A stretch of 60,283 nt of DNA from Desulforudis sp. (GTDB taxonomy: Bacteria; Bacillota; Desulfotomaculia; Desulfotomaculales; Desulforudaceae), in the NCBI GenBank assembly GCA_003604975.1, contig QZIR01000043.1, positions 1-60,283 of the forward strand. Reading direction: 5' to 3'. The position numbers and the translations under genes were made by a program. The notes below the pieces were generated by a model, which did not search any database, was not told the origin of the DNA, and saw only the letters and a program-made list of their open reading frames with translations. This document shows, in pieces, positions 1-60,283 of this stretch. The stretch's first letter is position 1. Every line of letters begins with the position of its first letter.

Positions 1-179
1 AGGCTCGAAAGGCGCTCGACTGGGACCGCCAGCTCGAACTGGCCATCGACCCGGTAAAGGCAAAACGCTACCGCGGCCAACTGAACCCGAAGGGCAACAA
101 GGCCTGTACCATGTGCGGTGATTTCTGCGCAATGCGCATTGTGGGTGAGTACCTGGGCAAGGACATCTCAGGCTGTTAA
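1..179 (+). CDS. thiC: ThiC C-terminus (phosphomethylpyrimidine synthase), partial
   Basis: The window opens inside this gene; the frame starting at base 3 reads 58 codons to TAA at 177-179. The tail carries the ThiC iron-sulfur signature C-x2-C-x4-C (ACTMCGDFC) and ends in the usual DISGC-like tail. ThiC is the radical-SAM enzyme that converts aminoimidazole ribotide to HMP-phosphate in thiamine synthesis. The next gene, thiL, is the last step of thiamine pyrophosphate synthesis, so the pair forms a thiamine block. The catalytic barrel lies upstream of the window. Confidence 0.9.
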   Translation, partial: ARKALDWDRQLELAIDPVKAKRYRGQLNPKGNKACTMCGDFCAMRIVGEYLGKDISGC

Positions 180-201
180 GTTGGGGGCGGAGGTTAAGCG
201 A

Positions 202-1212
202 GTGCAGCTTGGCGAGCTGGGTGAATTCGGACTGATTGAACTGGTCACTCAGGACATCGCGCCCGGGGCAGAGGTGATCCGGGGAATCGGTGACGACGCC
301 GCCGTGTACCGGGTCCGGGAAGGCGATTGGCAACTGGTGACCACCGACACCCTGGTTGAAGAGGTCCACTTCTCCCTGGAATACACGACTTGGCGGGACC
401 TGGGCTGGAAGGCCCTGGCCGTTAACATCAGTGATATTGCGGCGATGGGCGGACGGCCGCTGTATGCCCTAATCAGCCTGTGCCTCCCGGTCGATTCCGA
501 CGTCGTCACGGTTCAGGAACTCTACACTGGGCTTGGCGAGGTCGCTCAGGCCTTTGGGGTTTCCCTGGTCGGGGGCGACACGGTCAGCGGGCTGTCGGTC
601 GTACTGAGCATCACCCTGATCGGTGCGGTGGAAGCCAACCGGGCGGTGTTTCGTTCCGGGGCCAACCCCGGGGATTTGATTATAGTGACCGGTACCCTGG
701 GCGATTCCGCGGCCGGGCTGTTTCTGCTCCAGAACGCGGACTATGATGCCGGTTCGGAGGCCAAGCGGCGGTTAAAGCGAGCCCACCTGCGGCCGGAACC
801 CCGCGTGGAGGCCGGACGCCTACTCAGCGCCACCGGCGGTGTGACGGCGATGCTGGACGTCAGCGACGGCCTGTCCAGCGACATTGCCCACATCGGCCGG
901 GCCAGTCAAGTGGACAGTCTCCTCTGGGGCGAGAACATTCCGCTCTCCGATGCGCTGCGCGACCTGGCCTCCGCGCTCGGCCGGGACCCCTTGGAATGGG
1001 CCCTGCACGGGGGGGAAGACTACGAATTGTTGTTTACCGTGACCCGCGGGCAGGCGGACCGGGTACGGGACACCCTGGCCGCCAGCGGTATCAGGTCCGC
1101 GGTCATCGGTGAGGTTACCGCCCCGGGCCGGGGTAACCGGCTTGAATACAAGGGGCGCCTAGAGACCCTGCCTCAGGGCGGGTTCAACCATTTTCGGATG
1201 TCAGGAAAGTGA
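202..1212 (+). CDS. thiL: Thiamine-monophosphate kinase ThiL
   Basis: 336 aa. It phosphorylates thiamine monophosphate to thiamine pyrophosphate with ATP. The N-terminus (LGELGEFGLIELV), RGIGDDAAVY, TTDTLVEEVHF, SDIAAMGGRP and VGGDTVSG blocks are classic ThiL/PurM-superfamily ATP and Mg sites. The open frame extends back to 118 but would overlap thiC. GTG at 202 is chosen because GGAGG lies at 189-193, 8 nt upstream, and the protein then begins at the family's normal N-terminus. It lies 22 nt after thiC and its stop overlaps the tsaE region, so it is probably co-transcribed. Confidence 0.95.
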   Translation: MQLGELGEFGLIELVTQDIAPGAEVIRGIGDDAAVYRVREGDWQLVTTDTLVEEVHFSLEYTTWRDLGWKALAVNISDIAAMGGRPLYALISLCLPVDSDVVTVQELYTGLGEVAQAFGVSLVGGDTVSGLSVVLSITLIGAVEANRAVFRSGANPGDLIIVTGTLGDSAAGLFLLQNADYDAGSEAKRRLKRAHLRPEPRVEAGRLLSATGGVTAMLDVSDGLSSDIAHIGRASQVDSLLWGENIPLSDALRDLASALGRDPLEWALHGGEDYELLFTVTRGQADRVRDTLAASGIRSAVIGEVTAPGRGNRLEYKGRLETLPQGGFNHFRMSGK

Positions 1213-1217
1213 AACCG

Positions 1218-1691
1218 ATGTTCGAGCTAACCAGTAACGCACCTGAAGACACAAGGGAAATCGGGCGTGACCTGGGCCGCCTCCTTCAGCCCGGCGACAT
1301 TATCTGCCTGTATGGGCAGCTCGGGGCCGGGAAAACCGCCTTGGCCCAGGGTGTGGCCCTTGGGCTGGGCATAGAGGGCCCCGTAACCAGCCCGACCTTC
1401 ATTTTAATTAACGAGTACCAGGGCCGCCTGCCCCTTTATCATTTCGATGCCTACCGTCTGAAGGGGGCAGCCGATTTTGCCCTGCTGGGTTACGAAGAGT
1501 ACTTCTACGACGAGGGCGTAGCCCTGGTGGAGTGGGCCGACCGGGTTACCGAAGTGCTTCCCCGTGAACGGCTGGACATTGAAATCAAACCGGACGGGGA
1601 AGAGAGGCGCCTCTTGCGTTTTAAACCTTACGGGAAACGCTATCTGGCGCTGGTGGAGGATTTGAAGGAACATGCTCGTATTCGGGATTGA
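1218..1691 (+). CDS. tsaE: TsaE, tRNA t6A modification ATPase
   Basis: 157 aa, normal for the family. The P-loop GQLGAGKT and the switch-like SPTFILINEY and HFDAYRLK blocks identify TsaE (YjeE), the ATPase that turns over the TsaB-TsaD complex making N6-threonylcarbamoyl-adenosine at A37 of ANN-decoding tRNAs. An in-frame GTG at 1209 is possible, but AGGAAAG at 1203-1209 sits 8 nt before ATG 1218, which is preferred. It overlaps the start of tsaB by 20 nt, implying translational coupling. The partner tsaD is 7 kb downstream. Confidence 0.93.
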   Translation: MFELTSNAPEDTREIGRDLGRLLQPGDIICLYGQLGAGKTALAQGVALGLGIEGPVTSPTFILINEYQGRLPLYHFDAYRLKGAADFALLGYEEYFYDEGVALVEWADRVTEVLPRERLDIEIKPDGEERRLLRFKPYGKRYLALVEDLKEHARIRD

Positions 1692-2373
1692 GACCTCGGG
1701 GCCCGTCTGTAGCGTCGGGCTCGTCGATAGGGATACGGTCCTGGCGGAAAGGACGGTCTGGGGGCAGAAAATCCACTCGGTGCGCCTGATTCCCTTGATT
1801 GACGGAGTCCTTCGGGATGCCGGAAAGCAGCCTGTGAACCTTGAGGGAATAGCGGTTTCATCAGGTCCGGGCTCATTTACCGGGCTGCGCATCGGGCTGA
1901 CCACGGCTAAATCGCTGGCCCATGCCCTGGACCTGCCAGTGGTCGGGGTGCCTTCTCTGGACGTATTGGCCTACCCGGTACGTGAGACTGCCGGTCTGGT
2001 CTGCGCGATCGTCCCGGCACGTAAGGGTGAGGTCTACGCCGGGGTGTACGGCCCCGGCCATCCGGAACCACGCTGCCTTCACGGTCCGGTGGCCCTGGAG
2101 ACCGGCGCGCTGGTTGAGATGGCCTGCCGCCTGGATGAACCGATCCTGTTCCTGGGCGAGGCTGTAAGCAGTTGTCGTGAACTGTTGGAGAAGGAACTCG
2201 GAACCCGGGCCCGGTTTTCGCCTGTGTCCCTGCAGCCGCGCGGGGCTGTGGTTGCTGAAATGGGCCGGGTCCGTCTTGTTGACGGTCGCGGTACAACCGC
2301 CTTTACACTACAACCGGAGTATATTCGTCCCCCGGCTGCCGAACTGGTATGGCAGGCCCGGAACGAAAGGTGA
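1672..2373 (+). CDS. tsaB: TsaB, tRNA t6A biosynthesis scaffold
   Basis: 233 aa ASKHA-fold protein beginning LVFGIETSGPVCSVGLVD, with KIHSVRLIPLIDGVL and SSGPGSFTGLRIGL, the hallmark TsaB/YeaZ blocks. TsaB binds TsaD and TsaE to form the threonylcarbamoyl transfer complex; it is a degenerate TsaD paralogue without its own active site. It lies between tsaE and rimI, the standard bacterial order, with a 20-nt overlap upstream and a 3-nt gap downstream. Confidence 0.94.
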   Translation: MLVFGIETSGPVCSVGLVDRDTVLAERTVWGQKIHSVRLIPLIDGVLRDAGKQPVNLEGIAVSSGPGSFTGLRIGLTTAKSLAHALDLPVVGVPSLDVLAYPVRETAGLVCAIVPARKGEVYAGVYGPGHPEPRCLHGPVALETGALVEMACRLDEPILFLGEAVSSCRELLEKELGTRARFSPVSLQPRGAVVAEMGRVRLVDGRGTTAFTLQPEYIRPPAAELVWQARNER

Positions 2374-2376
2374 TTT

Positions 2377-2856
2377 TTGTTGGAGTCGATGATCAAGATT
2401 ACCGATATGACGGAGCGGCATATTAAGGAGGTAGTGCAGATTGAGAAGGTTTCTTTCCCTACTCCCTGGCCGCGCCAGACCTTTGAGTTCGAGATTTTAT
2501 ACAATGAACTGGCGGAATACCTGGTAGCCTTGGACGGGCGTAAGGTGGTTGGTTACGGCGGGATGTGGATGGTATTGAACGAGGCCCATATCACCAATCT
2601 CGCCGTACACCCCCAGTACCGGGGGATCGGTATCGGACGGATGCTGATGCTCAGTCTGATGCAGCGGGCGGTCAGCCTGGACGCCGACCGGATGACGCTG
2701 GAGGTGCGCCCTTCAAACGGCCCGGCCCGCGACCTCTACCACAGCCTGGGCTTTATGGAGTGCGGGCTGCGCAAGGGTTACTACCAGGACAATAATGAGG
2801 ACGCCATCATCATGTGGCGGGAGAAATTAAAGGGCTCGAACCCTGATCCTTATTAG
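2377..2856 (+). CDS. rimI: Ribosomal protein S18 alanine N-acetyltransferase-like (RimI)
   Basis: 159 aa GNAT acetyltransferase. The acetyl-CoA binding signature is VHPQYRGIGIGRMLM (Q/RxxGxG/A type), followed by LEVRPSNGPARDLYHSLGF, typical of RimI. It lies directly after tsaB, the usual RimI context. The start is TTG at 2377 or 2380, preceded by GAAAGG; ATG 2389 is a third option but its GGAG is only 3 nt away. The stop overlaps by 4 nt the end of the convergent repressor gene, and no terminator is visible between them. Confidence 0.9.
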   Translation: MLESMIKITDMTERHIKEVVQIEKVSFPTPWPRQTFEFEILYNELAEYLVALDGRKVVGYGGMWMVLNEAHITNLAVHPQYRGIGIGRMLMLSLMQRAVSLDADRMTLEVRPSNGPARDLYHSLGFMECGLRKGYYQDNNEDAIIMWREKLKGSNPDPY

Positions 2857-3434
2857 CTAATCCTCTTAACCAGGTACGAGACGATCCCCAGGATCTCGAC
2901 CTCATTCCCCACGATCGGGCGGTAGGCCCGGTTGGCGGGTTCCAGGCGGACTTTCCCGTCCCATGCGTAAAAACGTTTGCAAGTTACCTCGCCATCCACC
3001 CGGGCGATCACGGTCTGCCCGTTTTCTGCCACCGGTTGAGCCCGGACCAGGATGATATCCCCTTCTTCGATACCCAGGTCGATCATACTGTCACCCTTGA
3101 TTTCCAGGCAGAAGGCCGGTTCCCGCACAAACCGGGCCGCGAAGGGGACGTAATCCAGGATGTTCTCCTCGGCCAGTACCGGTCCGCCGGCCGGGACCCG
3201 CCCGAGCAGCGGAACCTCCACGACATTTCCGGTCTCCCCCCGATCCGCCAGGAGACGGGTGACGGGAACGGAAAGCGCACCCGCGATTTTCTCCAGTGAT
3301 TTCAGGCTGGGTTTGGCCCGTCCCTTTTCGATATCACTGAGATACTGCGGTGAAAGGCCGGACGCCTCGGCCAGCTGGCGCTGGTTCCAGCCCTGTTCCC
3401 GGCGGGCCTCCCTGATGATCTCACCTACCCGCAT
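2853..3434 (-). CDS. XRE-type HTH repressor with S24 (LexA-like) autoprotease domain
   Basis: 193 aa. Residues about 5-60 form an XRE/Cro HTH (QRQLAEASGLSPQYLSDIEKG). Residues about 75-193 form a peptidase S24 domain with every catalytic element visible: the Ala82-Gly83 scissile bond in RVPAGG, Ser116 in KGDSMIDLG, and Lys153 in GEVTCKRFY. Such proteins (LexA, HdiR, phage repressors) self-cleave on RecA filaments to derepress damage genes. This is not canonical LexA, which has a winged-helix N-terminus. ATG 3434 is chosen over the longer frame because GGAGGG lies just upstream. It is divergent to the ImuB-like/DUF6504/DnaE2 genes, so it is the likely local regulator (inference). Confidence 0.88.
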   Translation of the reverse strand: MRVGEIIREARREQGWNQRQLAEASGLSPQYLSDIEKGRAKPSLKSLEKIAGALSVPVTRLLADRGETGNVVEVPLLGRVPAGGPVLAEENILDYVPFAARFVREPAFCLEIKGDSMIDLGIEEGDIILVRAQPVAENGQTVIARVDGEVTCKRFYAWDGKVRLEPANRAYRPIVGNEVEILGIVSYLVKRIS

Positions 3435-3453
3435 CTGTATCCCTCCGCTATAA

Positions 3454-3463
3454 ACGTATACGT
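3454..3463. promoter_or_regulatory. Palindrome at the repressor transcription start (candidate operator)
   Basis: A perfect 10-bp palindrome, ACGTATACGT, sits just downstream of the -10 box of the repressor promoter, about where transcription should start. This is a position expected for autoregulation by the S24 repressor. Further ACGTA half-sites occur at 3460-3464 and 3488-3492. No binding data; operator function is inference. Confidence 0.4.
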
Positions 3464-3465
3464 AG

Positions 3466-3494
3466 ATTATATATCCGTTATTTCCAGACGTAAA
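3466..3494 (-). promoter_or_regulatory. Sigma-A-type promoter of the S24 repressor
   Basis: On the minus strand: -35 TTTACG (3489-3494), a 17-nt spacer, -10 TATAAT (3466-3471), then a leader of about 25 nt to the GGAGGG site and ATG 3434. The -10 is a perfect consensus match. Confidence 0.6.
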
Positions 3495-3571
3495 CCGCCG
3501 GGCGGTCACGATATAGACCGTGTGAGAATGCCCGGTGAAGCTAATCCCCGCCAAACAGGCTCATCCAGATT

Positions 3572-3601
3572 TTGCGTAAATCCCGTCGGTTATCCGATAA
3601 T
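3572..3601 (+). promoter_or_regulatory. Promoter of the ImuB-like/DUF6504/DnaE2 genes with overlapping palindrome
   Basis: -35 TTGCGT (3572-3577), an 18-nt spacer, -10 GATAAT (3596-3601). The 11-bp palindrome TTATC-C-GATAA at 3590-3600 overlaps the -10, a place where a repressor would block RNA polymerase. I see no canonical Firmicute LexA box (CGAAC-N4-GTTCG) here. The promoter assignment is moderate; the operator role is inference. Confidence 0.45.
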
Positions 3602-3666
3602 AACTTTAGAGTAGTTAAAAAACAGACTTATTTTTAAGGTTAGTCATCCGTTGGGAGCGGATAAAT

Positions 3667-4668
3667 GTGGCGGTTGTCCTGTTTTTCCGGTACGGTGGCG
3701 AGACCGTTTTGTTGGATATCCTGGCGCGTTATACACCACTGGTGGAACCGTGTGGGGATGAGGTTCTGGTGGATCTTAAACCGGATGTGCTGGGTAAACT
3801 GTCCGCCGAGATGGCGGCGGCAGGTTTCAACCGGTCCATGGGGGCGGGCGCCAACCCGCTGATCGCCAGGGCGGCCTTGCTCGCCAGCGACCGCGGTAGC
3901 CGCGGTGCCGGACGACGGGGCGTATTGGTCCGCCGCCAGTTGGCCAGCGGTTTACTCTTTCAGGTCCCGCCCGGATCGGAAACCCTGTTTATGGCGGACT
4001 TACCCGTAGAGTTCCTCTGGCCGTTGCCCGTCAAGACGATCAAGTTGCTGCGTGGCCTCGGACTGGTGACGGCGGGTGACGTAACCCGCGTCCATGAACG
4101 GGAACTGCATTCCCGTTTTGGAACGGAGGGAGCACTGGTCGCCGCTTACAGCCGGGGACGGGATCATCGGAAGGTCCGGGCCCTCTACCTGCCACCGGAT
4201 GTGATTTGGACGCTTGACCTGGAGCGGGTGGACCGACGTGATGAGTTTGAACGGGCTCTGGCCCTGGGCGCTGAGCGGATCACGCACACCCTTCGTCAAG
4301 ACATGTACGGCTACCGGCACTTGGAACTCGCTCTGCACCTGGAGAATGGGGTGGTGGTGGAGGGGGGGCGTGAATTCACCGAAGGCGCCCCCGACCCGCT
4401 GCGCATGCGCCTTCAGTTGGGAATGTTGCTGAGCCTGCTAGCGGTGAGCGCCCCGGCAACCGGGATGCGGGTGCGGGCGGGTAACCTGTACCGCCTGCAG
4501 GGCCGCCAGATCGGCTTTTTTACAGTGTCTCGCACCGGTGAGGACGTACTCCTGCAGACCCTCGGCGCGGTGAACGTGAAGTATCCGGGGAAGCTCGCGC
4601 GGGGATTTGCTGATGAAGGCGGCCTCTTCCGGCGCGAACGGATGCGGGCGTTGTACACAGGGTGTTGA
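3667..4668 (+). CDS. ImuB-like truncated Y-family polymerase homologue
   Basis: 333 aa. It aligns by eye to the second half of the DinB/ImuB palm, the thumb and the little finger. LLDILARYTPLVEPCGDEVLVDL corresponds to the palm segment around SIDEAFLD, FNRSMGAGANPLIARAA to the SVGIAPNKLLAKIA region, and LWPLPVKTIKLLRGLGLVTAGDV to the helix-hairpin-helix. The first 80 or so residues of the family, including catalytic motif I (DxDxFFA) and the fingers, are absent. GTG 3667 has GGGAG 9 nt upstream, and no coding sequence for the missing part is visible before it. A non-catalytic accessory role like ImuB is therefore likely. Its genomic partners are DUF6504 and DnaE2 downstream. Confidence 0.72.
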   Translation: MAVVLFFRYGGETVLLDILARYTPLVEPCGDEVLVDLKPDVLGKLSAEMAAAGFNRSMGAGANPLIARAALLASDRGSRGAGRRGVLVRRQLASGLLFQVPPGSETLFMADLPVEFLWPLPVKTIKLLRGLGLVTAGDVTRVHERELHSRFGTEGALVAAYSRGRDHRKVRALYLPPDVIWTLDLERVDRRDEFERALALGAERITHTLRQDMYGYRHLELALHLENGVVVEGGREFTEGAPDPLRMRLQLGMLLSLLAVSAPATGMRVRAGNLYRLQGRQIGFFTVSRTGEDVLLQTLGAVNVKYPGKLARGFADEGGLFRRERMRALYTGC

Positions 4669-4935
4669 GTTAGGGCGGTCTGGGATTTACCGGACGGCGA
4701 CTTGCAAAGCTTCGGGAAACCGTTCTTAGCGAAGGTGAGGCCTGCGTGGCCCCTGACGAGGACGTTCGCGGGCGCTTCTACTTCAAAGTGATCCAGACCG
4801 CGTTTAGCGGCCACTCCTTAAAAAGCGGCCGCGAACAATCCGCAGGAAGGGCTGCCACGCACCGAGCCCGGGAGGTAACCCAGACTGCCAACCCAAAGTT
4901 ATAAACCAGACCTGCTCTACTGAAGGTATTAGTTA
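4669..4935 (+). other. Intra-operon gap with a GC-rich hairpin
   Basis: 267 nt without a convincing gene separate the ImuB-like and DUF6504 genes. A stem GCGGCC (4807-4812)/GGCCGC (4827-4832) encloses a 14-nt loop with an A-run; there is no T-tract to make it a clear terminator. I see no recognisable riboswitch. A minus-strand open frame reaching into this gap is antisense to the upstream gene and looks like a shadow. Confidence 0.35.
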
Positions 4936-5205
4936 ATGGTGAGGAGTGAAGTAAAAGTGGCGCGGATCATCGACCGGCCCGTCGAGGTTACCGCGGAGGA
5001 AGGTAAACGCCCTGAGCGGTTTTGCTGGAGGGGGCGGTGTTACAGGGTGAGCCGGGTGCTGGATTTCTGGAAAGAGGTCGGCCGCTGGTGGGCGGGCGAA
5101 CACGAAAAGGGATTTTTGCGGGTGGAGACGGCTACCGGCGGAGTCTTTGAGATCTACCGGGATTGTGCTTCCCAGCGGTGGTACCTGTACAAGGTTTACG
5201 ATTAG
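4936..5205 (+). CDS. DUF6504-type small protein of DnaE2/ImuB loci
   Basis: 89 aa. The pattern PVEV...RPERFCWRGRCYRVSRVLDFWKEVGRWWAGE...FLRVETATGGVFEIYRD...QRWYLYKVYD matches what I recall of DUF6504, a small family found beside DnaE2/ImuB genes, especially in Actinobacteria. Strongly conserved Trp and aromatic residues suggest a compact beta-rich fold. Biochemical function is unknown; a scaffold or adaptor in the translesion complex is inference. ATG 4936 has GAAGG about 9 nt upstream. The dnaE2 start lies 14 nt downstream, so the two are probably co-transcribed. Confidence 0.75.
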   Translation: MVRSEVKVARIIDRPVEVTAEEGKRPERFCWRGRCYRVSRVLDFWKEVGRWWAGEHEKGFLRVETATGGVFEIYRDCASQRWYLYKVYD

Positions 5206-5219
5206 ACCTGCTAAAGGCT

Positions 5220-8200
5220 ATGTCAAACTCGAACTTCGTGCACCTGCACGTCCATTCCCCCTTTTCCTTTCTGGACGGGGCCTCATCTATTGAGGACCTG
5301 GTGGGCGCGGCGGCCGGTTACGGCATGCCGGCCCTGGCCCTGACCGACCACAACAACGTCAGCGGGGCGGTGCGGTTTCACCGGGCCTGTGTGGCGGCCG
5401 GGATTAAGCCACTGCAGGGGGCGGAGGTGACCCTGGAGGGCGGGGTGCACCTGACGCTCCTGGCTGACGGACCGGATGGTTACGCCAATCTTTGCGGTCT
5501 GTTAAGTCGCGCCCACCTGGACTTCCCGCGCGGTGAGCCGCAGGTAACCCGGTCGGTACTCGCCGCCCACAGTGCCGACCTGCTGGCCCTTTCCGGCTGC
5601 CGCCGGGGCGAGATCCCGGCGCTGTTGCTTGGCCGGCGCTTTGCCGAGGCTGAGGAGGCGGCCCGCCGCTACGTAGAAGTCTTCGGGCGGGACCGGTTTT
5701 TTATCGAGCTGATTCAGGGTTTACTACCGGGCGGGTCGGCGCTGAACCGAGCCCTGGCTGAACTGGCGGGGCGTCTGGACCTCGACGTGGTCGCCACCAA
5801 CAACGTCCACTACCGGGCGGGAACGGACTTTCCCGTACACGACCTCCTGACCTGCATCCGTAACGGGCTGGCCGTGGAGGAAGTCCATCCCGATCGGCGG
5901 CTGAACGCTGAGCTTTACCTTAAATCACCCGACGAGATGAGCAGGCTCTTTGCCGCCTATCCCGGGGCTCTGGCCCGGACCCTGGAAGTGGCCGAACGCT
6001 GTCGCCCGGCACTGGACTTCGAACGCTGCCGTCTTCCCCGGTATCCCCTGCCGTCGGGCGAAAAAGCCGCCGCGCTCCTGCGTCGGCTGGTTTACCGGGG
6101 GGCCCGTGAACGCTATGGTGGCTTAGGCCGGAAAATCGAAGAGCGCCTGGATCGTGAACTGCACGTCATCTGCAGCTTGGGGTACGAGGACTATTTCCTG
6201 ATCGCCTGGGACGCCGCGAACTGGGCTTCCCGCCAGGGTATCCGTCACGCCGGAAGGGGCTCGGCCGCGGATTCGGCGGTGGCCTACTGCCTGGGGATCA
6301 CCGAGGTCGACGCGCTCGGCCGCGGCCTTTTGTTTGAGCGGTTCCTCAGCCTGGAAAGAGCTGGCGCGCCCGACATCGATATCGACTTTGACGCCAGCCG
6401 TCGGGATGAGGTCTCGGCCTACGTCTGCAGCCGGTACGGCCCGGAACATACCGCCTGGGTGGCCACCTACAGCACCTTTCGGGCCCGTTCGGCGGTACGC
6501 GAGATAGGCAAGGCTCTGGGTTTTCCGACCGGGAATCTTGACCGTCTGGCCAAGCGTTTCCCGCACATCGCCGCCGATGACATCGGGCAGGCGCTTGAGT
6601 TCTATCCTGAATTACGTCACCCTGACTTCCGCCGGCCCGAATACTTGAGGCTTTACCGATACTGCGCGGCGGTGGCCGGTTTCCCCCGCTTTCTGGGCAC
6701 CCACCTGGGCGGGATCGTGATCAGCCGCCAGTCGTTGGCTGAGATTTCGCCCCTGCAGCAGGCCGCCAAAGGGGTGACTACCGTCCAGTTTGACAAGGAC
6801 GACGTGGAGGATCTCGGACTCCTGAAATTTGATATCCTGTCCCTGCGTACGCTGGGGGCGGTCGACGAGGCCGTCCGCTCCATCCGCCGGCGGGATCCCG
6901 CTTTCAGCTACGATCGGATCCCGGACAACGATACCGAGACCTACGGGCTTCTGCGCAGCGCCGAAACGGTTGGGATCTTCCAGTTGGAAAGCCCGGCCCA
7001 GCGGTCGCTGCAGTCGCGCCTGGGCGCCGACAACATGGAGGACGTGGTGGCCAGTGTCGCTTTGATCCGGCCGGGGCCGGTCCAGGGGAGCATGGTCGAG
7101 CCCTACATCAACCGGCGCCAGGGGAGAGAGACCGTGACTTACCTGCACCCGAAGCTTAAGTCCATCCTGGAGAAGACCTACGGAGTGGTGTTGTTCCAGG
7201 AACAGGTGATTGCCATTGCCACGGTGGTGGCCGGTTTTACGCCGGGCGAAGCCGACCGGCTCAGGCGGGTGATGAGCAAGCAGCGTTCGATGCGGGAGAT
7301 GCAGGCCATTGGTGAGGAGTTTGTGGCCAAGGCGGTGGCCAACGGGGTGGAACTTGGTACGGCACGCCGGATATTTGATTCTCTCAAGGGGTATGCCGGG
7401 TACGGTTTCTGTGAGGCGCACGCCGCGGCTTTCGCCACCACGGCCTACCGTACGGCCTATCTGGCCCGGCACCATCCAGCCGAATACTTTGCCGCCATTC
7501 TCTCTAACCAGCCTATGGGCTACTATCATCCGGACACGATCTGTAACGTGGCCAGGAGCCGCGGTGTGGAAATACGGCCGCCGGATATCAACATCAGCGG
7601 GGCCGGGTTTGAGGTTGAGGACGGGGGGATCCGGGTGCCGCTTTCACGGGTGCGGGGGATGACCGGACCGATCCTGCAGGATACATTGCGATCACGGGAG
7701 GACGGAGGATCCTTTCGTTCTTTCGCTGATTTCAGGGAACGGGTGCGGGTGCCGGTGGACATCCTGGTGAACTTGATCCTGTGCGGCGCTTTTGATTCCC
7801 TGCACCCTAACCGGCGGGCACTCCTTGGACGTCTACGGGAGGCGCCGTTCCTAAAGGACGGCTTGTTTCCGAATCACCGGGGGAAGGCCGTCGAAGAAGG
7901 CTGGCCGGACTTCAGTCCGGAGGAGAAGCGCGCTTATGCCTACCGGGTACTTGGCCTCAACGTTGGCCCGCATCCCGTGGCCTCACTGCGGGAGACATTG
8001 ACCGCGTACGGTTGTCTGAGCAGTGTAGAATTGAAGAATGTGCCCGACGGCCGGGAAATACAAGTGGCGGGGATCGTGATCCGGCCGCACCGGCCTCCCA
8101 CGCGCAGTGGACGGACCGTCGTCTTTTTCTCTTTGGAGGATGAGTTCGGCCTCACCGACCTCACGATGTTTGAGGACTGTTACCGTAGGAGCGGCTGGAT

Positions 8201-8294
8201 TCTATTTGCCGGGGCCAGTCTGGTAAGGGTTCGTGGAACAGTGCAACGACGGGGAGGGGTTGCTGTTATCGCCAATCAGGTTAACACTCTGTAG
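5220..8294 (+). CDS. dnaE2: DnaE2-type (ImuC) DNA polymerase III alpha subunit
   Basis: 1024 aa. The N-terminal PHP domain starts HLHVHSPFSFLDGAS with LTDHNN and NVHYR metal-site motifs. The C-family palm has GRGSAADSAVAYCLG and PDIDIDFD (Asp385/Asp387 match the E. coli D401/D403 pair), and LLKFDILSLRTLG carries the third Asp. A helix-hairpin-helix region and C-terminal OB fold (IQVAGIVIRPHRPP...) follow. Size is that of DnaE2/ImuC and shorter than replicative DnaE1; linkage to ImuB-like and DUF6504 genes supports the error-prone type. ATG 5220 is chosen because the frame before it overlaps the upstream gene. A strong terminator follows at 8303. Confidence 0.85.
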   Translation: MSNSNFVHLHVHSPFSFLDGASSIEDLVGAAAGYGMPALALTDHNNVSGAVRFHRACVAAGIKPLQGAEVTLEGGVHLTLLADGPDGYANLCGLLSRAHLDFPRGEPQVTRSVLAAHSADLLALSGCRRGEIPALLLGRRFAEAEEAARRYVEVFGRDRFFIELIQGLLPGGSALNRALAELAGRLDLDVVATNNVHYRAGTDFPVHDLLTCIRNGLAVEEVHPDRRLNAELYLKSPDEMSRLFAAYPGALARTLEVAERCRPALDFERCRLPRYPLPSGEKAAALLRRLVYRGARERYGGLGRKIEERLDRELHVICSLGYEDYFLIAWDAANWASRQGIRHAGRGSAADSAVAYCLGITEVDALGRGLLFERFLSLERAGAPDIDIDFDASRRDEVSAYVCSRYGPEHTAWVATYSTFRARSAVREIGKALGFPTGNLDRLAKRFPHIAADDIGQALEFYPELRHPDFRRPEYLRLYRYCAAVAGFPRFLGTHLGGIVISRQSLAEISPLQQAAKGVTTVQFDKDDVEDLGLLKFDILSLRTLGAVDEAVRSIRRRDPAFSYDRIPDNDTETYGLLRSAETVGIFQLESPAQRSLQSRLGADNMEDVVASVALIRPGPVQGSMVEPYINRRQGRETVTYLHPKLKSILEKTYGVVLFQEQVIAIATVVAGFTPGEADRLRRVMSKQRSMREMQAIGEEFVAKAVANGVELGTARRIFDSLKGYAGYGFCEAHAAAFATTAYRTAYLARHHPAEYFAAILSNQPMGYYHPDTICNVARSRGVEIRPPDINISGAGFEVEDGGIRVPLSRVRGMTGPILQDTLRSREDGGSFRSFADFRERVRVPVDILVNLILCGAFDSLHPNRRALLGRLREAPFLKDGLFPNHRGKAVEEGWPDFSPEEKRAYAYRVLGLNVGPHPVASLRETLTAYGCLSSVELKNVPDGREIQVAGIVIRPHRPPTRSGRTVVFFSLEDEFGLTDLTMFEDCYRRSGWILFAGASLVRVRGTVQRRGGVAVIANQVNTL

Positions 8295-8302
8295 GCAAAC
8301 AA

Positions 8303-8333
8303 AAAACCGGCACTTTTCAAAAGTGCCGGTTTT
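8303..8333. terminator. Bidirectional terminator between dnaE2 and zinc-ribbon gene
   Basis: A 15-bp perfect inverted repeat (AAAACCGGCACTTTT / AAAAGTGCCGGTTTT) with a minimal loop, flanked by A and T tracts on both sides. It can serve both convergent genes. Confidence 0.85.
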
Positions 8334-8350
8334 AGTGTGTAGTGTGTTAC

Positions 8351-8656
8351 TTATCTACCGTAGCTCTGCCGATTAGCCTGGAAGCAATCCCGGCAGTAAA
8401 CCGGACGGCTGCCCGTGGGCTCGAAAGGAACTTCGGTCTCGACACCGCAGCTAGCGCAGACAACAGTGTACATCTGACGCGGAGCGCCATAACCACCGCC
8501 ATTAGTTCTTCTGCTAGCTCTCTTCGCTGCACGGCATTCCGGGCAACGCGCGGGCAGATTCTCGAAGCCTTTCTCGGCGTAGAACTCCTGTTCTCCTACC
8601 GTGAACATAAAATCGGCTCCACAGTCTCTGCACTGAAGGGTCTTGTCCTCGAACAC
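8351..8656 (-). CDS. Small zinc-ribbon protein (CxxC...CxxC repeats)
   Basis: 101 aa with two double-CxxC zinc knuckles. The first is CRDCGADFMFTVGEQEFY...CPEC, the probable zinc-ribbon domain. The second is CASCGVETEVPFEP...CRDC, the CxxC-x17-CxxC type. Proteins of this architecture are widespread and uncharacterised; nucleic-acid or protein binding is likely. GTG 8656 follows AAGGAGA, whereas the longer frame to 8818 has no ribosome site and looks like untranslated leader. A sigma-A promoter at 8790-8818 gives a leader of roughly 125 nt. Confidence 0.8.
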   Translation of the reverse strand: MFEDKTLQCRDCGADFMFTVGEQEFYAEKGFENLPARCPECRAAKRASRRTNGGGYGAPRQMYTVVCASCGVETEVPFEPTGSRPVYCRDCFQANRQSYGR

Positions 8657-8789
8657 TAAACTATCTCTCCTTAGAAATTTTGTTCTCTCCAAAGTCGCCA
8701 CGGGCCCCACCAATTTCCAAGCATTCCCTGAGAGATAGGTCAGCTTTCCGGTAGTAGTCCTCAATGTGCATACCTTTAGAGGCAGTAAT

Positions 8790-8818
8790 AGTATACCCCA
8801 GTTAGCCAAGAAATGCAA
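8790..8818 (-). promoter_or_regulatory. Promoter of the zinc-ribbon gene with long leader
   Basis: On the minus strand: -35 TTGCAT (8813-8818), 17-nt spacer, -10 TATACT (8790-8795). Transcription would begin near 8783, leaving about 125 nt before GTG 8656. In the rest of the 8657-9078 gene-free stretch I see nothing else firm. Confidence 0.6.
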
Positions 8819-9078
8819 ACTTTTCTTAAATATTTATTTTAGTGGGGTGGGAAAGGGAGCGTCACATAATCCATCCGTCACCCTGATAGACTATCAACGA
8901 GGTAAAACGTGATGGAAACAGACACCAGCTGGCACGCCTGGAAGAAGCTCCTAGGGACGGCGTGCACGCCGGTGAAGCGCTCGGGGTTTCCGACAACGTT
9001 CCTCTTGTACTTGCCCCCACTTCTCACCTTGCGCCTCGGCATGTGTTAGAATGTTTCCATTGAAAGGGGCGATTACCG

Positions 9079-10095
9079 GTGAGTGTGGTTGTTCTGGGGA
9101 TTGAGACTTCCTGTGATGAAACCTCGGCAGCCGTTGTGGTTGATGGGTGTGTGATCAGGTCTAACGTGATTGCTTCTCAGGTCGAAATCCATGGGAAGTA
9201 CGGGGGTGTGGTGCCGGAGGTGGCCTCCAGGCGGCACCTGGAGGTCGTAAACCTGATCGTCGCCGAAGCGCTGGAACAGGCCGGGGTTGGCTTTTCCGAC
9301 CTTAACGCTATCGCCGTTACCTATGGCCCCGGGCTGGCCGGCTCCCTGCTGGTCGGTCTGATGGCGGCCAAGGCTATGGCCTTTGCCCGTGGAATCCCGT
9401 TGATTGGTGTGAATCACCTGGAGGCGCACATCTACGCTAATTTCCTGGTACGACCCCACTTACCCTTTCCCCAGCTCTGCCTGGTTGTTTCGGGCGGTCA
9501 CACCGACCTGTTCTATATTACGCATCACGGTCATTACCGCCTTCTCGGGCGCACCCGCGACGACGCCGCCGGAGAGGCTTTCGACAAGGTGGCCCGGGTG
9601 ATGAGCCTGGGCTATCCGGGCGGCCCGTTAATCGAACGGCAGGCACGGGACGGTAATCCGGACGCCATCGCTTTTCCCCGTGCCTATCTAGAGGAAGGCA
9701 CGTACGACTTCAGTTTCAGCGGCCTTAAGACGGCCGTGCTGAACTACCTGGAACGAGCCCGCCGGAAAGGTCAGGAGGTGTCCATTCCGGATGTCTCCGC
9801 TTCCTTTCAGAAGGCGGTCACCGACGTCCTGGTGGACAAGGTAATGGCCGCCGCCGAGGTCTACCGCCCGTCCGGGATCATGCTGGCCGGAGGGGTGGCC
9901 GCCAATACCGCCCTGCGCGAGGCTTTGGGCGCTCGGGCCCGGGCGGGTGGCTATGGATTGACCGTGCCGCCGCTCGCCCTCTGTACGGATAATGCGGCCA
10001 TGGTAGCTTGCGTCGGTTACTACAAGTACCTGCGCGGGAATCTCGCCGGTCCGGAGTTGAACGTGGTGGCGGCCCAGGGTCTGGGCTGTTCGTAG
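9079..10095 (+). CDS. tsaD: TsaD, tRNA N6-threonylcarbamoyladenosine transferase
   Basis: 338 aa, full length. It opens with VLGIETSCDETSAAVV and has the metal-binding HLEAHIYANFL motif, VSGGHTD, FDKVARVMSLGYPGGP, FSFSGLKTAV and MLAGGVAANTALR, all diagnostic for TsaD (Kae1/YgjD). It transfers the threonylcarbamoyl group to A37 of tRNA with TsaB and TsaE, which are encoded at the start of the window. GTG 9079 is the start; GAAAGGGG lies about 9 nt upstream. Confidence 0.96.
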   Translation: MSVVVLGIETSCDETSAAVVVDGCVIRSNVIASQVEIHGKYGGVVPEVASRRHLEVVNLIVAEALEQAGVGFSDLNAIAVTYGPGLAGSLLVGLMAAKAMAFARGIPLIGVNHLEAHIYANFLVRPHLPFPQLCLVVSGGHTDLFYITHHGHYRLLGRTRDDAAGEAFDKVARVMSLGYPGGPLIERQARDGNPDAIAFPRAYLEEGTYDFSFSGLKTAVLNYLERARRKGQEVSIPDVSASFQKAVTDVLVDKVMAAAEVYRPSGIMLAGGVAANTALREALGARARAGGYGLTVPPLALCTDNAAMVACVGYYKYLRGNLAGPELNVVAAQGLGCS

Positions 10096-10102
10096 GAAGC
10101 CG

Positions 10103-11464
10103 GTGAGTGTTTTGCCCTGGACGGAAGACTATCTGAATGCTCTGATCATGCGCACGGTCCAGGAAGCAAACATCCTGCCCGTGACCTCAGCCTGTAACGT
10201 CTCCTGCGTCTTCTGTAGCCATCGCCAGAACCCGGCCGGGGTGCAGGCCTACCGGGTACCACCACGGTCGGCCGTGGAAATTCTGGACCTGGTGCAGTGG
10301 CTGGATCCGAAGCGGACGGTGGTGATCGGTGAGTCGGCCACGCGCATCATTGAGGGGGAACCCCTGCTGCACCCGGAGATCACCGCCGTCCTGACCGGCC
10401 TGCGGCGTCTCCTGCCGAAAACTCCGCTGCAGATCACCACTAACGGCAGCCTGCTGTCTTCCGCAATGGTTCGCTTGCTGGACCGTATTCGTCCGGTGAC
10501 GGTATACCTGTCACTCAACTCCAGTGATCCAATCAAAAGAAGGCTCCTGATGCGCGACCCGCAGCCCGGGCGTGCACTCGAAGGCGCGGTGCTGCTCGGG
10601 GCGGCCGGGGTTCCCTTTGAAGGCAGTGTGGTGGCGATGCCACAACTCGTCGGCTGGGAAGACCTGTGCCGGACGATCGCCGACCTCGGCCGGGCCGGCG
10701 CCCGCGTGGTACGTGTGTTCATGCCGGGGTTCACCCGGCTTGCCCCACCAGACCTGCGTTTCCGGGATGATCTTGGTTCGAGGTTAGCGGCCTACCTGGA
10801 TAACGAATGCCGGGATCTGGGCGTGCCGGTTGTCCTCGAGCCGCCTCTGTTGACTAACCTAACGCCGCAGGCACGGGGGGTGCTGAGCGGGTCCCCGGCG
10901 CAAGCGGCGGGTGTCCGGGCTGGCGATGTTATCCGGCGCGTTGACGGCCGTGTCCCGTGCTCCCGCGTGGAAACCCACCAGTGGATTTCCCAGGCGGAGA
11001 GACCGGAGGTGGCGCTGCTCAGTGAAGGTGAGGAGCGGACCGTTCACCTGGATAAGCCAGCGGGAGTTTCAGCCGGCCTCGTATTTGACTATGACTTCGA
11101 TCCCCGGCAGTTGGACGAACTCAGGCACACTGTCCGGCGGGGGAGGGGACAGGCCCTGGTGGTTACGGGTGTTCTGGCCGGTGCATTAATGGCCCGCGTT
11201 CTGGAGCAGGATATTGAGGAAGGTCACTGTCGGGTGCTGACCGTTGATAACCGGTTTTTCGGCGGTTCGATCGGCTGTGCCGGGCTGCTGGTGGTCGATG
11301 ACGTGCTGGAAGCGTTAAGGACGTATTTGTCTGAAAACCCCCGTTACGAGGTGGAGCGCGTGCTTCTGCCGCAGCGGGCCTTCGATTACCGCGGCTTTGA
11401 CCTCACCGGCCGTCACTACCGGGAGATCGAGGACGGCCTGGGCGTAGACGTGCGACTGTTGTAA
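10103..11464 (+). CDS. Radical SAM protein with internal PDZ and DUF512-like C-terminus
   Basis: 453 aa. Residues about 30-45 hold the radical SAM cluster motif CNVSCVFC (CxxxCxxC), followed by a barrel-like segment with GEPLLHPE and TTNGSLL. Around residues 255-320 lies a PDZ-like stretch (GSPAQAAGVRAGDVIRRVDG). The C-terminus (VTGVLAGALMARVLEQ...LTVDNRFFGGSIGCAGLLVVDDVLEAL) resembles the end of DUF512 proteins. In the DUF512 proteins I know, the PDZ comes first and radical SAM second; here the order is reversed. It starts 7 nt after tsaD and is probably co-transcribed. Substrate unknown. Confidence 0.7.
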   Translation: MSVLPWTEDYLNALIMRTVQEANILPVTSACNVSCVFCSHRQNPAGVQAYRVPPRSAVEILDLVQWLDPKRTVVIGESATRIIEGEPLLHPEITAVLTGLRRLLPKTPLQITTNGSLLSSAMVRLLDRIRPVTVYLSLNSSDPIKRRLLMRDPQPGRALEGAVLLGAAGVPFEGSVVAMPQLVGWEDLCRTIADLGRAGARVVRVFMPGFTRLAPPDLRFRDDLGSRLAAYLDNECRDLGVPVVLEPPLLTNLTPQARGVLSGSPAQAAGVRAGDVIRRVDGRVPCSRVETHQWISQAERPEVALLSEGEERTVHLDKPAGVSAGLVFDYDFDPRQLDELRHTVRRGRGQALVVTGVLAGALMARVLEQDIEEGHCRVLTVDNRFFGGSIGCAGLLVVDDVLEALRTYLSENPRYEVERVLLPQRAFDYRGFDLTGRHYREIEDGLGVDVRLL

Positions 11465-11492
11465 GAGAAAGGTATAAAGAAGGTTGAAGAAA

Positions 11493-12125
11493 ATGGGGAA
11501 GAAACAGAACCTGCGCCAGGAGTTACTGGAGCAGAGGGCAGCGATGGACCCGGCGGACGTGGCCGTCCGTAGTACCGCCGTAGCCGAACGGGTGTTCCAG
11601 TTCGGGCCCTTCCAGGACGCCGGGACGGTTATGGTCTACGCCGACTTTCGGAACGAGGTGCAGACCGGGGCGATCATTGCCGCTGCGCTTGATGCCGGGA
11701 AGCGGGTTGGGTTACCCCTGGCCGACCGGGAGCAGAAGATGCTGACCGTGATCAGAATCACCAACTATCCGGAAGACCTGGAAGCCGGGGCCTACGGCAT
11801 ACCCGAGCCCAAATCGGGTTTAACCCCGCTTGAGGTTAAGGAAATAGATCTAATTCTGGTGCCCGGCGTGGGTTATGACACGGACGGTTACCGGCTAGGA
11901 TTCGGTGGCGGCTACTACGACCGGTTCCTGCGGGGTATCCGGCGCCGGACGGTGAAGGCCGGTCTGGCCTACGACTTCCAGGTGAAGGACACGGTACACC
12001 CCGACTCCCACGACCGGGGGGTGCACTACATCATCACCGAATCACGTACGCTCAAGGTACCGCGGCACCGGATCGTGATGCCGGTTCTCTTCCGCTCCGG
12101 AAAACGCCTGTCCTTGCGAAGGTGA
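11493..12125 (+). CDS. 5-formyltetrahydrofolate cyclo-ligase
   Basis: 210 aa. It converts 5-formyl-THF to 5,10-methenyl-THF using ATP. The family motifs are visible: basic N-terminal helix (KKQNLRQELLEQRAAM), YADFRNEVQT, LPLAD, YGIPEP, and the ATP/folate loop LGFGGGYYDRFL. ATG 11493 is preferred because AAAGAAGG at 11476-11483 would abut the alternative TTG 11484. The stop lies 75 nt before the next small gene. Confidence 0.93.
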   Translation: MGKKQNLRQELLEQRAAMDPADVAVRSTAVAERVFQFGPFQDAGTVMVYADFRNEVQTGAIIAAALDAGKRVGLPLADREQKMLTVIRITNYPEDLEAGAYGIPEPKSGLTPLEVKEIDLILVPGVGYDTDGYRLGFGGGYYDRFLRGIRRRTVKAGLAYDFQVKDTVHPDSHDRGVHYIITESRTLKVPRHRIVMPVLFRSGKRLSLRR

Positions 12126-12200
12126 GTAACCTGGACAGGGTTCGGCTGGTGTTCTATGATAGGGACAAGATAGAGGTCGGTAGGGAGAGGAGATGGCGTC

Positions 12201-12404
12201 GTGGGGGGGAAAAGGGATTACACTTTGGAAGAACCGTCTTCAGAAATCATGGAGGCTGTTCGCCAGGCGGCTCTCGGCGGGAAAATGACCTGTACGCTCG
12301 CCCGGAAGCTGGCTACGGACTTTGGAGTGCCGCCCCGGGTTATCGGCCGGGCCTGCGACCGGCTGGACATCAAGATCCATAGCTGTGAGTTGGGATGCTT
12401 TTAA
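12201..12404 (+). CDS. Conserved small protein ending in LGCF
   Basis: 67 aa. The pattern is an amphipathic helix, CTLARKLATDFGVPPRVIGRACDRLDIKI, then a Cys-containing tail HSCELGCF. I recall similar short proteins in other anaerobic Firmicutes with the same KI-x-x-CxLGCF ending, but no function. The middle looks like a helix-turn-helix. GTG 12201 has AGGAG 8 nt upstream. Two Cys spaced by four residues plus one in the body could bind metal; this is speculation. A terminator follows at 12457. Confidence 0.7.
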   Translation: MGGKRDYTLEEPSSEIMEAVRQAALGGKMTCTLARKLATDFGVPPRVIGRACDRLDIKIHSCELGCF

Positions 12405-12456
12405 TGGGAAGTAGGAAGTGAGGGGCCGGAGGTTAGAAGGGGCGGGATGTACGGGG

Positions 12457-12487
12457 ACTCCTGGCAAGGGCCGGGAGTTTTCTTTTT
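12457..12487 (+). terminator. Rho-independent terminator after the LGCF gene
   Basis: Stem ACTCCTGGC/GCCGGGAGT (9 bp with one G-T pair), 4-nt loop, followed by a TTTTCTTTTT tract. Confidence 0.8.
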
Positions 12488-12659
12488 GACAGGGTTTGCC
12501 TTGGTTGTATAATCCAGCTCCGGGACGGAAAAAATTAAGCCATAGCGCACCAATCCCTGTGGACAATGGAAAAAGGAGCAATACGCAGAACGGTGTAGAG
12601 AGAGCTTGTCAATCACCGGCATCCGGCGTGGAACAACTCATTCGGCAAAAATCCGGGGT

Positions 12660-12688
12660 TTGCGTTTGGATGCCTGCCTACGTATCAT
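12660..12688 (+). promoter_or_regulatory. groESL sigma-A promoter
   Basis: -35 TTGCGT (12660-12665), 17-nt spacer, -10 TATCAT (12683-12688). The predicted start near 12695 places the CIRCE operator at the first transcribed bases, the usual HrcA arrangement. Confidence 0.65.
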
Positions 12689-12699
12689 AGTGGTGAGTA

Positions 12700-12726
12700 T
12701 TAGCACTCACTATGAATGAGTGCTAA
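12700..12726. promoter_or_regulatory. CIRCE element (HrcA operator)
   Basis: Exact consensus inverted repeat TTAGCACTC-N9-GAGTGCTAA, 52 nt before the groES start. HrcA binds it to repress chaperonin genes until heat shock. Confidence 0.98.
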
Positions 12727-12777
12727 TAATAAGTGAGATAATATGGGATGAATATTAGACACAAGGAGGGGTATTTA

Positions 12778-13062
12778 GTGATCAGACCTTTAGGAGACAG
12801 GGTAGTGGTTAAGCCGCTGCCGATGGAAGAGAGAACGAAGGGAGGCATCGTACTTCCGGATACGGTTAAGGAAAAGCCGCAAAAAGGCGAAGTGGTGGCT
12901 GTGGGCTCCGGCCGACTGCTGGACAACGGCCAGCGCGTGGCGATTGACCTTAGGCCGGGGGACCAGGTTCTTTACTCGAAGTATGCGGGCAATGAAGTCA
13001 AGATCGACGATGTTGACTACCTGATTCTCCGCGAGACCGATGTTCTCGGCGTATTGGAATAA
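12778..13062 (+). CDS. groES: Co-chaperonin GroES
   Basis: 94 aa, the usual length. Typical motifs are IRPLGDRVVVKPLP, mobile loop EERTKGGIVLPDTVKEKPQKGEV, and the beta-barrel GDQVLYSKYAGNEVKIDDVDYLILRETDVLGV. GTG 12778 is chosen over the upstream ATG because AGGAGGGG lies 7 nt before it and the protein then starts at the family's canonical residue. GroES caps the GroEL ring. It is controlled by CIRCE and transcribed with groEL, 23 nt downstream. Confidence 0.97.
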   Translation: MIRPLGDRVVVKPLPMEERTKGGIVLPDTVKEKPQKGEVVAVGSGRLLDNGQRVAIDLRPGDQVLYSKYAGNEVKIDDVDYLILRETDVLGVLE

Positions 13063-13079
13063 ATAGAAGGGGGTAATGA

Positions 13080-14735
<1,656 letters not shown>

Positions 14736-14776
14736 ACAACCCTAATGGGTTGGAGTTTTCCCCCTAGGTAACGCCA

Positions 14777-14812
14777 AAACCGGACTCCGGTCAATAGATC
14801 GGGGTCCGGTTT
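14777..14812 (+). terminator. groESL terminator
   Basis: 13-bp stem AAACCGGACTCCG/CGGGGTCCGGTTT (one G-T pair), 10-nt loop, followed by T-rich TTTCTCTGTTATTTT. Confidence 0.82.
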
Positions 14813-14858
14813 CTCTGTTATTTTGGAATGGACTATACTACGCGGCCGAGGACGCTGG

Positions 14859-14873
14859 TATACTTCTAGTATA
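14859..14873. promoter_or_regulatory. Palindrome upstream of the CDF exporter
   Basis: Perfect 6-3-6 inverted repeat TATACT-TCT-AGTATA ending 14 nt before the CDF start codon; a related ACTATACTA occurs at 14832-14840. A metal-responsive repressor site is plausible for this gene type, but the sequence does not match a named box I know. Confidence 0.35.
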
Positions 14874-14887
14874 AGTTGGCATGAGGG

Positions 14888-15901
14888 GTGGGGGAGCACC
14901 TGACCACTCAGAGAGAGGACATCCGGGTCGCAAACGACCGTAAGAAAATCCGGGCGGCCAAGGTTTCCGTGGCGTCAAACTCGTTCCTGGTGATCGCCAA
15001 GCTGACCGCCGGTTTCTATATGGGTTCGGTCAGCGTGATCTCGGACGGGATCCATTCAGGCCTGGATCTGGCGGCTGCCATTATCGCTCTCGCTGCCGTC
15101 CGCCAGGCAGCTAAGCCTGCCGACCGTACGCATCGTTTTGGCCACGGGAAGTATGAGAACCTGGCTGGAATCGCTGAAGGGTTTCTCATTTTCGTGGCGG
15201 CGGTGGCTATTATCGGGAATGCCTTCCCGCGCCTCTTTAATCCGGTAGAGGTGGAGGCGCTGGGCTTGGGCGGTCTGGTCGTTGGCACCGCCATCCTGGT
15301 CAACACCCTTGTTTCACGGTACCTGATGCGGGTCGCCCACGAAACCGATTCGCCGGCCCTGAAGGCCGATGCTTGGCATCTGCGGAGCGATGTGTACACC
15401 TCCGTTGGGGTGCTGGCCGGTCTGGGGTTGATCAAGCTGACCGGGCTCGCCGTCTTTGACCCTCTGGTCGCCATCGCGGTATCGCTGGTTATCCTGCGGG
15501 CCGCGTACACCCTGATCTGGGATTCCCTGCGCAGTCTTCTGGATGCCCGCCTTCCGGAAGATGACGAGACCATAATTCACAGGGTGCTTGGCGGATTTGC
15601 CCCCGAATTCGCCAATTACCACGCCCTCCGTACGCGCAAGGCCGGTTCGGAACAGCATATAGACCTGCACATCGTGACCGCCTCTGCCCTCCCGGTGGCC
15701 CAGGCGCACTCTCTCTGTGACCGCGTGGAGCGCGAGATAACAAAGGTCTTTCCCAACTCGCAGGTCCTGATCCATATCGAGCCCTGTGATGATGAATGTG
15801 TGGTTTGCGGTCAGGGCCGGACCTGCAGCTATTCCCACATCCGGGAAAAAGGCCAGGCAGGACAGGTTGAGACGATAGAATTCACCCCTGGAAAGGAATA
15901 A
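14888..15901 (+). CDS. Cation diffusion facilitator metal exporter
   Basis: 337 aa. Six membrane segments are readable from about residue 25 to 220, with the TM2 metal site [10 protein letters not shown] (HxxxD), the [12 protein letters not shown] loop, and TM5 [12 protein letters not shown] (HxxxD). The cytoplasmic C-terminal domain is of the CDF ferredoxin-like type. CDF proteins exchange Zn, Fe, Co, Cd or Mn for protons. Odd feature: a Cys-rich tail [18 protein letters not shown] after residue 295, which could sense or deliver metal. The start is uncertain: GTG 14888 directly abuts GAGGGG. Confidence 0.9.
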
Positions 15902-15908
15902 TAGGTCT

Positions 15909-16862
15909 ATGAACAGCACAGAAATTACGCAAAACCTTACGGCACTGATCGGCAATACGCCTCTTTTACGGTTGGACCGCATTGGCGGAGGGCTGTCCGC
16001 AACCCTGGTGGCCAAGCTCGAGTTCTTTAACCCGGGGGGGAGCGTCAAGGACCGGGCGGCCCTGTTTATACTGGAAGCGGCGGAAAAAGCCGGTCTGATC
16101 GGCCCGGGGAGTACGATCATCGAACCCACGAGCGGTAATACGGGGATTGGACTGGCCTGGATCTGCGCCCTGAAGGGTTATCACTTGGTGCTGACCATGC
16201 CGGAGACCATGAGCATTGAACGCCGTCGGATGGTGGAGGCTTTCGGGGCCGAAGTCGTGCTTACACCGGGCCAGGATGGCATGCGTGGAGCGATCCGGGA
16301 AGCGGAAAGGCTGGTTCAGAGCCGGCCTGCCTCATTTATCCCGCAGCAGTTCCGAAACATCGCGGTACGGGAGGCCCATTACCAGACCACTGGACCCGAG
16401 ATCTGGTCGGCCACCGATGGCCGGGTTGATATCTTTGTAGGGGGGGTCGGTACCGGCGGCACAGTGAGCGGCGTATCCCGCTACCTGAAGGAATTTAAAC
16501 CGACCGTTCGCACCGTGGCTGTGGAGCCGGCCGAGTCGCCGGTACTTTCCGGGGGTAAGGCGGGACCGCACCCGATTCAGGGTATCGGAGCCGGGTTTGT
16601 ACCGGAAATCTTCCAGCGGGATGTTGTTGATGAGGTCATTACCGTGGAGGGGGCGGTGGCGATGGAGACGGCCAGGCGCTTGGCCCGCGAGGAGGGGCTG
16701 CTGGTGGGCATCTCATCCGGGGCTGCCTGCCGTGCGGCGCTTGACGTGGCGGCCCGGCCCGAGAACCGGTACAAACTGGTGGTGGTGCTGCTGCCGGACG
16801 GCGGTGAACGCTACCTATCGACGGAGCTTTTCACTCCGGCCAGTAGTCCACGTCGTGACTGA
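15909..16862 (+). CDS. cysK: Cysteine synthase (O-acetylserine sulfhydrylase A type)
   Basis: 317 aa PLP enzyme making cysteine from O-acetylserine and sulfide. Visible: [12 protein letters not shown] lysine in [11 protein letters not shown], substrate loop [15 protein letters not shown]-phosphate loop [24 protein letters not shown] and [11 protein letters not shown]. It starts 7 nt after the CDF gene and is probably co-transcribed with it. Its 3' end overlaps by 32 nt the convergent membrane-protein gene. Confidence 0.95.
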
Positions 16863-17232
16863 CGCGTTCCCACTTGAAGACAATCTCTCCCTTGACCAAC
16901 ACCTTCATCCGTTCACCTTCACGTACCTTGCCCATCATCACGTCCCGGTTCAGGGCGGGGGCTTGGTAGCTCCGGACCGATTGGTCGGGAAACCTTAGAC
17001 TAACGTTGCCACCTGGCTCGATCCCGGCCAGAACAACTTCCGCACGGGTGGTCGGCGAGGTGAAAATCTTGAGGGCAATCAGGATGCCGGGCAGAATGAC
17101 CAGTGCAAACAAGAACCCGTAAATAAAGATGTTGCGCGGCAGTTCCGGCTGCGTGAGCCCCACAAGGACGAACAGCATTCCCACAACCATCGGAATGATG
17201 AAAGTCATTGGCCAGCTTAAGCGTTGGAGCAC
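16831..17232 (-). CDS. Two-TM membrane protein of unknown function
   Basis: 133 aa, not recognised. Residues about 8-27 ([20 protein letters not shown]) and 35-55 ([20 protein letters not shown]) are membrane segments. The remaining soluble part is beta-rich ([21 protein letters not shown]...[19 protein letters not shown]), like an NfeD/OB-type domain, though I cannot confirm this. GTG 17232 has AGGAGGG 6 nt upstream. It is the last of a set of minus-strand small membrane genes, and its 3' end overlaps cysK. Confidence 0.65.
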
Positions 17233-17344
17233 TCGGATCCCTCCTGGGAGACCGGGCGACAGTGGCACGGTCCCGGTCTTTGATTACTTGAGTCTTCTGT
17301 GACAACCCGGCCTTTGCATCCGCCTACGGTCCTAGTTTGCCTGC

Positions 17345-17917
17345 TTATGGCTTTTTCGCCCAGGCCCGCAGCGCAGATATCGCGTTGAACCCGGGTACTT
17401 CCTCCATGTACCTGCGGTAGGTCTTCCCGAACTTCTCCAGATTCATCTTGTCCTCCAGCCTGGCACCGGTGAGAAAACAGGCGATACTGACCGGCAGGGT
17501 GATCGCCCGGATCACAGTGGGGCCGAAGGCAAAAGCCAGGATCACCCAGACAATCGCCCCCAGGTAGACCGGGTGGCGCAGGTAGCCATAAATACCGCTG
17601 CGGATCAGTTCGGGACGCTTTACACTCTCAGCTTCCCTGGTGAACTCACGCATCTGGTTGTAGGCATAGACAAACAGGATCACCAGAACCAGGGCCAGGA
17701 TACGCAAAGGCAATTCCACCACCGCCGGGAGGGCGAACAACATGATCGAGGGCATTCCCAGCACCTCGAAGATCGACTCCACAAACATCGAGGCGAAGAA
17801 GAAAAAAAAGCCCACGGCAATCAGGACCTCGTCCCGTCGGTGTCGGCGCATTTCCCGCCGCATCCAGTAGACGGTATAGGCCAGGGCCGCAGCCGAAAGA
17901 AACATCAGAACAGTCAA
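17345..17917 (-). CDS. Isoprenylcysteine carboxyl methyltransferase-family membrane protein
   Basis: 190 aa, mostly membrane-embedded. The C-terminal signature GIYGYLRHPVYLGAIVW plus LEDKMNLEKFGKTYRRYMEEVPGF matches the ICMT/phospholipid-methyltransferase superfamily, which binds S-adenosylmethionine with the RHPxY and E/E-K-Y elements. Bacterial substrates are generally unknown; lipid or quinone methylation is possible. It lies between unknown membrane genes on the same strand. Confidence 0.82.
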   Translation of the reverse strand: MTVLMFLSAAALAYTVYWMRREMRRHRRDEVLIAVGFFFFFASMFVESIFEVLGMPSIMLFALPAVVELPLRILALVLVILFVYAYNQMREFTREAESVKRPELIRSGIYGYLRHPVYLGAIVWVILAFAFGPTVIRAITLPVSIACFLTGARLEDKMNLEKFGKTYRRYMEEVPGFNAISALRAWAKKP

Positions 17918-18018
17918 AGTTTCATCCTCCCCTCACTTTTATGGCTCCCCACCCTTCCTGGAAGTGGCTGCAATGGCCCTGGATCCGCTAATCCGGCGGA
18001 AGGGTGAACTGGCTTGAG

Positions 18019-18471
18019 TTAAATGTAGATGATGCTGTCCGGATCAACTTCCGGGTCGCCGACCTGGTCCAGGGGTATCCTTGCCAGCCAGTCCTCCCCG
18101 TACTCCAACTCAATCTGCCGGATGCGGGCGATCCCGTCCTCCGTGATCGAACGCTGATCCTCGCCCGTGGAACGCATGCTCGGTCTGGCGCCGGTAAAAT
18201 ATCCGGCCACACCCTTCGGGTTCTTGCCGTACTTGCGGCAGAACCAACTTAGTTCCAGGGGGGTAACCACGCCGCCCGCACGCTCAACCTCCGCCAGGGG
18301 TGCCACCCAGCGTACGGTGTGCACCATGATTTCCTTTTCACCCACGGTGTAAAGGTTGCGGATCTGCAGCTTTACAGCTTTCAATTCCTGCTCAATCATG
18401 GCCAGACGACTGGTCAGGATCTCCAGGGTTTTCTGAGGGACCTCTATGTTTTTCACCGCTCCTCCATCCAC
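18019..18471 (-). CDS. Hypothetical protein, N-terminal coiled coil
   Basis: 150 aa, not recognised. Residues about 8-45 form an amphipathic/coiled-coil stretch (QKTLEILTSRLAMIEQELKAVKLQIRNLY). The rest is soluble and acidic, with an RSTGEDQRSITEDGIARIRQIELEYGEDW segment. No signal peptide or membrane helix. The start is uncertain: GTG 18471 has no clear ribosome site, while GTG 18456 sits close behind GGAGGAG. Confidence 0.6.
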   Translation of the reverse strand: MDGGAVKNIEVPQKTLEILTSRLAMIEQELKAVKLQIRNLYTVGEKEIMVHTVRWVAPLAEVERAGGVVTPLELSWFCRKYGKNPKGVAGYFTGARPSMRSTGEDQRSITEDGIARIRQIELEYGEDWLARIPLDQVGDPEVDPDSIIYI

Positions 18472-18490
18472 TCAATCAAGACGTTCAGAA

Positions 18491-18655
18491 TCACAGGTTA
18501 CCGCCGGCTATGTGGTAGAGCAGTGCCATCCCGCCGAGCGTAAGCACCAGGGCCATCAGCAGCATTAGCTTGCTGTTATTGATGTGACCCTTATACAGCA
18601 GCCCGACCGCCACCGCGACCATTGCAATCGAAACTAGCAGCAACAACTTTTCCAC
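18491..18655 (-). CDS. 54-residue two-TM membrane peptide
   Basis: A short open frame (GTG 18655 to TGA 18491) encodes MEKLLLLVSIAMVAVAVGLLY, a KGHINNSK turn, then LMLLMALVLTLGGMALLYHIAGGNL. The two hydrophobic helices with a polar hairpin and AAGGA immediately upstream make it a credible gene. It lies only about 20 nt before the 18019-18471 gene on the same strand, as in an operon. Function unknown; no toxin family recognised. Confidence 0.5.
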   Translation of the reverse strand: MEKLLLLVSIAMVAVAVGLLYKGHINNSKLMLLMALVLTLGGMALLYHIAGGNL

Positions 18656-18725
18656 TTCCTTATCAAAGCAAATCCTAAATTCTATTATACAGGCAGTCCA
18701 TGGGAAAGGGAATGGATCGGTTCAT

Positions 18726-20960
18726 TCAGGCCGCACGGGCGAGACTCCAGTTAGGATTTCGAACCGCGGGGCGGTTTTTCCCCAGAAGCCGTATGCTGTT
18801 GGCGATCACGATCAGAGCGGCCCCGGTGTCCGCGAAGACGGCCATCCACAGTGTGGAAAGGCCCATCACCGTAAGGATGATAAAGACCGCTTTCACGGTT
18901 AGGGCAAACACGATGTTCTCTTTGATTACCCTCAGGGTGCGCCGACTCAGGCGTACCGTGTACGGTAACTTGGTGAGATCGTCGTTCATCAGGGCGATGT
19001 CCGCCGTTTCCAGGGCAGTGTCCGAGCCCGTGGTACCCATTGCGATGCTCACATCGGCGGCCGCCAGGGCGGGTGCGTCGTTCACGCCTTCCCCGACCAT
19101 CGCCACCGGGCCATACGCTTGTTTGAGCCGTTTGATGGCCTCCAGTTTCTGCCCGGGAAGCAACTCCGCCTCGACGTATCCGATACCCAGTGCAGAGCCT
19201 ACGACGTGCGCCGTAGCCTGGTTGTCTCCGGTGAGCAGCACCAGTTCCCTGATGCCTTCCCGCCGGAGTTCCGTGAGCGCCCGGTGACTGCCGGCACGGG
19301 CCCGGTCAGCGATGGCGATCAGCCCGAGAACCCGTTCCGCAGTACCCAGGACGACCACGGTCTTGCCTTCTCCCTGGAGCCGGTCCAGGTCGGTGGAGAC
19401 CGGGCCCAGGCTCACGCCCAGCCGCTGGAACAGGCGGGGACTGCCGATGTAGTAGATCTGTCCGTTGACTACGGACCGGGCCCCTTCGCCGGTGAACGAA
19501 TCAAAATCACCAGCCTCAAGCGGCTGGACTCCGGCCTCCCCGGCGTACTGTACAATTGATTCCCCCAGCGGGTGCTCCGACCAAGCCTCAATGGTAGCGG
19601 CCAGGCGCAGCACCTCCGTTCCAGTAAGGTCACCGGTGGGAATCACGTCCGTGACCGCCGGGCGGCCGGTGGTGACCGTTCCGGTCTTATCCAGAGCCAC
19701 GACGCGGACCTTTGCCAAAGCCTCCAGTTGGGCGCCACCCTTGATCAGCACCCCGTTGCGGGCGGCGTTACCGATGGCGGACACGATCGCGATCGGGGTG
19801 GAAATGACCAGCGCACATGGGCAGGCAATGACCAGTAGCACCAGGGCGCGGTAGAACCAGTCGGTGAACGACAGACCCATCACCAGAGGCGGAAGGACGG
19901 CGATTCCGATAGCCACGACGATCACCGCAGGTGTATAATACCGCGCAAATACGTCCACAAAATGCTGGGCCGGGGCCTTTTTGGCCTGGGCCTCCTCCAC
20001 CAGGTGGATGATCCGTGCCAGGGTGGTATCGGCGGCCAGCCTGGTGACCCGGACCTCGAGCATGCCCCGTTCGTTCAGGGTTCCGGCGAATACCTCGTGA
20101 CCGGGGTTCTTGGCGACGGGCAGGGATTCGCCGGTGATCGGGGCCTGGTTTACGGACGAGCGTCCGGCGGTAACTACGCCGTCCATCGCGATCCTTTCCC
20201 CCGGCCGGACCAGGATAATGTCGCCGACCACGATTTCCTCTACGGGCAGCGGCGCCGCCCGTCCCGAACGCCGCACCATCGCCTCTCTCGGCGACATGTC
20301 CATCAGGCTCCGGATCGAGCGACGTGTTCGATCCATGGTATGGGCCTGCAGGGCATTGCCCACGGCGAACAGAAACACCACGGTTGCGCCCTCGGCCCAC
20401 TCACCGAGCAGCATCGCGCCGGCCACCGCCACGGTCATCAGCACGTTCATATCCAGGGTGAGCACCCGGACGGACTGCCAGGCCCCCCGTACGACCATCA
20501 ACCCGCCTGCCACAATGGCGGCGGCAAACAGGGGAACGGTGACTGATTCAGGAGTCCCAAGCAAAGACAGGGAAAAACCCAGGCCAAGGGAAAGGCCGGA
20601 AATGAGGGTCAGGACCAGGCGCCGGTCAGGGCTCGCGTGCCTGACCGATTTATGACTTTGTCCCCGGTTGGAATCAACCCGGTATCCGGCCTGTTCAATC
20701 ACCCTGACGATCGACTCCAGCGGCGCGCTGTGGTCCACCGTCAGCCTGGATGCGCCAAAGCTGACGTCAGCTTGGCGGACCCCCTTGATCCCTTCGATCC
20801 GCCGGGCCAGCTTGGCGGCGCAGTCAGTACAGTCAAGGCCGGAGAGGCGCAGTACGGTGTGTCTAGTTTCGTCTTCCGGTACCACAGGGGCGACCCGGTC
20901 CTCTTTCCTCCGGGGCGGTTCACTGGCTTCCCCGAGAGTTGGTATTCTTAGATCAATCAT
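18726..20960 (-). CDS. cadA: Heavy-metal P1B-type ATPase (CadA/ZntA-like)
   Basis: 744 aa. It has one N-terminal HMA domain with GLDCTDCAAKLARRI, then eight predicted membrane helices. The transmembrane metal motif is CPC (VIACPCALVISTPIA), the Zn/Cd/Pb group. The phosphorylation site is DKTGTVTTGRP, the HP locus is SEHPLGESIV, and the actuator motif is TGES. The hinge motif reads GEGVNDAP where nearly all P-type ATPases have GDGxND, an unusual Asp-to-Glu change. It pumps divalent soft metals out of the cytoplasm. It is transcribed from the ArsR-type regulator gene 27 nt upstream. Confidence 0.93.
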   Translation of the reverse strand: MIDLRIPTLGEASEPPRRKEDRVAPVVPEDETRHTVLRLSGLDCTDCAAKLARRIEGIKGVRQADVSFGASRLTVDHSAPLESIVRVIEQAGYRVDSNRGQSHKSVRHASPDRRLVLTLISGLSLGLGFSLSLLGTPESVTVPLFAAAIVAGGLMVVRGAWQSVRVLTLDMNVLMTVAVAGAMLLGEWAEGATVVFLFAVGNALQAHTMDRTRRSIRSLMDMSPREAMVRRSGRAAPLPVEEIVVGDIILVRPGERIAMDGVVTAGRSSVNQAPITGESLPVAKNPGHEVFAGTLNERGMLEVRVTRLAADTTLARIIHLVEEAQAKKAPAQHFVDVFARYYTPAVIVVAIGIAVLPPLVMGLSFTDWFYRALVLLVIACPCALVISTPIAIVSAIGNAARNGVLIKGGAQLEALAKVRVVALDKTGTVTTGRPAVTDVIPTGDLTGTEVLRLAATIEAWSEHPLGESIVQYAGEAGVQPLEAGDFDSFTGEGARSVVNGQIYYIGSPRLFQRLGVSLGPVSTDLDRLQGEGKTVVVLGTAERVLGLIAIADRARAGSHRALTELRREGIRELVLLTGDNQATAHVVGSALGIGYVEAELLPGQKLEAIKRLKQAYGPVAMVGEGVNDAPALAAADVSIAMGTTGSDTALETADIALMNDDLTKLPYTVRLSRRTLRVIKENIVFALTVKAVFIILTVMGLSTLWMAVFADTGAALIVIANSIRLLGKNRPAVRNPNWSLARAA

Positions 20961-20987
20961 TGCTGCTACACATCTTTCGTCTTGAAC

Positions 20988-21356
20988 TTAATCGTGGCGG
21001 ACGTGGGCCAATCCCTCCCGGAAGAGGTTGATGATGTGCGTGTCGTCCAGAGCATAGAAAACCATCTTGCCTTCCTTGCGGTACTTGACCAGCCGCTGGT
21101 CCCGGAGCACACGGAGCTGGTGCGAGACTGCCGACTGCGTCATTCCCAGGACGGCGGCCAGGTCACAAACGCACAGCTCATGGAGGAACAGCGCCTCGAT
21201 GATCCGGATCCGCGCTGGATCACCCATTACCTTGAATACTGCCGCCAACCTTTCTACTTCGTCTGCGGCCAGCATACGGTCGCGTACTTCCTGTACCACG
21301 CGCTCGTGGACACAGATGACCTCACAAGTATCGTTTTCTCTAACGCCCAAGATCAT
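20988..21356 (-). CDS. ArsR/SmtB-family metal-sensing repressor (CadC/CzrA-like)
   Basis: 122 aa winged helix. It carries an alpha-3 soft-metal site, ELCVCDL, with extra N-terminal cysteines (DTCEVICVHE), as in CadC. It also carries a complete alpha-5 zinc site, DTH-x10-H-x2-H, as in CzrA/SmtB. Metal binding releases DNA and derepresses the exporter gene just downstream. A matching operator lies at 21383-21398. Having both sites intact points to Zn/Cd/Pb sensing. Confidence 0.93.
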   Translation of the reverse strand: MILGVRENDTCEVICVHERVVQEVRDRMLAADEVERLAAVFKVMGDPARIRIIEALFLHELCVCDLAAVLGMTQSAVSHQLRVLRDQRLVKYRKEGKMVFYALDDTHIINLFREGLAHVRHD

Positions 21357-21382
21357 TCCCTGCCTTTACCCATTGCATATAA

Positions 21383-21398
21383 ATGAACATGCATTCAT
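21383..21398. promoter_or_regulatory. ArsR/SmtB-type operator
   Basis: ATGAA-N6-TTCAT, the core of SmtB/CadC-type operators, lies 27 nt upstream of the regulator start codon and therefore controls both regulator and P-type ATPase. Confidence 0.75.
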
Positions 21399-21477
21399 AT
21401 GTTTTTCCCCTCATTCTATGCTGCCGGTGGTCACCTGTCAACTGGATACCATCGTCTAAAAACACCCCTTATCCAGA

Positions 21478-21507
21478 CAAAACTAAGGCCCGGTGTTGCC
21501 GGGCCTT
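21478..21507 (-). terminator. Hairpin followed by T-tract on the minus strand
   Basis: 9-bp stem AAGGCCCGG/CCGGGCCTT with a 5-nt loop. On the minus strand it is followed by AGTTTTGTC, making it a modest terminator for whatever is transcribed across the dprA remnant. Confidence 0.5.
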
Positions 21508-21609
21508 GTACGCTTCCGGGCTCGCCTTTCCGCTTCGCCCGGACAGTCGTATCACTTGCTTCTACATAGTATTCCCTATCGGTTCAAGTTGTTCATCCGG
21601 GTAGGCTGA

Positions 21610-21912
21610 TTATTGGAAATATCCTCTACTTTGACAATGAAAACCCGGCTTTCCGAGGGTTACCCCAAAATGCTCAGCCGTCTTACGTCCGAATTCGGTC
21701 GGGAGCCGCGTGCCGATAACCGCCACGGAGTCCGCATTCAGGCAGGTAGAGTCGCCTTTGATAAACAACGGGGTCAGGATAACGCTTAGGCGCGCCGGAA
21801 AACCCGGGTCCGATAAAGTGACTATGCCGATACCAAGGTTTTTTGCCTCCTCGATGATGCGCTCAGCCCTGTCACAGGCCCGAGACAGGTCGCCCATTGA
21901 AGGCAGTGACAA
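21610..21912 (-). pseudogene. dprA (DNA-processing protein A) remnant
   Basis: 100 codons from TTG 21912. AKNLGIGIVTLSDPGFPARL, LFIKGD and VAVIGTRLPTEFGRKTAEHFGVTLGKPGF match the start of the DprA Rossmann domain (DPxYP, VAIVGTR-P-T-YG). The frame then ends HCQSRGYFQ-stop, where DprA should continue VVSGLARGID. The open frame extends upstream to about 22044 without a clear start. More than half the gene is missing, so it cannot load RecA on incoming DNA. It lies downstream of a germination operon, not in the usual dprA-topA context. Confidence 0.7.
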
Positions 21913-22284
21913 CCGCCGGTTCTCAACCTTTCGGACCCTTAGGGCATCGTGCAGTTCACTTAACTGAGACGGGCAGTGCTTAACAGACCGGACGATGTAC
22001 GGAAACGGTCTTTCTATCGACCTGGGGGGTGAACAGCAGAGTCAAAGTGTAGAGGGGGTCTTATCATCATCCACATCCCAACAGGCTAAAAAACATTCCT
22101 TAGGATACCCAACAGAAATCCCCATCATTGTACCATGATTGGGGCTACAGAGGGGCTGGCCAATGTCCACGTCCGCTGAATGTCGAACCGATCACGGACA
22201 CCCCAACGATCCTCATGGGAGTCACTGATCGGAGCCCTTAACAGTCGTCCGAAGACCGCGCGTTTCTTGAACTAGCCCCCGTGC
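21913..22284. other. Gene-free stretch between dprA remnant and germination operon
   Basis: About 370 nt with no convincing gene. The first 130 nt continue the dprA-remnant frame. A near-palindrome around 22122-22146 (CCCCATCAT...ATGATTGGGG) is the only structure noted. Confidence 0.4.
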
Positions 22285-22521
22285 TCATTGCCACGTTACT
22301 TCCATTCCCAGGGCACGACCCAGCGGACCAAAGACCATGGCCAGGTAGTTATTCGGATTAGGGAGGTCCTGACCCAGCATCCCCGCGAACGATATGTAGG
22401 TTCCCAGCGCCAGAAGCACCAGGTATACCGCCAGCTCGCGCGCGTCCCTGGCATGCATGAAACGCCTGATTCCCAGGCCCGCGATCACCGCCACGATCAG
22501 TAGAGTGACCACAAATCTCAA
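22285..22521 (-). CDS. Small membrane protein of germination operons
   Basis: 78 aa. An N-terminal helix (VVTLLIVAVIAGLGI), a short basic loop, a second helix (LAVYLVLLALGTYISFAGML), then NPNNYLAMVFGPLGRALG. Short two-helix proteins with the PSP/NPN...FxPLG ending are commonly encoded after Ger(x)C genes in clostridial germination operons. Its start overlaps the gerC stop by 4 nt (ATGA). Probably an accessory membrane subunit; function not established. Confidence 0.75.
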   Translation of the reverse strand: MRFVVTLLIVAVIAGLGIRRFMHARDARELAVYLVLLALGTYISFAGMLGQDLPNPNNYLAMVFGPLGRALGMEVTWQ

Positions 22522-23720
22522 TTCATCACCCCCGGCGGGACGATGATGGTACCCCTGTGGCGCAGGATCGACCTTACCGTCACGTTGACTTCAATATTGG
22601 GGTAGATCTCGTCCCAGATCGGGGCCAGCCTTTGCCAGCTCTGGTTGTCCTGCCTCCGCAGCTGTTCGCCCAGGTTGAAAATATCCGCCTGCAGTTCGTC
22701 CTGGGATATACGGACGGTCCCTTCGACCTCATCCTTCACTATGCGGCTCAGCTGCTGGTTCAGGATGCTGAAGGAGCGCGGTTTGCTGATGTCCCTTAGG
22801 ATGCCGTACTCGGAAATATCCGCTCTCACCTCGATGTCAATGTCCGCCCTGACGCGATAGCCGTCCGCTTCCATCCGGATGCTCGAGAAAGCCCTGCGAA
22901 TGCCCAGTCCTATGATGAGATCGGGCGGGGAACCGGGGAAAGGCACGTTCACCACGGTTTGCCGGACCTGACCCTGCTCCCAGAGCAGACCGCGTGTCTC
23001 GCGGGGAGAAAGGTAGCCGACCAGTCTCCCCTCCCTGAACACGGCCGTGCCCGCGGCCTGAATTATCATCTCCGTCCCCTGGTTTCCACCGGATCCGGTG
23101 TTACGGGGCACAAGCGCAAACGCGGGGACGATCGCCGCCCCCGTTTTACTGTTCAGCCGTGCCATGAAATCCCTGAGCCTGATGTCGGGTACGAACCCGG
23201 TCTGGTAGTGCGTCTCCAGGATGTCAATGATTCCTTCAGCCGGGATATCAGCCAGTTTCACGTTAGTGGAAAGCAGCTCTTTGCCGGAAACCGCCCTGGC
23301 CACGATAATGCGCGCCGCGCGGCGCAGTTCGAAGCCTCTGCCCGGGCGTTCCATGAACACCCGTACATCCCATTCCGCCAGATCCTCGCCAAGGATGAAC
23401 AGCTGGGTGTGGCCGTAAAAAGGGGTGCGGGCAGACTCCAGGGCGACCCTTTGTGCCGCCTCGGCCGAACCGTGTCCAGTGACCGGAATGTTTACGAAAG
23501 GCCCGGCCCCGCCGCCCTGACCGCCCGGGGCGGTTTGGCCCGGGGGCTGGGGTTTCAGGACCTGTGCCGTGACCTCCACCCGGTCTTCAGAACCCTGTGG
23601 AGCGGGGTCGATGGCTACGGCTATGACCATCCCCAACCGGTTGAGTTCGATCCGGTCCCAGCAGGACGTAAGGAGGATCAGGGGTAGCAGGACAAGCAGG
23701 GACAGCCAGCGGCGCTTCAT
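22518..23720 (-). CDS. Ger(x)C-type spore germination lipoprotein
   Basis: 400 aa. Signal peptide with lipobox LLTSCWD, then the ELNRLGMVIAVAID start typical of GerAC/GerBC/GerKC. Later blocks include GHGSAEAAQRVALESARTPFYGHTQLFILGEDLA and the C-terminal helix-rich domain ending in SILRHRGTI. It is anchored in the inner spore membrane with GerA and GerB subunits as a nutrient receptor. It is the third gene of a gerA-gerB-gerC operon; start and stop overlap neighbours by 4 nt. Confidence 0.93.
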   Translation of the reverse strand: MKRRWLSLLVLLPLILLTSCWDRIELNRLGMVIAVAIDPAPQGSEDRVEVTAQVLKPQPPGQTAPGGQGGGAGPFVNIPVTGHGSAEAAQRVALESARTPFYGHTQLFILGEDLAEWDVRVFMERPGRGFELRRAARIIVARAVSGKELLSTNVKLADIPAEGIIDILETHYQTGFVPDIRLRDFMARLNSKTGAAIVPAFALVPRNTGSGGNQGTEMIIQAAGTAVFREGRLVGYLSPRETRGLLWEQGQVRQTVVNVPFPGSPPDLIIGLGIRRAFSSIRMEADGYRVRADIDIEVRADISEYGILRDISKPRSFSILNQQLSRIVKDEVEGTVRISQDELQADIFNLGEQLRRQDNQSWQRLAPIWDEIYPNIEVNVTVRSILRHRGTIIVPPGVMN

Positions 23721-24811
23721 CCTTTCACCCCCTTTTTTTGGAAGAGGGCGATGACCAAGAGGAGCGCCGGCAGCCCCACCTCAAACACCACAAGGGAGTA
23801 CAGTGGCATCACCTCAGCCAGGAAGGTGGTCATCTGCGCCACGTTGTCGTACAGGACCGTAGACAGGGCGACAACGAAGAGCGCTGCCGCGGGAAGCAGA
23901 CCGACGGGCGACCTCAGGCCGGTCAGTTGGGCAAGGGCCAGGACCGCGGCGAAGAACCACAGCCCGAACTTCACGGTGACCGCCGCGACCCAGACGACAA
24001 CGGCCAGGGCATCCAGGCGGTTGAAGAATTCGCTGATGAAGACGAACCGTGTCAGGGAGTAGACGGGAAACTGCAGACGCACGGTCTCGGAGGCGTTGAA
24101 AACGGCAATGGTACCAGCGGTCACCAGGGACAGGGTGAAGACGGTGATCACCAGCCCCGCGGTGATGGCCCGCGTTGCGCCTGCGTCCGGCCTGACGTAG
24201 GGAAGGAACATGCTGACCAAGACGACTTGGGCCAGCCAGCCGGCCGAGCCGAGGGATGCAACAAGTAACTGGGGCAGACCGCCGTGGGATATCAGCGGTA
24301 CCAGGTTGCCGGGGTCCATGTTCGGGGAAACCAGTATCAACCCGGTCATCAACAACGCCAGCATGAAGGGCAGCATCAGTACATTGAGATAAACAAGCAC
24401 ATGCAGACCTTGTCCTAAAAGGTAGACGCCGAGAAGAGCGAGTGATCCGTAAAAGACCGATCCCGGGGTGGCGATTAGGATGGTAGAATCCATGAACAGG
24501 CTGTGTTCCTGGAGGATCGTCGCCGTCACGTGGAAGAACCACCAGACGTACAGGAAACCTACCATTTTGCCGAGCGGTTTGCCCAGGATCCTGGGAGCGT
24601 ATTCAATCAGGGTCTGGTCCGGGTAGCGCCGGTGCAGCTCAACCGCCGCATAGGCAACGGCGAGAGCAACGGGGAGTCCCATCCATGGTGCCAGCCAGGC
24701 GCTCTGCTCGGCCATCGTGGCGGTGATGCTCGGTACAATAAGGGCGGCCGTCGACAGAATCAGGGCGATTACCAGCGCTATGAGCTGACCGCCGGTGACA
24801 AAACGGGGCAT
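23717..24811 (-). CDS. GerB-type germination permease subunit
   Basis: 364 aa, about ten membrane helices in the APC-superfamily fold. It contains PSITATMAEQSAWLAPWMGLPVALAVAY, YPDQTLIEYAPRILGKPLGK and the VWWFFHV helix, typical of GerAB/endospore germination permeases. It forms the nutrient-binding membrane subunit of the receptor. It overlaps gerA upstream by 1 nt and gerC downstream by 4 nt. Confidence 0.93.
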   Translation of the reverse strand: MPRFVTGGQLIALVIALILSTAALIVPSITATMAEQSAWLAPWMGLPVALAVAYAAVELHRRYPDQTLIEYAPRILGKPLGKMVGFLYVWWFFHVTATILQEHSLFMDSTILIATPGSVFYGSLALLGVYLLGQGLHVLVYLNVLMLPFMLALLMTGLILVSPNMDPGNLVPLISHGGLPQLLVASLGSAGWLAQVVLVSMFLPYVRPDAGATRAITAGLVITVFTLSLVTAGTIAVFNASETVRLQFPVYSLTRFVFISEFFNRLDALAVVVWVAAVTVKFGLWFFAAVLALAQLTGLRSPVGLLPAAALFVVALSTVLYDNVAQMTTFLAEVMPLYSLVVFEVGLPALLLVIALFQKKGVKG

Positions 24812-26259
24812 TATCGCGGTTCCCCTCTCGTCAGCCTGTGGTCCGGAGCCTGCGCCTCCGGAAGAGTCACCACGAACGTGTCGGCGATACCCGCCCGGAA
24901 GGTCGGGGCCAGCGGGAAGAGATAGGGAATCCCGAATGATCGGACGGAAAGGAGGTGACCGAGCACAAACAGGTAGATGATGATGGCACCGTACAGCCCG
25001 AATACGCCTGCTCCCAGGAGGAAAACCAGGCGTAGAATGAGCTGGGGGGCGTTCAGGGACAGGCTGGGGACGGTGAAGGACGCGATCGCCGTGAGCCCGA
25101 CGACGATGATCATCGCCGCTGAGACAATCCCCGCGGTGATCGCCGCCTGCCCCAGGACGATGCCGCCCACGATGCTCACCGCCTGGCCCATAGGCCGCGG
25201 TAGACGCCCGCCCGCCTCCCGCAGCCCCTCAAACACGAAGCCCATTATCAGGGCCTCCAGAACGGCCGGGAAAGGTACGACTTCCCTCTGGTTGATGAGA
25301 GAAACCAGGAGGGGCGTCGGTATCATCTCCTGGTGAAAGGTACTCAACGCAACGTACAGGGCCGGCCCCAGGACGGACAGGTGCAGCATGAGATACCTCA
25401 CCGTCCTTAAGATACTCTGGAGAACGGGGTTCTCGTAGTAATCCTCGGGGCTTTGCAGGTGCTCTACGAAAACGCTGGGCACCATGACGCAAAACGGCGT
25501 CCGGTCGGTGAAAACGGCGACGCGGCCTTCCAGGAGTCCTGCCACAACCCGGTCGGGCCTCTCCGTTACCATTGTGGTTGGGAACAAGGTATAGGGCGAT
25601 GCCTGCAGCCGCCGCGCAATCGTCCCGTGTCCGGCCAGCCTCTTGATGCCTTCGGCGTCCAACTTCGCTAGGACCTCTTGAATTATGGACGGCATGGCCA
25701 GGCCGTCGACGTACAGGACATTGACGGTCGTTCCGGCGAACTCCCCGATGCTCAGCTCCCTGACCCGCAGAGCCGGGGACTTAAGCCCCAGGCGCACGAG
25801 CGCCACGTTGTCACCGATGTTCTCGACGAAAGACTCCCGCGGTCCGCGGACCACGGTCTCCACGTTCGGTTCTTGCACATCCCGCGTCTTGGGTTTGAAG
25901 GTGTCCAGGGCAAGGCAGCCCCCGTCGCCGTCACGGAACAGGATGGATCTGCCCCCGAGCAGGTCGTCGACCGCCTCGTCCATCCTGGTGCGCAGCCGGA
26001 TGGACGAGACGGGTACCCCGGTGATCCGGTTTTCATTGGTCCAGACAGGATCTCTCGCCAGGGTCTCAAGCACGGTTTCGGAAAGCAACGTGGTGTCGGC
26101 AAGGCCACGGATGTACACGAGAACACCCGGGCTTTGTCCCAGGATAAGATACCGGAACGCCAGATCTGGGGGGTTGCCCATCCGGTCCCTGATCGAACTG
26201 GCGAACTCATCCGCGCTCTTGCCCCTCAGTTCGGTGTTACGCCTTCTGTATCTGCGCAA
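24811..26259 (-). CDS. GerA-type germination receptor subunit
   Basis: 482 aa. N-terminal soluble domain with RYLILGQSPGVLVYIRGLAD, VEELLGGRSILFRDG-like and VVRGPRESFVENI (the conserved RGPRE motif). Next comes TERPDRVVAGLLEGRVAVFTDRTPFCVMVP. The C-terminal half has 4-5 membrane helices with TPLLVSLINQREVVPFPAVLEALIMGFVFEGLREAGGRLPRP. The first gene of the operon. The start is uncertain: TTG 26259 has a G-rich run about 9 nt upstream. Confidence 0.93.
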   Translation of the reverse strand: MRRYRRRNTELRGKSADEFASSIRDRMGNPPDLAFRYLILGQSPGVLVYIRGLADTTLLSETVLETLARDPVWTNENRITGVPVSSIRLRTRMDEAVDDLLGGRSILFRDGDGGCLALDTFKPKTRDVQEPNVETVVRGPRESFVENIGDNVALVRLGLKSPALRVRELSIGEFAGTTVNVLYVDGLAMPSIIQEVLAKLDAEGIKRLAGHGTIARRLQASPYTLFPTTMVTERPDRVVAGLLEGRVAVFTDRTPFCVMVPSVFVEHLQSPEDYYENPVLQSILRTVRYLMLHLSVLGPALYVALSTFHQEMIPTPLLVSLINQREVVPFPAVLEALIMGFVFEGLREAGGRLPRPMGQAVSIVGGIVLGQAAITAGIVSAAMIIVVGLTAIASFTVPSLSLNAPQLILRLVFLLGAGVFGLYGAIIIYLFVLGHLLSVRSFGIPYLFPLAPTFRAGIADTFVVTLPEAQAPDHRLTRGEPR

Positions 26260-26294
26260 TCACAACAACCCCCCGACACAACATACCTGTAGGG

Positions 26295-26367
26295 TTAGGA
26301 TTTACCACATCCGGTGCTACTAAACAGATTATGGCCAAGTCAGTTCTGTAGCACCCTGACATCCTAA
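26295..26367. repeat. Imperfect inverted repeat between ger operon and ABC exporter
   Basis: Outer arms TTAGGAT (26295-26301)/ATCCTAA (26361-26367). Inner 16-nt arms GGTGCTAC... (26313-26328)/...GTAGCACC (26340-26355) have three mismatches around an 11-nt loop. The nested symmetrical layout in a gene-free 386-nt stretch (26260-26645) suggests a miniature inverted-repeat element or an insertion-sequence end. No transposase is present. Confidence 0.45.
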
Positions 26368-26645
26368 TCATCAGCCCGCCCGAAGCAACATCCAGTGTTC
26401 CCAAACACCTACTTTGTAACGTTAGAAGAGGCCATCGGTCGCTTATCAACAGAGGCCGAAAATTGAGACGTGGAAACACTGTAGGACTTGTTGGCCGGAT
26501 TCTCGACTGGTTTTGTGGAGTATTGGCTTCACTTACTCTTCTGGGAGGTACATTTGAATCCCCTTTCTGTTATCATAAGTGCGTGGGCGTTTGTCCACTA
26601 TGCCGGCCGGTGCTGGACCGGTACCGGTCCGAACAGGAGAACACC

Positions 26646-27356
26646 ATGTCCAGAGAAGTCTTGCTTCAGCTGCTCGGTGTCTGGAAAACATACCGGATGG
26701 GCGAGGTGGAGGTTCCGGCCATGAAACCCACCGACTTGGAGGTGTACCGGGGCGAAATCCTGGTTATCCTGGGGCCCAGCGGTTCCGGTAAGAGTACGCT
26801 CTTAAACATCATGGGCGGGATCGACCAGCCCAGTGGCGGGCAGCTGCTCTACGAGGGCAAAAACCTGACCGGTGTAAGCGACAATGCCCTGACCGCTTAC
26901 CGCCGCCACCACGTCGGATTCATTTTTCAGTTCTTCGACCTGATTTCCAACCTCACCGTTTCCGAAAACGTGGCCCTGGGTGCGGAGATCGCGGGCCGGC
27001 GCCCGGCCTTCGGGGCCATCCTGGACGGCCTAGGGCTCGGTGGCAAGGAGGAGAGCTTCCCGGCGCAGCTATCCGGCGGGGAACAGCAGCGCGTGGCCAT
27101 CGCCCGTGCCCTGGCCAAGGAACCGGACCTGCTGTTGTGCGATGAGCCGACCGGCTCGCTGGACTACCGTACCGGGATCCGGGTGCTGCACCTCCTGCAC
27201 ATGGTCAGCCGGGAAATGGGCAAGACCGTGGTGATCATCACCCACAACACGCCCATTGGAGCCATGGCTGACCGGGTGATCACCATGCGGGACGGGTTTA
27301 TTGATTGTATGGTGGCAAACGAAAAGCCGGTCGATCCCTCCCTGATCAGTTGGTGA
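26646..27356 (+). CDS. ABC transporter ATP-binding protein, MacB/LolD type
   Basis: 236 aa. Walker [11 protein letters not shown]-loop FIFQFFDLI, signature [15 protein letters not shown], Walker [13 protein letters not shown] and H-loop ITHN are all intact. This subfamily pairs with FtsX-fold permeases and works by mechanotransmission. ATG 26646 has AGGAG 6 nt upstream; the longer in-frame extension is non-coding leader. The permease and adaptor follow, with 4 and 14 nt gaps. Confidence 0.95.
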
Positions 27357-27360
27357 TGAT

Positions 27361-29727
27361 ATGCTGACGCGCAAGCTGATTCGTGACATTGCCCGCTATA
27401 AAGGCCAGTTTGCCGCCCTGGTTCTGCTGGTCACGCTGGGTGTTTCCCTTTTCTGTGCCATGTACCTGGCTTACGTGAACCTCCGGGATTCCGCGGAAGC
27501 CAGCTTTGAACGGCTCAACGCCGCCCACCTGACCGCCTATTTTGCCTCGGCGCCGGATGGCCTGGCGACGGAGGCGCGCCGGATCGACGGGGTGCAGATG
27601 GCGGCGGGCCGTGTGGTGGAGGACGTTTCCCTGGACCTGGAGGGGAGCCGGGAACGGATCACGGCCAGGCTCATCTCCCTTCCGGGCCCCGGTGAGGATC
27701 CTGTTAACAGCCTGCACCTGGTGCGGGGCCGCTTCCTGGACGGGGAATACCGGCGCGGCGTCCTGGTGTCCAGTGATTTCGCCTCCTTCCACGGGCTCGA
27801 ACCCGGTGACCGGATTTACCCGGCGATCAACGGAATCCGGCAGGAACTGACCATCCAGGGGTTGGTGATCAGCCCCGAGTACCTCTTCCCGGCCCCCGAC
27901 GCCGGGCAGATCCTGTCCACTGCCCGAACCTTCGGGGTGATGTTCGTTGCCCGGGAGACCATGGCGGAAATCATGGGCACCGATGGGCAGATTAACGAGA
28001 TCGTGCTACTCCTGGCCCCTGGTAACGACCGGCAGCCAGTCAAGGACGCCCTGCGCGAGGTGGTTTCCGGCTACGGCTACCGGACGATCGTGGAATTGGA
28101 GGACCAACCAAGTTACCGCTTGCTGCAGAACGAACTGAACGAACTCTCCACCTGGTCGGTGATGCTCCCCACCCTGTTCCTGGGGGCTGCGGTGATGATC
28201 ATCCTGGTGCTGCTGGCCCGAATCGTGCGCCAGCAGCGCCCCCACATCGGACTCTTGCGGGCGCTGGGGTACAGCCGGGGGGACATCCTGCGCTACTACC
28301 TGGGGTTTTGCTTCCTGGTGGGCAGTACCGGTTCGCTGTTGGGGATCCTGCTGGGGTACTGGATGTCGGTCGGCCTCACCAACCTATACGCCCAGTTCTT
28401 CAACATCCCCTATTTGGCTGGGGCCTTTCATTGGGATGTCCAGCTCTCCGCCGCCCTCCTGGGGATCGGAACCTGCCTGCTTGCCGGTGTTTTCTCGGCC
28501 TGGCAGGCGGCCGCGATCCAGCCGGTGGAGGCCATGCGACCGCCGGCCCCACCACCGGGGCGCCGGTTCTGGGGTGAGCGCTGGGTCGGCTTTATGCGTG
28601 AGATGCCTGCCCTGTGGAAGTTTCCGATCCGTAACATCACCCGCAACCCCTGGCGGTTCAATTTCTCCGCCGTCGGAGTGGCGGTGGCCTTGAGTTTCCT
28701 GATCCTGACCGGCTCCTTTTACAACCTTTTCGACAGCCTGATTACCCGTTATTTCGGCCAGATGGTGGCCTACGACGCCCGCATCAGTCTAACCGGCCCC
28801 ACCGGATGGGATACGGTCCACGAAATCGCGCTCTGGCCCGAGGTGGACCGGGCGGAGGCGCTGGTGGAGGTGCCGGTACGGTACCGCCACGGACACATTG
28901 TCCACGAGGGCATGCTTACCGGCCTAGAGGAGGACACCCACCTGTTTGCCCTGCAGAACGCCGACGGAAACCGGGTCTTCCCAACCCGGGGCGGCGTCTT
29001 GCTTTCCTCAAATATCCGGGAGATCCTCGGCGTAGACGTCGGGGAGACGATCATCCTCGAGCCCATGCTGGAAGGGCTGCCGGCCCGGACGCTGCCGGTA
29101 GCCGGGACCGTGGAACTGTTCATCGGGGTCGGGGGTTTCCTGCCGGTGGAGGAGGCCCGCAGCCTCCGCGGACCAGGCGCTCCGATCTCGGCGGTACTGG
29201 TTACCACCACCCCCGGCGGCCTGGACCAGTTGAGGGAGCGGACCCGCACGCTGCCACTGGTCGCAGGTGTCCAGGATATCACTCAAATGCGGGCGGAAAT
29301 AATGGAAAACCTCGATCTCATGTACGCCTTTATCGGGATTGCCCTGCTCTTCAGCATGCTCCTGTCCGGCGCCATCGTGTATAGCATGACCTCGATCACC
29401 ACGCTGGAACGCATGCGGGAACTGGCCATCTTTCGGATGCAGGGCATGAGCCGGAAGGGAACCGGCATCCTGGTGGCCGCCGAGGGCGTGCTGCCGGCGC
29501 TGCCGGGTTTGGGACTGGGTATTTTGCTCGGCTATGTTTGGGCCGGAGCCTTTGCTGCGGCCTATGCCAGTCAAAGTGACCTGATGACCGTCCGGTTGGC
29601 CATCTATCCGGCTACCATCATCTTGGCGCTCGTAGGGATAGTCCTGGCGGTGGCGCTGGCCCAGGTGCCCGCCATCCGCAGCGCCGGCGGCATCGACCTG
29701 GCGGAAGCTTCAAAATACCGGGAGTAG
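27361..29727 (+). CDS. ABC transporter permease with two FtsX domains
   Basis: 788 aa. N-terminal helix, an extracellular MacB-like domain, three helices around residues 265-400 with LARIVRQQRPHIGLLRALGYSRGDI, and a second helix (residue about 430) starting another extracytoplasmic domain. Three final helices contain LERMRELAIFRMQGMSRKG. The two 'LLRALG/IFRMQGM' coupling motifs mark two FtsX modules in one chain. It exports peptides, lipids or drugs; the substrate is not predictable. Confidence 0.92.
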   Translation: MLTRKLIRDIARYKGQFAALVLLVTLGVSLFCAMYLAYVNLRDSAEASFERLNAAHLTAYFASAPDGLATEARRIDGVQMAAGRVVEDVSLDLEGSRERITARLISLPGPGEDPVNSLHLVRGRFLDGEYRRGVLVSSDFASFHGLEPGDRIYPAINGIRQELTIQGLVISPEYLFPAPDAGQILSTARTFGVMFVARETMAEIMGTDGQINEIVLLLAPGNDRQPVKDALREVVSGYGYRTIVELEDQPSYRLLQNELNELSTWSVMLPTLFLGAAVMIILVLLARIVRQQRPHIGLLRALGYSRGDILRYYLGFCFLVGSTGSLLGILLGYWMSVGLTNLYAQFFNIPYLAGAFHWDVQLSAALLGIGTCLLAGVFSAWQAAAIQPVEAMRPPAPPPGRRFWGERWVGFMREMPALWKFPIRNITRNPWRFNFSAVGVAVALSFLILTGSFYNLFDSLITRYFGQMVAYDARISLTGPTGWDTVHEIALWPEVDRAEALVEVPVRYRHGHIVHEGMLTGLEEDTHLFALQNADGNRVFPTRGGVLLSSNIREILGVDVGETIILEPMLEGLPARTLPVAGTVELFIGVGGFLPVEEARSLRGPGAPISAVLVTTTPGGLDQLRERTRTLPLVAGVQDITQMRAEIMENLDLMYAFIGIALLFSMLLSGAIVYSMTSITTLERMRELAIFRMQGMSRKGTGILVAAEGVLPALPGLGLGILLGYVWAGAFAAAYASQSDLMTVRLAIYPATIILALVGIVLAVALAQVPAIRSAGGIDLAEASKYRE

Positions 29728-29741
29728 GAGGGCGTGGCTCC

Positions 29742-30935
29742 ATGCTGAGAAGAAAGTGGAAAATCGGGCTCGGGCTGGCGGTAGTCATCCTGACCGTAGC
29801 CGGGGTGTCCCTGGCGGGCAGCCTCAAGGGGGTAGTGGTGGAGACGGCCCAGGTCACCGAGGGCGACTTGGCCGTCACCGTGCGGGGCACCGGCGAGGTC
29901 AAGGTGCAAGACCTCGTGCACGTCTTCGCCGAGGTGGGCGGTCGGGTTACGTCCGTGCCGGGCAAAGAGGGAGACCGGGTGGCCGCAGGGGATTTGCTGG
30001 TCACTCTCGACACCGCCGCCCTTGAGGACCGCCTGGTCCAATTGACTGCGGAACACCAGGCACTGGAGACCCAGCTGGCCGAAGCCCGGAAACAGAACCG
30101 ACTCGCGCTGGAGTTGGCGGCGCTGGCCCTGGAGCAGGCGGAAACCGACCTGGCGCGGGTGGCATTCCTGCACGAACAGGCGGCGGTAAGCGACAGCGAA
30201 CTGGAGGCGGCCCGACTGGCCCGTGACGTGGCCGCATATAAGGTGGAACAGGCCGAAGCGGGGCAGTTGGGGGTGGACACCCTGGTCGCCCGGGTGCAGG
30301 CGGCCGCCGCCCTGGTGCGGCAGTCCGAACGGGAACTGGCGTTGGCCCGGGTGACCGCCGGTGTGGACGGTGTAGTCCTGACCCGGACCGTGGAACCGGG
30401 GGCGGTGATCGTCCCGGGTACCCCCCTGGTCACCCTTGGCGATCCCGGAGCGCTCAACATCGAGGCCCGGATCGAGCCCCGGGACGCCACCCTGGTGGAG
30501 GCGGGCCAGGCGGTCCGGATCACCCACTTGGCAGGGGGTACGCCCGTAGCCACCGGCGAGGTGGCTACGGTGGCCACGACGGGTCTCACGATCGTCTCTC
30601 CCCTGGGGGTGAAGGAGGCCAAGGCCGGTGTAGAGATCCGGGTCACCGACGGGACCGAGCGGTTAAAACCGGGTTACGAGGTGAACATCGAGATCGTAGT
30701 CGACCAAGGAGCGGCCGCGACCGTGGTCCCGGAATCGACGGTTTTCCGCCGGGCCGGGCAGACCATGCTGTTTGCCGTCCGGGACGGCCGGGCCCAGCTG
30801 GTGAAGGTGGTACCGGGCCGGCGCGCCGGCGGTCTGGTCGAAATCAGCGGGGACATCCGCGCCGGTGAAACGGTAATCGTCAACCCTCCGCCGGAGGTGA
30901 AAGGCGGTACGCGGGTTTCCGCGGACCGCTCCTGA
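29742..30935 (+). CDS. HlyD/MacA-type membrane fusion adaptor
   Basis: 397 aa. N-terminal signal/anchor helix (LGLAVVILTVAGVSLAG), lipoyl half (VEVGGRVTSVPGKEGDRVAAGDLLVTLDT), a long coiled-coil hairpin (about residues 85-200), the second lipoyl half (VTAGVDGVVLTRTVEPGAVIVPGTPLVTLGDP) and a beta-barrel/MPR end. It completes a MacAB-like tripartite exporter, here without an outer-membrane partner, as in monoderm bacteria. GGAGGG lies about 10 nt before ATG 29742. Confidence 0.92.
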   Translation: MLRRKWKIGLGLAVVILTVAGVSLAGSLKGVVVETAQVTEGDLAVTVRGTGEVKVQDLVHVFAEVGGRVTSVPGKEGDRVAAGDLLVTLDTAALEDRLVQLTAEHQALETQLAEARKQNRLALELAALALEQAETDLARVAFLHEQAAVSDSELEAARLARDVAAYKVEQAEAGQLGVDTLVARVQAAAALVRQSERELALARVTAGVDGVVLTRTVEPGAVIVPGTPLVTLGDPGALNIEARIEPRDATLVEAGQAVRITHLAGGTPVATGEVATVATTGLTIVSPLGVKEAKAGVEIRVTDGTERLKPGYEVNIEIVVDQGAAATVVPESTVFRRAGQTMLFAVRDGRAQLVKVVPGRRAGGLVEISGDIRAGETVIVNPPPEVKGGTRVSADRS

Positions 30936-30972
30936 CCGGGGCCGGAACCTTAGGGTTGACGGTTTAATAAAA

Positions 30973-31196
30973 GTGTACAGGTTGGAAAACCACAACAAGA
31001 CCCCGGTGCTGATCATGGAGAACATCGCCGGCGTTTTACTGAGGGAGTACCTGTCTGGAAACAGATGGACATACGGACCTTCCTAAACATAGCCATCCAG
31101 CTTTGCGACATACTTGGCAAACTTCATCTGAACCTACGGCACATTGAAGAACTAGTGGTGTTGAACGACGAGGCTTACCATATTCACGAGTGGTAA
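30973..31196 (+). pseudogene. Remnant of a protein-kinase-like signalling hybrid
   Basis: Two short frames together recall the kinase-like N-terminal domain of large AAA-ATPase/histidine-kinase hybrids. VYRLENHNKTPVLIMENIAG (from 30973) is followed, one frame over, by MDIRTFLNIAIQLCDILGKLH, then TAA at 31196. The usual continuation (HxxxIIHKDIKPxN) is missing. A frameshift and loss of the rest indicate a dead gene. It lies immediately before the IS91-like transposase, whose insertion probably removed the remainder (inference). Confidence 0.5.
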
Positions 31197-31231
31197 CCTG
31201 ACATGAAACGCCTGTTTCTGTCAAGGGATGG

Positions 31232-32533
31232 ATGCGCATGTTGAACGCCTGCCGCGCCCCTGCGGACAATGCCGTTTACAAGCCGCGAAATCCGCGCCAT
31301 AGCCACTACTACCGGTGCATCGAAGCGCATTTTGAAGAACTGGAAGGCGCCTGGGAAGAAAGGTACCAAAGAACCTGCGGTTTTTGGCGCCCTTTGGTGA
31401 TGGACGTCATCTACAAATACCTGGATTGCGGCGATCTTCATTTCGGGTTTGCCAGGGTGCGGTGCGATACGTGCGGTCACGAATACTTGTTGGCCTTTTC
31501 GTGCAAACGCCGCCACTTTTGTCCTTCCTGCCACCAGAAACGGGTGGTCGAGTTCGGTGAATGGCTGTACGGCGAAGTGCTGAAACAGGTACCGCACCGC
31601 CAGTGGGTTTTCAGCATTCCGAAAAGACTGAGAATCTACTTCATGTTCGACCGCAGGCTTTTGGCGAAGTTGAGCCAATGTGCCTGGACGGTGCTGTCCG
31701 GCTACTTGAAGCAAGGCGCCGCCTTTGACGACGCTGTCCCGGGAGCGGTGATCGCCGTACAGACTTTTGGCGATTTTCAGAACTTCAACCCCCACCTTCA
31801 CATCATCGCTACCGACGGTTGCTTTTACGGGAATGGCGGATTTGCGGCCGGGCCAAGGCCGAACCCTTCGGACTTGGAAACCGCGTTTCGCCTGGAAGTC
31901 CTCAAGATGCTGAAAAACGAGGGGAAAATCACCGGCTTGATCATCGAGAACATGCTGAGCTGGCATCACAGCGGGTTTAACGCGTATTGCGGCGAAGCCA
32001 TCTGGCCCTCCGACCAAGAAGGGATTGAACGGTTGGCGCAATACATTATCCGGGTGCCTATTGCGCAAGAACGCATGGCCTACATCCCCGCCGCCCAGAC
32101 CAGAGACGGTGTCGCTAAAGTCGTCTACACAGCCAAGGACGGCAAAACATCCAGAACCTTTGCGGCGCTGGATTGGCTGGCTCAGCTCGTCAGGTACTAC
32201 GGTTATTACTCGAACAAGTCGCGGGGACTCCGGAAAAAATCGGCTGCCGGAGATCAAATGCCGGCCCTTGTTGAATCCGGGATTTCGCGAACAGAGTTTC
32301 GCAAGAACTGGGCGCGCTTGATCCAAAAGGTATACCACGCCGATCCCTTGCTGTGTCCCAAGTGCAATGGCTCAATGCGCATCGTCTCCTTTATCGAATC
32401 CCCGGAGACAATCAAGAAGATCTTGCTTCATCTCAATCTATGGGAGACGCGGAACCACGATCCGCCTGACTTCAATGCGGTCAAACATATTCCGGAAGCG
32501 ATACCGGAGCTGAGTTGTGATGACTATTCTTGA
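31232..32533 (+). mobile_element. IS91-family (HUH) transposase
   Basis: 433 aa. The N-terminal zinc-binding domain has RCDTCGHEYLLAFSCKRRHFCPSCHQKRVVEFGEWL; the HUH motif is FNPHLHIIATDG; the C-terminal zinc pair is PLLCPKCNGSMRIVSFI. This matches the IS91-like transposases common in Firmicutes. Relative to what I recall for relatives, about 12 residues (CSHIPNKGEQM-like) seem missing between FAALDWLAQL and VRYYGYYSN, an in-frame deletion that may inactivate it. IS91 elements move by rolling-circle replication and lack terminal inverted repeats, so the exact ends are not visible. Confidence 0.85.
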
Positions 32534-32714
32534 TATTTCGCCTATTAGCTGCTCAGAAAGGGCTGGCCATCTAACGGCATATCCATGTCCGAAACGCCGT
32601 TGATTTGGATGTTTCTGGAATCCGCGCCGATTCTCTCTCTAAATACTGCAATTCTGTGCTGTTTTGCGCATACCCCATGTAAAATCATGTATTGGGAAGA
32701 AATATTTTGTGTGC

Positions 32715-32743
32715 TTGACATGCCTTGTGGCTCTTGTTATGCT
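32715..32743 (+). promoter_or_regulatory. Strong sigma-A promoter reading into tandem repeats
   Basis: -35 TTGACA (32715-32720), 17-nt spacer, -10 TATGCT (32738-32743). Predicted start about 32750, at the first base of the repeat array and about 130 nt before the secreted protein gene. Confidence 0.65.
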
Positions 32744-32747
32744 CTTT

Positions 32748-32836
32748 CCAACAAAAAGCAAATTCTTATCCATCAAATTCTTATCCATCCAACAAAAAGC
32801 AAATTCTTATCCATTATCCATCAAATTCTTATCCAT
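32748..32836 (+). repeat. Tandem AT-rich repeats with DnaA-box-like cores
   Basis: Two copies of a 41-nt unit (32748-32788 and 32789-32836, the second with a 7-nt internal duplication TATCCAT). Each unit has two copies of CAAATTCTTATCCAT, so four in all. The TTATCCAT core is one or two bases from the DnaA box TTATCCACA. The block is markedly AT-rich against GC-rich surroundings and lies in the leader of the downstream gene. Confidence 0.8.
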
Positions 32837-32878
32837 GGACAGGTTATCCCTGTATTTCCAGTCAGGAAGGTGATGTGC

Positions 32879-34312
32879 GTGGATCGACTGCCATTCCGGG
32901 CTGCCGCTGACGACCGGTTGGGTGCCCCTGCGAGAACGCGGTGGGCAACCTTAACCGTCTGGTTTGTTTTGTCATTGCTCCTCCTGTTCCCCTGCGCCGG
33001 GTCCGCCTCTGCCGCGCCCCGCGTCCTCCTCGACGGTAAACCCCGCTCCTTCGACGTGCCCCCGGTGATGGAGCAGGGCCGCGTCCTGGTGCCGATGCGG
33101 GCCATTTTCCAGGCCCTGGGCGCAGAGCTTGAGTGGGACGGCGCCACCGAGACTGTCACCGCCACCAGGGGGCGGACGACCGTTATCCTGACCATTGGGA
33201 GCAGGACCGTATTCAAGAACGGTAGCCCCGTCGTCCTCGACGTTCCGGCAAAAATCATAAACGGTCGGACCGTGGTTCCCCTGCGCTTCGTCTCCGAAGC
33301 CCTCGGTGCCGGGGTGGATTGGGATGCTGTTGCCCAGACCGTCACCATTTCCTCCGGCACACCCCCTGCCGAAGGATCACAGGGTGTTGCACCGAAACCC
33401 GAGACGAGCCTGATCAAAAGGGAGTTTGCCTGGGACTATGGGGGTAAGCGCTGGACATGGAAACTGCTAGTGCCGGAGGCGACCTACACCTATTACACCA
33501 ACCTGAAACGTCCGCCGACGGACGACTATTCGGTCTACGTTACCGATCCGGCTGACGATACTTTTATTTCAAGTCTAGCTGCTCGATTAAAGGAGACGGC
33601 CGTGCGGGAAAAATACTCGCCCAAGCAGACGGTAGAACTCGTTGTAACCTTTGTCCAGAACATCAAATATGCCCTAGACAACGTTTCCAAGGGCGTTGAA
33701 GAGTATCCGAGGTACCCCCTGGAAACCCTCGTTGACCAAGAGGGCGATTGCGAAGACCACAGCATCCTGCTCGCTTCCGTTCTTAAGGAAATGGACTACG
33801 GTGTAATATTGATTTATTTCCCCGGTGAGCATATGGCCGTGGGCGTTAAGGGCAAGGACCTGCCCGGTGCGTACTACGAGTACGAAGGTGCGCGGTACTA
33901 CTACGTGGAAACAACGGCTACCGGCTGGTCAATCGGCAAAATCCCGGATGAATATCTCCGGACCAAAGCCCGCATAGTCCCGCTGGTACCGCGGCCGGTA
34001 CTGACCCACAAAGGCGAATACAAATGGACATCAAAAGGCACTGCAGGCGGCTGGCTTGAACTGAAGGTCGAGGTGCGTAACGACGGGACGGCCACCGCCC
34101 GGGCTACCAAAGTTTATGCGGCCCTGGATGCGGGAGGCGGTCTTGTTTACGACCAGCAGTGGTCTGACTCACTCGACCTGGAGCCGCACTCTGCGGGTAC
34201 TTACACTTTGTTTCTGAAACTGCCGGCCAACGTGTATACGCGCCTGATTGTAAAGATCGTAAGCGATGGTCACCTGGCAGATGAAAGCACCTCTGATTGG
34301 TTCAATGCGTGA
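32879..34312 (+). CDS. Secreted Cu-amine-oxidase-N-like/transglutaminase-like protein
   Basis: 477 aa. Signal peptide (TVWFVLSLLLLFPCAGSASA). Residues about 45-165 form two repeats of the copper-amine-oxidase N-terminal-like domain (RVLVPMRAIFQALGAELEWD and RTVVPLRFVSEALGAGVDWD), a surface or cell-wall adhesion module in clostridia. Residues about 210-370 form a transglutaminase/cysteine-protease-like domain with Cys in DQEGDCEDHSILLASVL and His in PGEHMAVGV. The end is a beta-sandwich. GTG 32879 is chosen because AGGAAGG lies 8 nt upstream; the ATG 32873 is too close to it. Likely a cell-surface protein-modifying or scaffold protein. Confidence 0.8.
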   Translation: MDRLPFRAAADDRLGAPARTRWATLTVWFVLSLLLLFPCAGSASAAPRVLLDGKPRSFDVPPVMEQGRVLVPMRAIFQALGAELEWDGATETVTATRGRTTVILTIGSRTVFKNGSPVVLDVPAKIINGRTVVPLRFVSEALGAGVDWDAVAQTVTISSGTPPAEGSQGVAPKPETSLIKREFAWDYGGKRWTWKLLVPEATYTYYTNLKRPPTDDYSVYVTDPADDTFISSLAARLKETAVREKYSPKQTVELVVTFVQNIKYALDNVSKGVEEYPRYPLETLVDQEGDCEDHSILLASVLKEMDYGVILIYFPGEHMAVGVKGKDLPGAYYEYEGARYYYVETTATGWSIGKIPDEYLRTKARIVPLVPRPVLTHKGEYKWTSKGTAGGWLELKVEVRNDGTATARATKVYAALDAGGGLVYDQQWSDSLDLEPHSAGTYTLFLKLPANVYTRLIVKIVSDGHLADESTSDWFNA

Positions 34313-34529
34313 GACGAGCAGGCTGCACAGGCGGAGCAGATCCGATTTTTTTATTCACTTTTTCTTGCGCGGATGACCATCGGTTCCGGGCCGGGTGCGG
34401 CATTCCCCAACAGAAGCTCCACCGCTCTCCCTTGACGTCCACATGCTAATGGTAGTTTTCCGCAAACCGGCCGCACGGAACAAAGATAAACCGGTGGTCG
34501 GCAATCCTAAGCATTCTTTTCTTCAGATC

Positions 34530-34769
34530 GCCAAGTATCAGCGATCTGACCTCCAGGTGGAAGAGGCCCGGCATCTGCTCGACATCCTCGAAGACCGCAA
34601 CTAGACCCGTTCCACGCTGATCACCAGCCAGATGCCGGTGAGCCAATGGCACAACATCCTGGCCGATCCCACTCTCGCTGACGCGATTCTGGACCGGCTG
34701 GTGTACAATGCCTATAAACTGGAACTAAGGGGGGAGTCTATGCGCAAATTAATGACCAAGCTTGACTGA
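34530..34769 (+). pseudogene. IS21-family istB remnant
   Basis: One frame reads SDLQVEEARHLLDILEDRN, an in-frame TAG at 34602, then [31 protein letters not shown] and [12 protein letters not shown], ending TGA 34769. This is the C-terminal quarter of IstB, the AAA+ helper of IS21 transposases. The Walker motifs and istA are gone. The following about 110 nt (GTGGTCGGATTGGGCCGG near 34839) look like the IS21 right end. Confidence 0.78.
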
Positions 34770-34880
34770 TTCCGCCCGGATATATTATCCACAACCAGCG
34801 TCGCTTCGCTCCGACTACTGGTCGTTTTACTCCGGAACAGGTGGTCGGATTGGGCCGGATTCAGTGATCGATTCGAGCGG

Positions 34881-35003
34881 AATGCGCACTCTAACATATC
34901 AATGACCCTGAACACCTATAGCCACATCATTAAGGGGATGCAGGAAAACGCAACAGCAAAGCTGGATTCGTTCCTCAAAATAGAGAACCCTTCCCAAGCA
35001 TAA
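34881..35003 (+). pseudogene. Tyrosine recombinase (integrase) C-terminal fragment
   Basis: 40 codons. NAHSNISMTLNTYSHIIKG contains the active-site tyrosine motif TLxTYSH of phage/ICE integrases, followed by MQENATAKLDSF and TAA. The rest of the gene is absent; the IS21 remnant abuts its 5' side. Its position about 170 nt from a tRNA gene suggests a decayed integrative element that used the tRNA as its attachment site (inference). Confidence 0.7.
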
Positions 35004-35174
35004 GGAAGGGTAACCACAAAGAAAAATATAGGCTTCCTATCAGAAGTGGGGGATAGCGGCCCCCGCTTCCTTATTGGCAAACTGCAAGGTTCATAGCATT
35101 GGTTTAGCATTATTTGGCTTCAATGCTACCGCTTTAACACTCCACTCTGAACCCGCAAACCCCTGATATTCCTA

Positions 35175-35250
35175 TGGTGGACCCGAGGGGGATCGAACCC
35201 CTGACCTCTAGAATGCGAGTCTAGCGCTCTCCCATCTGAGCTACGGGCCC
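35175..35250 (-). tRNA. tRNA-Ala (anticodon CGC)
   Basis: 76 nt including encoded CCA. The acceptor GGGCCCG pairs with CGGGTCC, the D-arm is GCTCAGATGGGAGAGC, and the anticodon stem CTAGA/TCTAG encloses loop CTCGCAT. The T-arm is GGGGTTCGATCCCC. Confidence 0.95.
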
Positions 35251-35357
35251 GTGCGAAGATCATTTTAGCATAGATAAACCGGGGACGCAAGCTCGTACCT
35301 GTTCCGTAAGGCTGCGACCCCCGGTTCGGGCCCGACCTGCAGTCGGTCATATCCGCT

Positions 35358-35927
35358 CTAGCGGGCGAAGACGTGCCGGTCAATCTGGGTTACGATGGTG
35401 CGGCTCCAGACCCACGGATTGACCTTCTTGTAAGGGTTCCAGAAGTACAGGGCGCCTTTACTCGGGTCTCGGCCGGCAACGGCCTGCTCAGCGGCCTGCA
35501 TTGATTCCGAGGTTACCGAACGCCAGATCATGCCGTTGGATACGGTACAGAAGGCCCTTGGCTGAAAGACAACACCCTTGACATTGTTGGGGAAGTCCTT
35601 GTGCTCAACCCTGTTCAAGATCACGGCGCCCACTGCGACTTTACCAGGGTAGGATTCCGTGGCCGCTTCGGCCTCGATAACCCTGGCCAGCAGGACAACA
35701 TCATCCCGGTCTACCTTTATCCCGCGCGATAAAGCCGACGCATTTTGATTCTTAGCAGGGTCTGCTTCCTCTTCACCCACCGTTTCCGCTTGGACCGAAT
35801 CCGGTCGTTCGTTGGCGGCCGCGTGAGCGGCGATCCCAACCGTAAGCGAAATTGCAAACAGGTACGCAATACAAACTGTGGCAAGACGTCTATAGGTTGA
35901 ATTTTGCCACAAAACACCAAAAGCCAT
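35358..35927 (-). CDS. SleB-type spore cortex-lytic/cell wall hydrolase
   Basis: 189 aa. Signal peptide (ATVCIAYLFAISLTVGIAAHA), low-complexity linker, then Hydrolase_2 domain: LARVIEAEAATESYPGKVAVGAVILNRV (catalytic Glu), FPNNVKGVVFQPRAFC, ALYFWNPYK. It degrades muramic-lactam cortex peptidoglycan during germination (SleB/CwlJ family). It lacks the N-terminal peptidoglycan-binding domain of classical SleB. ATG 35927 has GGGAG 8 nt upstream. Confidence 0.9.
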   Translation of the reverse strand: MAFGVLWQNSTYRRLATVCIAYLFAISLTVGIAAHAAANERPDSVQAETVGEEEADPAKNQNASALSRGIKVDRDDVVLLARVIEAEAATESYPGKVAVGAVILNRVEHKDFPNNVKGVVFQPRAFCTVSNGMIWRSVTSESMQAAEQAVAGRDPSKGALYFWNPYKKVNPWVWSRTIVTQIDRHVFAR

Positions 35928-35970
35928 CGTTTTCACTCCCTTTCGTTTGTTAGACGCGGCTCAGTTGAAG

Positions 35971-35999
35971 AGTATACCGGAAAAGAATCCGAAGGGCAA
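35971..35999 (-). promoter_or_regulatory. Promoter of the SleB-type hydrolase
   Basis: On the minus strand: -35 TTGCCC (35994-35999), 17-nt spacer, -10 TATACT (35971-35976), about 44 nt before ATG 35927. A sporulation sigma factor cannot be excluded. Confidence 0.5.
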
Positions 36000-36016
36000 T
36001 GGCAAGTGGTGGCAGG

Positions 36017-36048
36017 AAAAAAAAGACCCCGCGCCGAAGCACGGGGTC
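36017..36048 (-). terminator. Terminator after the 88-aa gene
   Basis: Minus-strand hairpin GACCCCG/CGGGGTC with a 10-nt loop followed by eight Ts. Confidence 0.85.
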
Positions 36049-36079
36049 GCCTGAAGGTATTCGATGTTGGTTTTTGAAT

Positions 36080-36346
36080 TCACCCTTGTAAACTTATTGT
36101 ATGCGCAACCTCGGGGTTATGATTCTTTTTATTGCGAATAAGGGCATCTTCTGCGTAGTCACTGGAGACCAGGTAGAGGTTAACCCATAGCTCGTGTTCA
36201 TTATTCTTACCCACGAGTTCACCGGCCAGATTCTTAAACTTGCGGTGTACCCTATCCTTAAATGAGGAGAAGTCGATGAGCATGTCCAGGACATCCTTCT
36301 GGCTGTAGGTTGCACCTTCACGCAAGGCCTTTGTCAAACCGCCCAC
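36080..36346 (-). CDS. Hypothetical small protein
   Basis: 88 aa, not recognised: TKALREGATYSQKDVLDMLIDFSSFKDRVHRKFKNLAGELVG then a C-terminal LWVNLYLVSSDYAEDALI. Soluble and mixed charge, with no membrane segment. Flanking terminators on both sides indicate a single-gene transcript. The start is GTG 36346 or TTG 36337. Confidence 0.55.
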   Translation of the reverse strand: MGGLTKALREGATYSQKDVLDMLIDFSSFKDRVHRKFKNLAGELVGKNNEHELWVNLYLVSSDYAEDALIRNKKNHNPEVAHTISLQG

Positions 36347-36397
36347 CCCCTAGGAAACATTATACCATAGCTACCAAAAAATGTTAAGAGGGTAGTC

Positions 36398-36426
36398 AAA
36401 AAACAATGGACCCGACCGGGTCCATT
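36398..36426 (-). terminator. Terminator after the repeat-protein gene
   Basis: 9-bp stem AATGGACCC/GGGTCCATT, 4-nt loop, followed on the minus strand by GTTTTTTG. Confidence 0.88.
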
Positions 36427-36458
36427 ATTTCTCATCAGACGTCGTTGTAGGCTGGGAT

Positions 36459-37151
36459 TCAAAAACTGGTGTATCCGGCAGTGCCGATGTTCTGACCGAT
36501 TAAGTTACCGGATGCCAGGTTTCGGTTGGCCATTCCGGTCATCTGGTTGGCGCCAAAGGCATTGCTGTAGTTACCCAGGCCGGTCTGCCAATTCGTGCCG
36601 AACTGGCCAGCGGAGATATTCTGGCCGGGATTGAGCCCGTAGTTACCGCCAAGGTTAGCGGAAGCACCGATATTCTGGCCGTAGGCAGTCCCGGCGTAAG
36701 GGCTGGCGAAGGCAGCGCCGTAAGCACCGTAGTTGCCCAGGGTACCGAACTGCGTCCCTCCGAACTGCTGAGCCGAGTACGGCTGCGCGGTCCACTGGCC
36801 GGTCCCGTAAGCGCCAGCTCCCTGGAAGCCGGCCGTACCGGCTCCGGCGCCAAACTGGCCGGCTCCAGCGCCAAACTGGCCGGCTCCAGCGCCATACTGA
36901 CCGGCTCCGGCGCCATACTGACCAGCTCCGGTTCCCCACTGCACGTTCTGTCCGACTGCAGAGATGTTCTGCGCAATGTTCGAGAGTTGGTTGATGCTGC
37001 TGCTCATGCTCTGAGCGATCTGGTTCAGCCTCTGGAGCTGCGCCGAGTTTTGCTGCTCAGCCTGTGAAAGCTGGTTGGCCATGTTGGTAATGTTGTTGAG
37101 ATCCTGGCGCATGCTGTTGAGCTGTTGCTGAATCTGGTTCATTTGAAACAT
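36459..37151 (-). CDS. Silk-like Gly/Ala/Gln-rich repeat protein with coiled-coil head
   Basis: 230 aa, family not recognised. Residues 1-70 form a Gln/Asn-rich coiled coil (QIQQQLNSMRQDLNNITNMANQLSQ...). Residues about 75-105 contain five GAGAGQ(Y/F) or close repeats, like silk crystalline segments. The rest is Gly/Asn/Gln/Tyr-rich with no charge to speak of. No signal peptide. Such sequences self-assemble; Firmicute spore-coat or exosporium proteins have comparable composition, and spore genes are nearby, but that role is inference. AAGGAGG precedes ATG 37151. It has its own terminator. Confidence 0.75.
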   Translation of the reverse strand: MFQMNQIQQQLNSMRQDLNNITNMANQLSQAEQQNSAQLQRLNQIAQSMSSSINQLSNIAQNISAVGQNVQWGTGAGQYGAGAGQYGAGAGQFGAGAGQFGAGAGTAGFQGAGAYGTGQWTAQPYSAQQFGGTQFGTLGNYGAYGAAFASPYAGTAYGQNIGASANLGGNYGLNPGQNISAGQFGTNWQTGLGNYSNAFGANQMTGMANRNLASGNLIGQNIGTAGYTSF

Positions 37152-37236
37152 GTTTTGAAGGCCTCCTTCTTGCCGTTTTTCTTATTATTCACTTTATTAC
37201 CAGCAATATTAGTGGAATATCCTGGTGCATGTGAAA

Positions 37237-38760
37237 TCATTTTTTGTAAACGTTGGCAAGATATACACCCCCCGTTGGTTGGATGATCAGACCGTGCAAC
37301 TCGGGCCGGTGGCCAGCGGAGTGGATGCTGTGGTTCAAGAAGACCCAGGGCGCGTCCTTGACGATAATCTCCTGGGCCTGCTCGTATAGCCGGGTACGGG
37401 TTTCCCGGTCGGGTACCTGGCGGGCCCGCGTCAGCAGGGCATCGACGTGAGCGTTTGAGTATCGGGCGCCGTTCATCCCCGTGGCAATCTGGGGGGTGGA
37501 AAGCAGATTATAAAGGAAGTCGTCGGGATCAGCGTTATCACTGATCCATCCGAATAGGAATGCGTCGCCGTCCTGGCGTCGGATGGCCTCCTTGCATTCC
37601 TCCCATTCGTAGGCCGTGATCTTCACCTTAAAGCCTACTTGTTCCAACTGGACGGCAATGGCGTCGGCCAGGGCGAGACCGCCTGCGGGGTTGTAAGGGC
37701 GGGTGCCGTTATAAGTAACCAGGGTGATCTCGGTTCCGTCGTAGGCTGCTTCACTGAGTAACCGCTTTGCTTCTTCAGGATTGTAGGCCATTTCGATCTT
37801 TGAGGTATGGCCCAGTACCCCGGGCGGTAGCGGAGTATGGGCGGGGACGACTTCCCCCGGGTACAGTTCCCGGATTATTGCGTTACGGTCGATCGCGAGG
37901 GCTGCTGCCTGGCGTAGGAGCGGATTGTCAAAGGGCTTGCGGTTGGTATAAAATGCAAGGTAACTCAGGTCCAGGCCGCCCAGTTCAACGGTTTGCAGCT
38001 GGCGGCTGCCGATGGTGTCAACCAGTCCCAGCCCTTCGGCGATATCTGCTTTCTTGTCCTGGAGCGCCTTGAGGCGGGCGTTTGCCTCCGTTATGGTTTT
38101 AAAGACAACCCGGTCCATGCGCGGTGCACCGGTTCGGTACTCTGGAAAGGGTTCCAGCAAGATCATTTCTTCAGTTACCTCGGTGATCCGGTAGGGACCG
38201 GCTCCCACCGGCCGGTCCGGTTCAGTGCTGGGTTTAACGATTGCGGCAGCGGGAGTGGCCAGGTTTTTAGCTAGAGGTGCATAGGGGTACCGCAGGTGCA
38301 GAACCAGGGTCAGGTCATCAGGAGTATCAATTTTGTCAACTGCCCCGTAGATGTAGCCGGCGTAAGGATAGAGTTTGCTTCCGGCGTTCAACTGCTGCTC
38401 GATGCACGACTTGACAGCGACGGCGTCGAGGCGTGTGCCGTCGTGAAACCTGAGGTTTTTGCGGAGGTGAAACGTCCAGCGTCGGCCGTCGCCCGAGACC
38501 TCGTATTTGTGGGCAACGGCGGGTTCCACCTCGCTGCTGCCCGGCCGGAAACGTAGCAGACCTTCGTAGACGTTGATCAGAACCGGAATCGGGGTTTCGT
38601 CGGCTATACGCCGGGGATCGAGCGTTGTCGGTTCAGCCTTGAGAATGTAGACTAAACTGTCAGGTGCTTCTACCGGCTGTTGGCTTTCTGGCTTGACCAG
38701 TACCGCCACAGCCAGTAGGAGTATCACCGCGGTCAGGATGGCATGAAAGCTCAGACGCAT
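37237..38760 (-). CDS. Orphan peptide/nickel-type ABC substrate-binding protein (SBP family 5)
   Basis: 507 aa. N-terminal helix (HAILTAVILLLAVAVLV) without a lipobox Cys. The family-5 signature region is VEPAVAHKYEVSGDGRRWTFHLRKNLRFHDGTRLDAVAVK, followed by GAGPYRI, ALAIDRN, and a C-terminal DAFLFGWISDNADPDDF. It would bind oligopeptides or similar ligands outside the membrane. No permease or ATPase genes lie next to it, so it must share a transporter encoded elsewhere or act as a sensor. It appears to be tethered by the uncleaved helix. Confidence 0.88.
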   Translation of the reverse strand: MRLSFHAILTAVILLLAVAVLVKPESQQPVEAPDSLVYILKAEPTTLDPRRIADETPIPVLINVYEGLLRFRPGSSEVEPAVAHKYEVSGDGRRWTFHLRKNLRFHDGTRLDAVAVKSCIEQQLNAGSKLYPYAGYIYGAVDKIDTPDDLTLVLHLRYPYAPLAKNLATPAAAIVKPSTEPDRPVGAGPYRITEVTEEMILLEPFPEYRTGAPRMDRVVFKTITEANARLKALQDKKADIAEGLGLVDTIGSRQLQTVELGGLDLSYLAFYTNRKPFDNPLLRQAAALAIDRNAIIRELYPGEVVPAHTPLPPGVLGHTSKIEMAYNPEEAKRLLSEAAYDGTEITLVTYNGTRPYNPAGGLALADAIAVQLEQVGFKVKITAYEWEECKEAIRRQDGDAFLFGWISDNADPDDFLYNLLSTPQIATGMNGARYSNAHVDALLTRARQVPDRETRTRLYEQAQEIIVKDAPWVFLNHSIHSAGHRPELHGLIIQPTGGVYLANVYKK

Positions 38761-38880
38761 TAATCCAGCCCCTTGCGAGTTTTAACTACTATATTCTGGT
38801 TATATATGGAAATACCTTCCTGGATAATGGATTAATGTTTGGATGCCGGGGATAGGCGGTTGCGGTTTTTTTTTCTAATA

Positions 38881-38908
38881 AGTGGTCAATGCTAAAATGT
38901 CGACCACT
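38881..38908. promoter_or_regulatory. Inverted repeat upstream of endonuclease IV
   Basis: AGTGGTC (38881-38887)/GACCACT (38902-38908), 14-nt spacer, 44 nt before the nfo start, preceded by a 10-T run. It could be an operator, or a terminator read from the minus side; undecided. Confidence 0.35.
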
Positions 38909-38952
38909 CACTGACTATTGGGAAGACCCAAATTGTGGGGGGGTGAGCTCCG

Positions 38953-39810
38953 GTGGGCATCTTATTCGGACCCGGTGGGAATTCGCAGTCCTTTTATGAC
39001 GAAGGTCACAAGTCCTCCGTCGACGCGCCGGGATGGATTAGACGGCTGGGGTTAGGGGCCTATGAGTATCAGTGTGTCCGCGGTGTAAACATCGGGGAGG
39101 CAACTGCCGCCAGATTGGGCGAAGAGGCGGCTCGCCAAGGGATCGTCCTCAGTATTCACGCTCCCTACTACATTAATTTCGCGGCCACCGACCCTGGCCT
39201 GCTTGCCAAGACCAAAAAGCACCTGCTGGATTCACTTCGGGCGGCGCGCTGGATGGGGGCTACGCGGGTGGTTTTCCACCCGGGGAGTGCCGGTCCGGAC
39301 CGCGGAGCAGCGCTCGAGCGGGCGAAGGAGGCGGTGGCACAGGTTATCGATCAGGCTGCCGACGAGAATCTGGACGACATCATCCTGGCCCCGGAAACAC
39401 TCGGCAAGCTTTCCTACCTTGGACTGCTGGATGAGGTTCTGGAATTGTGCACCCTGTCCCCGCACATGCTCCCCACGGTCGATTTCGGCCACATTCACGC
39501 CCTTACCCAGGGTGCCCTAACCGACCGTGCCGCTTATGCAGCCGTACTGGATCGGGTTGTGGAGCGTCTCGGTGAGGACAGGACGCGGCGGATGCACATG
39601 CATTTCAGCCCGGTCGAATTCACCGCTGCCGGTGAACGCAAGCACTGGTCGATCAAGGACGGTTACGGGCCCGATTTCCGCCCGCTGGCCGAGGAACTGG
39701 CAGAACGCGGCTATGCTCCCATCCTAATCTGCGAATCGAACGGAACCCAGGCGGAGGACGCCGTCACTTACCAGCAGAGATATCTTGAAACCATAAGAGC
39801 CAAACCCTAA
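38953..39810 (+). CDS. nfo: Endonuclease IV-type AP endonuclease
   Basis: 285 aa TIM-barrel (AP2Ec) protein. LSIHAPYYINFA, VVFHPGSAG, APETLGK, TVDFGHIHAL and MHMHFSPVEF supply the His/Asp/Glu zinc ligands of the endonuclease IV family. It incises abasic sites in base excision repair. The N-terminus (GILFGPGGNSQSFYDEGHKSS) is of the short archaeal/Firmicute variety. GTG 38953 starts after a G-rich stretch. Confidence 0.85.
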   Translation: MGILFGPGGNSQSFYDEGHKSSVDAPGWIRRLGLGAYEYQCVRGVNIGEATAARLGEEAARQGIVLSIHAPYYINFAATDPGLLAKTKKHLLDSLRAARWMGATRVVFHPGSAGPDRGAALERAKEAVAQVIDQAADENLDDIILAPETLGKLSYLGLLDEVLELCTLSPHMLPTVDFGHIHALTQGALTDRAAYAAVLDRVVERLGEDRTRRMHMHFSPVEFTAAGERKHWSIKDGYGPDFRPLAEELAERGYAPILICESNGTQAEDAVTYQQRYLETIRAKP

Positions 39811-39941
39811 AAATAGTGGTTTCCTTTTTGGCTTCCTTTCTATATAATAGTTTCCGTTGCATAATTTCTCACCAAGGCGATCAGCCTTTTCAATGGTAAT
39901 TCTGGCCTTTATACATTCAAGGCTGAAGGGGGTTTAAAACT

Positions 39942-40397
39942 GTGTTACCCACTCCGAAGAAATACTTCGTAACGGCGGCGTGCGCCGAGGGTACAAACAA
40001 GCTTAACGCCTTTGACAATGCCCTCTTGAAGGCGGGGATCGGAAACATCAACCTGATCCGGGTCTCCAGTATTCTGCCTCCCGAGGCCGAGTATGAACCG
40101 GAACTGAAGTTTCCGCTGGGCGCGTTAGTCCCGACTGCCTACGGTTCCATAACGAGCGACATTCCCGGTGAGCTTATCGCGTCTGCAGTCGGTGTTGCGG
40201 TTTCCGAAACGTTTGGTGTGATTATGGAGTTTGGTGGAAAGTGCAGCGGCAACGAGGCCCATGAAGCGGTGAGCCGGATGCTTGATGAAGCCTTTGCCAC
40301 CCGCGGGCTCAAAATCCTGGAGCGGAAGATCGCAGCCAGTGAGCACCGTGTGGAAAAGGTGGGGTGTTGTATTGCCGCCGTTCCCATGTGGTATTAA
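39942..40397 (+). CDS. Pyruvoyl-dependent arginine decarboxylase
   Basis: 151 aa proenzyme. The self-cleavage site is in IRVSSILPP: cutting between Ser42 and Ser43 would make the beta chain and an alpha chain with an N-terminal pyruvoyl group, as known for the Methanocaldococcus enzyme. LVPTAYGSITSDIPGE and the active-site Glu region IMEFGGKCSG fit the family. It makes agmatine from arginine. It is followed by speE and speB, giving a complete arginine-to-spermidine route except for AdoMet decarboxylase. GTG 39942 has GAAGGGGG upstream. Confidence 0.93.
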   Translation: MLPTPKKYFVTAACAEGTNKLNAFDNALLKAGIGNINLIRVSSILPPEAEYEPELKFPLGALVPTAYGSITSDIPGELIASAVGVAVSETFGVIMEFGGKCSGNEAHEAVSRMLDEAFATRGLKILERKIAASEHRVEKVGCCIAAVPMWY

Positions 40398-40472
40398 GGG
40401 AGTCAATTCTAAACGGTCTTCAAGGTTACTTAACTCGATACTTTGATAGTCTGCCGCAAGGAGGGAAACACA

Positions 40473-41312
40473 TTGGAACTTTGGTTTACGGAAAAACAGG
40501 GTGACTTTCTGGCCACGAGTTACCGTGTCCGCAAGACGCTGCACACCGAGAAGACCCCGTTCCAGGATCTCGCGGTGCTGGACACCGTTCCGTTCGGGCG
40601 CATGCTGGTACTGGACGGGTTTGTACAGACCACGGTTGGTGACGAGTTCATCTATCACGAAATGATTACGCACGTGCCGTTGAACAGCCACCCGTCTCCG
40701 AAGAAGGTACTGATCATCGGCGGCGGTGACGGCGGGACCATGCGCGAGGTCGTCAAACATCCGTCGGTAGAGAAGTGCATCCAGGTCGAGATCGACGAGA
40801 AGGTGGTGGAAGCCTCCAAGAGATTTCTGCCCGAGATCGCCTGTGGTTTTGATAGCCCCAAGGGCGAACTGATCATCGATGACGGGATCAAGTACGTCAA
40901 GGAGCACCCGGACACGTTTGACGTGATCATTATCGATTCGACCGATCCGGTAGGCCCGGCCGTCGGTCTTTTCAGCCGCGAGTTTTACAGTTCGGTTCAC
41001 CGTGCCCTCAAGGAAGATGGGCTGTTCGTAGCCCAGAGCGAATCGCCCAACTACGAGTTGGATCTGATTGTCCGGATCAACCGGGATCTGAGGGAGATAT
41101 TTGGTCTGAGCCGGACCTACGTGGCGCACATTCAGACCTACCCCGGCACGATGTGGAGCTTTACGATCGGTTCCAAGAAGTACGACCCGAAGAAGGTAGA
41201 CCCGGCCAAGATTGCCGAAATCGAAGGACTTCGTTACTACACACCAGAACTGCACGTGGGTGCCTTCGCGTTGCCCCGTTTCGTGGCGGATCGCATAAAG
41301 GAACAGGTTTAA
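40473..41312 (+). CDS. speE: Spermidine synthase (aminopropyltransferase)
   Basis: 279 aa. Motifs: ELWFTEKQG, KTPFQDLAVLDT, DEFIYHEMITHVPL, VLIIGGGDGGTMREV, the VEIDEKV ligand loop and IIDSTDPVGPA. It transfers an aminopropyl group from decarboxylated AdoMet to putrescine; some relatives act directly on agmatine, which would fit the gene order here (inference). TTG 40473 has AAGGAGGG 7 nt upstream. speB follows after 4 nt. Confidence 0.94.
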   Translation: MELWFTEKQGDFLATSYRVRKTLHTEKTPFQDLAVLDTVPFGRMLVLDGFVQTTVGDEFIYHEMITHVPLNSHPSPKKVLIIGGGDGGTMREVVKHPSVEKCIQVEIDEKVVEASKRFLPEIACGFDSPKGELIIDDGIKYVKEHPDTFDVIIIDSTDPVGPAVGLFSREFYSSVHRALKEDGLFVAQSESPNYELDLIVRINRDLREIFGLSRTYVAHIQTYPGTMWSFTIGSKKYDPKKVDPAKIAEIEGLRYYTPELHVGAFALPRFVADRIKEQV

Positions 41313-41316
41313 AACC

Positions 41317-42228
41317 GTGCTTAACTGGACGACCAAGGAATGTGACTTCATGGCCGCGGGGTCAGACTACCAGCGCGCTTCGATGGTCATTGTCGGGGCG
41401 CCGCTGGACAGCACCACCTCTTTCCGGGGCGGGACCCGGCTCGGTCCGCGGGCCATTCGTGAGATGTCCTATAATCTCGAGGACTACAGCATTGAGCTGG
41501 GCAGCGAAATAAGCAGCGTGTCCTTTTTCGATGCCGGTGATCTGGTCTTCCCCCTAGGTTACCTGGAGGAAAGCCTGGACCGGATCGAGCACGTCGCCGA
41601 CCGTATCCTGGGTGACGGCAAGATTCCGATATTTTTGGGCGGGGAACACCTGATTACCCTACCCATCATCCGGTCGGTGGCCAAACACTATCCGGAGCTG
41701 GTGGTGATCCACCTTGACGCCCACGCGGATCTGCGCGAGGAGTACCTGGGCGTGAGGTTGTCTCACGCCACGGTGATGCGGCGGGTCAGCGAGATCATCA
41801 GCCCGTCCAACCTGTTTCAGTTTGGGGTGCGCTCCGCCACCAGGGACGAGATCATCTTTGCCCGGGACAACGGCTACATGTCCGTTGACGAGGTTCTGGG
41901 AGGGTTGGAGGAGGTCACTCCGGTACTTAAAGGCAGGCCGGTCTACCTGTCCCTGGACATCGACGTTGTGGATCCGGCTTTCGCTCCCGGGGTGGGTACC
42001 CCCGAGCCCGGCGGCATTGACTCACGCGAATTACTGCAGTCTGTGTACTATCTCTACGACTTGAATGTCGTGGGGCTCGATATTGTCGAAGTCAATCCTA
42101 CTTATGACCTGTCCGGCCGGACTGCGGCATTGGCTGCTAAAGTGCTGAGAGAGGCCATAATCTGCTGTGGCGCAGGCAGACGGGGCAAAATCAAGATTGT
42201 GGAGAATAATAAGCATTCTAACAGTTGA
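41317..42228 (+). CDS. speB: Agmatinase/ureohydrolase
   Basis: 303 aa arginase-fold enzyme with all Mn ligands: GGEHLI, DAHADLR and SLDIDVVDPAFAPGVGTPEPGG. GAPLDSTTSFRGGTRLGPRAIR and EVNPTYD are typical of agmatinase/SpeB. It hydrolyses agmatine, or an aminopropyl-agmatine, to release urea. Its stop codon lies inside the -35 box of the tRNA-Asp promoter. Confidence 0.93.
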   Translation: MLNWTTKECDFMAAGSDYQRASMVIVGAPLDSTTSFRGGTRLGPRAIREMSYNLEDYSIELGSEISSVSFFDAGDLVFPLGYLEESLDRIEHVADRILGDGKIPIFLGGEHLITLPIIRSVAKHYPELVVIHLDAHADLREEYLGVRLSHATVMRRVSEIISPSNLFQFGVRSATRDEIIFARDNGYMSVDEVLGGLEEVTPVLKGRPVYLSLDIDVVDPAFAPGVGTPEPGGIDSRELLQSVYYLYDLNVVGLDIVEVNPTYDLSGRTAALAAKVLREAIICCGAGRRGKIKIVENNKHSNS

Positions 42229-42253
42229 CTTTTAAATCCGCCTTCGGTATACT
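42225..42253 (+). promoter_or_regulatory. tRNA-Asp promoter
   Basis: -35 TTGACT (42225-42230, overlapping the speB TGA), 17-nt spacer, -10 TATACT (42248-42253), 14 nt before the mature tRNA. Confidence 0.75.
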
Positions 42254-42267
42254 AAGACTTGCGGCAC

Positions 42268-42346
42268 GGAGCTGTGGTGTAGCCTGGTCTAACATATCTG
42301 CCTGTCACGCAGAAGATCGCGGGTTCGAATCCCGTCAGCTCCGCCA
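42268..42346 (+). tRNA. tRNA-Asp (anticodon GTC)
   Basis: 79 nt including CCA. Acceptor GGAGCTG/CAGCTCC, anticodon stem TCTGC/GCAGA with loop CTGTCAC, T-arm CGGGTTCGAATCCCG. Confidence 0.95.
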
Positions 42347-42361
42347 TAATAAGTAACTAAC

Positions 42362-42388
42362 GCAAGGCGAAAGGCCTTGCTTGTTTTT
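42362..42388 (+). terminator. tRNA-Asp transcript terminator
   Basis: Stem GCAAGGC/GCCTTGC, 5-nt loop, then TTGTTTTT. Confidence 0.8.
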
Positions 42389-42412
42389 GGCGGTCGGGGC
42401 AGAGTTTAGTAC

Positions 42413-42441
42413 TTGCAAAAAAGCATGAACGGTGCTAGAAT
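42413..42441 (+). promoter_or_regulatory. tRNA-Phe/tRNA-Gly promoter
   Basis: -35 TTGCAA (42413-42418), 17-nt spacer, -10 TAGAAT (42436-42441), about 48 nt before tRNA-Phe. Confidence 0.65.
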
Positions 42442-42489
42442 AAATTCTGCGGTCGTCCGTTGGCAGACAGTGGGCTGCCGGTATTTTAA

Positions 42490-42565
<76 letters not shown>

Positions 42566-42578
42566 AGTAGTTAAATAT

Positions 42579-42653
42579 GCGGAAGTGGCTCAGTGGTAGA
42601 GCATCGCCTTGCCAAGGCGAGGGTCGAGGGTTCGAATCCCTTCTTCCGCTCCA
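42579..42653 (+). tRNA. tRNA-Gly (anticodon GCC)
   Basis: 75 nt with CCA. Acceptor GCGGAAG/CTTCCGC, anticodon stem TCGCC/GGCGA with loop TTGCCAA. It lies 13 nt after tRNA-Phe and is probably cleaved from the same precursor. Confidence 0.95.
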
Positions 42654-42660
42654 TAAGATT

Positions 42661-42706
42661 AAAAATCTCCTCTGACGGGTGGACAACCCAGACGAGGAGG
42701 TTTTCT
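42661..42706 (+). terminator. Terminator after the tRNA pair
   Basis: CTCCTC/GAGGAG stem extended by A-T pairs, inner GGGT/ACCC hairpin, then TTTTCTGTTGT. Confidence 0.65.
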
Positions 42707-42920
42707 GTTGTGCCATCCTCAATCTCCACCATATCCTTGTATATCCCTTCTTCGAAAATCTTGAGGCGGGGAACATAAATACATACAGAATTGTGGGTCT
42801 AATGGTCAAAACGATTCTGCCGGACAGGGGTGGCTTGCAGGTTAACCGAAAATTAAGACTACGGTAATAAACCTTTAACAATCGTCAATTATCATTACTC
42901 TTGAAACAATATACAGATGA

Positions 42921-43640
42921 GTGGTAAAAGCGATGCAGGTGCTGGTAGTTGACGATGAACCGAAGATTTGTGAGTTGATCCGGTATAACCTGGAACGCTA
43001 TCACTACGGGGTGATCACCGCCTTTGATGGAACCAGCGCACTCGAATTGGCGTGCCGGTTGCGTCCGAACCTGATTATCCTGGACATAATGTTGCCCGGG
43101 ATTGATGGTTTAGAGGTCTGCCGGGAGATCCGGCGGAGCCCGGAGACGGCTGCTATTCCAATCATTATACTAACCGCTCGCGGACAGGAAATCGACAAGA
43201 TCCTGGGCTTTGAACTGGGAGCCGACGACTATGTGACCAAGCCCTTCAGCCCGCGGGAGTTGATGGCCCGCGTAAAAGCCCAGGTTCGCCGGTCAACGAC
43301 CGCGACCAGCCAGGCGGCGTTCACTCAAGAGCAGCGGAAAGAGATTCACGTTGGGGACCTGGTGATCAATCCGGACCGGTTCGAGGTCTTTCTCGGAGGC
43401 CAGGAAATCCGGCTTTCCCGGAAGGAGTTCAGTCTGCTCCTGTTGATGGCCTCCCATCCGGGCCAGATTTTCACACGTGATCAACTGATGTCGGTAATCT
43501 GGGGGTATGACAGCGTTGACGAGACGCGGACGGTCGACGTTCATATCCGCTACCTACGTCGGAAGATTGAGCGCGACCCGTCCCACCCGAAGTACATCGA
43601 AACAATTCGCGGTCTGGGTTACCGTTTCAAGAACGGGTAA
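42921..43640 (+). CDS. PhoB/PhoP-type response regulator (OmpR family)
   Basis: 239 aa. Receiver domain with acidic pair DDE, phospho-acceptor Asp in LIILDIMLPGIDG, Thr in ILTAR and Lys in VTKPF. The C-terminal winged helix (SRKEFSLLLLMASHPGQIFTRDQL...TVDVHIRYLRRKIE...IRGLGYRF) is of the PhoB/OmpR type. Position before the pst genes and the TTAACA box arrays at 44044 and 46636 make phosphate control likely. No histidine kinase gene adjoins it. The start is GTG 42921 or ATG 42933. Confidence 0.9.
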   Translation: MVKAMQVLVVDDEPKICELIRYNLERYHYGVITAFDGTSALELACRLRPNLIILDIMLPGIDGLEVCREIRRSPETAAIPIIILTARGQEIDKILGFELGADDYVTKPFSPRELMARVKAQVRRSTTATSQAAFTQEQRKEIHVGDLVINPDRFEVFLGGQEIRLSRKEFSLLLLMASHPGQIFTRDQLMSVIWGYDSVDETRTVDVHIRYLRRKIERDPSHPKYIETIRGLGYRFKNG

Positions 43641-43734
43641 CCGGAGAAAAACCACTAGCATATACTGAAGGCTGACGCATAGAATAAAAATTATGTTCTT
43701 TCCGGTACGGCCGGAAAAAAGGAGGTGGAATACA

Positions 43735-43959
43735 TTGCATCATCCGTACCGCAGTGTTATGGCTGATATGCTCCGGGAACGACATCGCCTGCTGGAAATG
43801 CTGTACTACGCGCCCATGCATCGGGAACGCATTTTGGATCGGCTCAGGGAGTTGGAGGCACTTATTACCTTGGAAGAGGACAACGGACCGCGCACCTATC
43901 TCGACCATATCATGAATCGCGCCAACTTTGCGTTCGATTCCCCGCCGCAGCCGCAGTAG
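43735..43959 (+). CDS. Small hypothetical protein between regulator and pst genes
   Basis: 74 aa: HHPYRSVMADMLRERHRLLEML then HRERILDRLRELEALITLEED and a Pro-rich tail. Mostly helical and charged, possibly coiled coil, with no membrane segment. TTG 43735 has GGAGGTGG upstream, a near-perfect site, so it is expressed. Not recognised. Confidence 0.6.
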   Translation: MHHPYRSVMADMLRERHRLLEMLYYAPMHRERILDRLRELEALITLEEDNGPRTYLDHIMNRANFAFDSPPQPQ

Positions 43960-43991
43960 ATCCGCCAATGTAAAGATAGCCCCAAACGGAG

Positions 43992-44013
43992 GAGGCCGAA
44001 AAGCCTCTTTTTT
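43992..44013 (+). terminator. Terminator before pstC
   Basis: GAGGC/GCCTC stem, 6-nt loop, six Ts. Confidence 0.75.
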
Positions 44014-44043
44014 CGTGCCCTTCACCCACCCCCACTTGTTTCC

Positions 44044-44082
44044 TTTACACAAAATTAACACGCCGGAAACGTTGTCTTAACA
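44044..44082. promoter_or_regulatory. Pho-box array upstream of pstC
   Basis: TTTACA (44044), TTAACA (44055) and TTAACA (44077) lie on an 11-bp phase; the 44066 slot is degenerate. This matches the TT(A/C/T)ACA-N5 direct repeats bound by Bacillus PhoP. Confidence 0.65.
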
Positions 44083-44126
44083 TTGGTTGTTTACGATGGA
44101 GGAAACCATTACCGGCGGGGGACAAA

Positions 44127-44978
44127 GTGCGACGCAAGATTGAGTGGTTAATTGAAAAGAGTTTGCTGCTTAGTGCAATCGCAGGTATCCTGATTGTCAT
44201 GCTGATTGCGGTTTTTACTTTTCTGGAGGGTTTCCCGTTCCTGGCCAAATACGGGGTAACGAACTTTATCACGGGCAAGGTCTGGGGTCCTTCCTACGGT
44301 GAGTTTGGCATTCTGTCCATGATCATCGGTTCTTTTTACGTCACCGTCGGCGCGCTGATCATCGGCGTTCCGATCGCGGTGGCCTGTGCGATCTTCCTGG
44401 CGGAAATGGCGCCGCAGCGATTGGCCCGCCTGTTCCGGCCGATCATCGAACTCCTGGCTGGTATCCCGACCGTGGTGTACGGCTTCTTCGGCCTGATTGT
44501 GATCGTCGGGTTTATCAAGGCCCATTTCAACGTGCCGGGTTTCAGCGTCCTGGCGGCATCGCTGATGCTGGCGATCATGATCCTGCCTACGGTGATTAAT
44601 ATCTCCGAAGACGCGATCCGGGCCGTGCCCAAGCACTACAAGGAAGGCTCGCTGGCCCTGGGGGCGACCCACTGGCAGACGATCCGGTACGTGATCCTCC
44701 CCTGCGCCCGCTCAGGCCTGATCAGCGCCATCTTCCTGGGGATGGGGCGGGCGATTGGTGAAACGATGGCCGTAATCATGGTGGCCGGGAATACCGCCCT
44801 GATTCCTGGTTCGGTTCTTGACCCGGTTCGAACCCTGACCATCAACATCGCCCTGGAAATGGGTTACGCTTACGGTGATCACTCCTCATCCCTATTTGCC
44901 ACGGGGATCGTGCTTTTCGTTTTGATCATTTGTCTCAATGCCCTGGTGATGCGCTTGAAAAGGCGGGTGACGGACTAA
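44127..44978 (+). CDS. pstC: Phosphate ABC transporter permease PstC
   Basis: 283 aa, six membrane helices. The ABC permease EAA-type loop is EDAIRAVPKHYKEGSLALGATHWQTI, with LLAGIPTVVYGFFGL and GRAIGETMAVIMVAGN, typical of PstC. It forms the inner-membrane channel with PstA (next gene, 3-nt gap). The ATPase PstB is not in the window. Confidence 0.95.
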   Translation: MRRKIEWLIEKSLLLSAIAGILIVMLIAVFTFLEGFPFLAKYGVTNFITGKVWGPSYGEFGILSMIIGSFYVTVGALIIGVPIAVACAIFLAEMAPQRLARLFRPIIELLAGIPTVVYGFFGLIVIVGFIKAHFNVPGFSVLAASLMLAIMILPTVINISEDAIRAVPKHYKEGSLALGATHWQTIRYVILPCARSGLISAIFLGMGRAIGETMAVIMVAGNTALIPGSVLDPVRTLTINIALEMGYAYGDHSSSLFATGIVLFVLIICLNALVMRLKRRVTD

Positions 44979-44981
44979 ACC

Positions 44982-45836
44982 ATGTACAGACACAGTCTGA
45001 AGATCGAGGAAACCCTGGTTAAGGCCTTCATCTACTTCTCCGTAGTCTGCGTGGTATTCGCCCTGTTCAGCATCCTGTGGCACATTCTCTCGCACGGTGT
45101 TGGGCTGATCACGTGGGAGTTCATCTCGTCGTACCCGCGGGAGATGGGCCGGGCGGGCGGTATCCTACCCTCGATTGTAGGCACCGCCTGCCTGGTGGCG
45201 CTGGCGGTGGCCGTGGCCGGACCGATCGGGATTCTGACCGCCACCTATCTGGCGGAGTATGCCGGGAAGAGCCGGATCATGGTGGCGGTACGCTTCTCCA
45301 TCGACACCCTGGCCGGGGTGCCGTCGATCGTGTTCGGCTTGTTCGGGTTTGCCTTTCTGGTGATCTTCTGCGGTTTCCGCTGGTCCATCCTCTCCGGCGG
45401 ACTGACGCTGGCTTTTATGATCCTGCCGGTCATCGTGCGTACCTCGGAGGAGGCCATCAAGAGTGTACCCTACGAGTACCGCGAATGCAGCCTGGCGCTT
45501 GGGGCTACCAAGTGGCAGACGGTGGCGCGGGTGGTACTGCCCGCGGCCGCACCCGGCATCGTGACCGGAATCATCCTGAGTATCGGGCGTTCGGTGGGTG
45601 AGACAGCGGCGATTATGTTAACCGCCGGCAGTTCCCTGGGATTACCCACTTCCATCATGGACCCCGTGCGCAGCCTCTCCCTGCACCTCTATATCCTCGT
45701 TTCCGAGGGTGTTTCCTTCGAAATGGGATATGCTACAGCCAGCGTTTTGATCATCCTAATTTTCCTCGTAAACCTGTTAACGAACATGACGGTACGCTAC
45801 ATGATCACCAAGCGTATGGGGGCCGGGGCTCACTAG
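44982..45836 (+). CDS. pstA: Phosphate ABC transporter permease PstA
   Basis: 284 aa, six helices. DTLAGVPSIVFGLFGFAFLV, the loop SEEAIKSVPYEYRECSLALGATKWQTV, and GRSVGETAAIMLTAGSSLGLP are PstA hallmarks. It pairs with PstC. Normally pstB and phoU follow; here a metallophosphoesterase and pstS follow instead. Confidence 0.95.
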   Translation: MYRHSLKIEETLVKAFIYFSVVCVVFALFSILWHILSHGVGLITWEFISSYPREMGRAGGILPSIVGTACLVALAVAVAGPIGILTATYLAEYAGKSRIMVAVRFSIDTLAGVPSIVFGLFGFAFLVIFCGFRWSILSGGLTLAFMILPVIVRTSEEAIKSVPYEYRECSLALGATKWQTVARVVLPAAAPGIVTGIILSIGRSVGETAAIMLTAGSSLGLPTSIMDPVRSLSLHLYILVSEGVSFEMGYATASVLIILIFLVNLLTNMTVRYMITKRMGAGAH

Positions 45837-45895
45837 GTTCGTTCCCCAAATCGCCCGCTCCTGCGCTGGGAATAATAAGATCCGGGGTGAGAACA

Positions 45896-46621
45896 ATGGA
45901 ACGGATCGCGGTGATTTCGGATATCCACGGAAACCTTCCGGCCTTTAATGCCGTCCTGGCGGACATTGACCGGATTGAGGTGAACGGGATTTATTGCACG
46001 GGAGACCTGGTTGGGTACGGGCCCTTCCCAAACGAGGTAGTTTCGCTGATCCGGGAACGGGCCATCCCGACGGTCCTGGGCAACTATGACGACGGGGTTG
46101 CTTTTAACCGGATGGCCTGCGGCTGTGACTACCCCGACCCGGAGACTATGGCAGTCGGTTCGGCCTCGATAGACTGGACCAAGGCGAACCTTTCCGAGGA
46201 GAACAGGAATTTCCTGCGCAGCCTTCCGGCCCGGAAACGGGTCTCCCTGGGAACGACGGACATCCTGTTGGTGCACGGATCACCCCGGGCTTTGAATGAG
46301 TACCTGTACGAAGAGAGCATCCCGGACCTACTCCCGGAACTTAAACGGGCGTCTCACTTTGACGTGCTTGTGGCAGGACATACTCACCGCCCCTATGTGT
46401 GGCAGGCGGAATCCGTATTGGTGGTCAATCCCGGCAGCGTCGGCCAGCCGCGTGACGGCGACCCCAGGGCAGCCTATGCGCTGTTGGGAACTGGCGACAA
46501 GGGCAAGGTCACCGCCAGCATCGTCCGGGTCAACTATGATATCGATCGTACGGTACAGGCGATCAAGGTGGTGGGCCTGCCCGAGAGCCTGGGCAGTACT
46601 TTGGTTCGCGGAAAGCGCTGA
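45896..46621 (+). CDS. YfcE/MJ0936-type metallophosphoesterase
   Basis: 241 aa. Calcineurin-like metal motifs: IAVISDIHGNLPAFNAVL, YCTGDLVGYGPFP, LGNYDD (GNHD variant), VHGSPR, and AGHTHRP. It is a Mn/Fe/Ni-dependent phosphodiesterase or phosphatase of unknown natural substrate. Its location between pstA and pstS suggests a role in phosphate salvage, but relatives also sit elsewhere. ATG 45896 is favoured over GTG 45887. Confidence 0.88.
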   Translation: MERIAVISDIHGNLPAFNAVLADIDRIEVNGIYCTGDLVGYGPFPNEVVSLIRERAIPTVLGNYDDGVAFNRMACGCDYPDPETMAVGSASIDWTKANLSEENRNFLRSLPARKRVSLGTTDILLVHGSPRALNEYLYEESIPDLLPELKRASHFDVLVAGHTHRPYVWQAESVLVVNPGSVGQPRDGDPRAAYALLGTGDKGKVTASIVRVNYDIDRTVQAIKVVGLPESLGSTLVRGKR

Positions 46622-46635
46622 GAACCGGTCCCGAA

Positions 46636-46674
46636 TTAACCCATTTTTAAAGTTCTGATAACGGGTATTTAACA
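46636..46674. promoter_or_regulatory. Four-repeat Pho-box array upstream of pstS
   Basis: TTAACC (46636), TTAAAG (46647), ATAACG (46658), TTAACA (46669), each separated by exactly 5 nt. A -10-like GATAAT follows at 46699-46704. This is the PhoP-type direct-repeat layout. Confidence 0.72.
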
Positions 46675-46807
46675 TTTACCGTTTAATCTTGTCTCAGAGA
46701 TAATTTGGTGGTTTGGGTGAAGGAGGGGAGAACAGAGGAATAATTTTTGACCCGGTATAAAAATGTAAGCTAATCAAAAACTGATTGACTAAAGAGGAGG
46801 AACAAGG

Positions 46808-47680
46808 ATGTTTAATACGGGATTTAAATCCAAATGGATGCTTCTGTTTATCGTGACCATGCTCGCCGCTTTAGTAGTCGCGGGTTGTGGTGGCGGCGCT
46901 TCGGATACCGGCGCCAAGGATCAGGAACCGGGTGCGGAAACCGCGCTCAAGGGAACATTGACCACCGCCGGCTCGACCTCGGTTCAGCCGCTGTCTGAGG
47001 AGTTTGCCCAGGCCTTTATGGCGAAGTATCCAGGAACCAACGTTATGGTCCAGGGCGGTGGATCCAGCCAAGGAGTCAAAGCTGCCAACGAAGGAGTCGC
47101 AGACTTCGGCGCTTCCTCGCGTAACTTGAAAGACGAAGAGAAGGCCTATGGACTGACCGAAGTGGTCGTTTGCCTGGACGGCATCGCCGTGGTCGTACAC
47201 CCCGAAAACAAATTTGTTGAAGACCTCTCCATCGAAGATGTGTGCAAGGTCTTTGCCGGCGAAATCACGAACTGGAAAGAACTCGGCGGTCCGGATAGCA
47301 AGATTATGGCCGTTACCCGTGAGGCCGGTTCCGGTACCCGCGGTGCTTTTGAAGAAATGGTAATGGGTAAGGATGCTAAGATTTCCGATACTGCGATCGT
47401 ACAGCCATCCAACGGCGGGGTGCACCAGGCTGTTGCCGGTGACAAGAACGCCATCGGTTACCTGTCGATGGGTTACCTGGATGATAAGGTCAAGACCGTA
47501 AAGGTTGACGGTGTGGAAGCAACCGTAGACAACATCAAGGCTGGTACCTATAAGATTTCCCGCCCGTTCATCTATATGTACAAGGGCGAAGCCAGCCCGC
47601 TACTCCAGGCCTTTATGGACTACTGCCTGAGTGATGAGGGCCAGGCAATCGTGGCTAAACACTACATCACTGTGAATTAG
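46808..47680 (+). CDS. pstS: Phosphate-binding lipoprotein PstS
   Basis: 290 aa. Lipoprotein signal with lipobox LVVAGC, then TTAGSTSVQPLSEEFAQAF, GGGSSQGVKA, DFGASSRNLK, REAGSGTRGAFEE (phosphate loop) and NAIGYLSMG. It captures inorganic phosphate outside the membrane for PstCA. AGAGGAGG lies just before ATG. It has its own Pho boxes and terminator, so it forms a separate, probably strongly induced transcript. Confidence 0.95.
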   Translation: MFNTGFKSKWMLLFIVTMLAALVVAGCGGGASDTGAKDQEPGAETALKGTLTTAGSTSVQPLSEEFAQAFMAKYPGTNVMVQGGGSSQGVKAANEGVADFGASSRNLKDEEKAYGLTEVVVCLDGIAVVVHPENKFVEDLSIEDVCKVFAGEITNWKELGGPDSKIMAVTREAGSGTRGAFEEMVMGKDAKISDTAIVQPSNGGVHQAVAGDKNAIGYLSMGYLDDKVKTVKVDGVEATVDNIKAGTYKISRPFIYMYKGEASPLLQAFMDYCLSDEGQAIVAKHYITVN

Positions 47681-47737
47681 CACTGAAGAAAAGAGGACCC
47701 CCTCCTCAATAGAACATTGCCTCCTGTTGATTAGTTA

Positions 47738-47770
47738 GGCCTACCGCCATAAAACGGTAGGCCCCTTTCT
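47738..47770 (+). terminator. pstS terminator
   Basis: 9-bp stem GGCCTACCG/CGGTAGGCC, 8-nt loop, followed by CCTTTCTATT. Confidence 0.75.
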
Positions 47771-47850
47771 ATTATCTTACCTTTGACCTCTGGCTCACAC
47801 ACTTCCTTTAGGCAGGACGTTTTGCGGTCCTCTGCGAGGACTGTACGGTT

Positions 47851-48819
47851 TTAGAAGAAGAACTGAAACACGTACTGCAGCGCCAGGGCCGTGACAATCA
47901 CGCCCAGCACGCCGCGGATGATGCGCTCCGGCAGGAAACGCTGTATCCGGGCGCCGCAGTAGGTACCTGCAAAGCCGCCGATACCGAACAGGATTCCCAG
48001 GGTCCAGTCGGGTGTTACCGCCACCTGGGCGCCGACATCAGTCAAGCCAAGGCCGTAGAAGAAGACCACACCGGCGATCGAGGTCAAGAAGGTGCCGGCG
48101 AGGGCGGCTCCGGCCACCGTATAGATCGGCAGTCCCAGTACGGATACCACGAAGGGGGCGATGATGGCGCCGCCACCGATGCCGTAGATACCACCAATGA
48201 TTCCCACCACCAGGGCCAGCATAAAGATGGTTACCGTACCGAAGGAGAAGGTCTCACCCCAGAACGTGTATTCGATTCTGCGTACCGACCAGGATTGCGT
48301 TTGGACGATCGCCTCCGCCGGAAGGCCCTCGGCGACCTTTGATTGGTTCGTCGCCTTTAGTTCCTTGACGCGTTCGTTGAACTTCTTCTCCACGGACTTC
48401 ATCTGGCTCTTGCTCTTGAGATACCGCCCGGAAGTCTCGTACAGGAGCCGTACCCCCAGGTACAGTAGCACCAGTCCCACAAAGAACTTGAAGGCGCGGG
48501 GATCAAGGAAGTAGTGGATGCGCAACCAGGCGCCGATAAACACCCCGGGTAGGGTACCGACGATAACCACCCAAGTCAGGGGCCAGGCCATGCGTCCGTC
48601 GCGGATGAAGCGCATCAGCCCGCCGGGGATGGCGATGATGTTGTAAATGAGGTTAGTTGGGCTTACGGCCGGGCTGACAAAACCGAGGACACTCATTTGG
48701 AAGGGCAACAACAGGAAAGCACCCGAAACACCGGCCGGAGCCGTACAGGTAGCCACGAGGAACGCGACCAACGGTGGAATCAGGGGATTAACCTCTACGC
48801 CCGAAACGGGGAAAAGCAT
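47851..48819 (-). CDS. TauE/SafE-family (DUF81) anion permease
   Basis: 322 aa, about eight membrane helices in two inverted halves. The first has VATCTAPAGVSGAFLLLPFQMSVLGF...SPTNLIYNIIAIPGG. The second has GIIGGIYGIGGGAIIAPFVVSVLGLPIYTVAGAALAGTF. A long charged cytoplasmic linker (LKSKSQMKSVEKKFNERVKELK...) separates them. The family exports sulfite, sulfoacetate or related organosulfur anions. ATG 48819 has GGAG 9 nt upstream; TTG 48828 is an alternative. A perfect palindrome lies upstream at 48866-48886. Confidence 0.88.
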   Translation of the reverse strand: MLFPVSGVEVNPLIPPLVAFLVATCTAPAGVSGAFLLLPFQMSVLGFVSPAVSPTNLIYNIIAIPGGLMRFIRDGRMAWPLTWVVIVGTLPGVFIGAWLRIHYFLDPRAFKFFVGLVLLYLGVRLLYETSGRYLKSKSQMKSVEKKFNERVKELKATNQSKVAEGLPAEAIVQTQSWSVRRIEYTFWGETFSFGTVTIFMLALVVGIIGGIYGIGGGAIIAPFVVSVLGLPIYTVAGAALAGTFLTSIAGVVFFYGLGLTDVGAQVAVTPDWTLGILFGIGGFAGTYCGARIQRFLPERIIRGVLGVIVTALALQYVFQFFF

Positions 48820-48865
48820 GGCACCCAACTCCTCTCCTTAGTGTGTAACCGCTTGAGGTTTATAA

Positions 48866-48886
48866 CACTATATGCATCTTGCATAT
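48866..48886. promoter_or_regulatory. Perfect palindrome upstream of the TauE-type gene
   Basis: CTATATGCA-N3-TGCATATAG, 9-bp arms without mismatch, 47 nt before ATG 48819. The TGCATA half-site recurs upstream of the padR gene (50255), so PadR control of both is plausible. Confidence 0.55.
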
Positions 48887-48957
48887 AGCATAGCAGGAGT
48901 ATGTGACTGCCGCAATACTCTGGAAATGGGTGCGCTCAAATAATTTCCGGCGATTGT

Positions 48958-49776
48958 TTAATAGGCGACGAGGCCGCAGTCGTCCAGGATCCTCTGCCCG
49001 GCGGCGCTGAGGGTCAGCTGCAGGAATTCGTAGGCTACCTCGGGCTGTGGCGAGTTTACGGGTATGGCGATGGCAAACTCGATCGGTTCACCGGTGAGCA
49101 CAGTTTTGGAGCCGGAGGCTTTCCCTTCTACTTCTACCGTAGCTCGGGTGTACAGGTTAGCGAAGATCGGATTAGAGAGGTTCACTTCCTCCGGCAGGGT
49201 TACATAACGCAGGTCAAACTGCTTGACCTCGCAAAGGTACTGGAAGGCGTAGTCCGCTTTTCCTTCCAGCAGGGCGCTACCCAAGTCCAGGGACTTGGGG
49301 TAGATCTGTTCGGACCTGCACTTGGCGTTTAACCGCTGATACAGACCAGGAACACCGTAGTGTTGTTCCGCCAGCTGCCACACCATGAGCGTGCGGTAGC
49401 CGCAGGGGTCCAGGTTCTCGTCAGAGCGAATGAAGGATACGTCCTCGCGCAACAGTATTTCAAACCAGTTTTCCGCGGTAATGCTCTCTGCGCCGCGGGC
49501 CGGTGCGTGATAGGTGAGCACGATCTGGTCGGTGGCAAAGATGTAGTATTTCTGAACGGGATGGGGAAGGAGCAGCTCGTCAAAGATCAGCGGGTCGGCC
49601 AGGGCTACGATGTCCACCTGCCGCCCTTCCAGGAGTCGCCTGGCACAGGCCCGGGAACCGGCTGATTCCGAACGCACTTCTACTTCCGGAAAGAGGTTCT
49701 GAAACTCGCGGGCAAAACGCTGCATCGGGTGTTGCAGAGCGCCGGCGTGCAGGATAAGCAGAGGAGTCTTGCTCAT
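48958..49776 (-). CDS. WtpA/ModA-like tungstate/molybdate-binding protein without signal peptide
   Basis: 272 aa. LLILHAGALQHPMQRFAREFQNLFP, ESAGSRACARRLLEGRQVDIVALADPLIFDELLLP and ENLDPCGYRTLMVWQLAEQHYG closely follow the WtpA family (HAGSL, PAGSRE, DDPCGYRxLM), which binds tungstate or molybdate. Unlike transporter subunits it has no signal peptide: ATG 49776, preceded by AAAGGAG, starts at the mature region. No permease or ATPase adjoins. It overlaps padR by 4 nt (ATGA). A cytoplasmic sensing or storage role is inference. Confidence 0.82.
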   Translation of the reverse strand: MSKTPLLILHAGALQHPMQRFAREFQNLFPEVEVRSESAGSRACARRLLEGRQVDIVALADPLIFDELLLPHPVQKYYIFATDQIVLTYHAPARGAESITAENWFEILLREDVSFIRSDENLDPCGYRTLMVWQLAEQHYGVPGLYQRLNAKCRSEQIYPKSLDLGSALLEGKADYAFQYLCEVKQFDLRYVTLPEEVNLSNPIFANLYTRATVEVEGKASGSKTVLTGEPIEFAIAIPVNSPQPEVAYEFLQLTLSAAGQRILDDCGLVAY

Positions 49777-50189
49777 TTGGTCGGTTTCTCCTTTCCGTTG
49801 TCCGCTCTGACTGCGGAATATCTTTGCAGGAACCTTTCCAGTCTGTCCTTCCGGTTTGAGACCAAGGGAGCACACAGGTGCAGGGCCTGTTCACCCCGTT
49901 CGCTCAGGGTGTATAGACGCCGGGCCGGGCCGGCCGGACCGTTTTCCCAGTACGAAGAGACCAGGCCGTCCTCCTCCATGCGGCGCAGGTTGCGGTACAC
50001 AGTGGCCGGGTCGAGGTCTCCCTCAATCGTATCCATCTCATGCAGGGCGTGGATCAGCTCGTAACCGTGGGCTGCCTTGCCCTCAAGCAGCAGTAGCAGC
50101 GTCGGCCAGAGCATCTTTTCGATGTGTCCGGCCAACAGGTCACGGAGATCAGCCTCTGTTGGTTCATGAGTTTCATTGCGTTCGGACAT
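49773..50189 (-). CDS. PadR-family transcriptional regulator
   Basis: 138 aa. Winged helix: MLWPTLLLLLEGKAAHGYELIHALHEM, LDPATVYRNLRRMEEDGLVSSYWE, GPARRLYTLSERGEQAL, the PadR signature, with a short C-terminal helix for dimerisation. It is translationally coupled to the WtpA-like gene, suggesting oxyanion-linked regulation (inference). Confidence 0.88.
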   Translation of the reverse strand: MSERNETHEPTEADLRDLLAGHIEKMLWPTLLLLLEGKAAHGYELIHALHEMDTIEGDLDPATVYRNLRRMEEDGLVSSYWENGPAGPARRLYTLSERGEQALHLCAPLVSNRKDRLERFLQRYSAVRADNGKEKPTK

Positions 50190-50247
50190 TGTGATCCTCT
50201 TCTCCAGAACTTACTGCCAAGATACCACTTCCGATCTTTATAGACAA

Positions 50248-50260
50248 GTATTTTGCATAC
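50248..50260. promoter_or_regulatory. Half-palindrome upstream of padR
   Basis: GTAT-N5-ATAC containing TTGCATA, the same half-site as in the 48866-48886 palindrome; 59 nt before the padR start. Confidence 0.35.
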
Positions 50261-50381
50261 ATCCTTAGAGGCTTGTAAGAGGACTCTCCCTTTCAGTGTA
50301 GGGTGGGCATTGATAAAAGACAGGAGTGGGCAGGAAGTGGTTCTTCGGCATGGAATAATACCGATGGAGAGGTGATTGATC

Positions 50382-50843
50382 TTGCGACCGACCTGGGACG
50401 AGATATTCATGGAGCAGGCACGTCTGATGGCGCGCCGCTCAACCTGCCTGAGGCGTAAGGTGGGGGCGGTGCTGGTACGGGACAACCGGGCGGTGGCCAG
50501 CGGTTACAACGGGCCGCCTTCGCGGCTGTTGCACTGCGAGGAGATGGGGGGTTGCCTGCGTGAGAAACTGGGTGTGCCCAGCGGGCAGAGGCAGGAGATC
50601 TGCCGGGCGCTACACGCCGAGCAGAACGTGATTCTCCAGCTGGCGATCACCGGCCTTTCCGGTTCCGGTACCACCCTCTATGTGACGCACTTCCCCTGCT
50701 TCACCTGTGCCAAACTCCTGGTACAGCTGGGGGTGCAGAAGATTGTTTTTGCCGAAGGTTATCCCGATGAATTTTCCGGAGACATTCTGAAGGAAGCGGG
50801 GGTCGAGGTGCGGCCATACGGGAGCGGACCGGAAACCGCCTGA
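50382..50843 (+). CDS. dCMP deaminase-type cytidine deaminase family protein
   Basis: 153 aa. Zinc site HAEQNVI (HAE) and PCFTCAK (PCxxC), with N-terminal TWDEIFMEQARLMARRSTCLRRKVGAVLV and SGYNGPPSR as in ComEB/dCMP deaminase. It makes dUMP for thymidylate synthesis. TTG 50382 is chosen: GGAGAGG at 50366-50372 gives 9-nt spacing, against 3 nt for TTG 50376. Confidence 0.92.
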   Translation: MRPTWDEIFMEQARLMARRSTCLRRKVGAVLVRDNRAVASGYNGPPSRLLHCEEMGGCLREKLGVPSGQRQEICRALHAEQNVILQLAITGLSGSGTTLYVTHFPCFTCAKLLVQLGVQKIVFAEGYPDEFSGDILKEAGVEVRPYGSGPETA

Positions 50844-51005
50844 CCAACCGGGACAGGCTGGTAAGCTGCTGGCGGGTCAGGCTGACCGAGAAATCGTCGC
50901 CGCAAGCCCCGGCTTTAGCCCTGGGGTCAAGGCATCCTTTATACCATCCAGCTATGGTATAATTATCTTATAAGGCGTCAGTTCAAGTCCAATAACAGGG
51001 TTTAG

Positions 51006-51040
51006 AACGTGGAGATGCTGTCCATCCCCACGTTGTTTTA
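51006..51040. terminator. Hairpin between convergent genes
   Basis: Stem AACGTGG/CCACGTT, 15-nt loop, followed by GTTTTATAAT on the plus strand. Weak by loop length. Confidence 0.45.
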
Positions 51041-51838
51041 TAATACCGGCTCATCAAGGGTCACAACTCCCGCGTAGCCGTGTAGCAGCTCGTCCAGGGT
51101 TACGAATGCAAAGCCGCGTTCTTTCAGCCCACTGATAATCAGGGGCAGGGCCTGCACGGTGAGCCTGCGGTCCAGTCGGCCGTCGTGCAGCAGGATGATG
51201 TGACCGTTTTCTGTTTCTTCAACGATGCGCCGGGCTAGCGCCTCTGGGGTTTTTACCTCGGCCCTCTCCACGCAGATTGTCCAGAGCGGAATCCTCAGAC
51301 CCTGTCTACGGGCTTCCAGGATGAAGTGGCCGGTTAACTCCCCACGGGGTGGGCGCAAGTAGCGTGGCTCCTGCCCGGTCATTTGGCGAATCAGGTCACT
51401 GGTACGGGTGATCTCCTGCCTGATCTCTTTCGGGGTCAATGCTCCGGCTAGGGTGTGGGTATAGGTATGGTTGGCGATCTCAAATCCCCCGTCCGCGGCA
51501 CGCTTCACTACATCCGGGTAAGCGGCCATGGCTTCACCCACGACGAAGAAGGTGGCGGGTACGCCCTCACGCTCAAGGATGTTCAGGATTTCCGGAGTAA
51601 AGCGGGGGTCGGGACCATCGTCAAAGGTAAGAGCTACCCGAGGCTCACTCGCCGGTCCGCGCTCCACGATGCCCAGAGCGGCGGGGGCGTGCCTGAAAGC
51701 GGGCAGGGTCAAGGCTGTGAGCAATAAGGCCACTACCAGGTAGCTGGACAACCTGGTAGTGGGGCGGCACTGCTGTTTGGTTTCCTGCGGACGAACCAGT
51801 GCTTCTCCGAAAGCGACCATCTCCCCGCGAAACAACAC
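51038..51838 (-). CDS. Polysaccharide deacetylase (NodB domain)
   Basis: 266 aa. Membrane anchor/signal around residues 33-52 (LVVALLLTALTLPAF). NodB motifs: VALTFDDGPDP (catalytic Asp), HTYTHT (zinc His pair), RYLRPPRGE, and LLHDGR. This variant resembles PdaA/PdaB-like spore or wall enzymes, but the substrate (chitin, peptidoglycan) cannot be fixed. The start is uncertain: TTG 51838 has no clear ribosome site, while ATG 51820 abuts GGGGAG. Confidence 0.88.
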   Translation of the reverse strand: MLFRGEMVAFGEALVRPQETKQQCRPTTRLSSYLVVALLLTALTLPAFRHAPAALGIVERGPASEPRVALTFDDGPDPRFTPEILNILEREGVPATFFVVGEAMAAYPDVVKRAADGGFEIANHTYTHTLAGALTPKEIRQEITRTSDLIRQMTGQEPRYLRPPRGELTGHFILEARRQGLRIPLWTICVERAEVKTPEALARRIVEETENGHIILLHDGRLDRRLTVQALPLIISGLKERGFAFVTLDELLHGYAGVVTLDEPVL

Positions 51839-52042
51839 AACTCACGCAACGACCGATCAGTCACTCACTATCTAGCCACTAACCGGCCCATATCAAGCGA
51901 CTCTTCATCTAATGTCATATATTCGTGAAAATTGCGGAAAAACCCTTTTGATCGACATTTTGAGTACTTAAGACTAAGGGGAATAGCCTGAATTTAAATC
52001 TGGACAACCTACTACAAACTCTAGGAAAGGGGTTGTTCACTA

Positions 52043-52141
52043 TTGAGCGTAAAGGACAGGCTGACCAGAGGGTGGGCGTCGGTTTACGGCTTGGTCCTCG
52101 CGGAAACGGTACGCCGAATGGAAAACAGGGTGCGTGTTTAA
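52043..52141 (+). CDS. Possible 32-residue peptide
   Basis: TTG 52043, with GGAAAGGGG about 10 nt upstream, encodes SVKDRLTRGWASVYGLVLAE then TVRRMENRVRV and TAA. Basic and amphipathic. It ends 4 nt inside the convergent kinase gene. The 299-nt gap 51839-52137 holds nothing else I can support. Low confidence. Confidence 0.3.
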   Translation: MSVKDRLTRGWASVYGLVLAETVRRMENRVRV

Positions 52142-54762
52142 CTTTGGCTGTTGTTTGAAAAACGAACCAGGAAGGTGGAACCCGTCGGGCCGGTCTTAAC
52201 ATTCACCGTGGCGTTGTGCCGGTGGGCGATGCAGAAACACACTGCCAACCCGAGTCCGGTTCCTTGCTCCTTAGTGGTAAAGAAAGGAGTGCCCAGCTTC
52301 GCCAGGACCTCAGGTTCAATCCCCGTGCCTTGGTCCTGCACGGCCAGCACGATCTCCTGACCGTTAACACAGGTGCGTAGGGTCAGGACACCCCCGGGTG
52401 ACATGACTTCAAGAGCGTTGCGGCAAAGGTTCAAGACAAGCTGGCGGATTTCTTTTTCGTCCAGGAGCAGGTCAGGGATCTCGTTTAGGACCGTGTGTAC
52501 ATACAGGTCGCGGGTCGCGGCATCCGCCCGTACCAGCGGAAGCAGGTTCTCCACAATCGAGTTGAGGTTTTGCCGGCGCAGCTGCAGCAGGTTGTGCTTG
52601 GCCAGGGAAAGGAACCCTGTGATGATCAAGTTGGCCCGGTCCAATTCCTCAGTGATTAGGCTGAAGTAGCCCTTAAAGGGTTTACACTCCTCTCTTTCCC
52701 CAAGCAGTTGGATAAAGCCGCGGGCCGCGGTCATCGGGTTTCTGATTTCGTGGGCGATCCCCGCTGCCATCTCGCCCACTAGGTTCAGCCGGTCGAGGCG
52801 GGCCATTTCCAGCTCCGTCTTCTTACGTTCCGTAACATCCCTGATGATACCGATATAGCCTTTGGGTTGGCCTGCACTATTGAGAACTAGCGAGGCGTTT
52901 AGTTCGGCCGGGAAACACGTCCCGTCCGGCCTAAGGAGAGTGTATTGAACGTTTCGGATATTTCCGGTTTCCAACGTTTTTCGCATTTTTTCCAAGGCCC
53001 GTTCCCGCTCTTCGGCAACTATGAAGTTAAAAACATTCTCACCCTTCAGATCTCCTGCATCTTTATACCCGTGTGATGCCGCAGCTTGCTGGTTGGTCAT
53101 GACTATGGTGCCGTCGAGGTCTGTTAATACAACAGAATCGGGCAGGGCTTCAACCAGGCTGCGGTACAGTTCCTCACTCTTCCGCAGTATTTCTTCGGTC
53201 TTTTTACGCTCGGTGATATCTCTGAAGGTGGCTACTACGGAGTCGACACTGCCGTCGGGGTGGCGAACGGGGCTCAGGGTGTACTCGAAATGTCTGATGC
53301 CGTTAACAGTCGGGAACCGGGTTTTGCCTTCCACCGGCTGTGCCGTGGCCAACACCTCTTTAAACCTCTTAGCAAACAGCTCTATCGTTTTCGAAGCATG
53401 GCGAAGCTCCGCGAATGTCTTCCCTACAATCTCGGATCGGGTTATTCCTAAGGCCGTGATTTCGTCAATGCTGGTGTAGGTGCATTTTCCGGTGCGATCA
53501 AATAGGAAGACGTAGTCGGAAGATGTTGAGATAATGTCATCCAGCTTCTTGGCCTCGTGCTCAACCCGGGAGGCCAGGTCCTTTAAGGCCATTTCGGCCT
53601 CTTTACGTTCCGAGATGTCGCGGATGTACAGTGAGAGCCCTTCCTGGGAGGGATAGGCGTGGACCTCGATCCATTTCTTAACGGTCTCACTATACGCTTC
53701 GAAGTGCACCGCCACCTGTTCCGCGACCGCTCTACGGTACTGGTGGTCGAACACCTTCCCAACGACATGCGGAAACGTATCCCAAATCACTTTCCCGATT
53801 AGTTCATCCCGGGAGTGTTTATACAGCCGCTCGGCCTCCGGGTTCAGGTAGGTGAAACGCCACTGCCTGTCCAGGGAGACGAAGGCATCGGTAATGCTTT
53901 CCAGGATGGTAGCAATGTGTTGGTGAGATTTCTGCAATTTTGCTTCCATCTGCTTGCGTTCGGTGATGTCTCGTCCTTCGGCGATGAGGTGGACTACTCG
54001 CCCGGCCCCATCTAGGATGGGTTTTAGTGAAAAGTCGACTGTTACGATTCTGTCGTTGGCGCCAGGCAGATCGACTTCATAGCGTACGAACTTGCCCCTG
54101 GCAGCCTCGGCCACCGCACTCTTCAGAAAGTCTTGCGTCTGCGGGGAGATCGTCCACCACCGGGCCTCCCAGAAGGGACGGTTGACGATGTTGGAGCGGG
54201 TCAACCCGCCGAAGTTCAGGGCGGTCTGGTTGGCTTCCAGGAGGGTTCCGTCAGGGGCCAGGAGGCAGACAAACTCAAAGGTGAGGTCAAAAATGGCCTT
54301 AAAACGCCGCTTGCTTTCGCGCAGGGTTGCTCTCGCCTGTCTGCACTCCGTAATGTCAACGCCGGTGGCGATGATGTATTCAACCGTACCGTCTTTGCTT
54401 AGAAGAACAGTGTTTGACCAGCTGATCAATCGGAGATCGCCGTCTCTGGTAACCCAGTGATTCTCGTACTCATGGAAATGCTTATCGTGGAGCTCCAGGA
54501 TAGCCGCCTTTACCGGTTCTCTTTCTTCAGGGAGAAGGAGAAAATCCCACGGACACTTCCCCTTGACTTCGTCAAGGGGATATCCCGAAATCTTTTCACA
54601 GGCCTGGTTAAAGTGGATGATCCGGCCTCCCCGGTCCAAAACCACGACCAGCGCATTAACGGTATTCAGGACAGCGGAGAAAAAGTCCGGCTCTCTCCCG
54701 AAGGCGTTATCTAGTATACTGTTGTGCTGAAACTGTCGTACCGATGTTGTGGTGACTGCCAC
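52138..54762 (-). CDS. Multi-PAS sporulation-type sensor histidine kinase
   Basis: 874 aa, no membrane helix, so cytoplasmic. Five PAS/PAC units are readable, spaced about 120 residues apart (about 27-145, 150-275, 280-395, 405-525, 528-650). Each ends in a DITE/RDITERK-type PAC motif. HisKA has the phospho-acceptor His671 in AAGIAHEIRNPMTAARGFIQLL, followed by HATPase_c (NLCRNALEVMSPGG, DQGTGIEPE, TKEQGTGLGLAV). The HisKA sequence is of the KinA/KinE class that feeds Spo0F/Spo0A; that role here is inference. No response regulator adjoins. Confidence 0.92.
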   Translation of the reverse strand: MAVTTTSVRQFQHNSILDNAFGREPDFFSAVLNTVNALVVVLDRGGRIIHFNQACEKISGYPLDEVKGKCPWDFLLLPEEREPVKAAILELHDKHFHEYENHWVTRDGDLRLISWSNTVLLSKDGTVEYIIATGVDITECRQARATLRESKRRFKAIFDLTFEFVCLLAPDGTLLEANQTALNFGGLTRSNIVNRPFWEARWWTISPQTQDFLKSAVAEAARGKFVRYEVDLPGANDRIVTVDFSLKPILDGAGRVVHLIAEGRDITERKQMEAKLQKSHQHIATILESITDAFVSLDRQWRFTYLNPEAERLYKHSRDELIGKVIWDTFPHVVGKVFDHQYRRAVAEQVAVHFEAYSETVKKWIEVHAYPSQEGLSLYIRDISERKEAEMALKDLASRVEHEAKKLDDIISTSSDYVFLFDRTGKCTYTSIDEITALGITRSEIVGKTFAELRHASKTIELFAKRFKEVLATAQPVEGKTRFPTVNGIRHFEYTLSPVRHPDGSVDSVVATFRDITERKKTEEILRKSEELYRSLVEALPDSVVLTDLDGTIVMTNQQAAASHGYKDAGDLKGENVFNFIVAEERERALEKMRKTLETGNIRNVQYTLLRPDGTCFPAELNASLVLNSAGQPKGYIGIIRDVTERKKTELEMARLDRLNLVGEMAAGIAHEIRNPMTAARGFIQLLGEREECKPFKGYFSLITEELDRANLIITGFLSLAKHNLLQLRRQNLNSIVENLLPLVRADAATRDLYVHTVLNEIPDLLLDEKEIRQLVLNLCRNALEVMSPGGVLTLRTCVNGQEIVLAVQDQGTGIEPEVLAKLGTPFFTTKEQGTGLGLAVCFCIAHRHNATVNVKTGPTGSTFLVRFSNNSQS

Positions 54763-54932
54763 TACCTGGGCTCCTTCTTGGTTAGTACTGAGCTTTCCTT
54801 TTAGGTTGACGAGTTTTTAGACTAAATCTTACATCTAATAACAGGAACTCACATTAATTATTCTATGGTTAGCGGTATGTCTCATACAAGGGGGGTAAAA
54901 TGACCGAATAAGGCGAATTTTGTAGAAGCCAT

Positions 54933-54979
54933 ACAAAAACTAAAAGGCAAGGCCTTCTAGTTACGGAAGCCTTGCCTTT
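54933..54979 (-). terminator. tRNA-Cys terminator
   Basis: Minus-strand stem with 11 perfect pairs (AAAGGCAAGGC core) followed by TTTTAGTTTTT. Confidence 0.85.
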
Positions 54980-54991
54980 ACTCACTTCTTA

Positions 54992-55067
54992 TGGAGGCGG
55001 CGGGCGGAATTGAACCGCCGAATAACGGTTTTGCAGACCGTCGCCTTAGCCACTTGGCTACGCCGCC
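54992..55067 (-). tRNA. tRNA-Cys (anticodon GCA)
   Basis: 76 nt including CCA. Acceptor GGCGGCG/CGCCGCC, D-arm GCCAAGTGGCTAAGGC, anticodon stem ACGGT/ACCGT with loop CTGCAAA, T-arm GGCGGTTCAATTCCGCC. Confidence 0.95.
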
Positions 55068-55231
55068 ACAAAAAACATTATACACAAACGGACTATAAAT
55101 ATCAATAGCTACTCATTCCCAAGCTGCGCCCGGGTAGCCCTGTCAATCACTTACATCAGGATATTCACTGACCCCGGCAGATGTCAAGTGACATTCCGGT
55201 TTTGTCAGGCATAGTATGGATGGGGAAAACC

Positions 55232-55903
55232 TCAACCAAAGACTTGCTTCCACAGTCCGGGTAAACAGGCCTCTCTGAGTAGGACCTCGTCATAGGCCGT
55301 CTTCCCCGAGAATGGGGTCTCGGACCAGTCACGCAAATCAATGGCGGGTGCACTGAGACACCGGTCGATGTACGGTTGGGTGCCCAGCTGCCGGTTTTTT
55401 AGGAGCCACTGCCGCACTAGTTCATCCTCACCAACATTCACGATCCGTTCCCGCAGTTTACGGGCCCGCTTGGTCTGCGGGCAGCAGATGAAACTCTGGC
55501 ATACCAGGGGGCGGCTGGTATACACCCGGCACGTCCTTCCGTCCGGGTGCAGAAACTGGCAGCGCCCCTGCCGGTCTAGGCGCAGGGTGATATCGACCGC
55601 GCCCCCGTCCACGGATACGTTGGCGTGCGTGCGGACGAACCCGGTTAATGACTCCGCGGGGGCAACCTGCGCTTTCAGACGTAGCACGTCGATGGAGGTC
55701 AGGGGGATCCGTTCCTGGCAACAGAGATCACAGCCTCGACAGTCGGTCCGCTCGGCCCGGCCCCGGTACAGCTGGTTGTCTTCAATGGCCTTGTTAACTA
55801 CATCCAGGTAGTCCTGTACGGAAGCACGGGGGTCGGAAACGTGTACGTCATAACCGTTGACGCCCTGGATAACGATGGTTGTTACCGAAACTCCGCCAGC
55901 CAT
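55232..55903 (-). CDS. YkgJ-family cysteine-cluster protein
   Basis: 223 aa. Cysteine pattern DCRGCDLCCQERI (C-x2-C-x2-CC) near residue 55, then CQFLHPDGRTCRVYTSRPLVCQSFICC around 115-140. This is the metal-chelating YkgJ/Fe-S-oxidoreductase-like domain (zinc or Fe-S). Function in the family is unproved. An N-terminal extension (VTTIVIQGVNGYDVHVSDP) precedes the domain. The frame starts at 55903. Confidence 0.82.
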   Translation of the reverse strand: MAGGVSVTTIVIQGVNGYDVHVSDPRASVQDYLDVVNKAIEDNQLYRGRAERTDCRGCDLCCQERIPLTSIDVLRLKAQVAPAESLTGFVRTHANVSVDGGAVDITLRLDRQGRCQFLHPDGRTCRVYTSRPLVCQSFICCPQTKRARKLRERIVNVGEDELVRQWLLKNRQLGTQPYIDRCLSAPAIDLRDWSETPFSGKTAYDEVLLREACLPGLWKQVFG

Positions 55904-56006
55904 ACCAGACCTCCCGGGTAATACCTGTGTTCAGTATAGCGGAAAAACACCGGGGGGAAAAGGCGGCCCAGGGAGGTAGAACGAACCCGTGCAGGGAAGG
56001 TGAAAG

Positions 56007-56243
56007 TTGTTGCGTTGTATACACTGTGGAGCACGTATCGAAAATAGTGCACCAATGTGGAAACCTGCCCTCCTGACCGGAGCGGGCGGGAGCTTAGGGT
56101 TTATCGCGATGGGTTTCCTTTACCCGCCGCTGTGGCTCGGGGCGCCCGGCTGCCTGGCCCTTGGCCTGGCTCTGGCCGTGGCACGTTCATCGGGGCTATG
56201 TGAACGCTGCCGCAAATCGTCCCTTACTGCTTTTTGGGGTTGA
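56007..56243 (+). CDS. Small zinc-knuckle membrane protein
   Basis: 78 aa. An N-terminal CIHCGARI half-knuckle, two membrane helices (ALLTGAGGSLGFIAMGFLY and LWLGAPGCLALGLALAVA), then CERCRKSS completing a four-Cys zinc site across the membrane hairpin. Not otherwise recognised. TTG 56007 or 56010, with GGGAAGG upstream. Confidence 0.6.
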   Translation: MLRCIHCGARIENSAPMWKPALLTGAGGSLGFIAMGFLYPPLWLGAPGCLALGLALAVARSSGLCERCRKSSLTAFWG

Positions 56244-56431
56244 AGGCACCGGTGATGATCTCTACGATCATCGCCGGGGCGAAGAGCTAGTGCCAGATGC
56301 GAAACAGGAACGGATGCCGGAGTGTCTTCACTTGTCGGGCCTCCTCTCATCCGTCTTGGCCCAAGACCCCCTACTGAAGACTCATCGGGTGTGCCTCTTG
56401 ACCATGCCCCGCAGGCGTTTAGGTTTGACCC

Positions 56432-56887
56432 TTACTGCACCTCACGCGCATCCGTCTGGAACTGGCCGGCCACCAAGAATATCACCGCCCCGAGGACCAT
56501 GTGACTCAGCAGAAACGTAGCGCTGCTGGCGAAGTCCGGACGCAGGACGGCCACCGGGAGGACGGCCAGGGCGACTAGGCCGTAACCAAAGACATATACC
56601 ATGGCACCGAATATGATGCCCTTCAGGAAGAGGTAATCCCGGCCGGTGTTCGCGATGATGTAGGTGGCGATTATCCCCAAAGCGATGGCGATGGTAAGGT
56701 CCACCCCGGCGCCAAGGGCCAGGGCCGGCAGGGTTAGTGGTGTGCCTTCCGGCAGAAGGGCCTGGGCTCCTAGGTGGGCCGATGTGGTCTTGGCGATGCC
56801 GGGAATAAAAAATGCGATGTCGGTAGCCATCTTGGCGAGGCCCCCGATCAGGCCCACGACAAAGCCGACGAAAATGGTATCCTGCAA
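56432..56887 (-). CDS. Four-TM integral membrane protein
   Basis: 151 aa, four hydrophobic helices: TIFVGFVVGLIGGLAKMATDI, ALALGAGVDLTIAIALGIIATYI, GIIFGAMVYVFGYGLVALAVL, and FLLSHMVLGAVIFLVAG. It resembles the small Gly-rich membrane proteins (YqhR/DUF1440-like) found in spore formers, but I cannot assign a family. GGAGGTGCAG precedes the start. The neighbouring gap 56244-56431 holds no gene I support. Confidence 0.65.
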   Translation of the reverse strand: MQDTIFVGFVVGLIGGLAKMATDIAFFIPGIAKTTSAHLGAQALLPEGTPLTLPALALGAGVDLTIAIALGIIATYIIANTGRDYLFLKGIIFGAMVYVFGYGLVALAVLPVAVLRPDFASSATFLLSHMVLGAVIFLVAGQFQTDAREVQ

Positions 56888-57234
56888 ATCTGCACCTCCT
56901 GCAACTATACCGGGTTTGGCTACAGGGTGCCCCTGTTAACCACCGGCTGGTTAAACCGGCCAGTCCACAATGTACCCAAAAGGACGTCGGGTGAACCCCG
57001 GACTGTCCGGGTGGGTGGTTTGCCCTGTTTTCCTATGACCTAGTATTGAATATATGGGGAACAAGTATGCAGATTTGGGTACCGGTTTCACGGTGCGGTT
57101 CCGTGGTCCGGGTGGTCTGGGACCGGTCGGGCAGGCCGGGTAGGTCCTCTTTTAGTTACATTGTTCTGGCACCGTTGGGGAATGTTACCGGAAGGGAGCG
57201 GGCGCTTCTCTTTGAACGGCGGGAGGTCGGATTT

Positions 57235-58323
57235 CTGAGCGAGTTACCAAAAATCGGCATGCGGGAAGCGATCGGTCTCTTAACCATCTTCCTGTTGGCC
57301 AAGGCTTTCCTTCCCTATCTGGTCTTCATGATTCACTGGGGCCTGTCCGGCACCTGGCTAATGACCCTAATCCATGTTCCGATTGGGGTCGCGGGAGTGC
57401 TGGTACTGGTCTGGCTGCTGCAGAGGCACCCCGGAAAGTCGATCGTGGAAATCGGGGAGTCACTGGTCGGCCCCGCCCTGAACATTGTCTTTGCCTTCAT
57501 TATCGTGACGTTCTTGGTGATGAAGACCGGCTTTGAATTACGGCAGTTTGCGGAGTTTCTGCTCACGGCTTTCCTTATTGAGACCCCGATCAGTGTGGTG
57601 GTCCTGACCTTTGTACTGGCGATGGTGGTGGTCGCTTACCTGGGTGTGGACATCCTGGGGCGGGTGGCCTGGATCTATTTCCTGCCCTTCCTCTTCGGGC
57701 TGGCGGTACTCCTTGCGATGACGGTGAACCTTTGGGAAGGGCACGGCCTATACCCGTTGCTCGGTCCCGGTCTGTGGGGCATGACCAAGGGTGTACTGGT
57801 CACCCTCGGCGTGGGCAGCGACATCATCCTGCTGGGTGTAATCGCTCCCTTCCTGGTGTCGAAGACGTTACGCGTGGTGGGCGTAGTGAGTGTCATTGTG
57901 GCCGGGACCGTCGTTTCGCTGATCATCACGGTAACGCTTCTGGTATTCCCTTTCCCGATCGCCCACGAGTTTACCCTCCCGATTTTCGAGGTCAGCCGGG
58001 CGATCAACCTGGGCCGGTTCCTGGTACGGCTCGAGACCCTCTTTCTACCGCTCTGGATGTTCGCCGGGCTCATCTCCATGACAGCCGGCCTTTACGCCGC
58101 GGCGGCGGTGACCGCCCGTGGCCTGAAAATGCCCTATTACCGGCCCTTCATCTTCCCCATGGCGGTGCTGGTGATCGCGGTCTCTTTCATCTTCCCGAAC
58201 ATCTCTGCGGCCATGCGGATCTCGTTTGAACTATTGGCGACATGGTCGGTCGTGCCGATCGGCCTCATCATCGGTACACTGGTGGGTCTTGAGTACTGGC
58301 GGGCCAGGACCGGCCCTTCCTGA
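57235..58323 (+). CDS. GerB-type germination permease subunit, second locus
   Basis: 362 aa, about ten helices: REAIGLLTIFLLAKAFLPYLVFMIHWGLSGTWLM, RHPGKSIVEIGESLVGPALN, then LVRLETLFLPLWMFAGLISMTAGLYAAA. This is the APC-fold GerAB family. The start is uncertain. The frame is open from 57046, but CTG 57235 has a strong GGGAGG 8 nt upstream (57221-57226); ATG 57259 is next. The 347-nt stretch 56888-57234 contains no other gene. It leads a gerB-gerA-gerC order, unlike the first locus. Confidence 0.88.
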   Translation: MSELPKIGMREAIGLLTIFLLAKAFLPYLVFMIHWGLSGTWLMTLIHVPIGVAGVLVLVWLLQRHPGKSIVEIGESLVGPALNIVFAFIIVTFLVMKTGFELRQFAEFLLTAFLIETPISVVVLTFVLAMVVVAYLGVDILGRVAWIYFLPFLFGLAVLLAMTVNLWEGHGLYPLLGPGLWGMTKGVLVTLGVGSDIILLGVIAPFLVSKTLRVVGVVSVIVAGTVVSLIITVTLLVFPFPIAHEFTLPIFEVSRAINLGRFLVRLETLFLPLWMFAGLISMTAGLYAAAAVTARGLKMPYYRPFIFPMAVLVIAVSFIFPNISAAMRISFELLATWSVVPIGLIIGTLVGLEYWRARTGPS

Positions 58324-58390
58324 GTACATACCACGGGACCCTGCGCGGGAATCTTATCCTTAAAAGGTCGAGCGAAGGGGGATTTGACCC

Positions 58391-60106
58391 TTGTCCACCA
58401 TCCAGAAGCTTTCCCGCCTGCTGCTTTTCCGGGAACCGCAGAAACCCCAACTGCTTTTTGAGGCCGGGGAGCAGGAGGACCGTGGGGATGTTCCGACGGA
58501 CCGGCGGCAAAGGACGCGGGAGCAGAGGAGCCAGACCGGTCGCCTGGAGAACCTGATCAGCAATAAGGTTCCCCTGCCGGGCGACCTGAAACAGACTCGC
58601 CAGATGCTGGAGAGACTTTTCCGTTCCCCTGGCAACGCCGATGTGGTGATCCGCCAGTTTACCATCGGCACCGATCCCCCTTTCCAGGCCATGATTGTCT
58701 TCTACGACGGGCTGGCCGACAAGGCTACCCAGAACTACTCGATTCTGCAGCCCCTGATGCTCCTGCCGGCCCTCCGGCCCTTGCCGGGCAAAGAGTTAGT
58801 GGAGAACCTGACGGACCTGATCGCCGAGAGCCTGCTACCCGGCAACGAGGTGACGGAGGTCACCACCTACCAGGAAGTGGCTGACAACGTGATGAACGGC
58901 CTGACCGTGGTTCTGGTGGACGGTCAGGAGAAGGCGCTGGTCGTGGAAACCCGGGCCTGGGAGCACCGCGGCGTGCAGACTCCGCAGGTCGAAGCGGTGA
59001 TCCGCGGTCCCCAGGAGGCCTTCACCGAGCAGATCCGCGTGAACGTGACCCTGGTGCGTAAGTACCTGCGCCGTACGTCTCTGGTGAACGAATTCATCAA
59101 GGTGGGTGAGATGAGCCCCGCGCAGTGTTCCATAATGTACCTGGACGACATCGCCAACCCGAACCTGGTCGCCGAGGTTAGACGGCGGCTGAAATCGATC
59201 AAGGCCGACTACATAAACGAGAGCGGAATCCTGGAGCAGTTCATTCAGGATCAGAACACTCCCCTGGCCCCGCAGGCGCTGAGCACCGAACGGCCCGACC
59301 GGGTGGCGGCGAGCCTGGTCGAGGGACGTGTGGCGATCCTGGTAGACGGTAATCCCTGGGTGCTGATCGTGCCGACGACCCTCTTTTCGCTGATGCAGGC
59401 CGCGGAGGACGCCTACATCCGCTGGCCGGCGGGGACCTTCGCCCGAGCCGTACGATACGCCGGTATGGCCCTGACCATGCTGCTGCCGGGCTTCTACGTG
59501 TCCGTGGTCACCTACCACCCGGAGTTTATCCCGACCGACCTGCTGCTGGCCATGACCGGGGCCCGGGAATTGGTGCCTTTCCCGACGATCGTTGAGGTGC
59601 TCATGATGGAACTGGCCTTTGAACTGATCCGGGAGGCTGGAATCCGTATTCCGGGTACCGTTGGTACAACGCTGGGCATCGTCGGGGCCTTGATCTTGGG
59701 CCAGGCGGCGGTGGCGGCGAACATCGTCAGCCCGATCCTGATCGTGGTCGTGGCGGTGACCGCGCTCGGTTCCTTTGCGATCCCGAACTACGAGCTGTCG
59801 GTATCCGTACGGATGCTGCGTTTTGGCTACATCCTGCTGGCGGTCTTTCTGGGCCTGTTCGGAATCGTGGCCGGGCTGTTCGTACACCTGGCGCTCCTGG
59901 CCGGGATGCGTTCCTTCGGTGTGCCCTTCCTGGCGCCGCTGGCGCCGGTGACGATGGCCGCTCCGGACTATCTCTGGCGCGGTCCGGTTTGGGAGCAGGA
60001 ACGCCGTCCGGACTACGTTGACCCGCTGCGCACCCGGCGCCAGCCACGGGTGAGCCGGGGCTGGACACGGCGGAAGCAAAAGGAGGACGGGGACGGTGGG
60101 GCATAA
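58391..60106 (+). CDS. GerA-type germination receptor subunit, second locus
   Basis: 571 aa, longer than the first-locus copy because of an N-terminal charged extension (residues 1-55, Arg/Gln/Glu-rich). Core motifs: VDGQEKALVVETRAW, AVIRGPQEAFTEQIRVNVTLVRKYLR (RGPxE), TERPDRVAASLVEGRVAILVDGNPW, and TDLLLAMTGARELVPFPTIVEVLMMELAFELIREAGIRIPG. TTG 58391 has GAAGGGGG upstream. It overlaps the next gene by 11 nt. Confidence 0.93.
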   Translation: MSTIQKLSRLLLFREPQKPQLLFEAGEQEDRGDVPTDRRQRTREQRSQTGRLENLISNKVPLPGDLKQTRQMLERLFRSPGNADVVIRQFTIGTDPPFQAMIVFYDGLADKATQNYSILQPLMLLPALRPLPGKELVENLTDLIAESLLPGNEVTEVTTYQEVADNVMNGLTVVLVDGQEKALVVETRAWEHRGVQTPQVEAVIRGPQEAFTEQIRVNVTLVRKYLRRTSLVNEFIKVGEMSPAQCSIMYLDDIANPNLVAEVRRRLKSIKADYINESGILEQFIQDQNTPLAPQALSTERPDRVAASLVEGRVAILVDGNPWVLIVPTTLFSLMQAAEDAYIRWPAGTFARAVRYAGMALTMLLPGFYVSVVTYHPEFIPTDLLLAMTGARELVPFPTIVEVLMMELAFELIREAGIRIPGTVGTTLGIVGALILGQAAVAANIVSPILIVVVAVTALGSFAIPNYELSVSVRMLRFGYILLAVFLGLFGIVAGLFVHLALLAGMRSFGVPFLAPLAPVTMAAPDYLWRGPVWEQERRPDYVDPLRTRRQPRVSRGWTRRKQKEDGDGGA

Positions 60107-60283
60107 ACCGTTATCCCCGGGGGACTGGTCGAGGCGAGGACTTGCAGTACTAGTCTTGTTTGGCGTACTCCTTTCCGCTGGTTGTTGGGACTACCGAGAG
60201 CCGGATGAGGTGGCCTGGATAATGGCGATCGGGGTGGACAAGGGCCGCGAGAACCTGATCCGGGTGTCAGCCCAGATCGCAAT
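60096..60283 (+). CDS. Ger(x)C-type germination lipoprotein, partial
   Basis: The window ends after 62 codons. Signal peptide LAVLVLFGVLLSAGCWDYRE gives a lipobox LSAGC and the Ger(x)C start CWDxRE, then VAWIMAIGVDKG. GTG 60096 has AGGAGG 9 nt upstream and lies inside the gerA stop region. Third subunit of the second receptor. Confidence 0.9.
   Translation, partial: MGHKPLSPGDWSRRGLAVLVLFGVLLSAGCWDYREPDEVAWIMAIGVDKGRENLIRVSAQIA

Follow-up and report, generated by a model that had tools for sequence, protein, structure and literature searches.

A broadly conserved, previously undescribed family of spore-associated proteins with a predicted coiled-coil head and a low-complexity tail

The window analysed here is the whole 60,283-nt stretch of a Desulforudis sp. 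contig. The feature under study is the sole gene of the interval 36459-37151; it runs on the minus strand from an ATG at 37151 to a stop codon at 36461-36459. An earlier sequence-only reading had marked an open reading frame here and left its strand unstated; it proved to be a real gene, coding for 230 amino acids. The gene and its surroundings contain the following features.

37237..38760, minus strand: gene for an oligopeptide/dipeptide-type solute-binding protein (PF00496, E 7.6e-81)
37183..37215, minus strand: putative promoter of forespore sigma class, CCAC-TAATA (-35, 37211-37207), N17, AATAATA (-10, 37189-37183)
37162..37168, minus strand: ribosome-binding site AAGGAGG, 10 nt 5′ of the ATG
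36459..37151, minus strand: coiled-coil/low-complexity protein gene, 230 aa, of a family found in 105/113 genomes of the order
36936..37151, minus strand: head, residues 1-72, predicted Gln/Asn-rich coiled coil (alignment, HMM matches, periodicity, helix 2-66)
36462..36935, minus strand: low-complexity tail, residues 73-230 (composition; disordered in the AlphaFold model)
36837..36931, minus strand: species-specific tandem array coding for GAGAGQ(Y/F) units (TRF)
36405..36426, minus strand: intrinsic terminator, 9-bp stem, 4-nt loop, then GTTTTTTG
36387-36359: sigma-A-like promoter of c2's own, with an extended -10, as seen at the window locus
36080..36346, minus strand: c2, uncharacterised, about 80 aa, directly downstream
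35358..35936, minus strand: gene for a SleB-like cell-wall hydrolase (PF07486, E 1.7e-32), 0.5 kb downstream

The expression signals read earlier from the sequence held up. The strong ribosome site has AAGGAGG-like counterparts upstream of the start in relatives, and the hairpin that follows the stop, with a T-run on its 3′ side, has a fold z-score of -3.2, as would befit a terminator of the gene's own. In comparison with the sister species L004 (a Desulforudis MAG contig, 50% identical to the window protein over the best segment), dN/dS was 0.20 for the whole gene, 0.08 for the head and 0.28 for the tail. The protein is therefore under purifying selection, with both head and tail constrained and the head more so.

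Genomes were searched with the window protein and then with an HMM built from the head alignment. The family was found in 105 of the 113 genomes of the order, most of which have one full-length copy, and in 77 of the 80 that are of high quality (≥90% complete and ≤5% contaminated). Among 299 genomes sampled evenly over the phylum there were 72 carriers, about nine of them with weak matches (E > 1e-5). Nearly all members have a Gln-rich head, about 60–100 residues long, followed by a nearly charge-free low-complexity tail. Two loci (L064:6423-7265 and L071:6701-7609) show the reverse order, with a low-complexity tail of TLGVGD repeats first and the coiled coil at the C-terminus. Against Pfam and NCBIfam, the window protein produced nothing above any cut-off, just weak cross-matches to coiled coils, and a PDB sequence search returned mostly designed coiled coils with weak E-values. 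We found no phage relative of the window protein, and literature searches yielded no description of the family. The new element is thus a broadly conserved, undescribed, spore-associated family, and it belongs to a kind already known, the low-complexity spore proteins.

The head is the conserved part of the family. Its hydrophobic periodicity is 3.45 residues in the window protein, with none of 2000 shuffled sequences equally strong, and 3.5 residues over the family. AlphaFold modelled the window protein as a single helix, residues 2–66, with a pLDDT of about 90 and a disordered tail. Head length changes by multiples of the heptad: according to the alignment, the head in the window genus falls 14 residues, or two heptads, short of the length usual in the order, and that in genus g10 of family f8 falls 20–21 residues short; split HMM matches in at least 12 genomes across the phylum point, from the hit coordinates, to 14 additional residues. 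These length changes and the 3.5-residue periodicity, together with the predicted helix, indicate from sequence that the conserved helical head is a coiled coil, as had been proposed.

Gly makes up 27% of the window tail, Ala 18%, Gln 10%, Asn 9%, Tyr 7% and Phe 6%; the tail has no Cys and its charged residues amount to 0.6%, so the earlier description of it as charge-poor was apt. The tandem GAGAGQ(Y/F) units were likewise real, being encoded by a 21-bp repeat that TRF scored at 141, with 4.5 copies and a 91% match, values that speak against chance. However, among 122 family sequences GAGAG was confined to the window species, and no such array was found in L004. Across 97 proteins of the order the tails have a median length of 140 residues and a median charged content of 2.4%, and consist of 16% Gln, 15% Gly, 10% Ser, 9% Thr, 7% Tyr and 6% Phe; Cys is absent from all 13,559 of their residues. 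Composition is retained while the sequence drifts. As GAGAG is missing from L004 and from the rest of the family, the array is a recent local expansion of an already low-complexity tail. On the sequences compared, the silk-like run is a lineage-specific embellishment, and the family trait is the head with its low-complexity tail. Silk as a family trait was rejected on the same count of one species among 122 sequences, and the silk-like emphasis of the earlier reading did not survive this homologue survey.

These results bear on the proposal that the protein is a silk-like structural protein of the spore surface, in the coat, the exosporium or a filament. Its Gly/Ala/Gln/Tyr composition would suit such a role, and repeat-containing low-complexity proteins are common in the outer layers of spores. 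Like the GAGAGS of silk fibroin and (GAGAGAGQ)n, the window protein alternates Gly and Ala with Gln or aromatic residues between. Designed (GAGAGAGQ)n polypeptides form beta-roll fibrils, and by analogy with the (GAGAGAGQ)10 beta-roll a local beta-structure in the window repeat is plausible (PMC5388506). But the window unit is seven residues long and occurs in only 4–5 copies in one species, the remaining tail and the family are not GA-repetitive, and GA blocks are not conserved over homologues, L004 having no GAGAG.

Loci of the order share a fixed gene set, which comprises agmatinase, spermidine synthase and pyruvoyl-type arginine decarboxylase (named by eye), followed by a deoxyribonuclease-IV-like protein, the PF00496 solute-binding protein, the spore-family gene and c2. 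The solute-binding protein gene lies directly upstream in most of these loci, and c2 immediately downstream in 22 of 23, the 23rd running into a contig end. The c2 alignment has 20 invariant residues over 18 species, and the protein is modelled as a helical hairpin (pLDDT 74); none of the Pfam and NCBIfam families matched it. Since c2 has a sigma-A-like promoter of its own, its co-expression with the spore-family gene is not implied. The SleB-like hydrolase scored 165 bits against TIGR02869, below the cut-off of 236.5, and adjoins the gene at just four loci (the window, L004, L044 and L059); gene linkage is therefore weak evidence for a spore role. The claim that spore genes lie nearby is partly right: it stood for this hydrolase, 0.5 kb away, and candidate ORFs resembling ger genes are at least 11 kb from the gene. 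Further along the window, tandem 15–22-bp repeats at 32743-32836 open a 575-aa ORF (32585-34312) whose true start is probably farther downstream; by eye, copper-amine-oxidase-like and transglutaminase-like parts follow the repeats.

The hydrolase adjoins the gene in the window's family, and this, with a head that is the best conserved part (dN/dS 0.08), would accord with an adaptor or matrix that holds germination proteins in the spore, the head binding putative partners and the tail being dispensable. GerG of C. difficile offers a precedent (PMC5241399). We regard such an adaptor as improbable: the SleB-like linkage is not retained over the order, and GerG is sigma-E controlled and specific to C. 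difficile.

SpoIVA was present in 78 of the 80 high-quality genomes of the order, and 77 of these 78 carried the family gene. The other two, G052 and G059, belong to two families and lack SpoIVA, the family gene, SASP and dpaA. Both have reduced genomes, of 1.2 and 1.6 Mb, and they appear to represent independent losses of sporulation. Within the one order, the gene thus occurred in 77/78 spore formers versus 0/2 non-formers, the negatives being few (n=2). In the phylum sample, by hand tally, the family occurred in 68 of 249 SpoIVA-positive versus 4 of 50 SpoIVA-negative genomes, an association confounded by descent; the four SpoIVA-negative carriers include two incomplete MAGs and one weak match.

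Descent could also produce this correlation if the protein were a vegetative cytosolic coiled-coil protein and the resemblance of its promoter to sporulation promoters were fortuitous. Its metabolic neighbours (spermidine synthase, agmatinase, ArgDC and the solute-binding protein) and the sigma-A-like promoter on c2 would fit such a protein, but neither of the two non-sporulating genomes among the high-quality ones of the order has the gene, and its promoter, described below, is unlike sigma-A and strongly over-represented. We consider a vegetative role very improbable.

The pattern nATA-N17/18-MATAMTA was found in 54 of 98 upstream regions of the order versus 0.9% in Markov controls. The MATAMTA -10 by itself was found in 66 of the 98 versus 12% in controls, and was missing in 32. 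These patterns were framed after inspection of the upstream regions, and the sequences are related rather than independent. A typical family promoter reads TTCCACTAATA...CATAATA or ...AATAATA and lies about 58–81 nt before the start. The longer pattern CCASTWATA-N16/18-MATAMTA had a single match in the whole genome, the promoter of the window gene. CCASTWATA was rejected as a regulon-wide signal, as its matches elsewhere about equalled those of a reversed-pattern control.

As references for the compartments we used SASP (sigma-G), dpaA (sigma-K) and spoIIID (sigma-E) genes of the same genomes, and the mother-cell -10 was scored as CATATA / CATATNNTG; spoIVA upstream regions gave no usable promoter. 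Family genes had a MATAMTA-type -10 in 66/98 and a mother-cell -10 in 1/98, and SASP genes had them in 21/29 and 1/29, respectively. For dpaA, in contrast, the counts were 1/30 and 29/30, and for spoIIID 0/27 and 17/27. The -10 of the family genes is thus of the same class as that of SASP genes. In C. difficile, sigma-F and sigma-G promoters are alike, those of sigma-G having a conserved A downstream of the -10, and those of sigma-E and sigma-K have another -10 in common, for instance CATATAAT (PMC3789822). The comparison within the same genomes and the split in C. difficile together favour the forespore class, with sigma-G preferred. A G shortly before the -10, a feature of sigma-F promoters, occurs in many family genes, so sigma-F or both factors may be used. 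The alpha/beta SASP genes, whose proteins are unrelated, resemble the family genes in their -10 (CATAMTA), ATA-bearing -35 and spacing of 17–18 nt, but their -35 is CATA rather than TAATA/TTATA; with a SASP-trained PWM, only 38% of the family genes exceeded the 95th percentile of controls. Sigma-A was rejected for the family gene, as the -10 begins with C or A, and sigma-K and sigma-E are disfavoured by a -10 unlike those of dpaA and spoIIID. In several species (L059, L129 and L056 among them) the -35 region, corresponding to 37183-37217 of the window, has a TTCCA...TGGAA-like inverted repeat, possibly an operator.

Judged on these genomic patterns, the link of the family to spores appears strong. 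The co-distribution with SpoIVA and SASP and the sporulation-type promoter support well the spore role suggested earlier; the family gene is very probably a sporulation gene, and likely one expressed in the forespore. Known coat and exosporium genes are driven by the mother-cell factors sigma-E and sigma-K, and a mother-cell promoter was found for just 1 of the 98 family genes. This forespore-type -10, the lack of any signal peptide evident by eye in the window protein, and a repeat limited to one species count against placement at the spore surface, a part of the sequence-only reading that was not supported; a surface silk is quite improbable.

A forespore-class promoter would also be expected under the main rival reading, an amino-acid or nitrogen reserve of the spore interior that is degraded at germination and stands in for the gamma-type SASP, SspE. 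The tail is dominated by Gln, Asn, Gly, Ala and Ser and keeps its composition while its sequence drifts, and clostridia offer a vacancy, SspE being confined to bacilli and missing from every clostridial genome surveyed (PMC3533761). The family protein shares with SspE of Bacillales the forespore (sigma-G) class and a small, unstructured, Gln/Asn/Gly/Ala/Ser-rich character. However, the GPR-type site [TS]E[FIVLM]A occurs in 0/98 family members, SASP-gamma is absent among the best 25 of 40 Pfam matches (E up to 10), and a strictly conserved coiled coil would be superfluous in a reserve. SspE is not known to have a coiled-coil head, which sets the family protein apart from it. We regard a simple reserve as unlikely.

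The best reading as a whole, held at somewhat short of even confidence, is that of a forespore-made, self-associating protein of the spore interior, serving as scaffold, gel or reserve, rather than a spore-surface silk. The protein would be synthesized in the forespore from its sigma-G/sigma-F class promoter and, having no evident export signal, kept inside the spore. Its heads are predicted to form a coiled-coil bundle, clustering several charge-poor Gly/Gln/Asn/Tyr/Phe tails, whose mutual association may then build a scaffold or gel while the forespore loses water. In the window species, slippage at the 21-bp unit would have lengthened the tail with GAGAGQ(Y/F) and left the basic design unchanged. 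That the protein is such a scaffold or gel is a tentative suggestion drawn from its sequence. The fuller picture, of a near-universal forespore protein of Desulfotomaculum-like clostridia, with scattered relatives in the phylum, that nucleates a core gel or condensate through its coiled coil and plays a gamma-SASP-like structural or reserve role, is doubtful.

GerG (CD0311) is instructive here, as its repeats vary in number and gel in vitro but can be dispensed with in vivo (PMC5241399). A low-complexity tail does not necessarily assemble, and function should be inferred from the tail alone with caution. The family protein and GerG are both low-complexity spore proteins, and GerG is repeat-rich and gel-forming in vitro, but it has Asn/Met/Pro repeats GMPNNMSNNMNSNM, is a sigma-E mother-cell gene and occurs only in C. 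difficile (PMC5241399); the family has neither the Asn-rich GMPNNM repeats nor this restricted distribution.

Bacillus minor and gamma-type core proteins are mostly missing in clostridia, and little is known of what fills the spore interior in sulphate reducers of the deep subsurface. For this, a usually single-copy family that spans the order and has a promoter of forespore class offers a concrete candidate open to testing, and its interest would grow should gelation in the core, or a role like that of gamma-SASP, be demonstrated. Variation in tail length, in repeat content and, by whole heptads, in coil length provides a natural series for assembly work.

Short head-like proteins of 82–92 aa (L077, L078, L079, L080, L081 and L082) are encoded as the upstream neighbour of a glutamate-synthase-domain FMN protein. 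They match the head model weakly (E 1e-8 to 1e-10), but are more charged, lack a tail and lie in another gene neighbourhood. Some of their genes have GGGAATAATA upstream, resembling a sigma-F -10.
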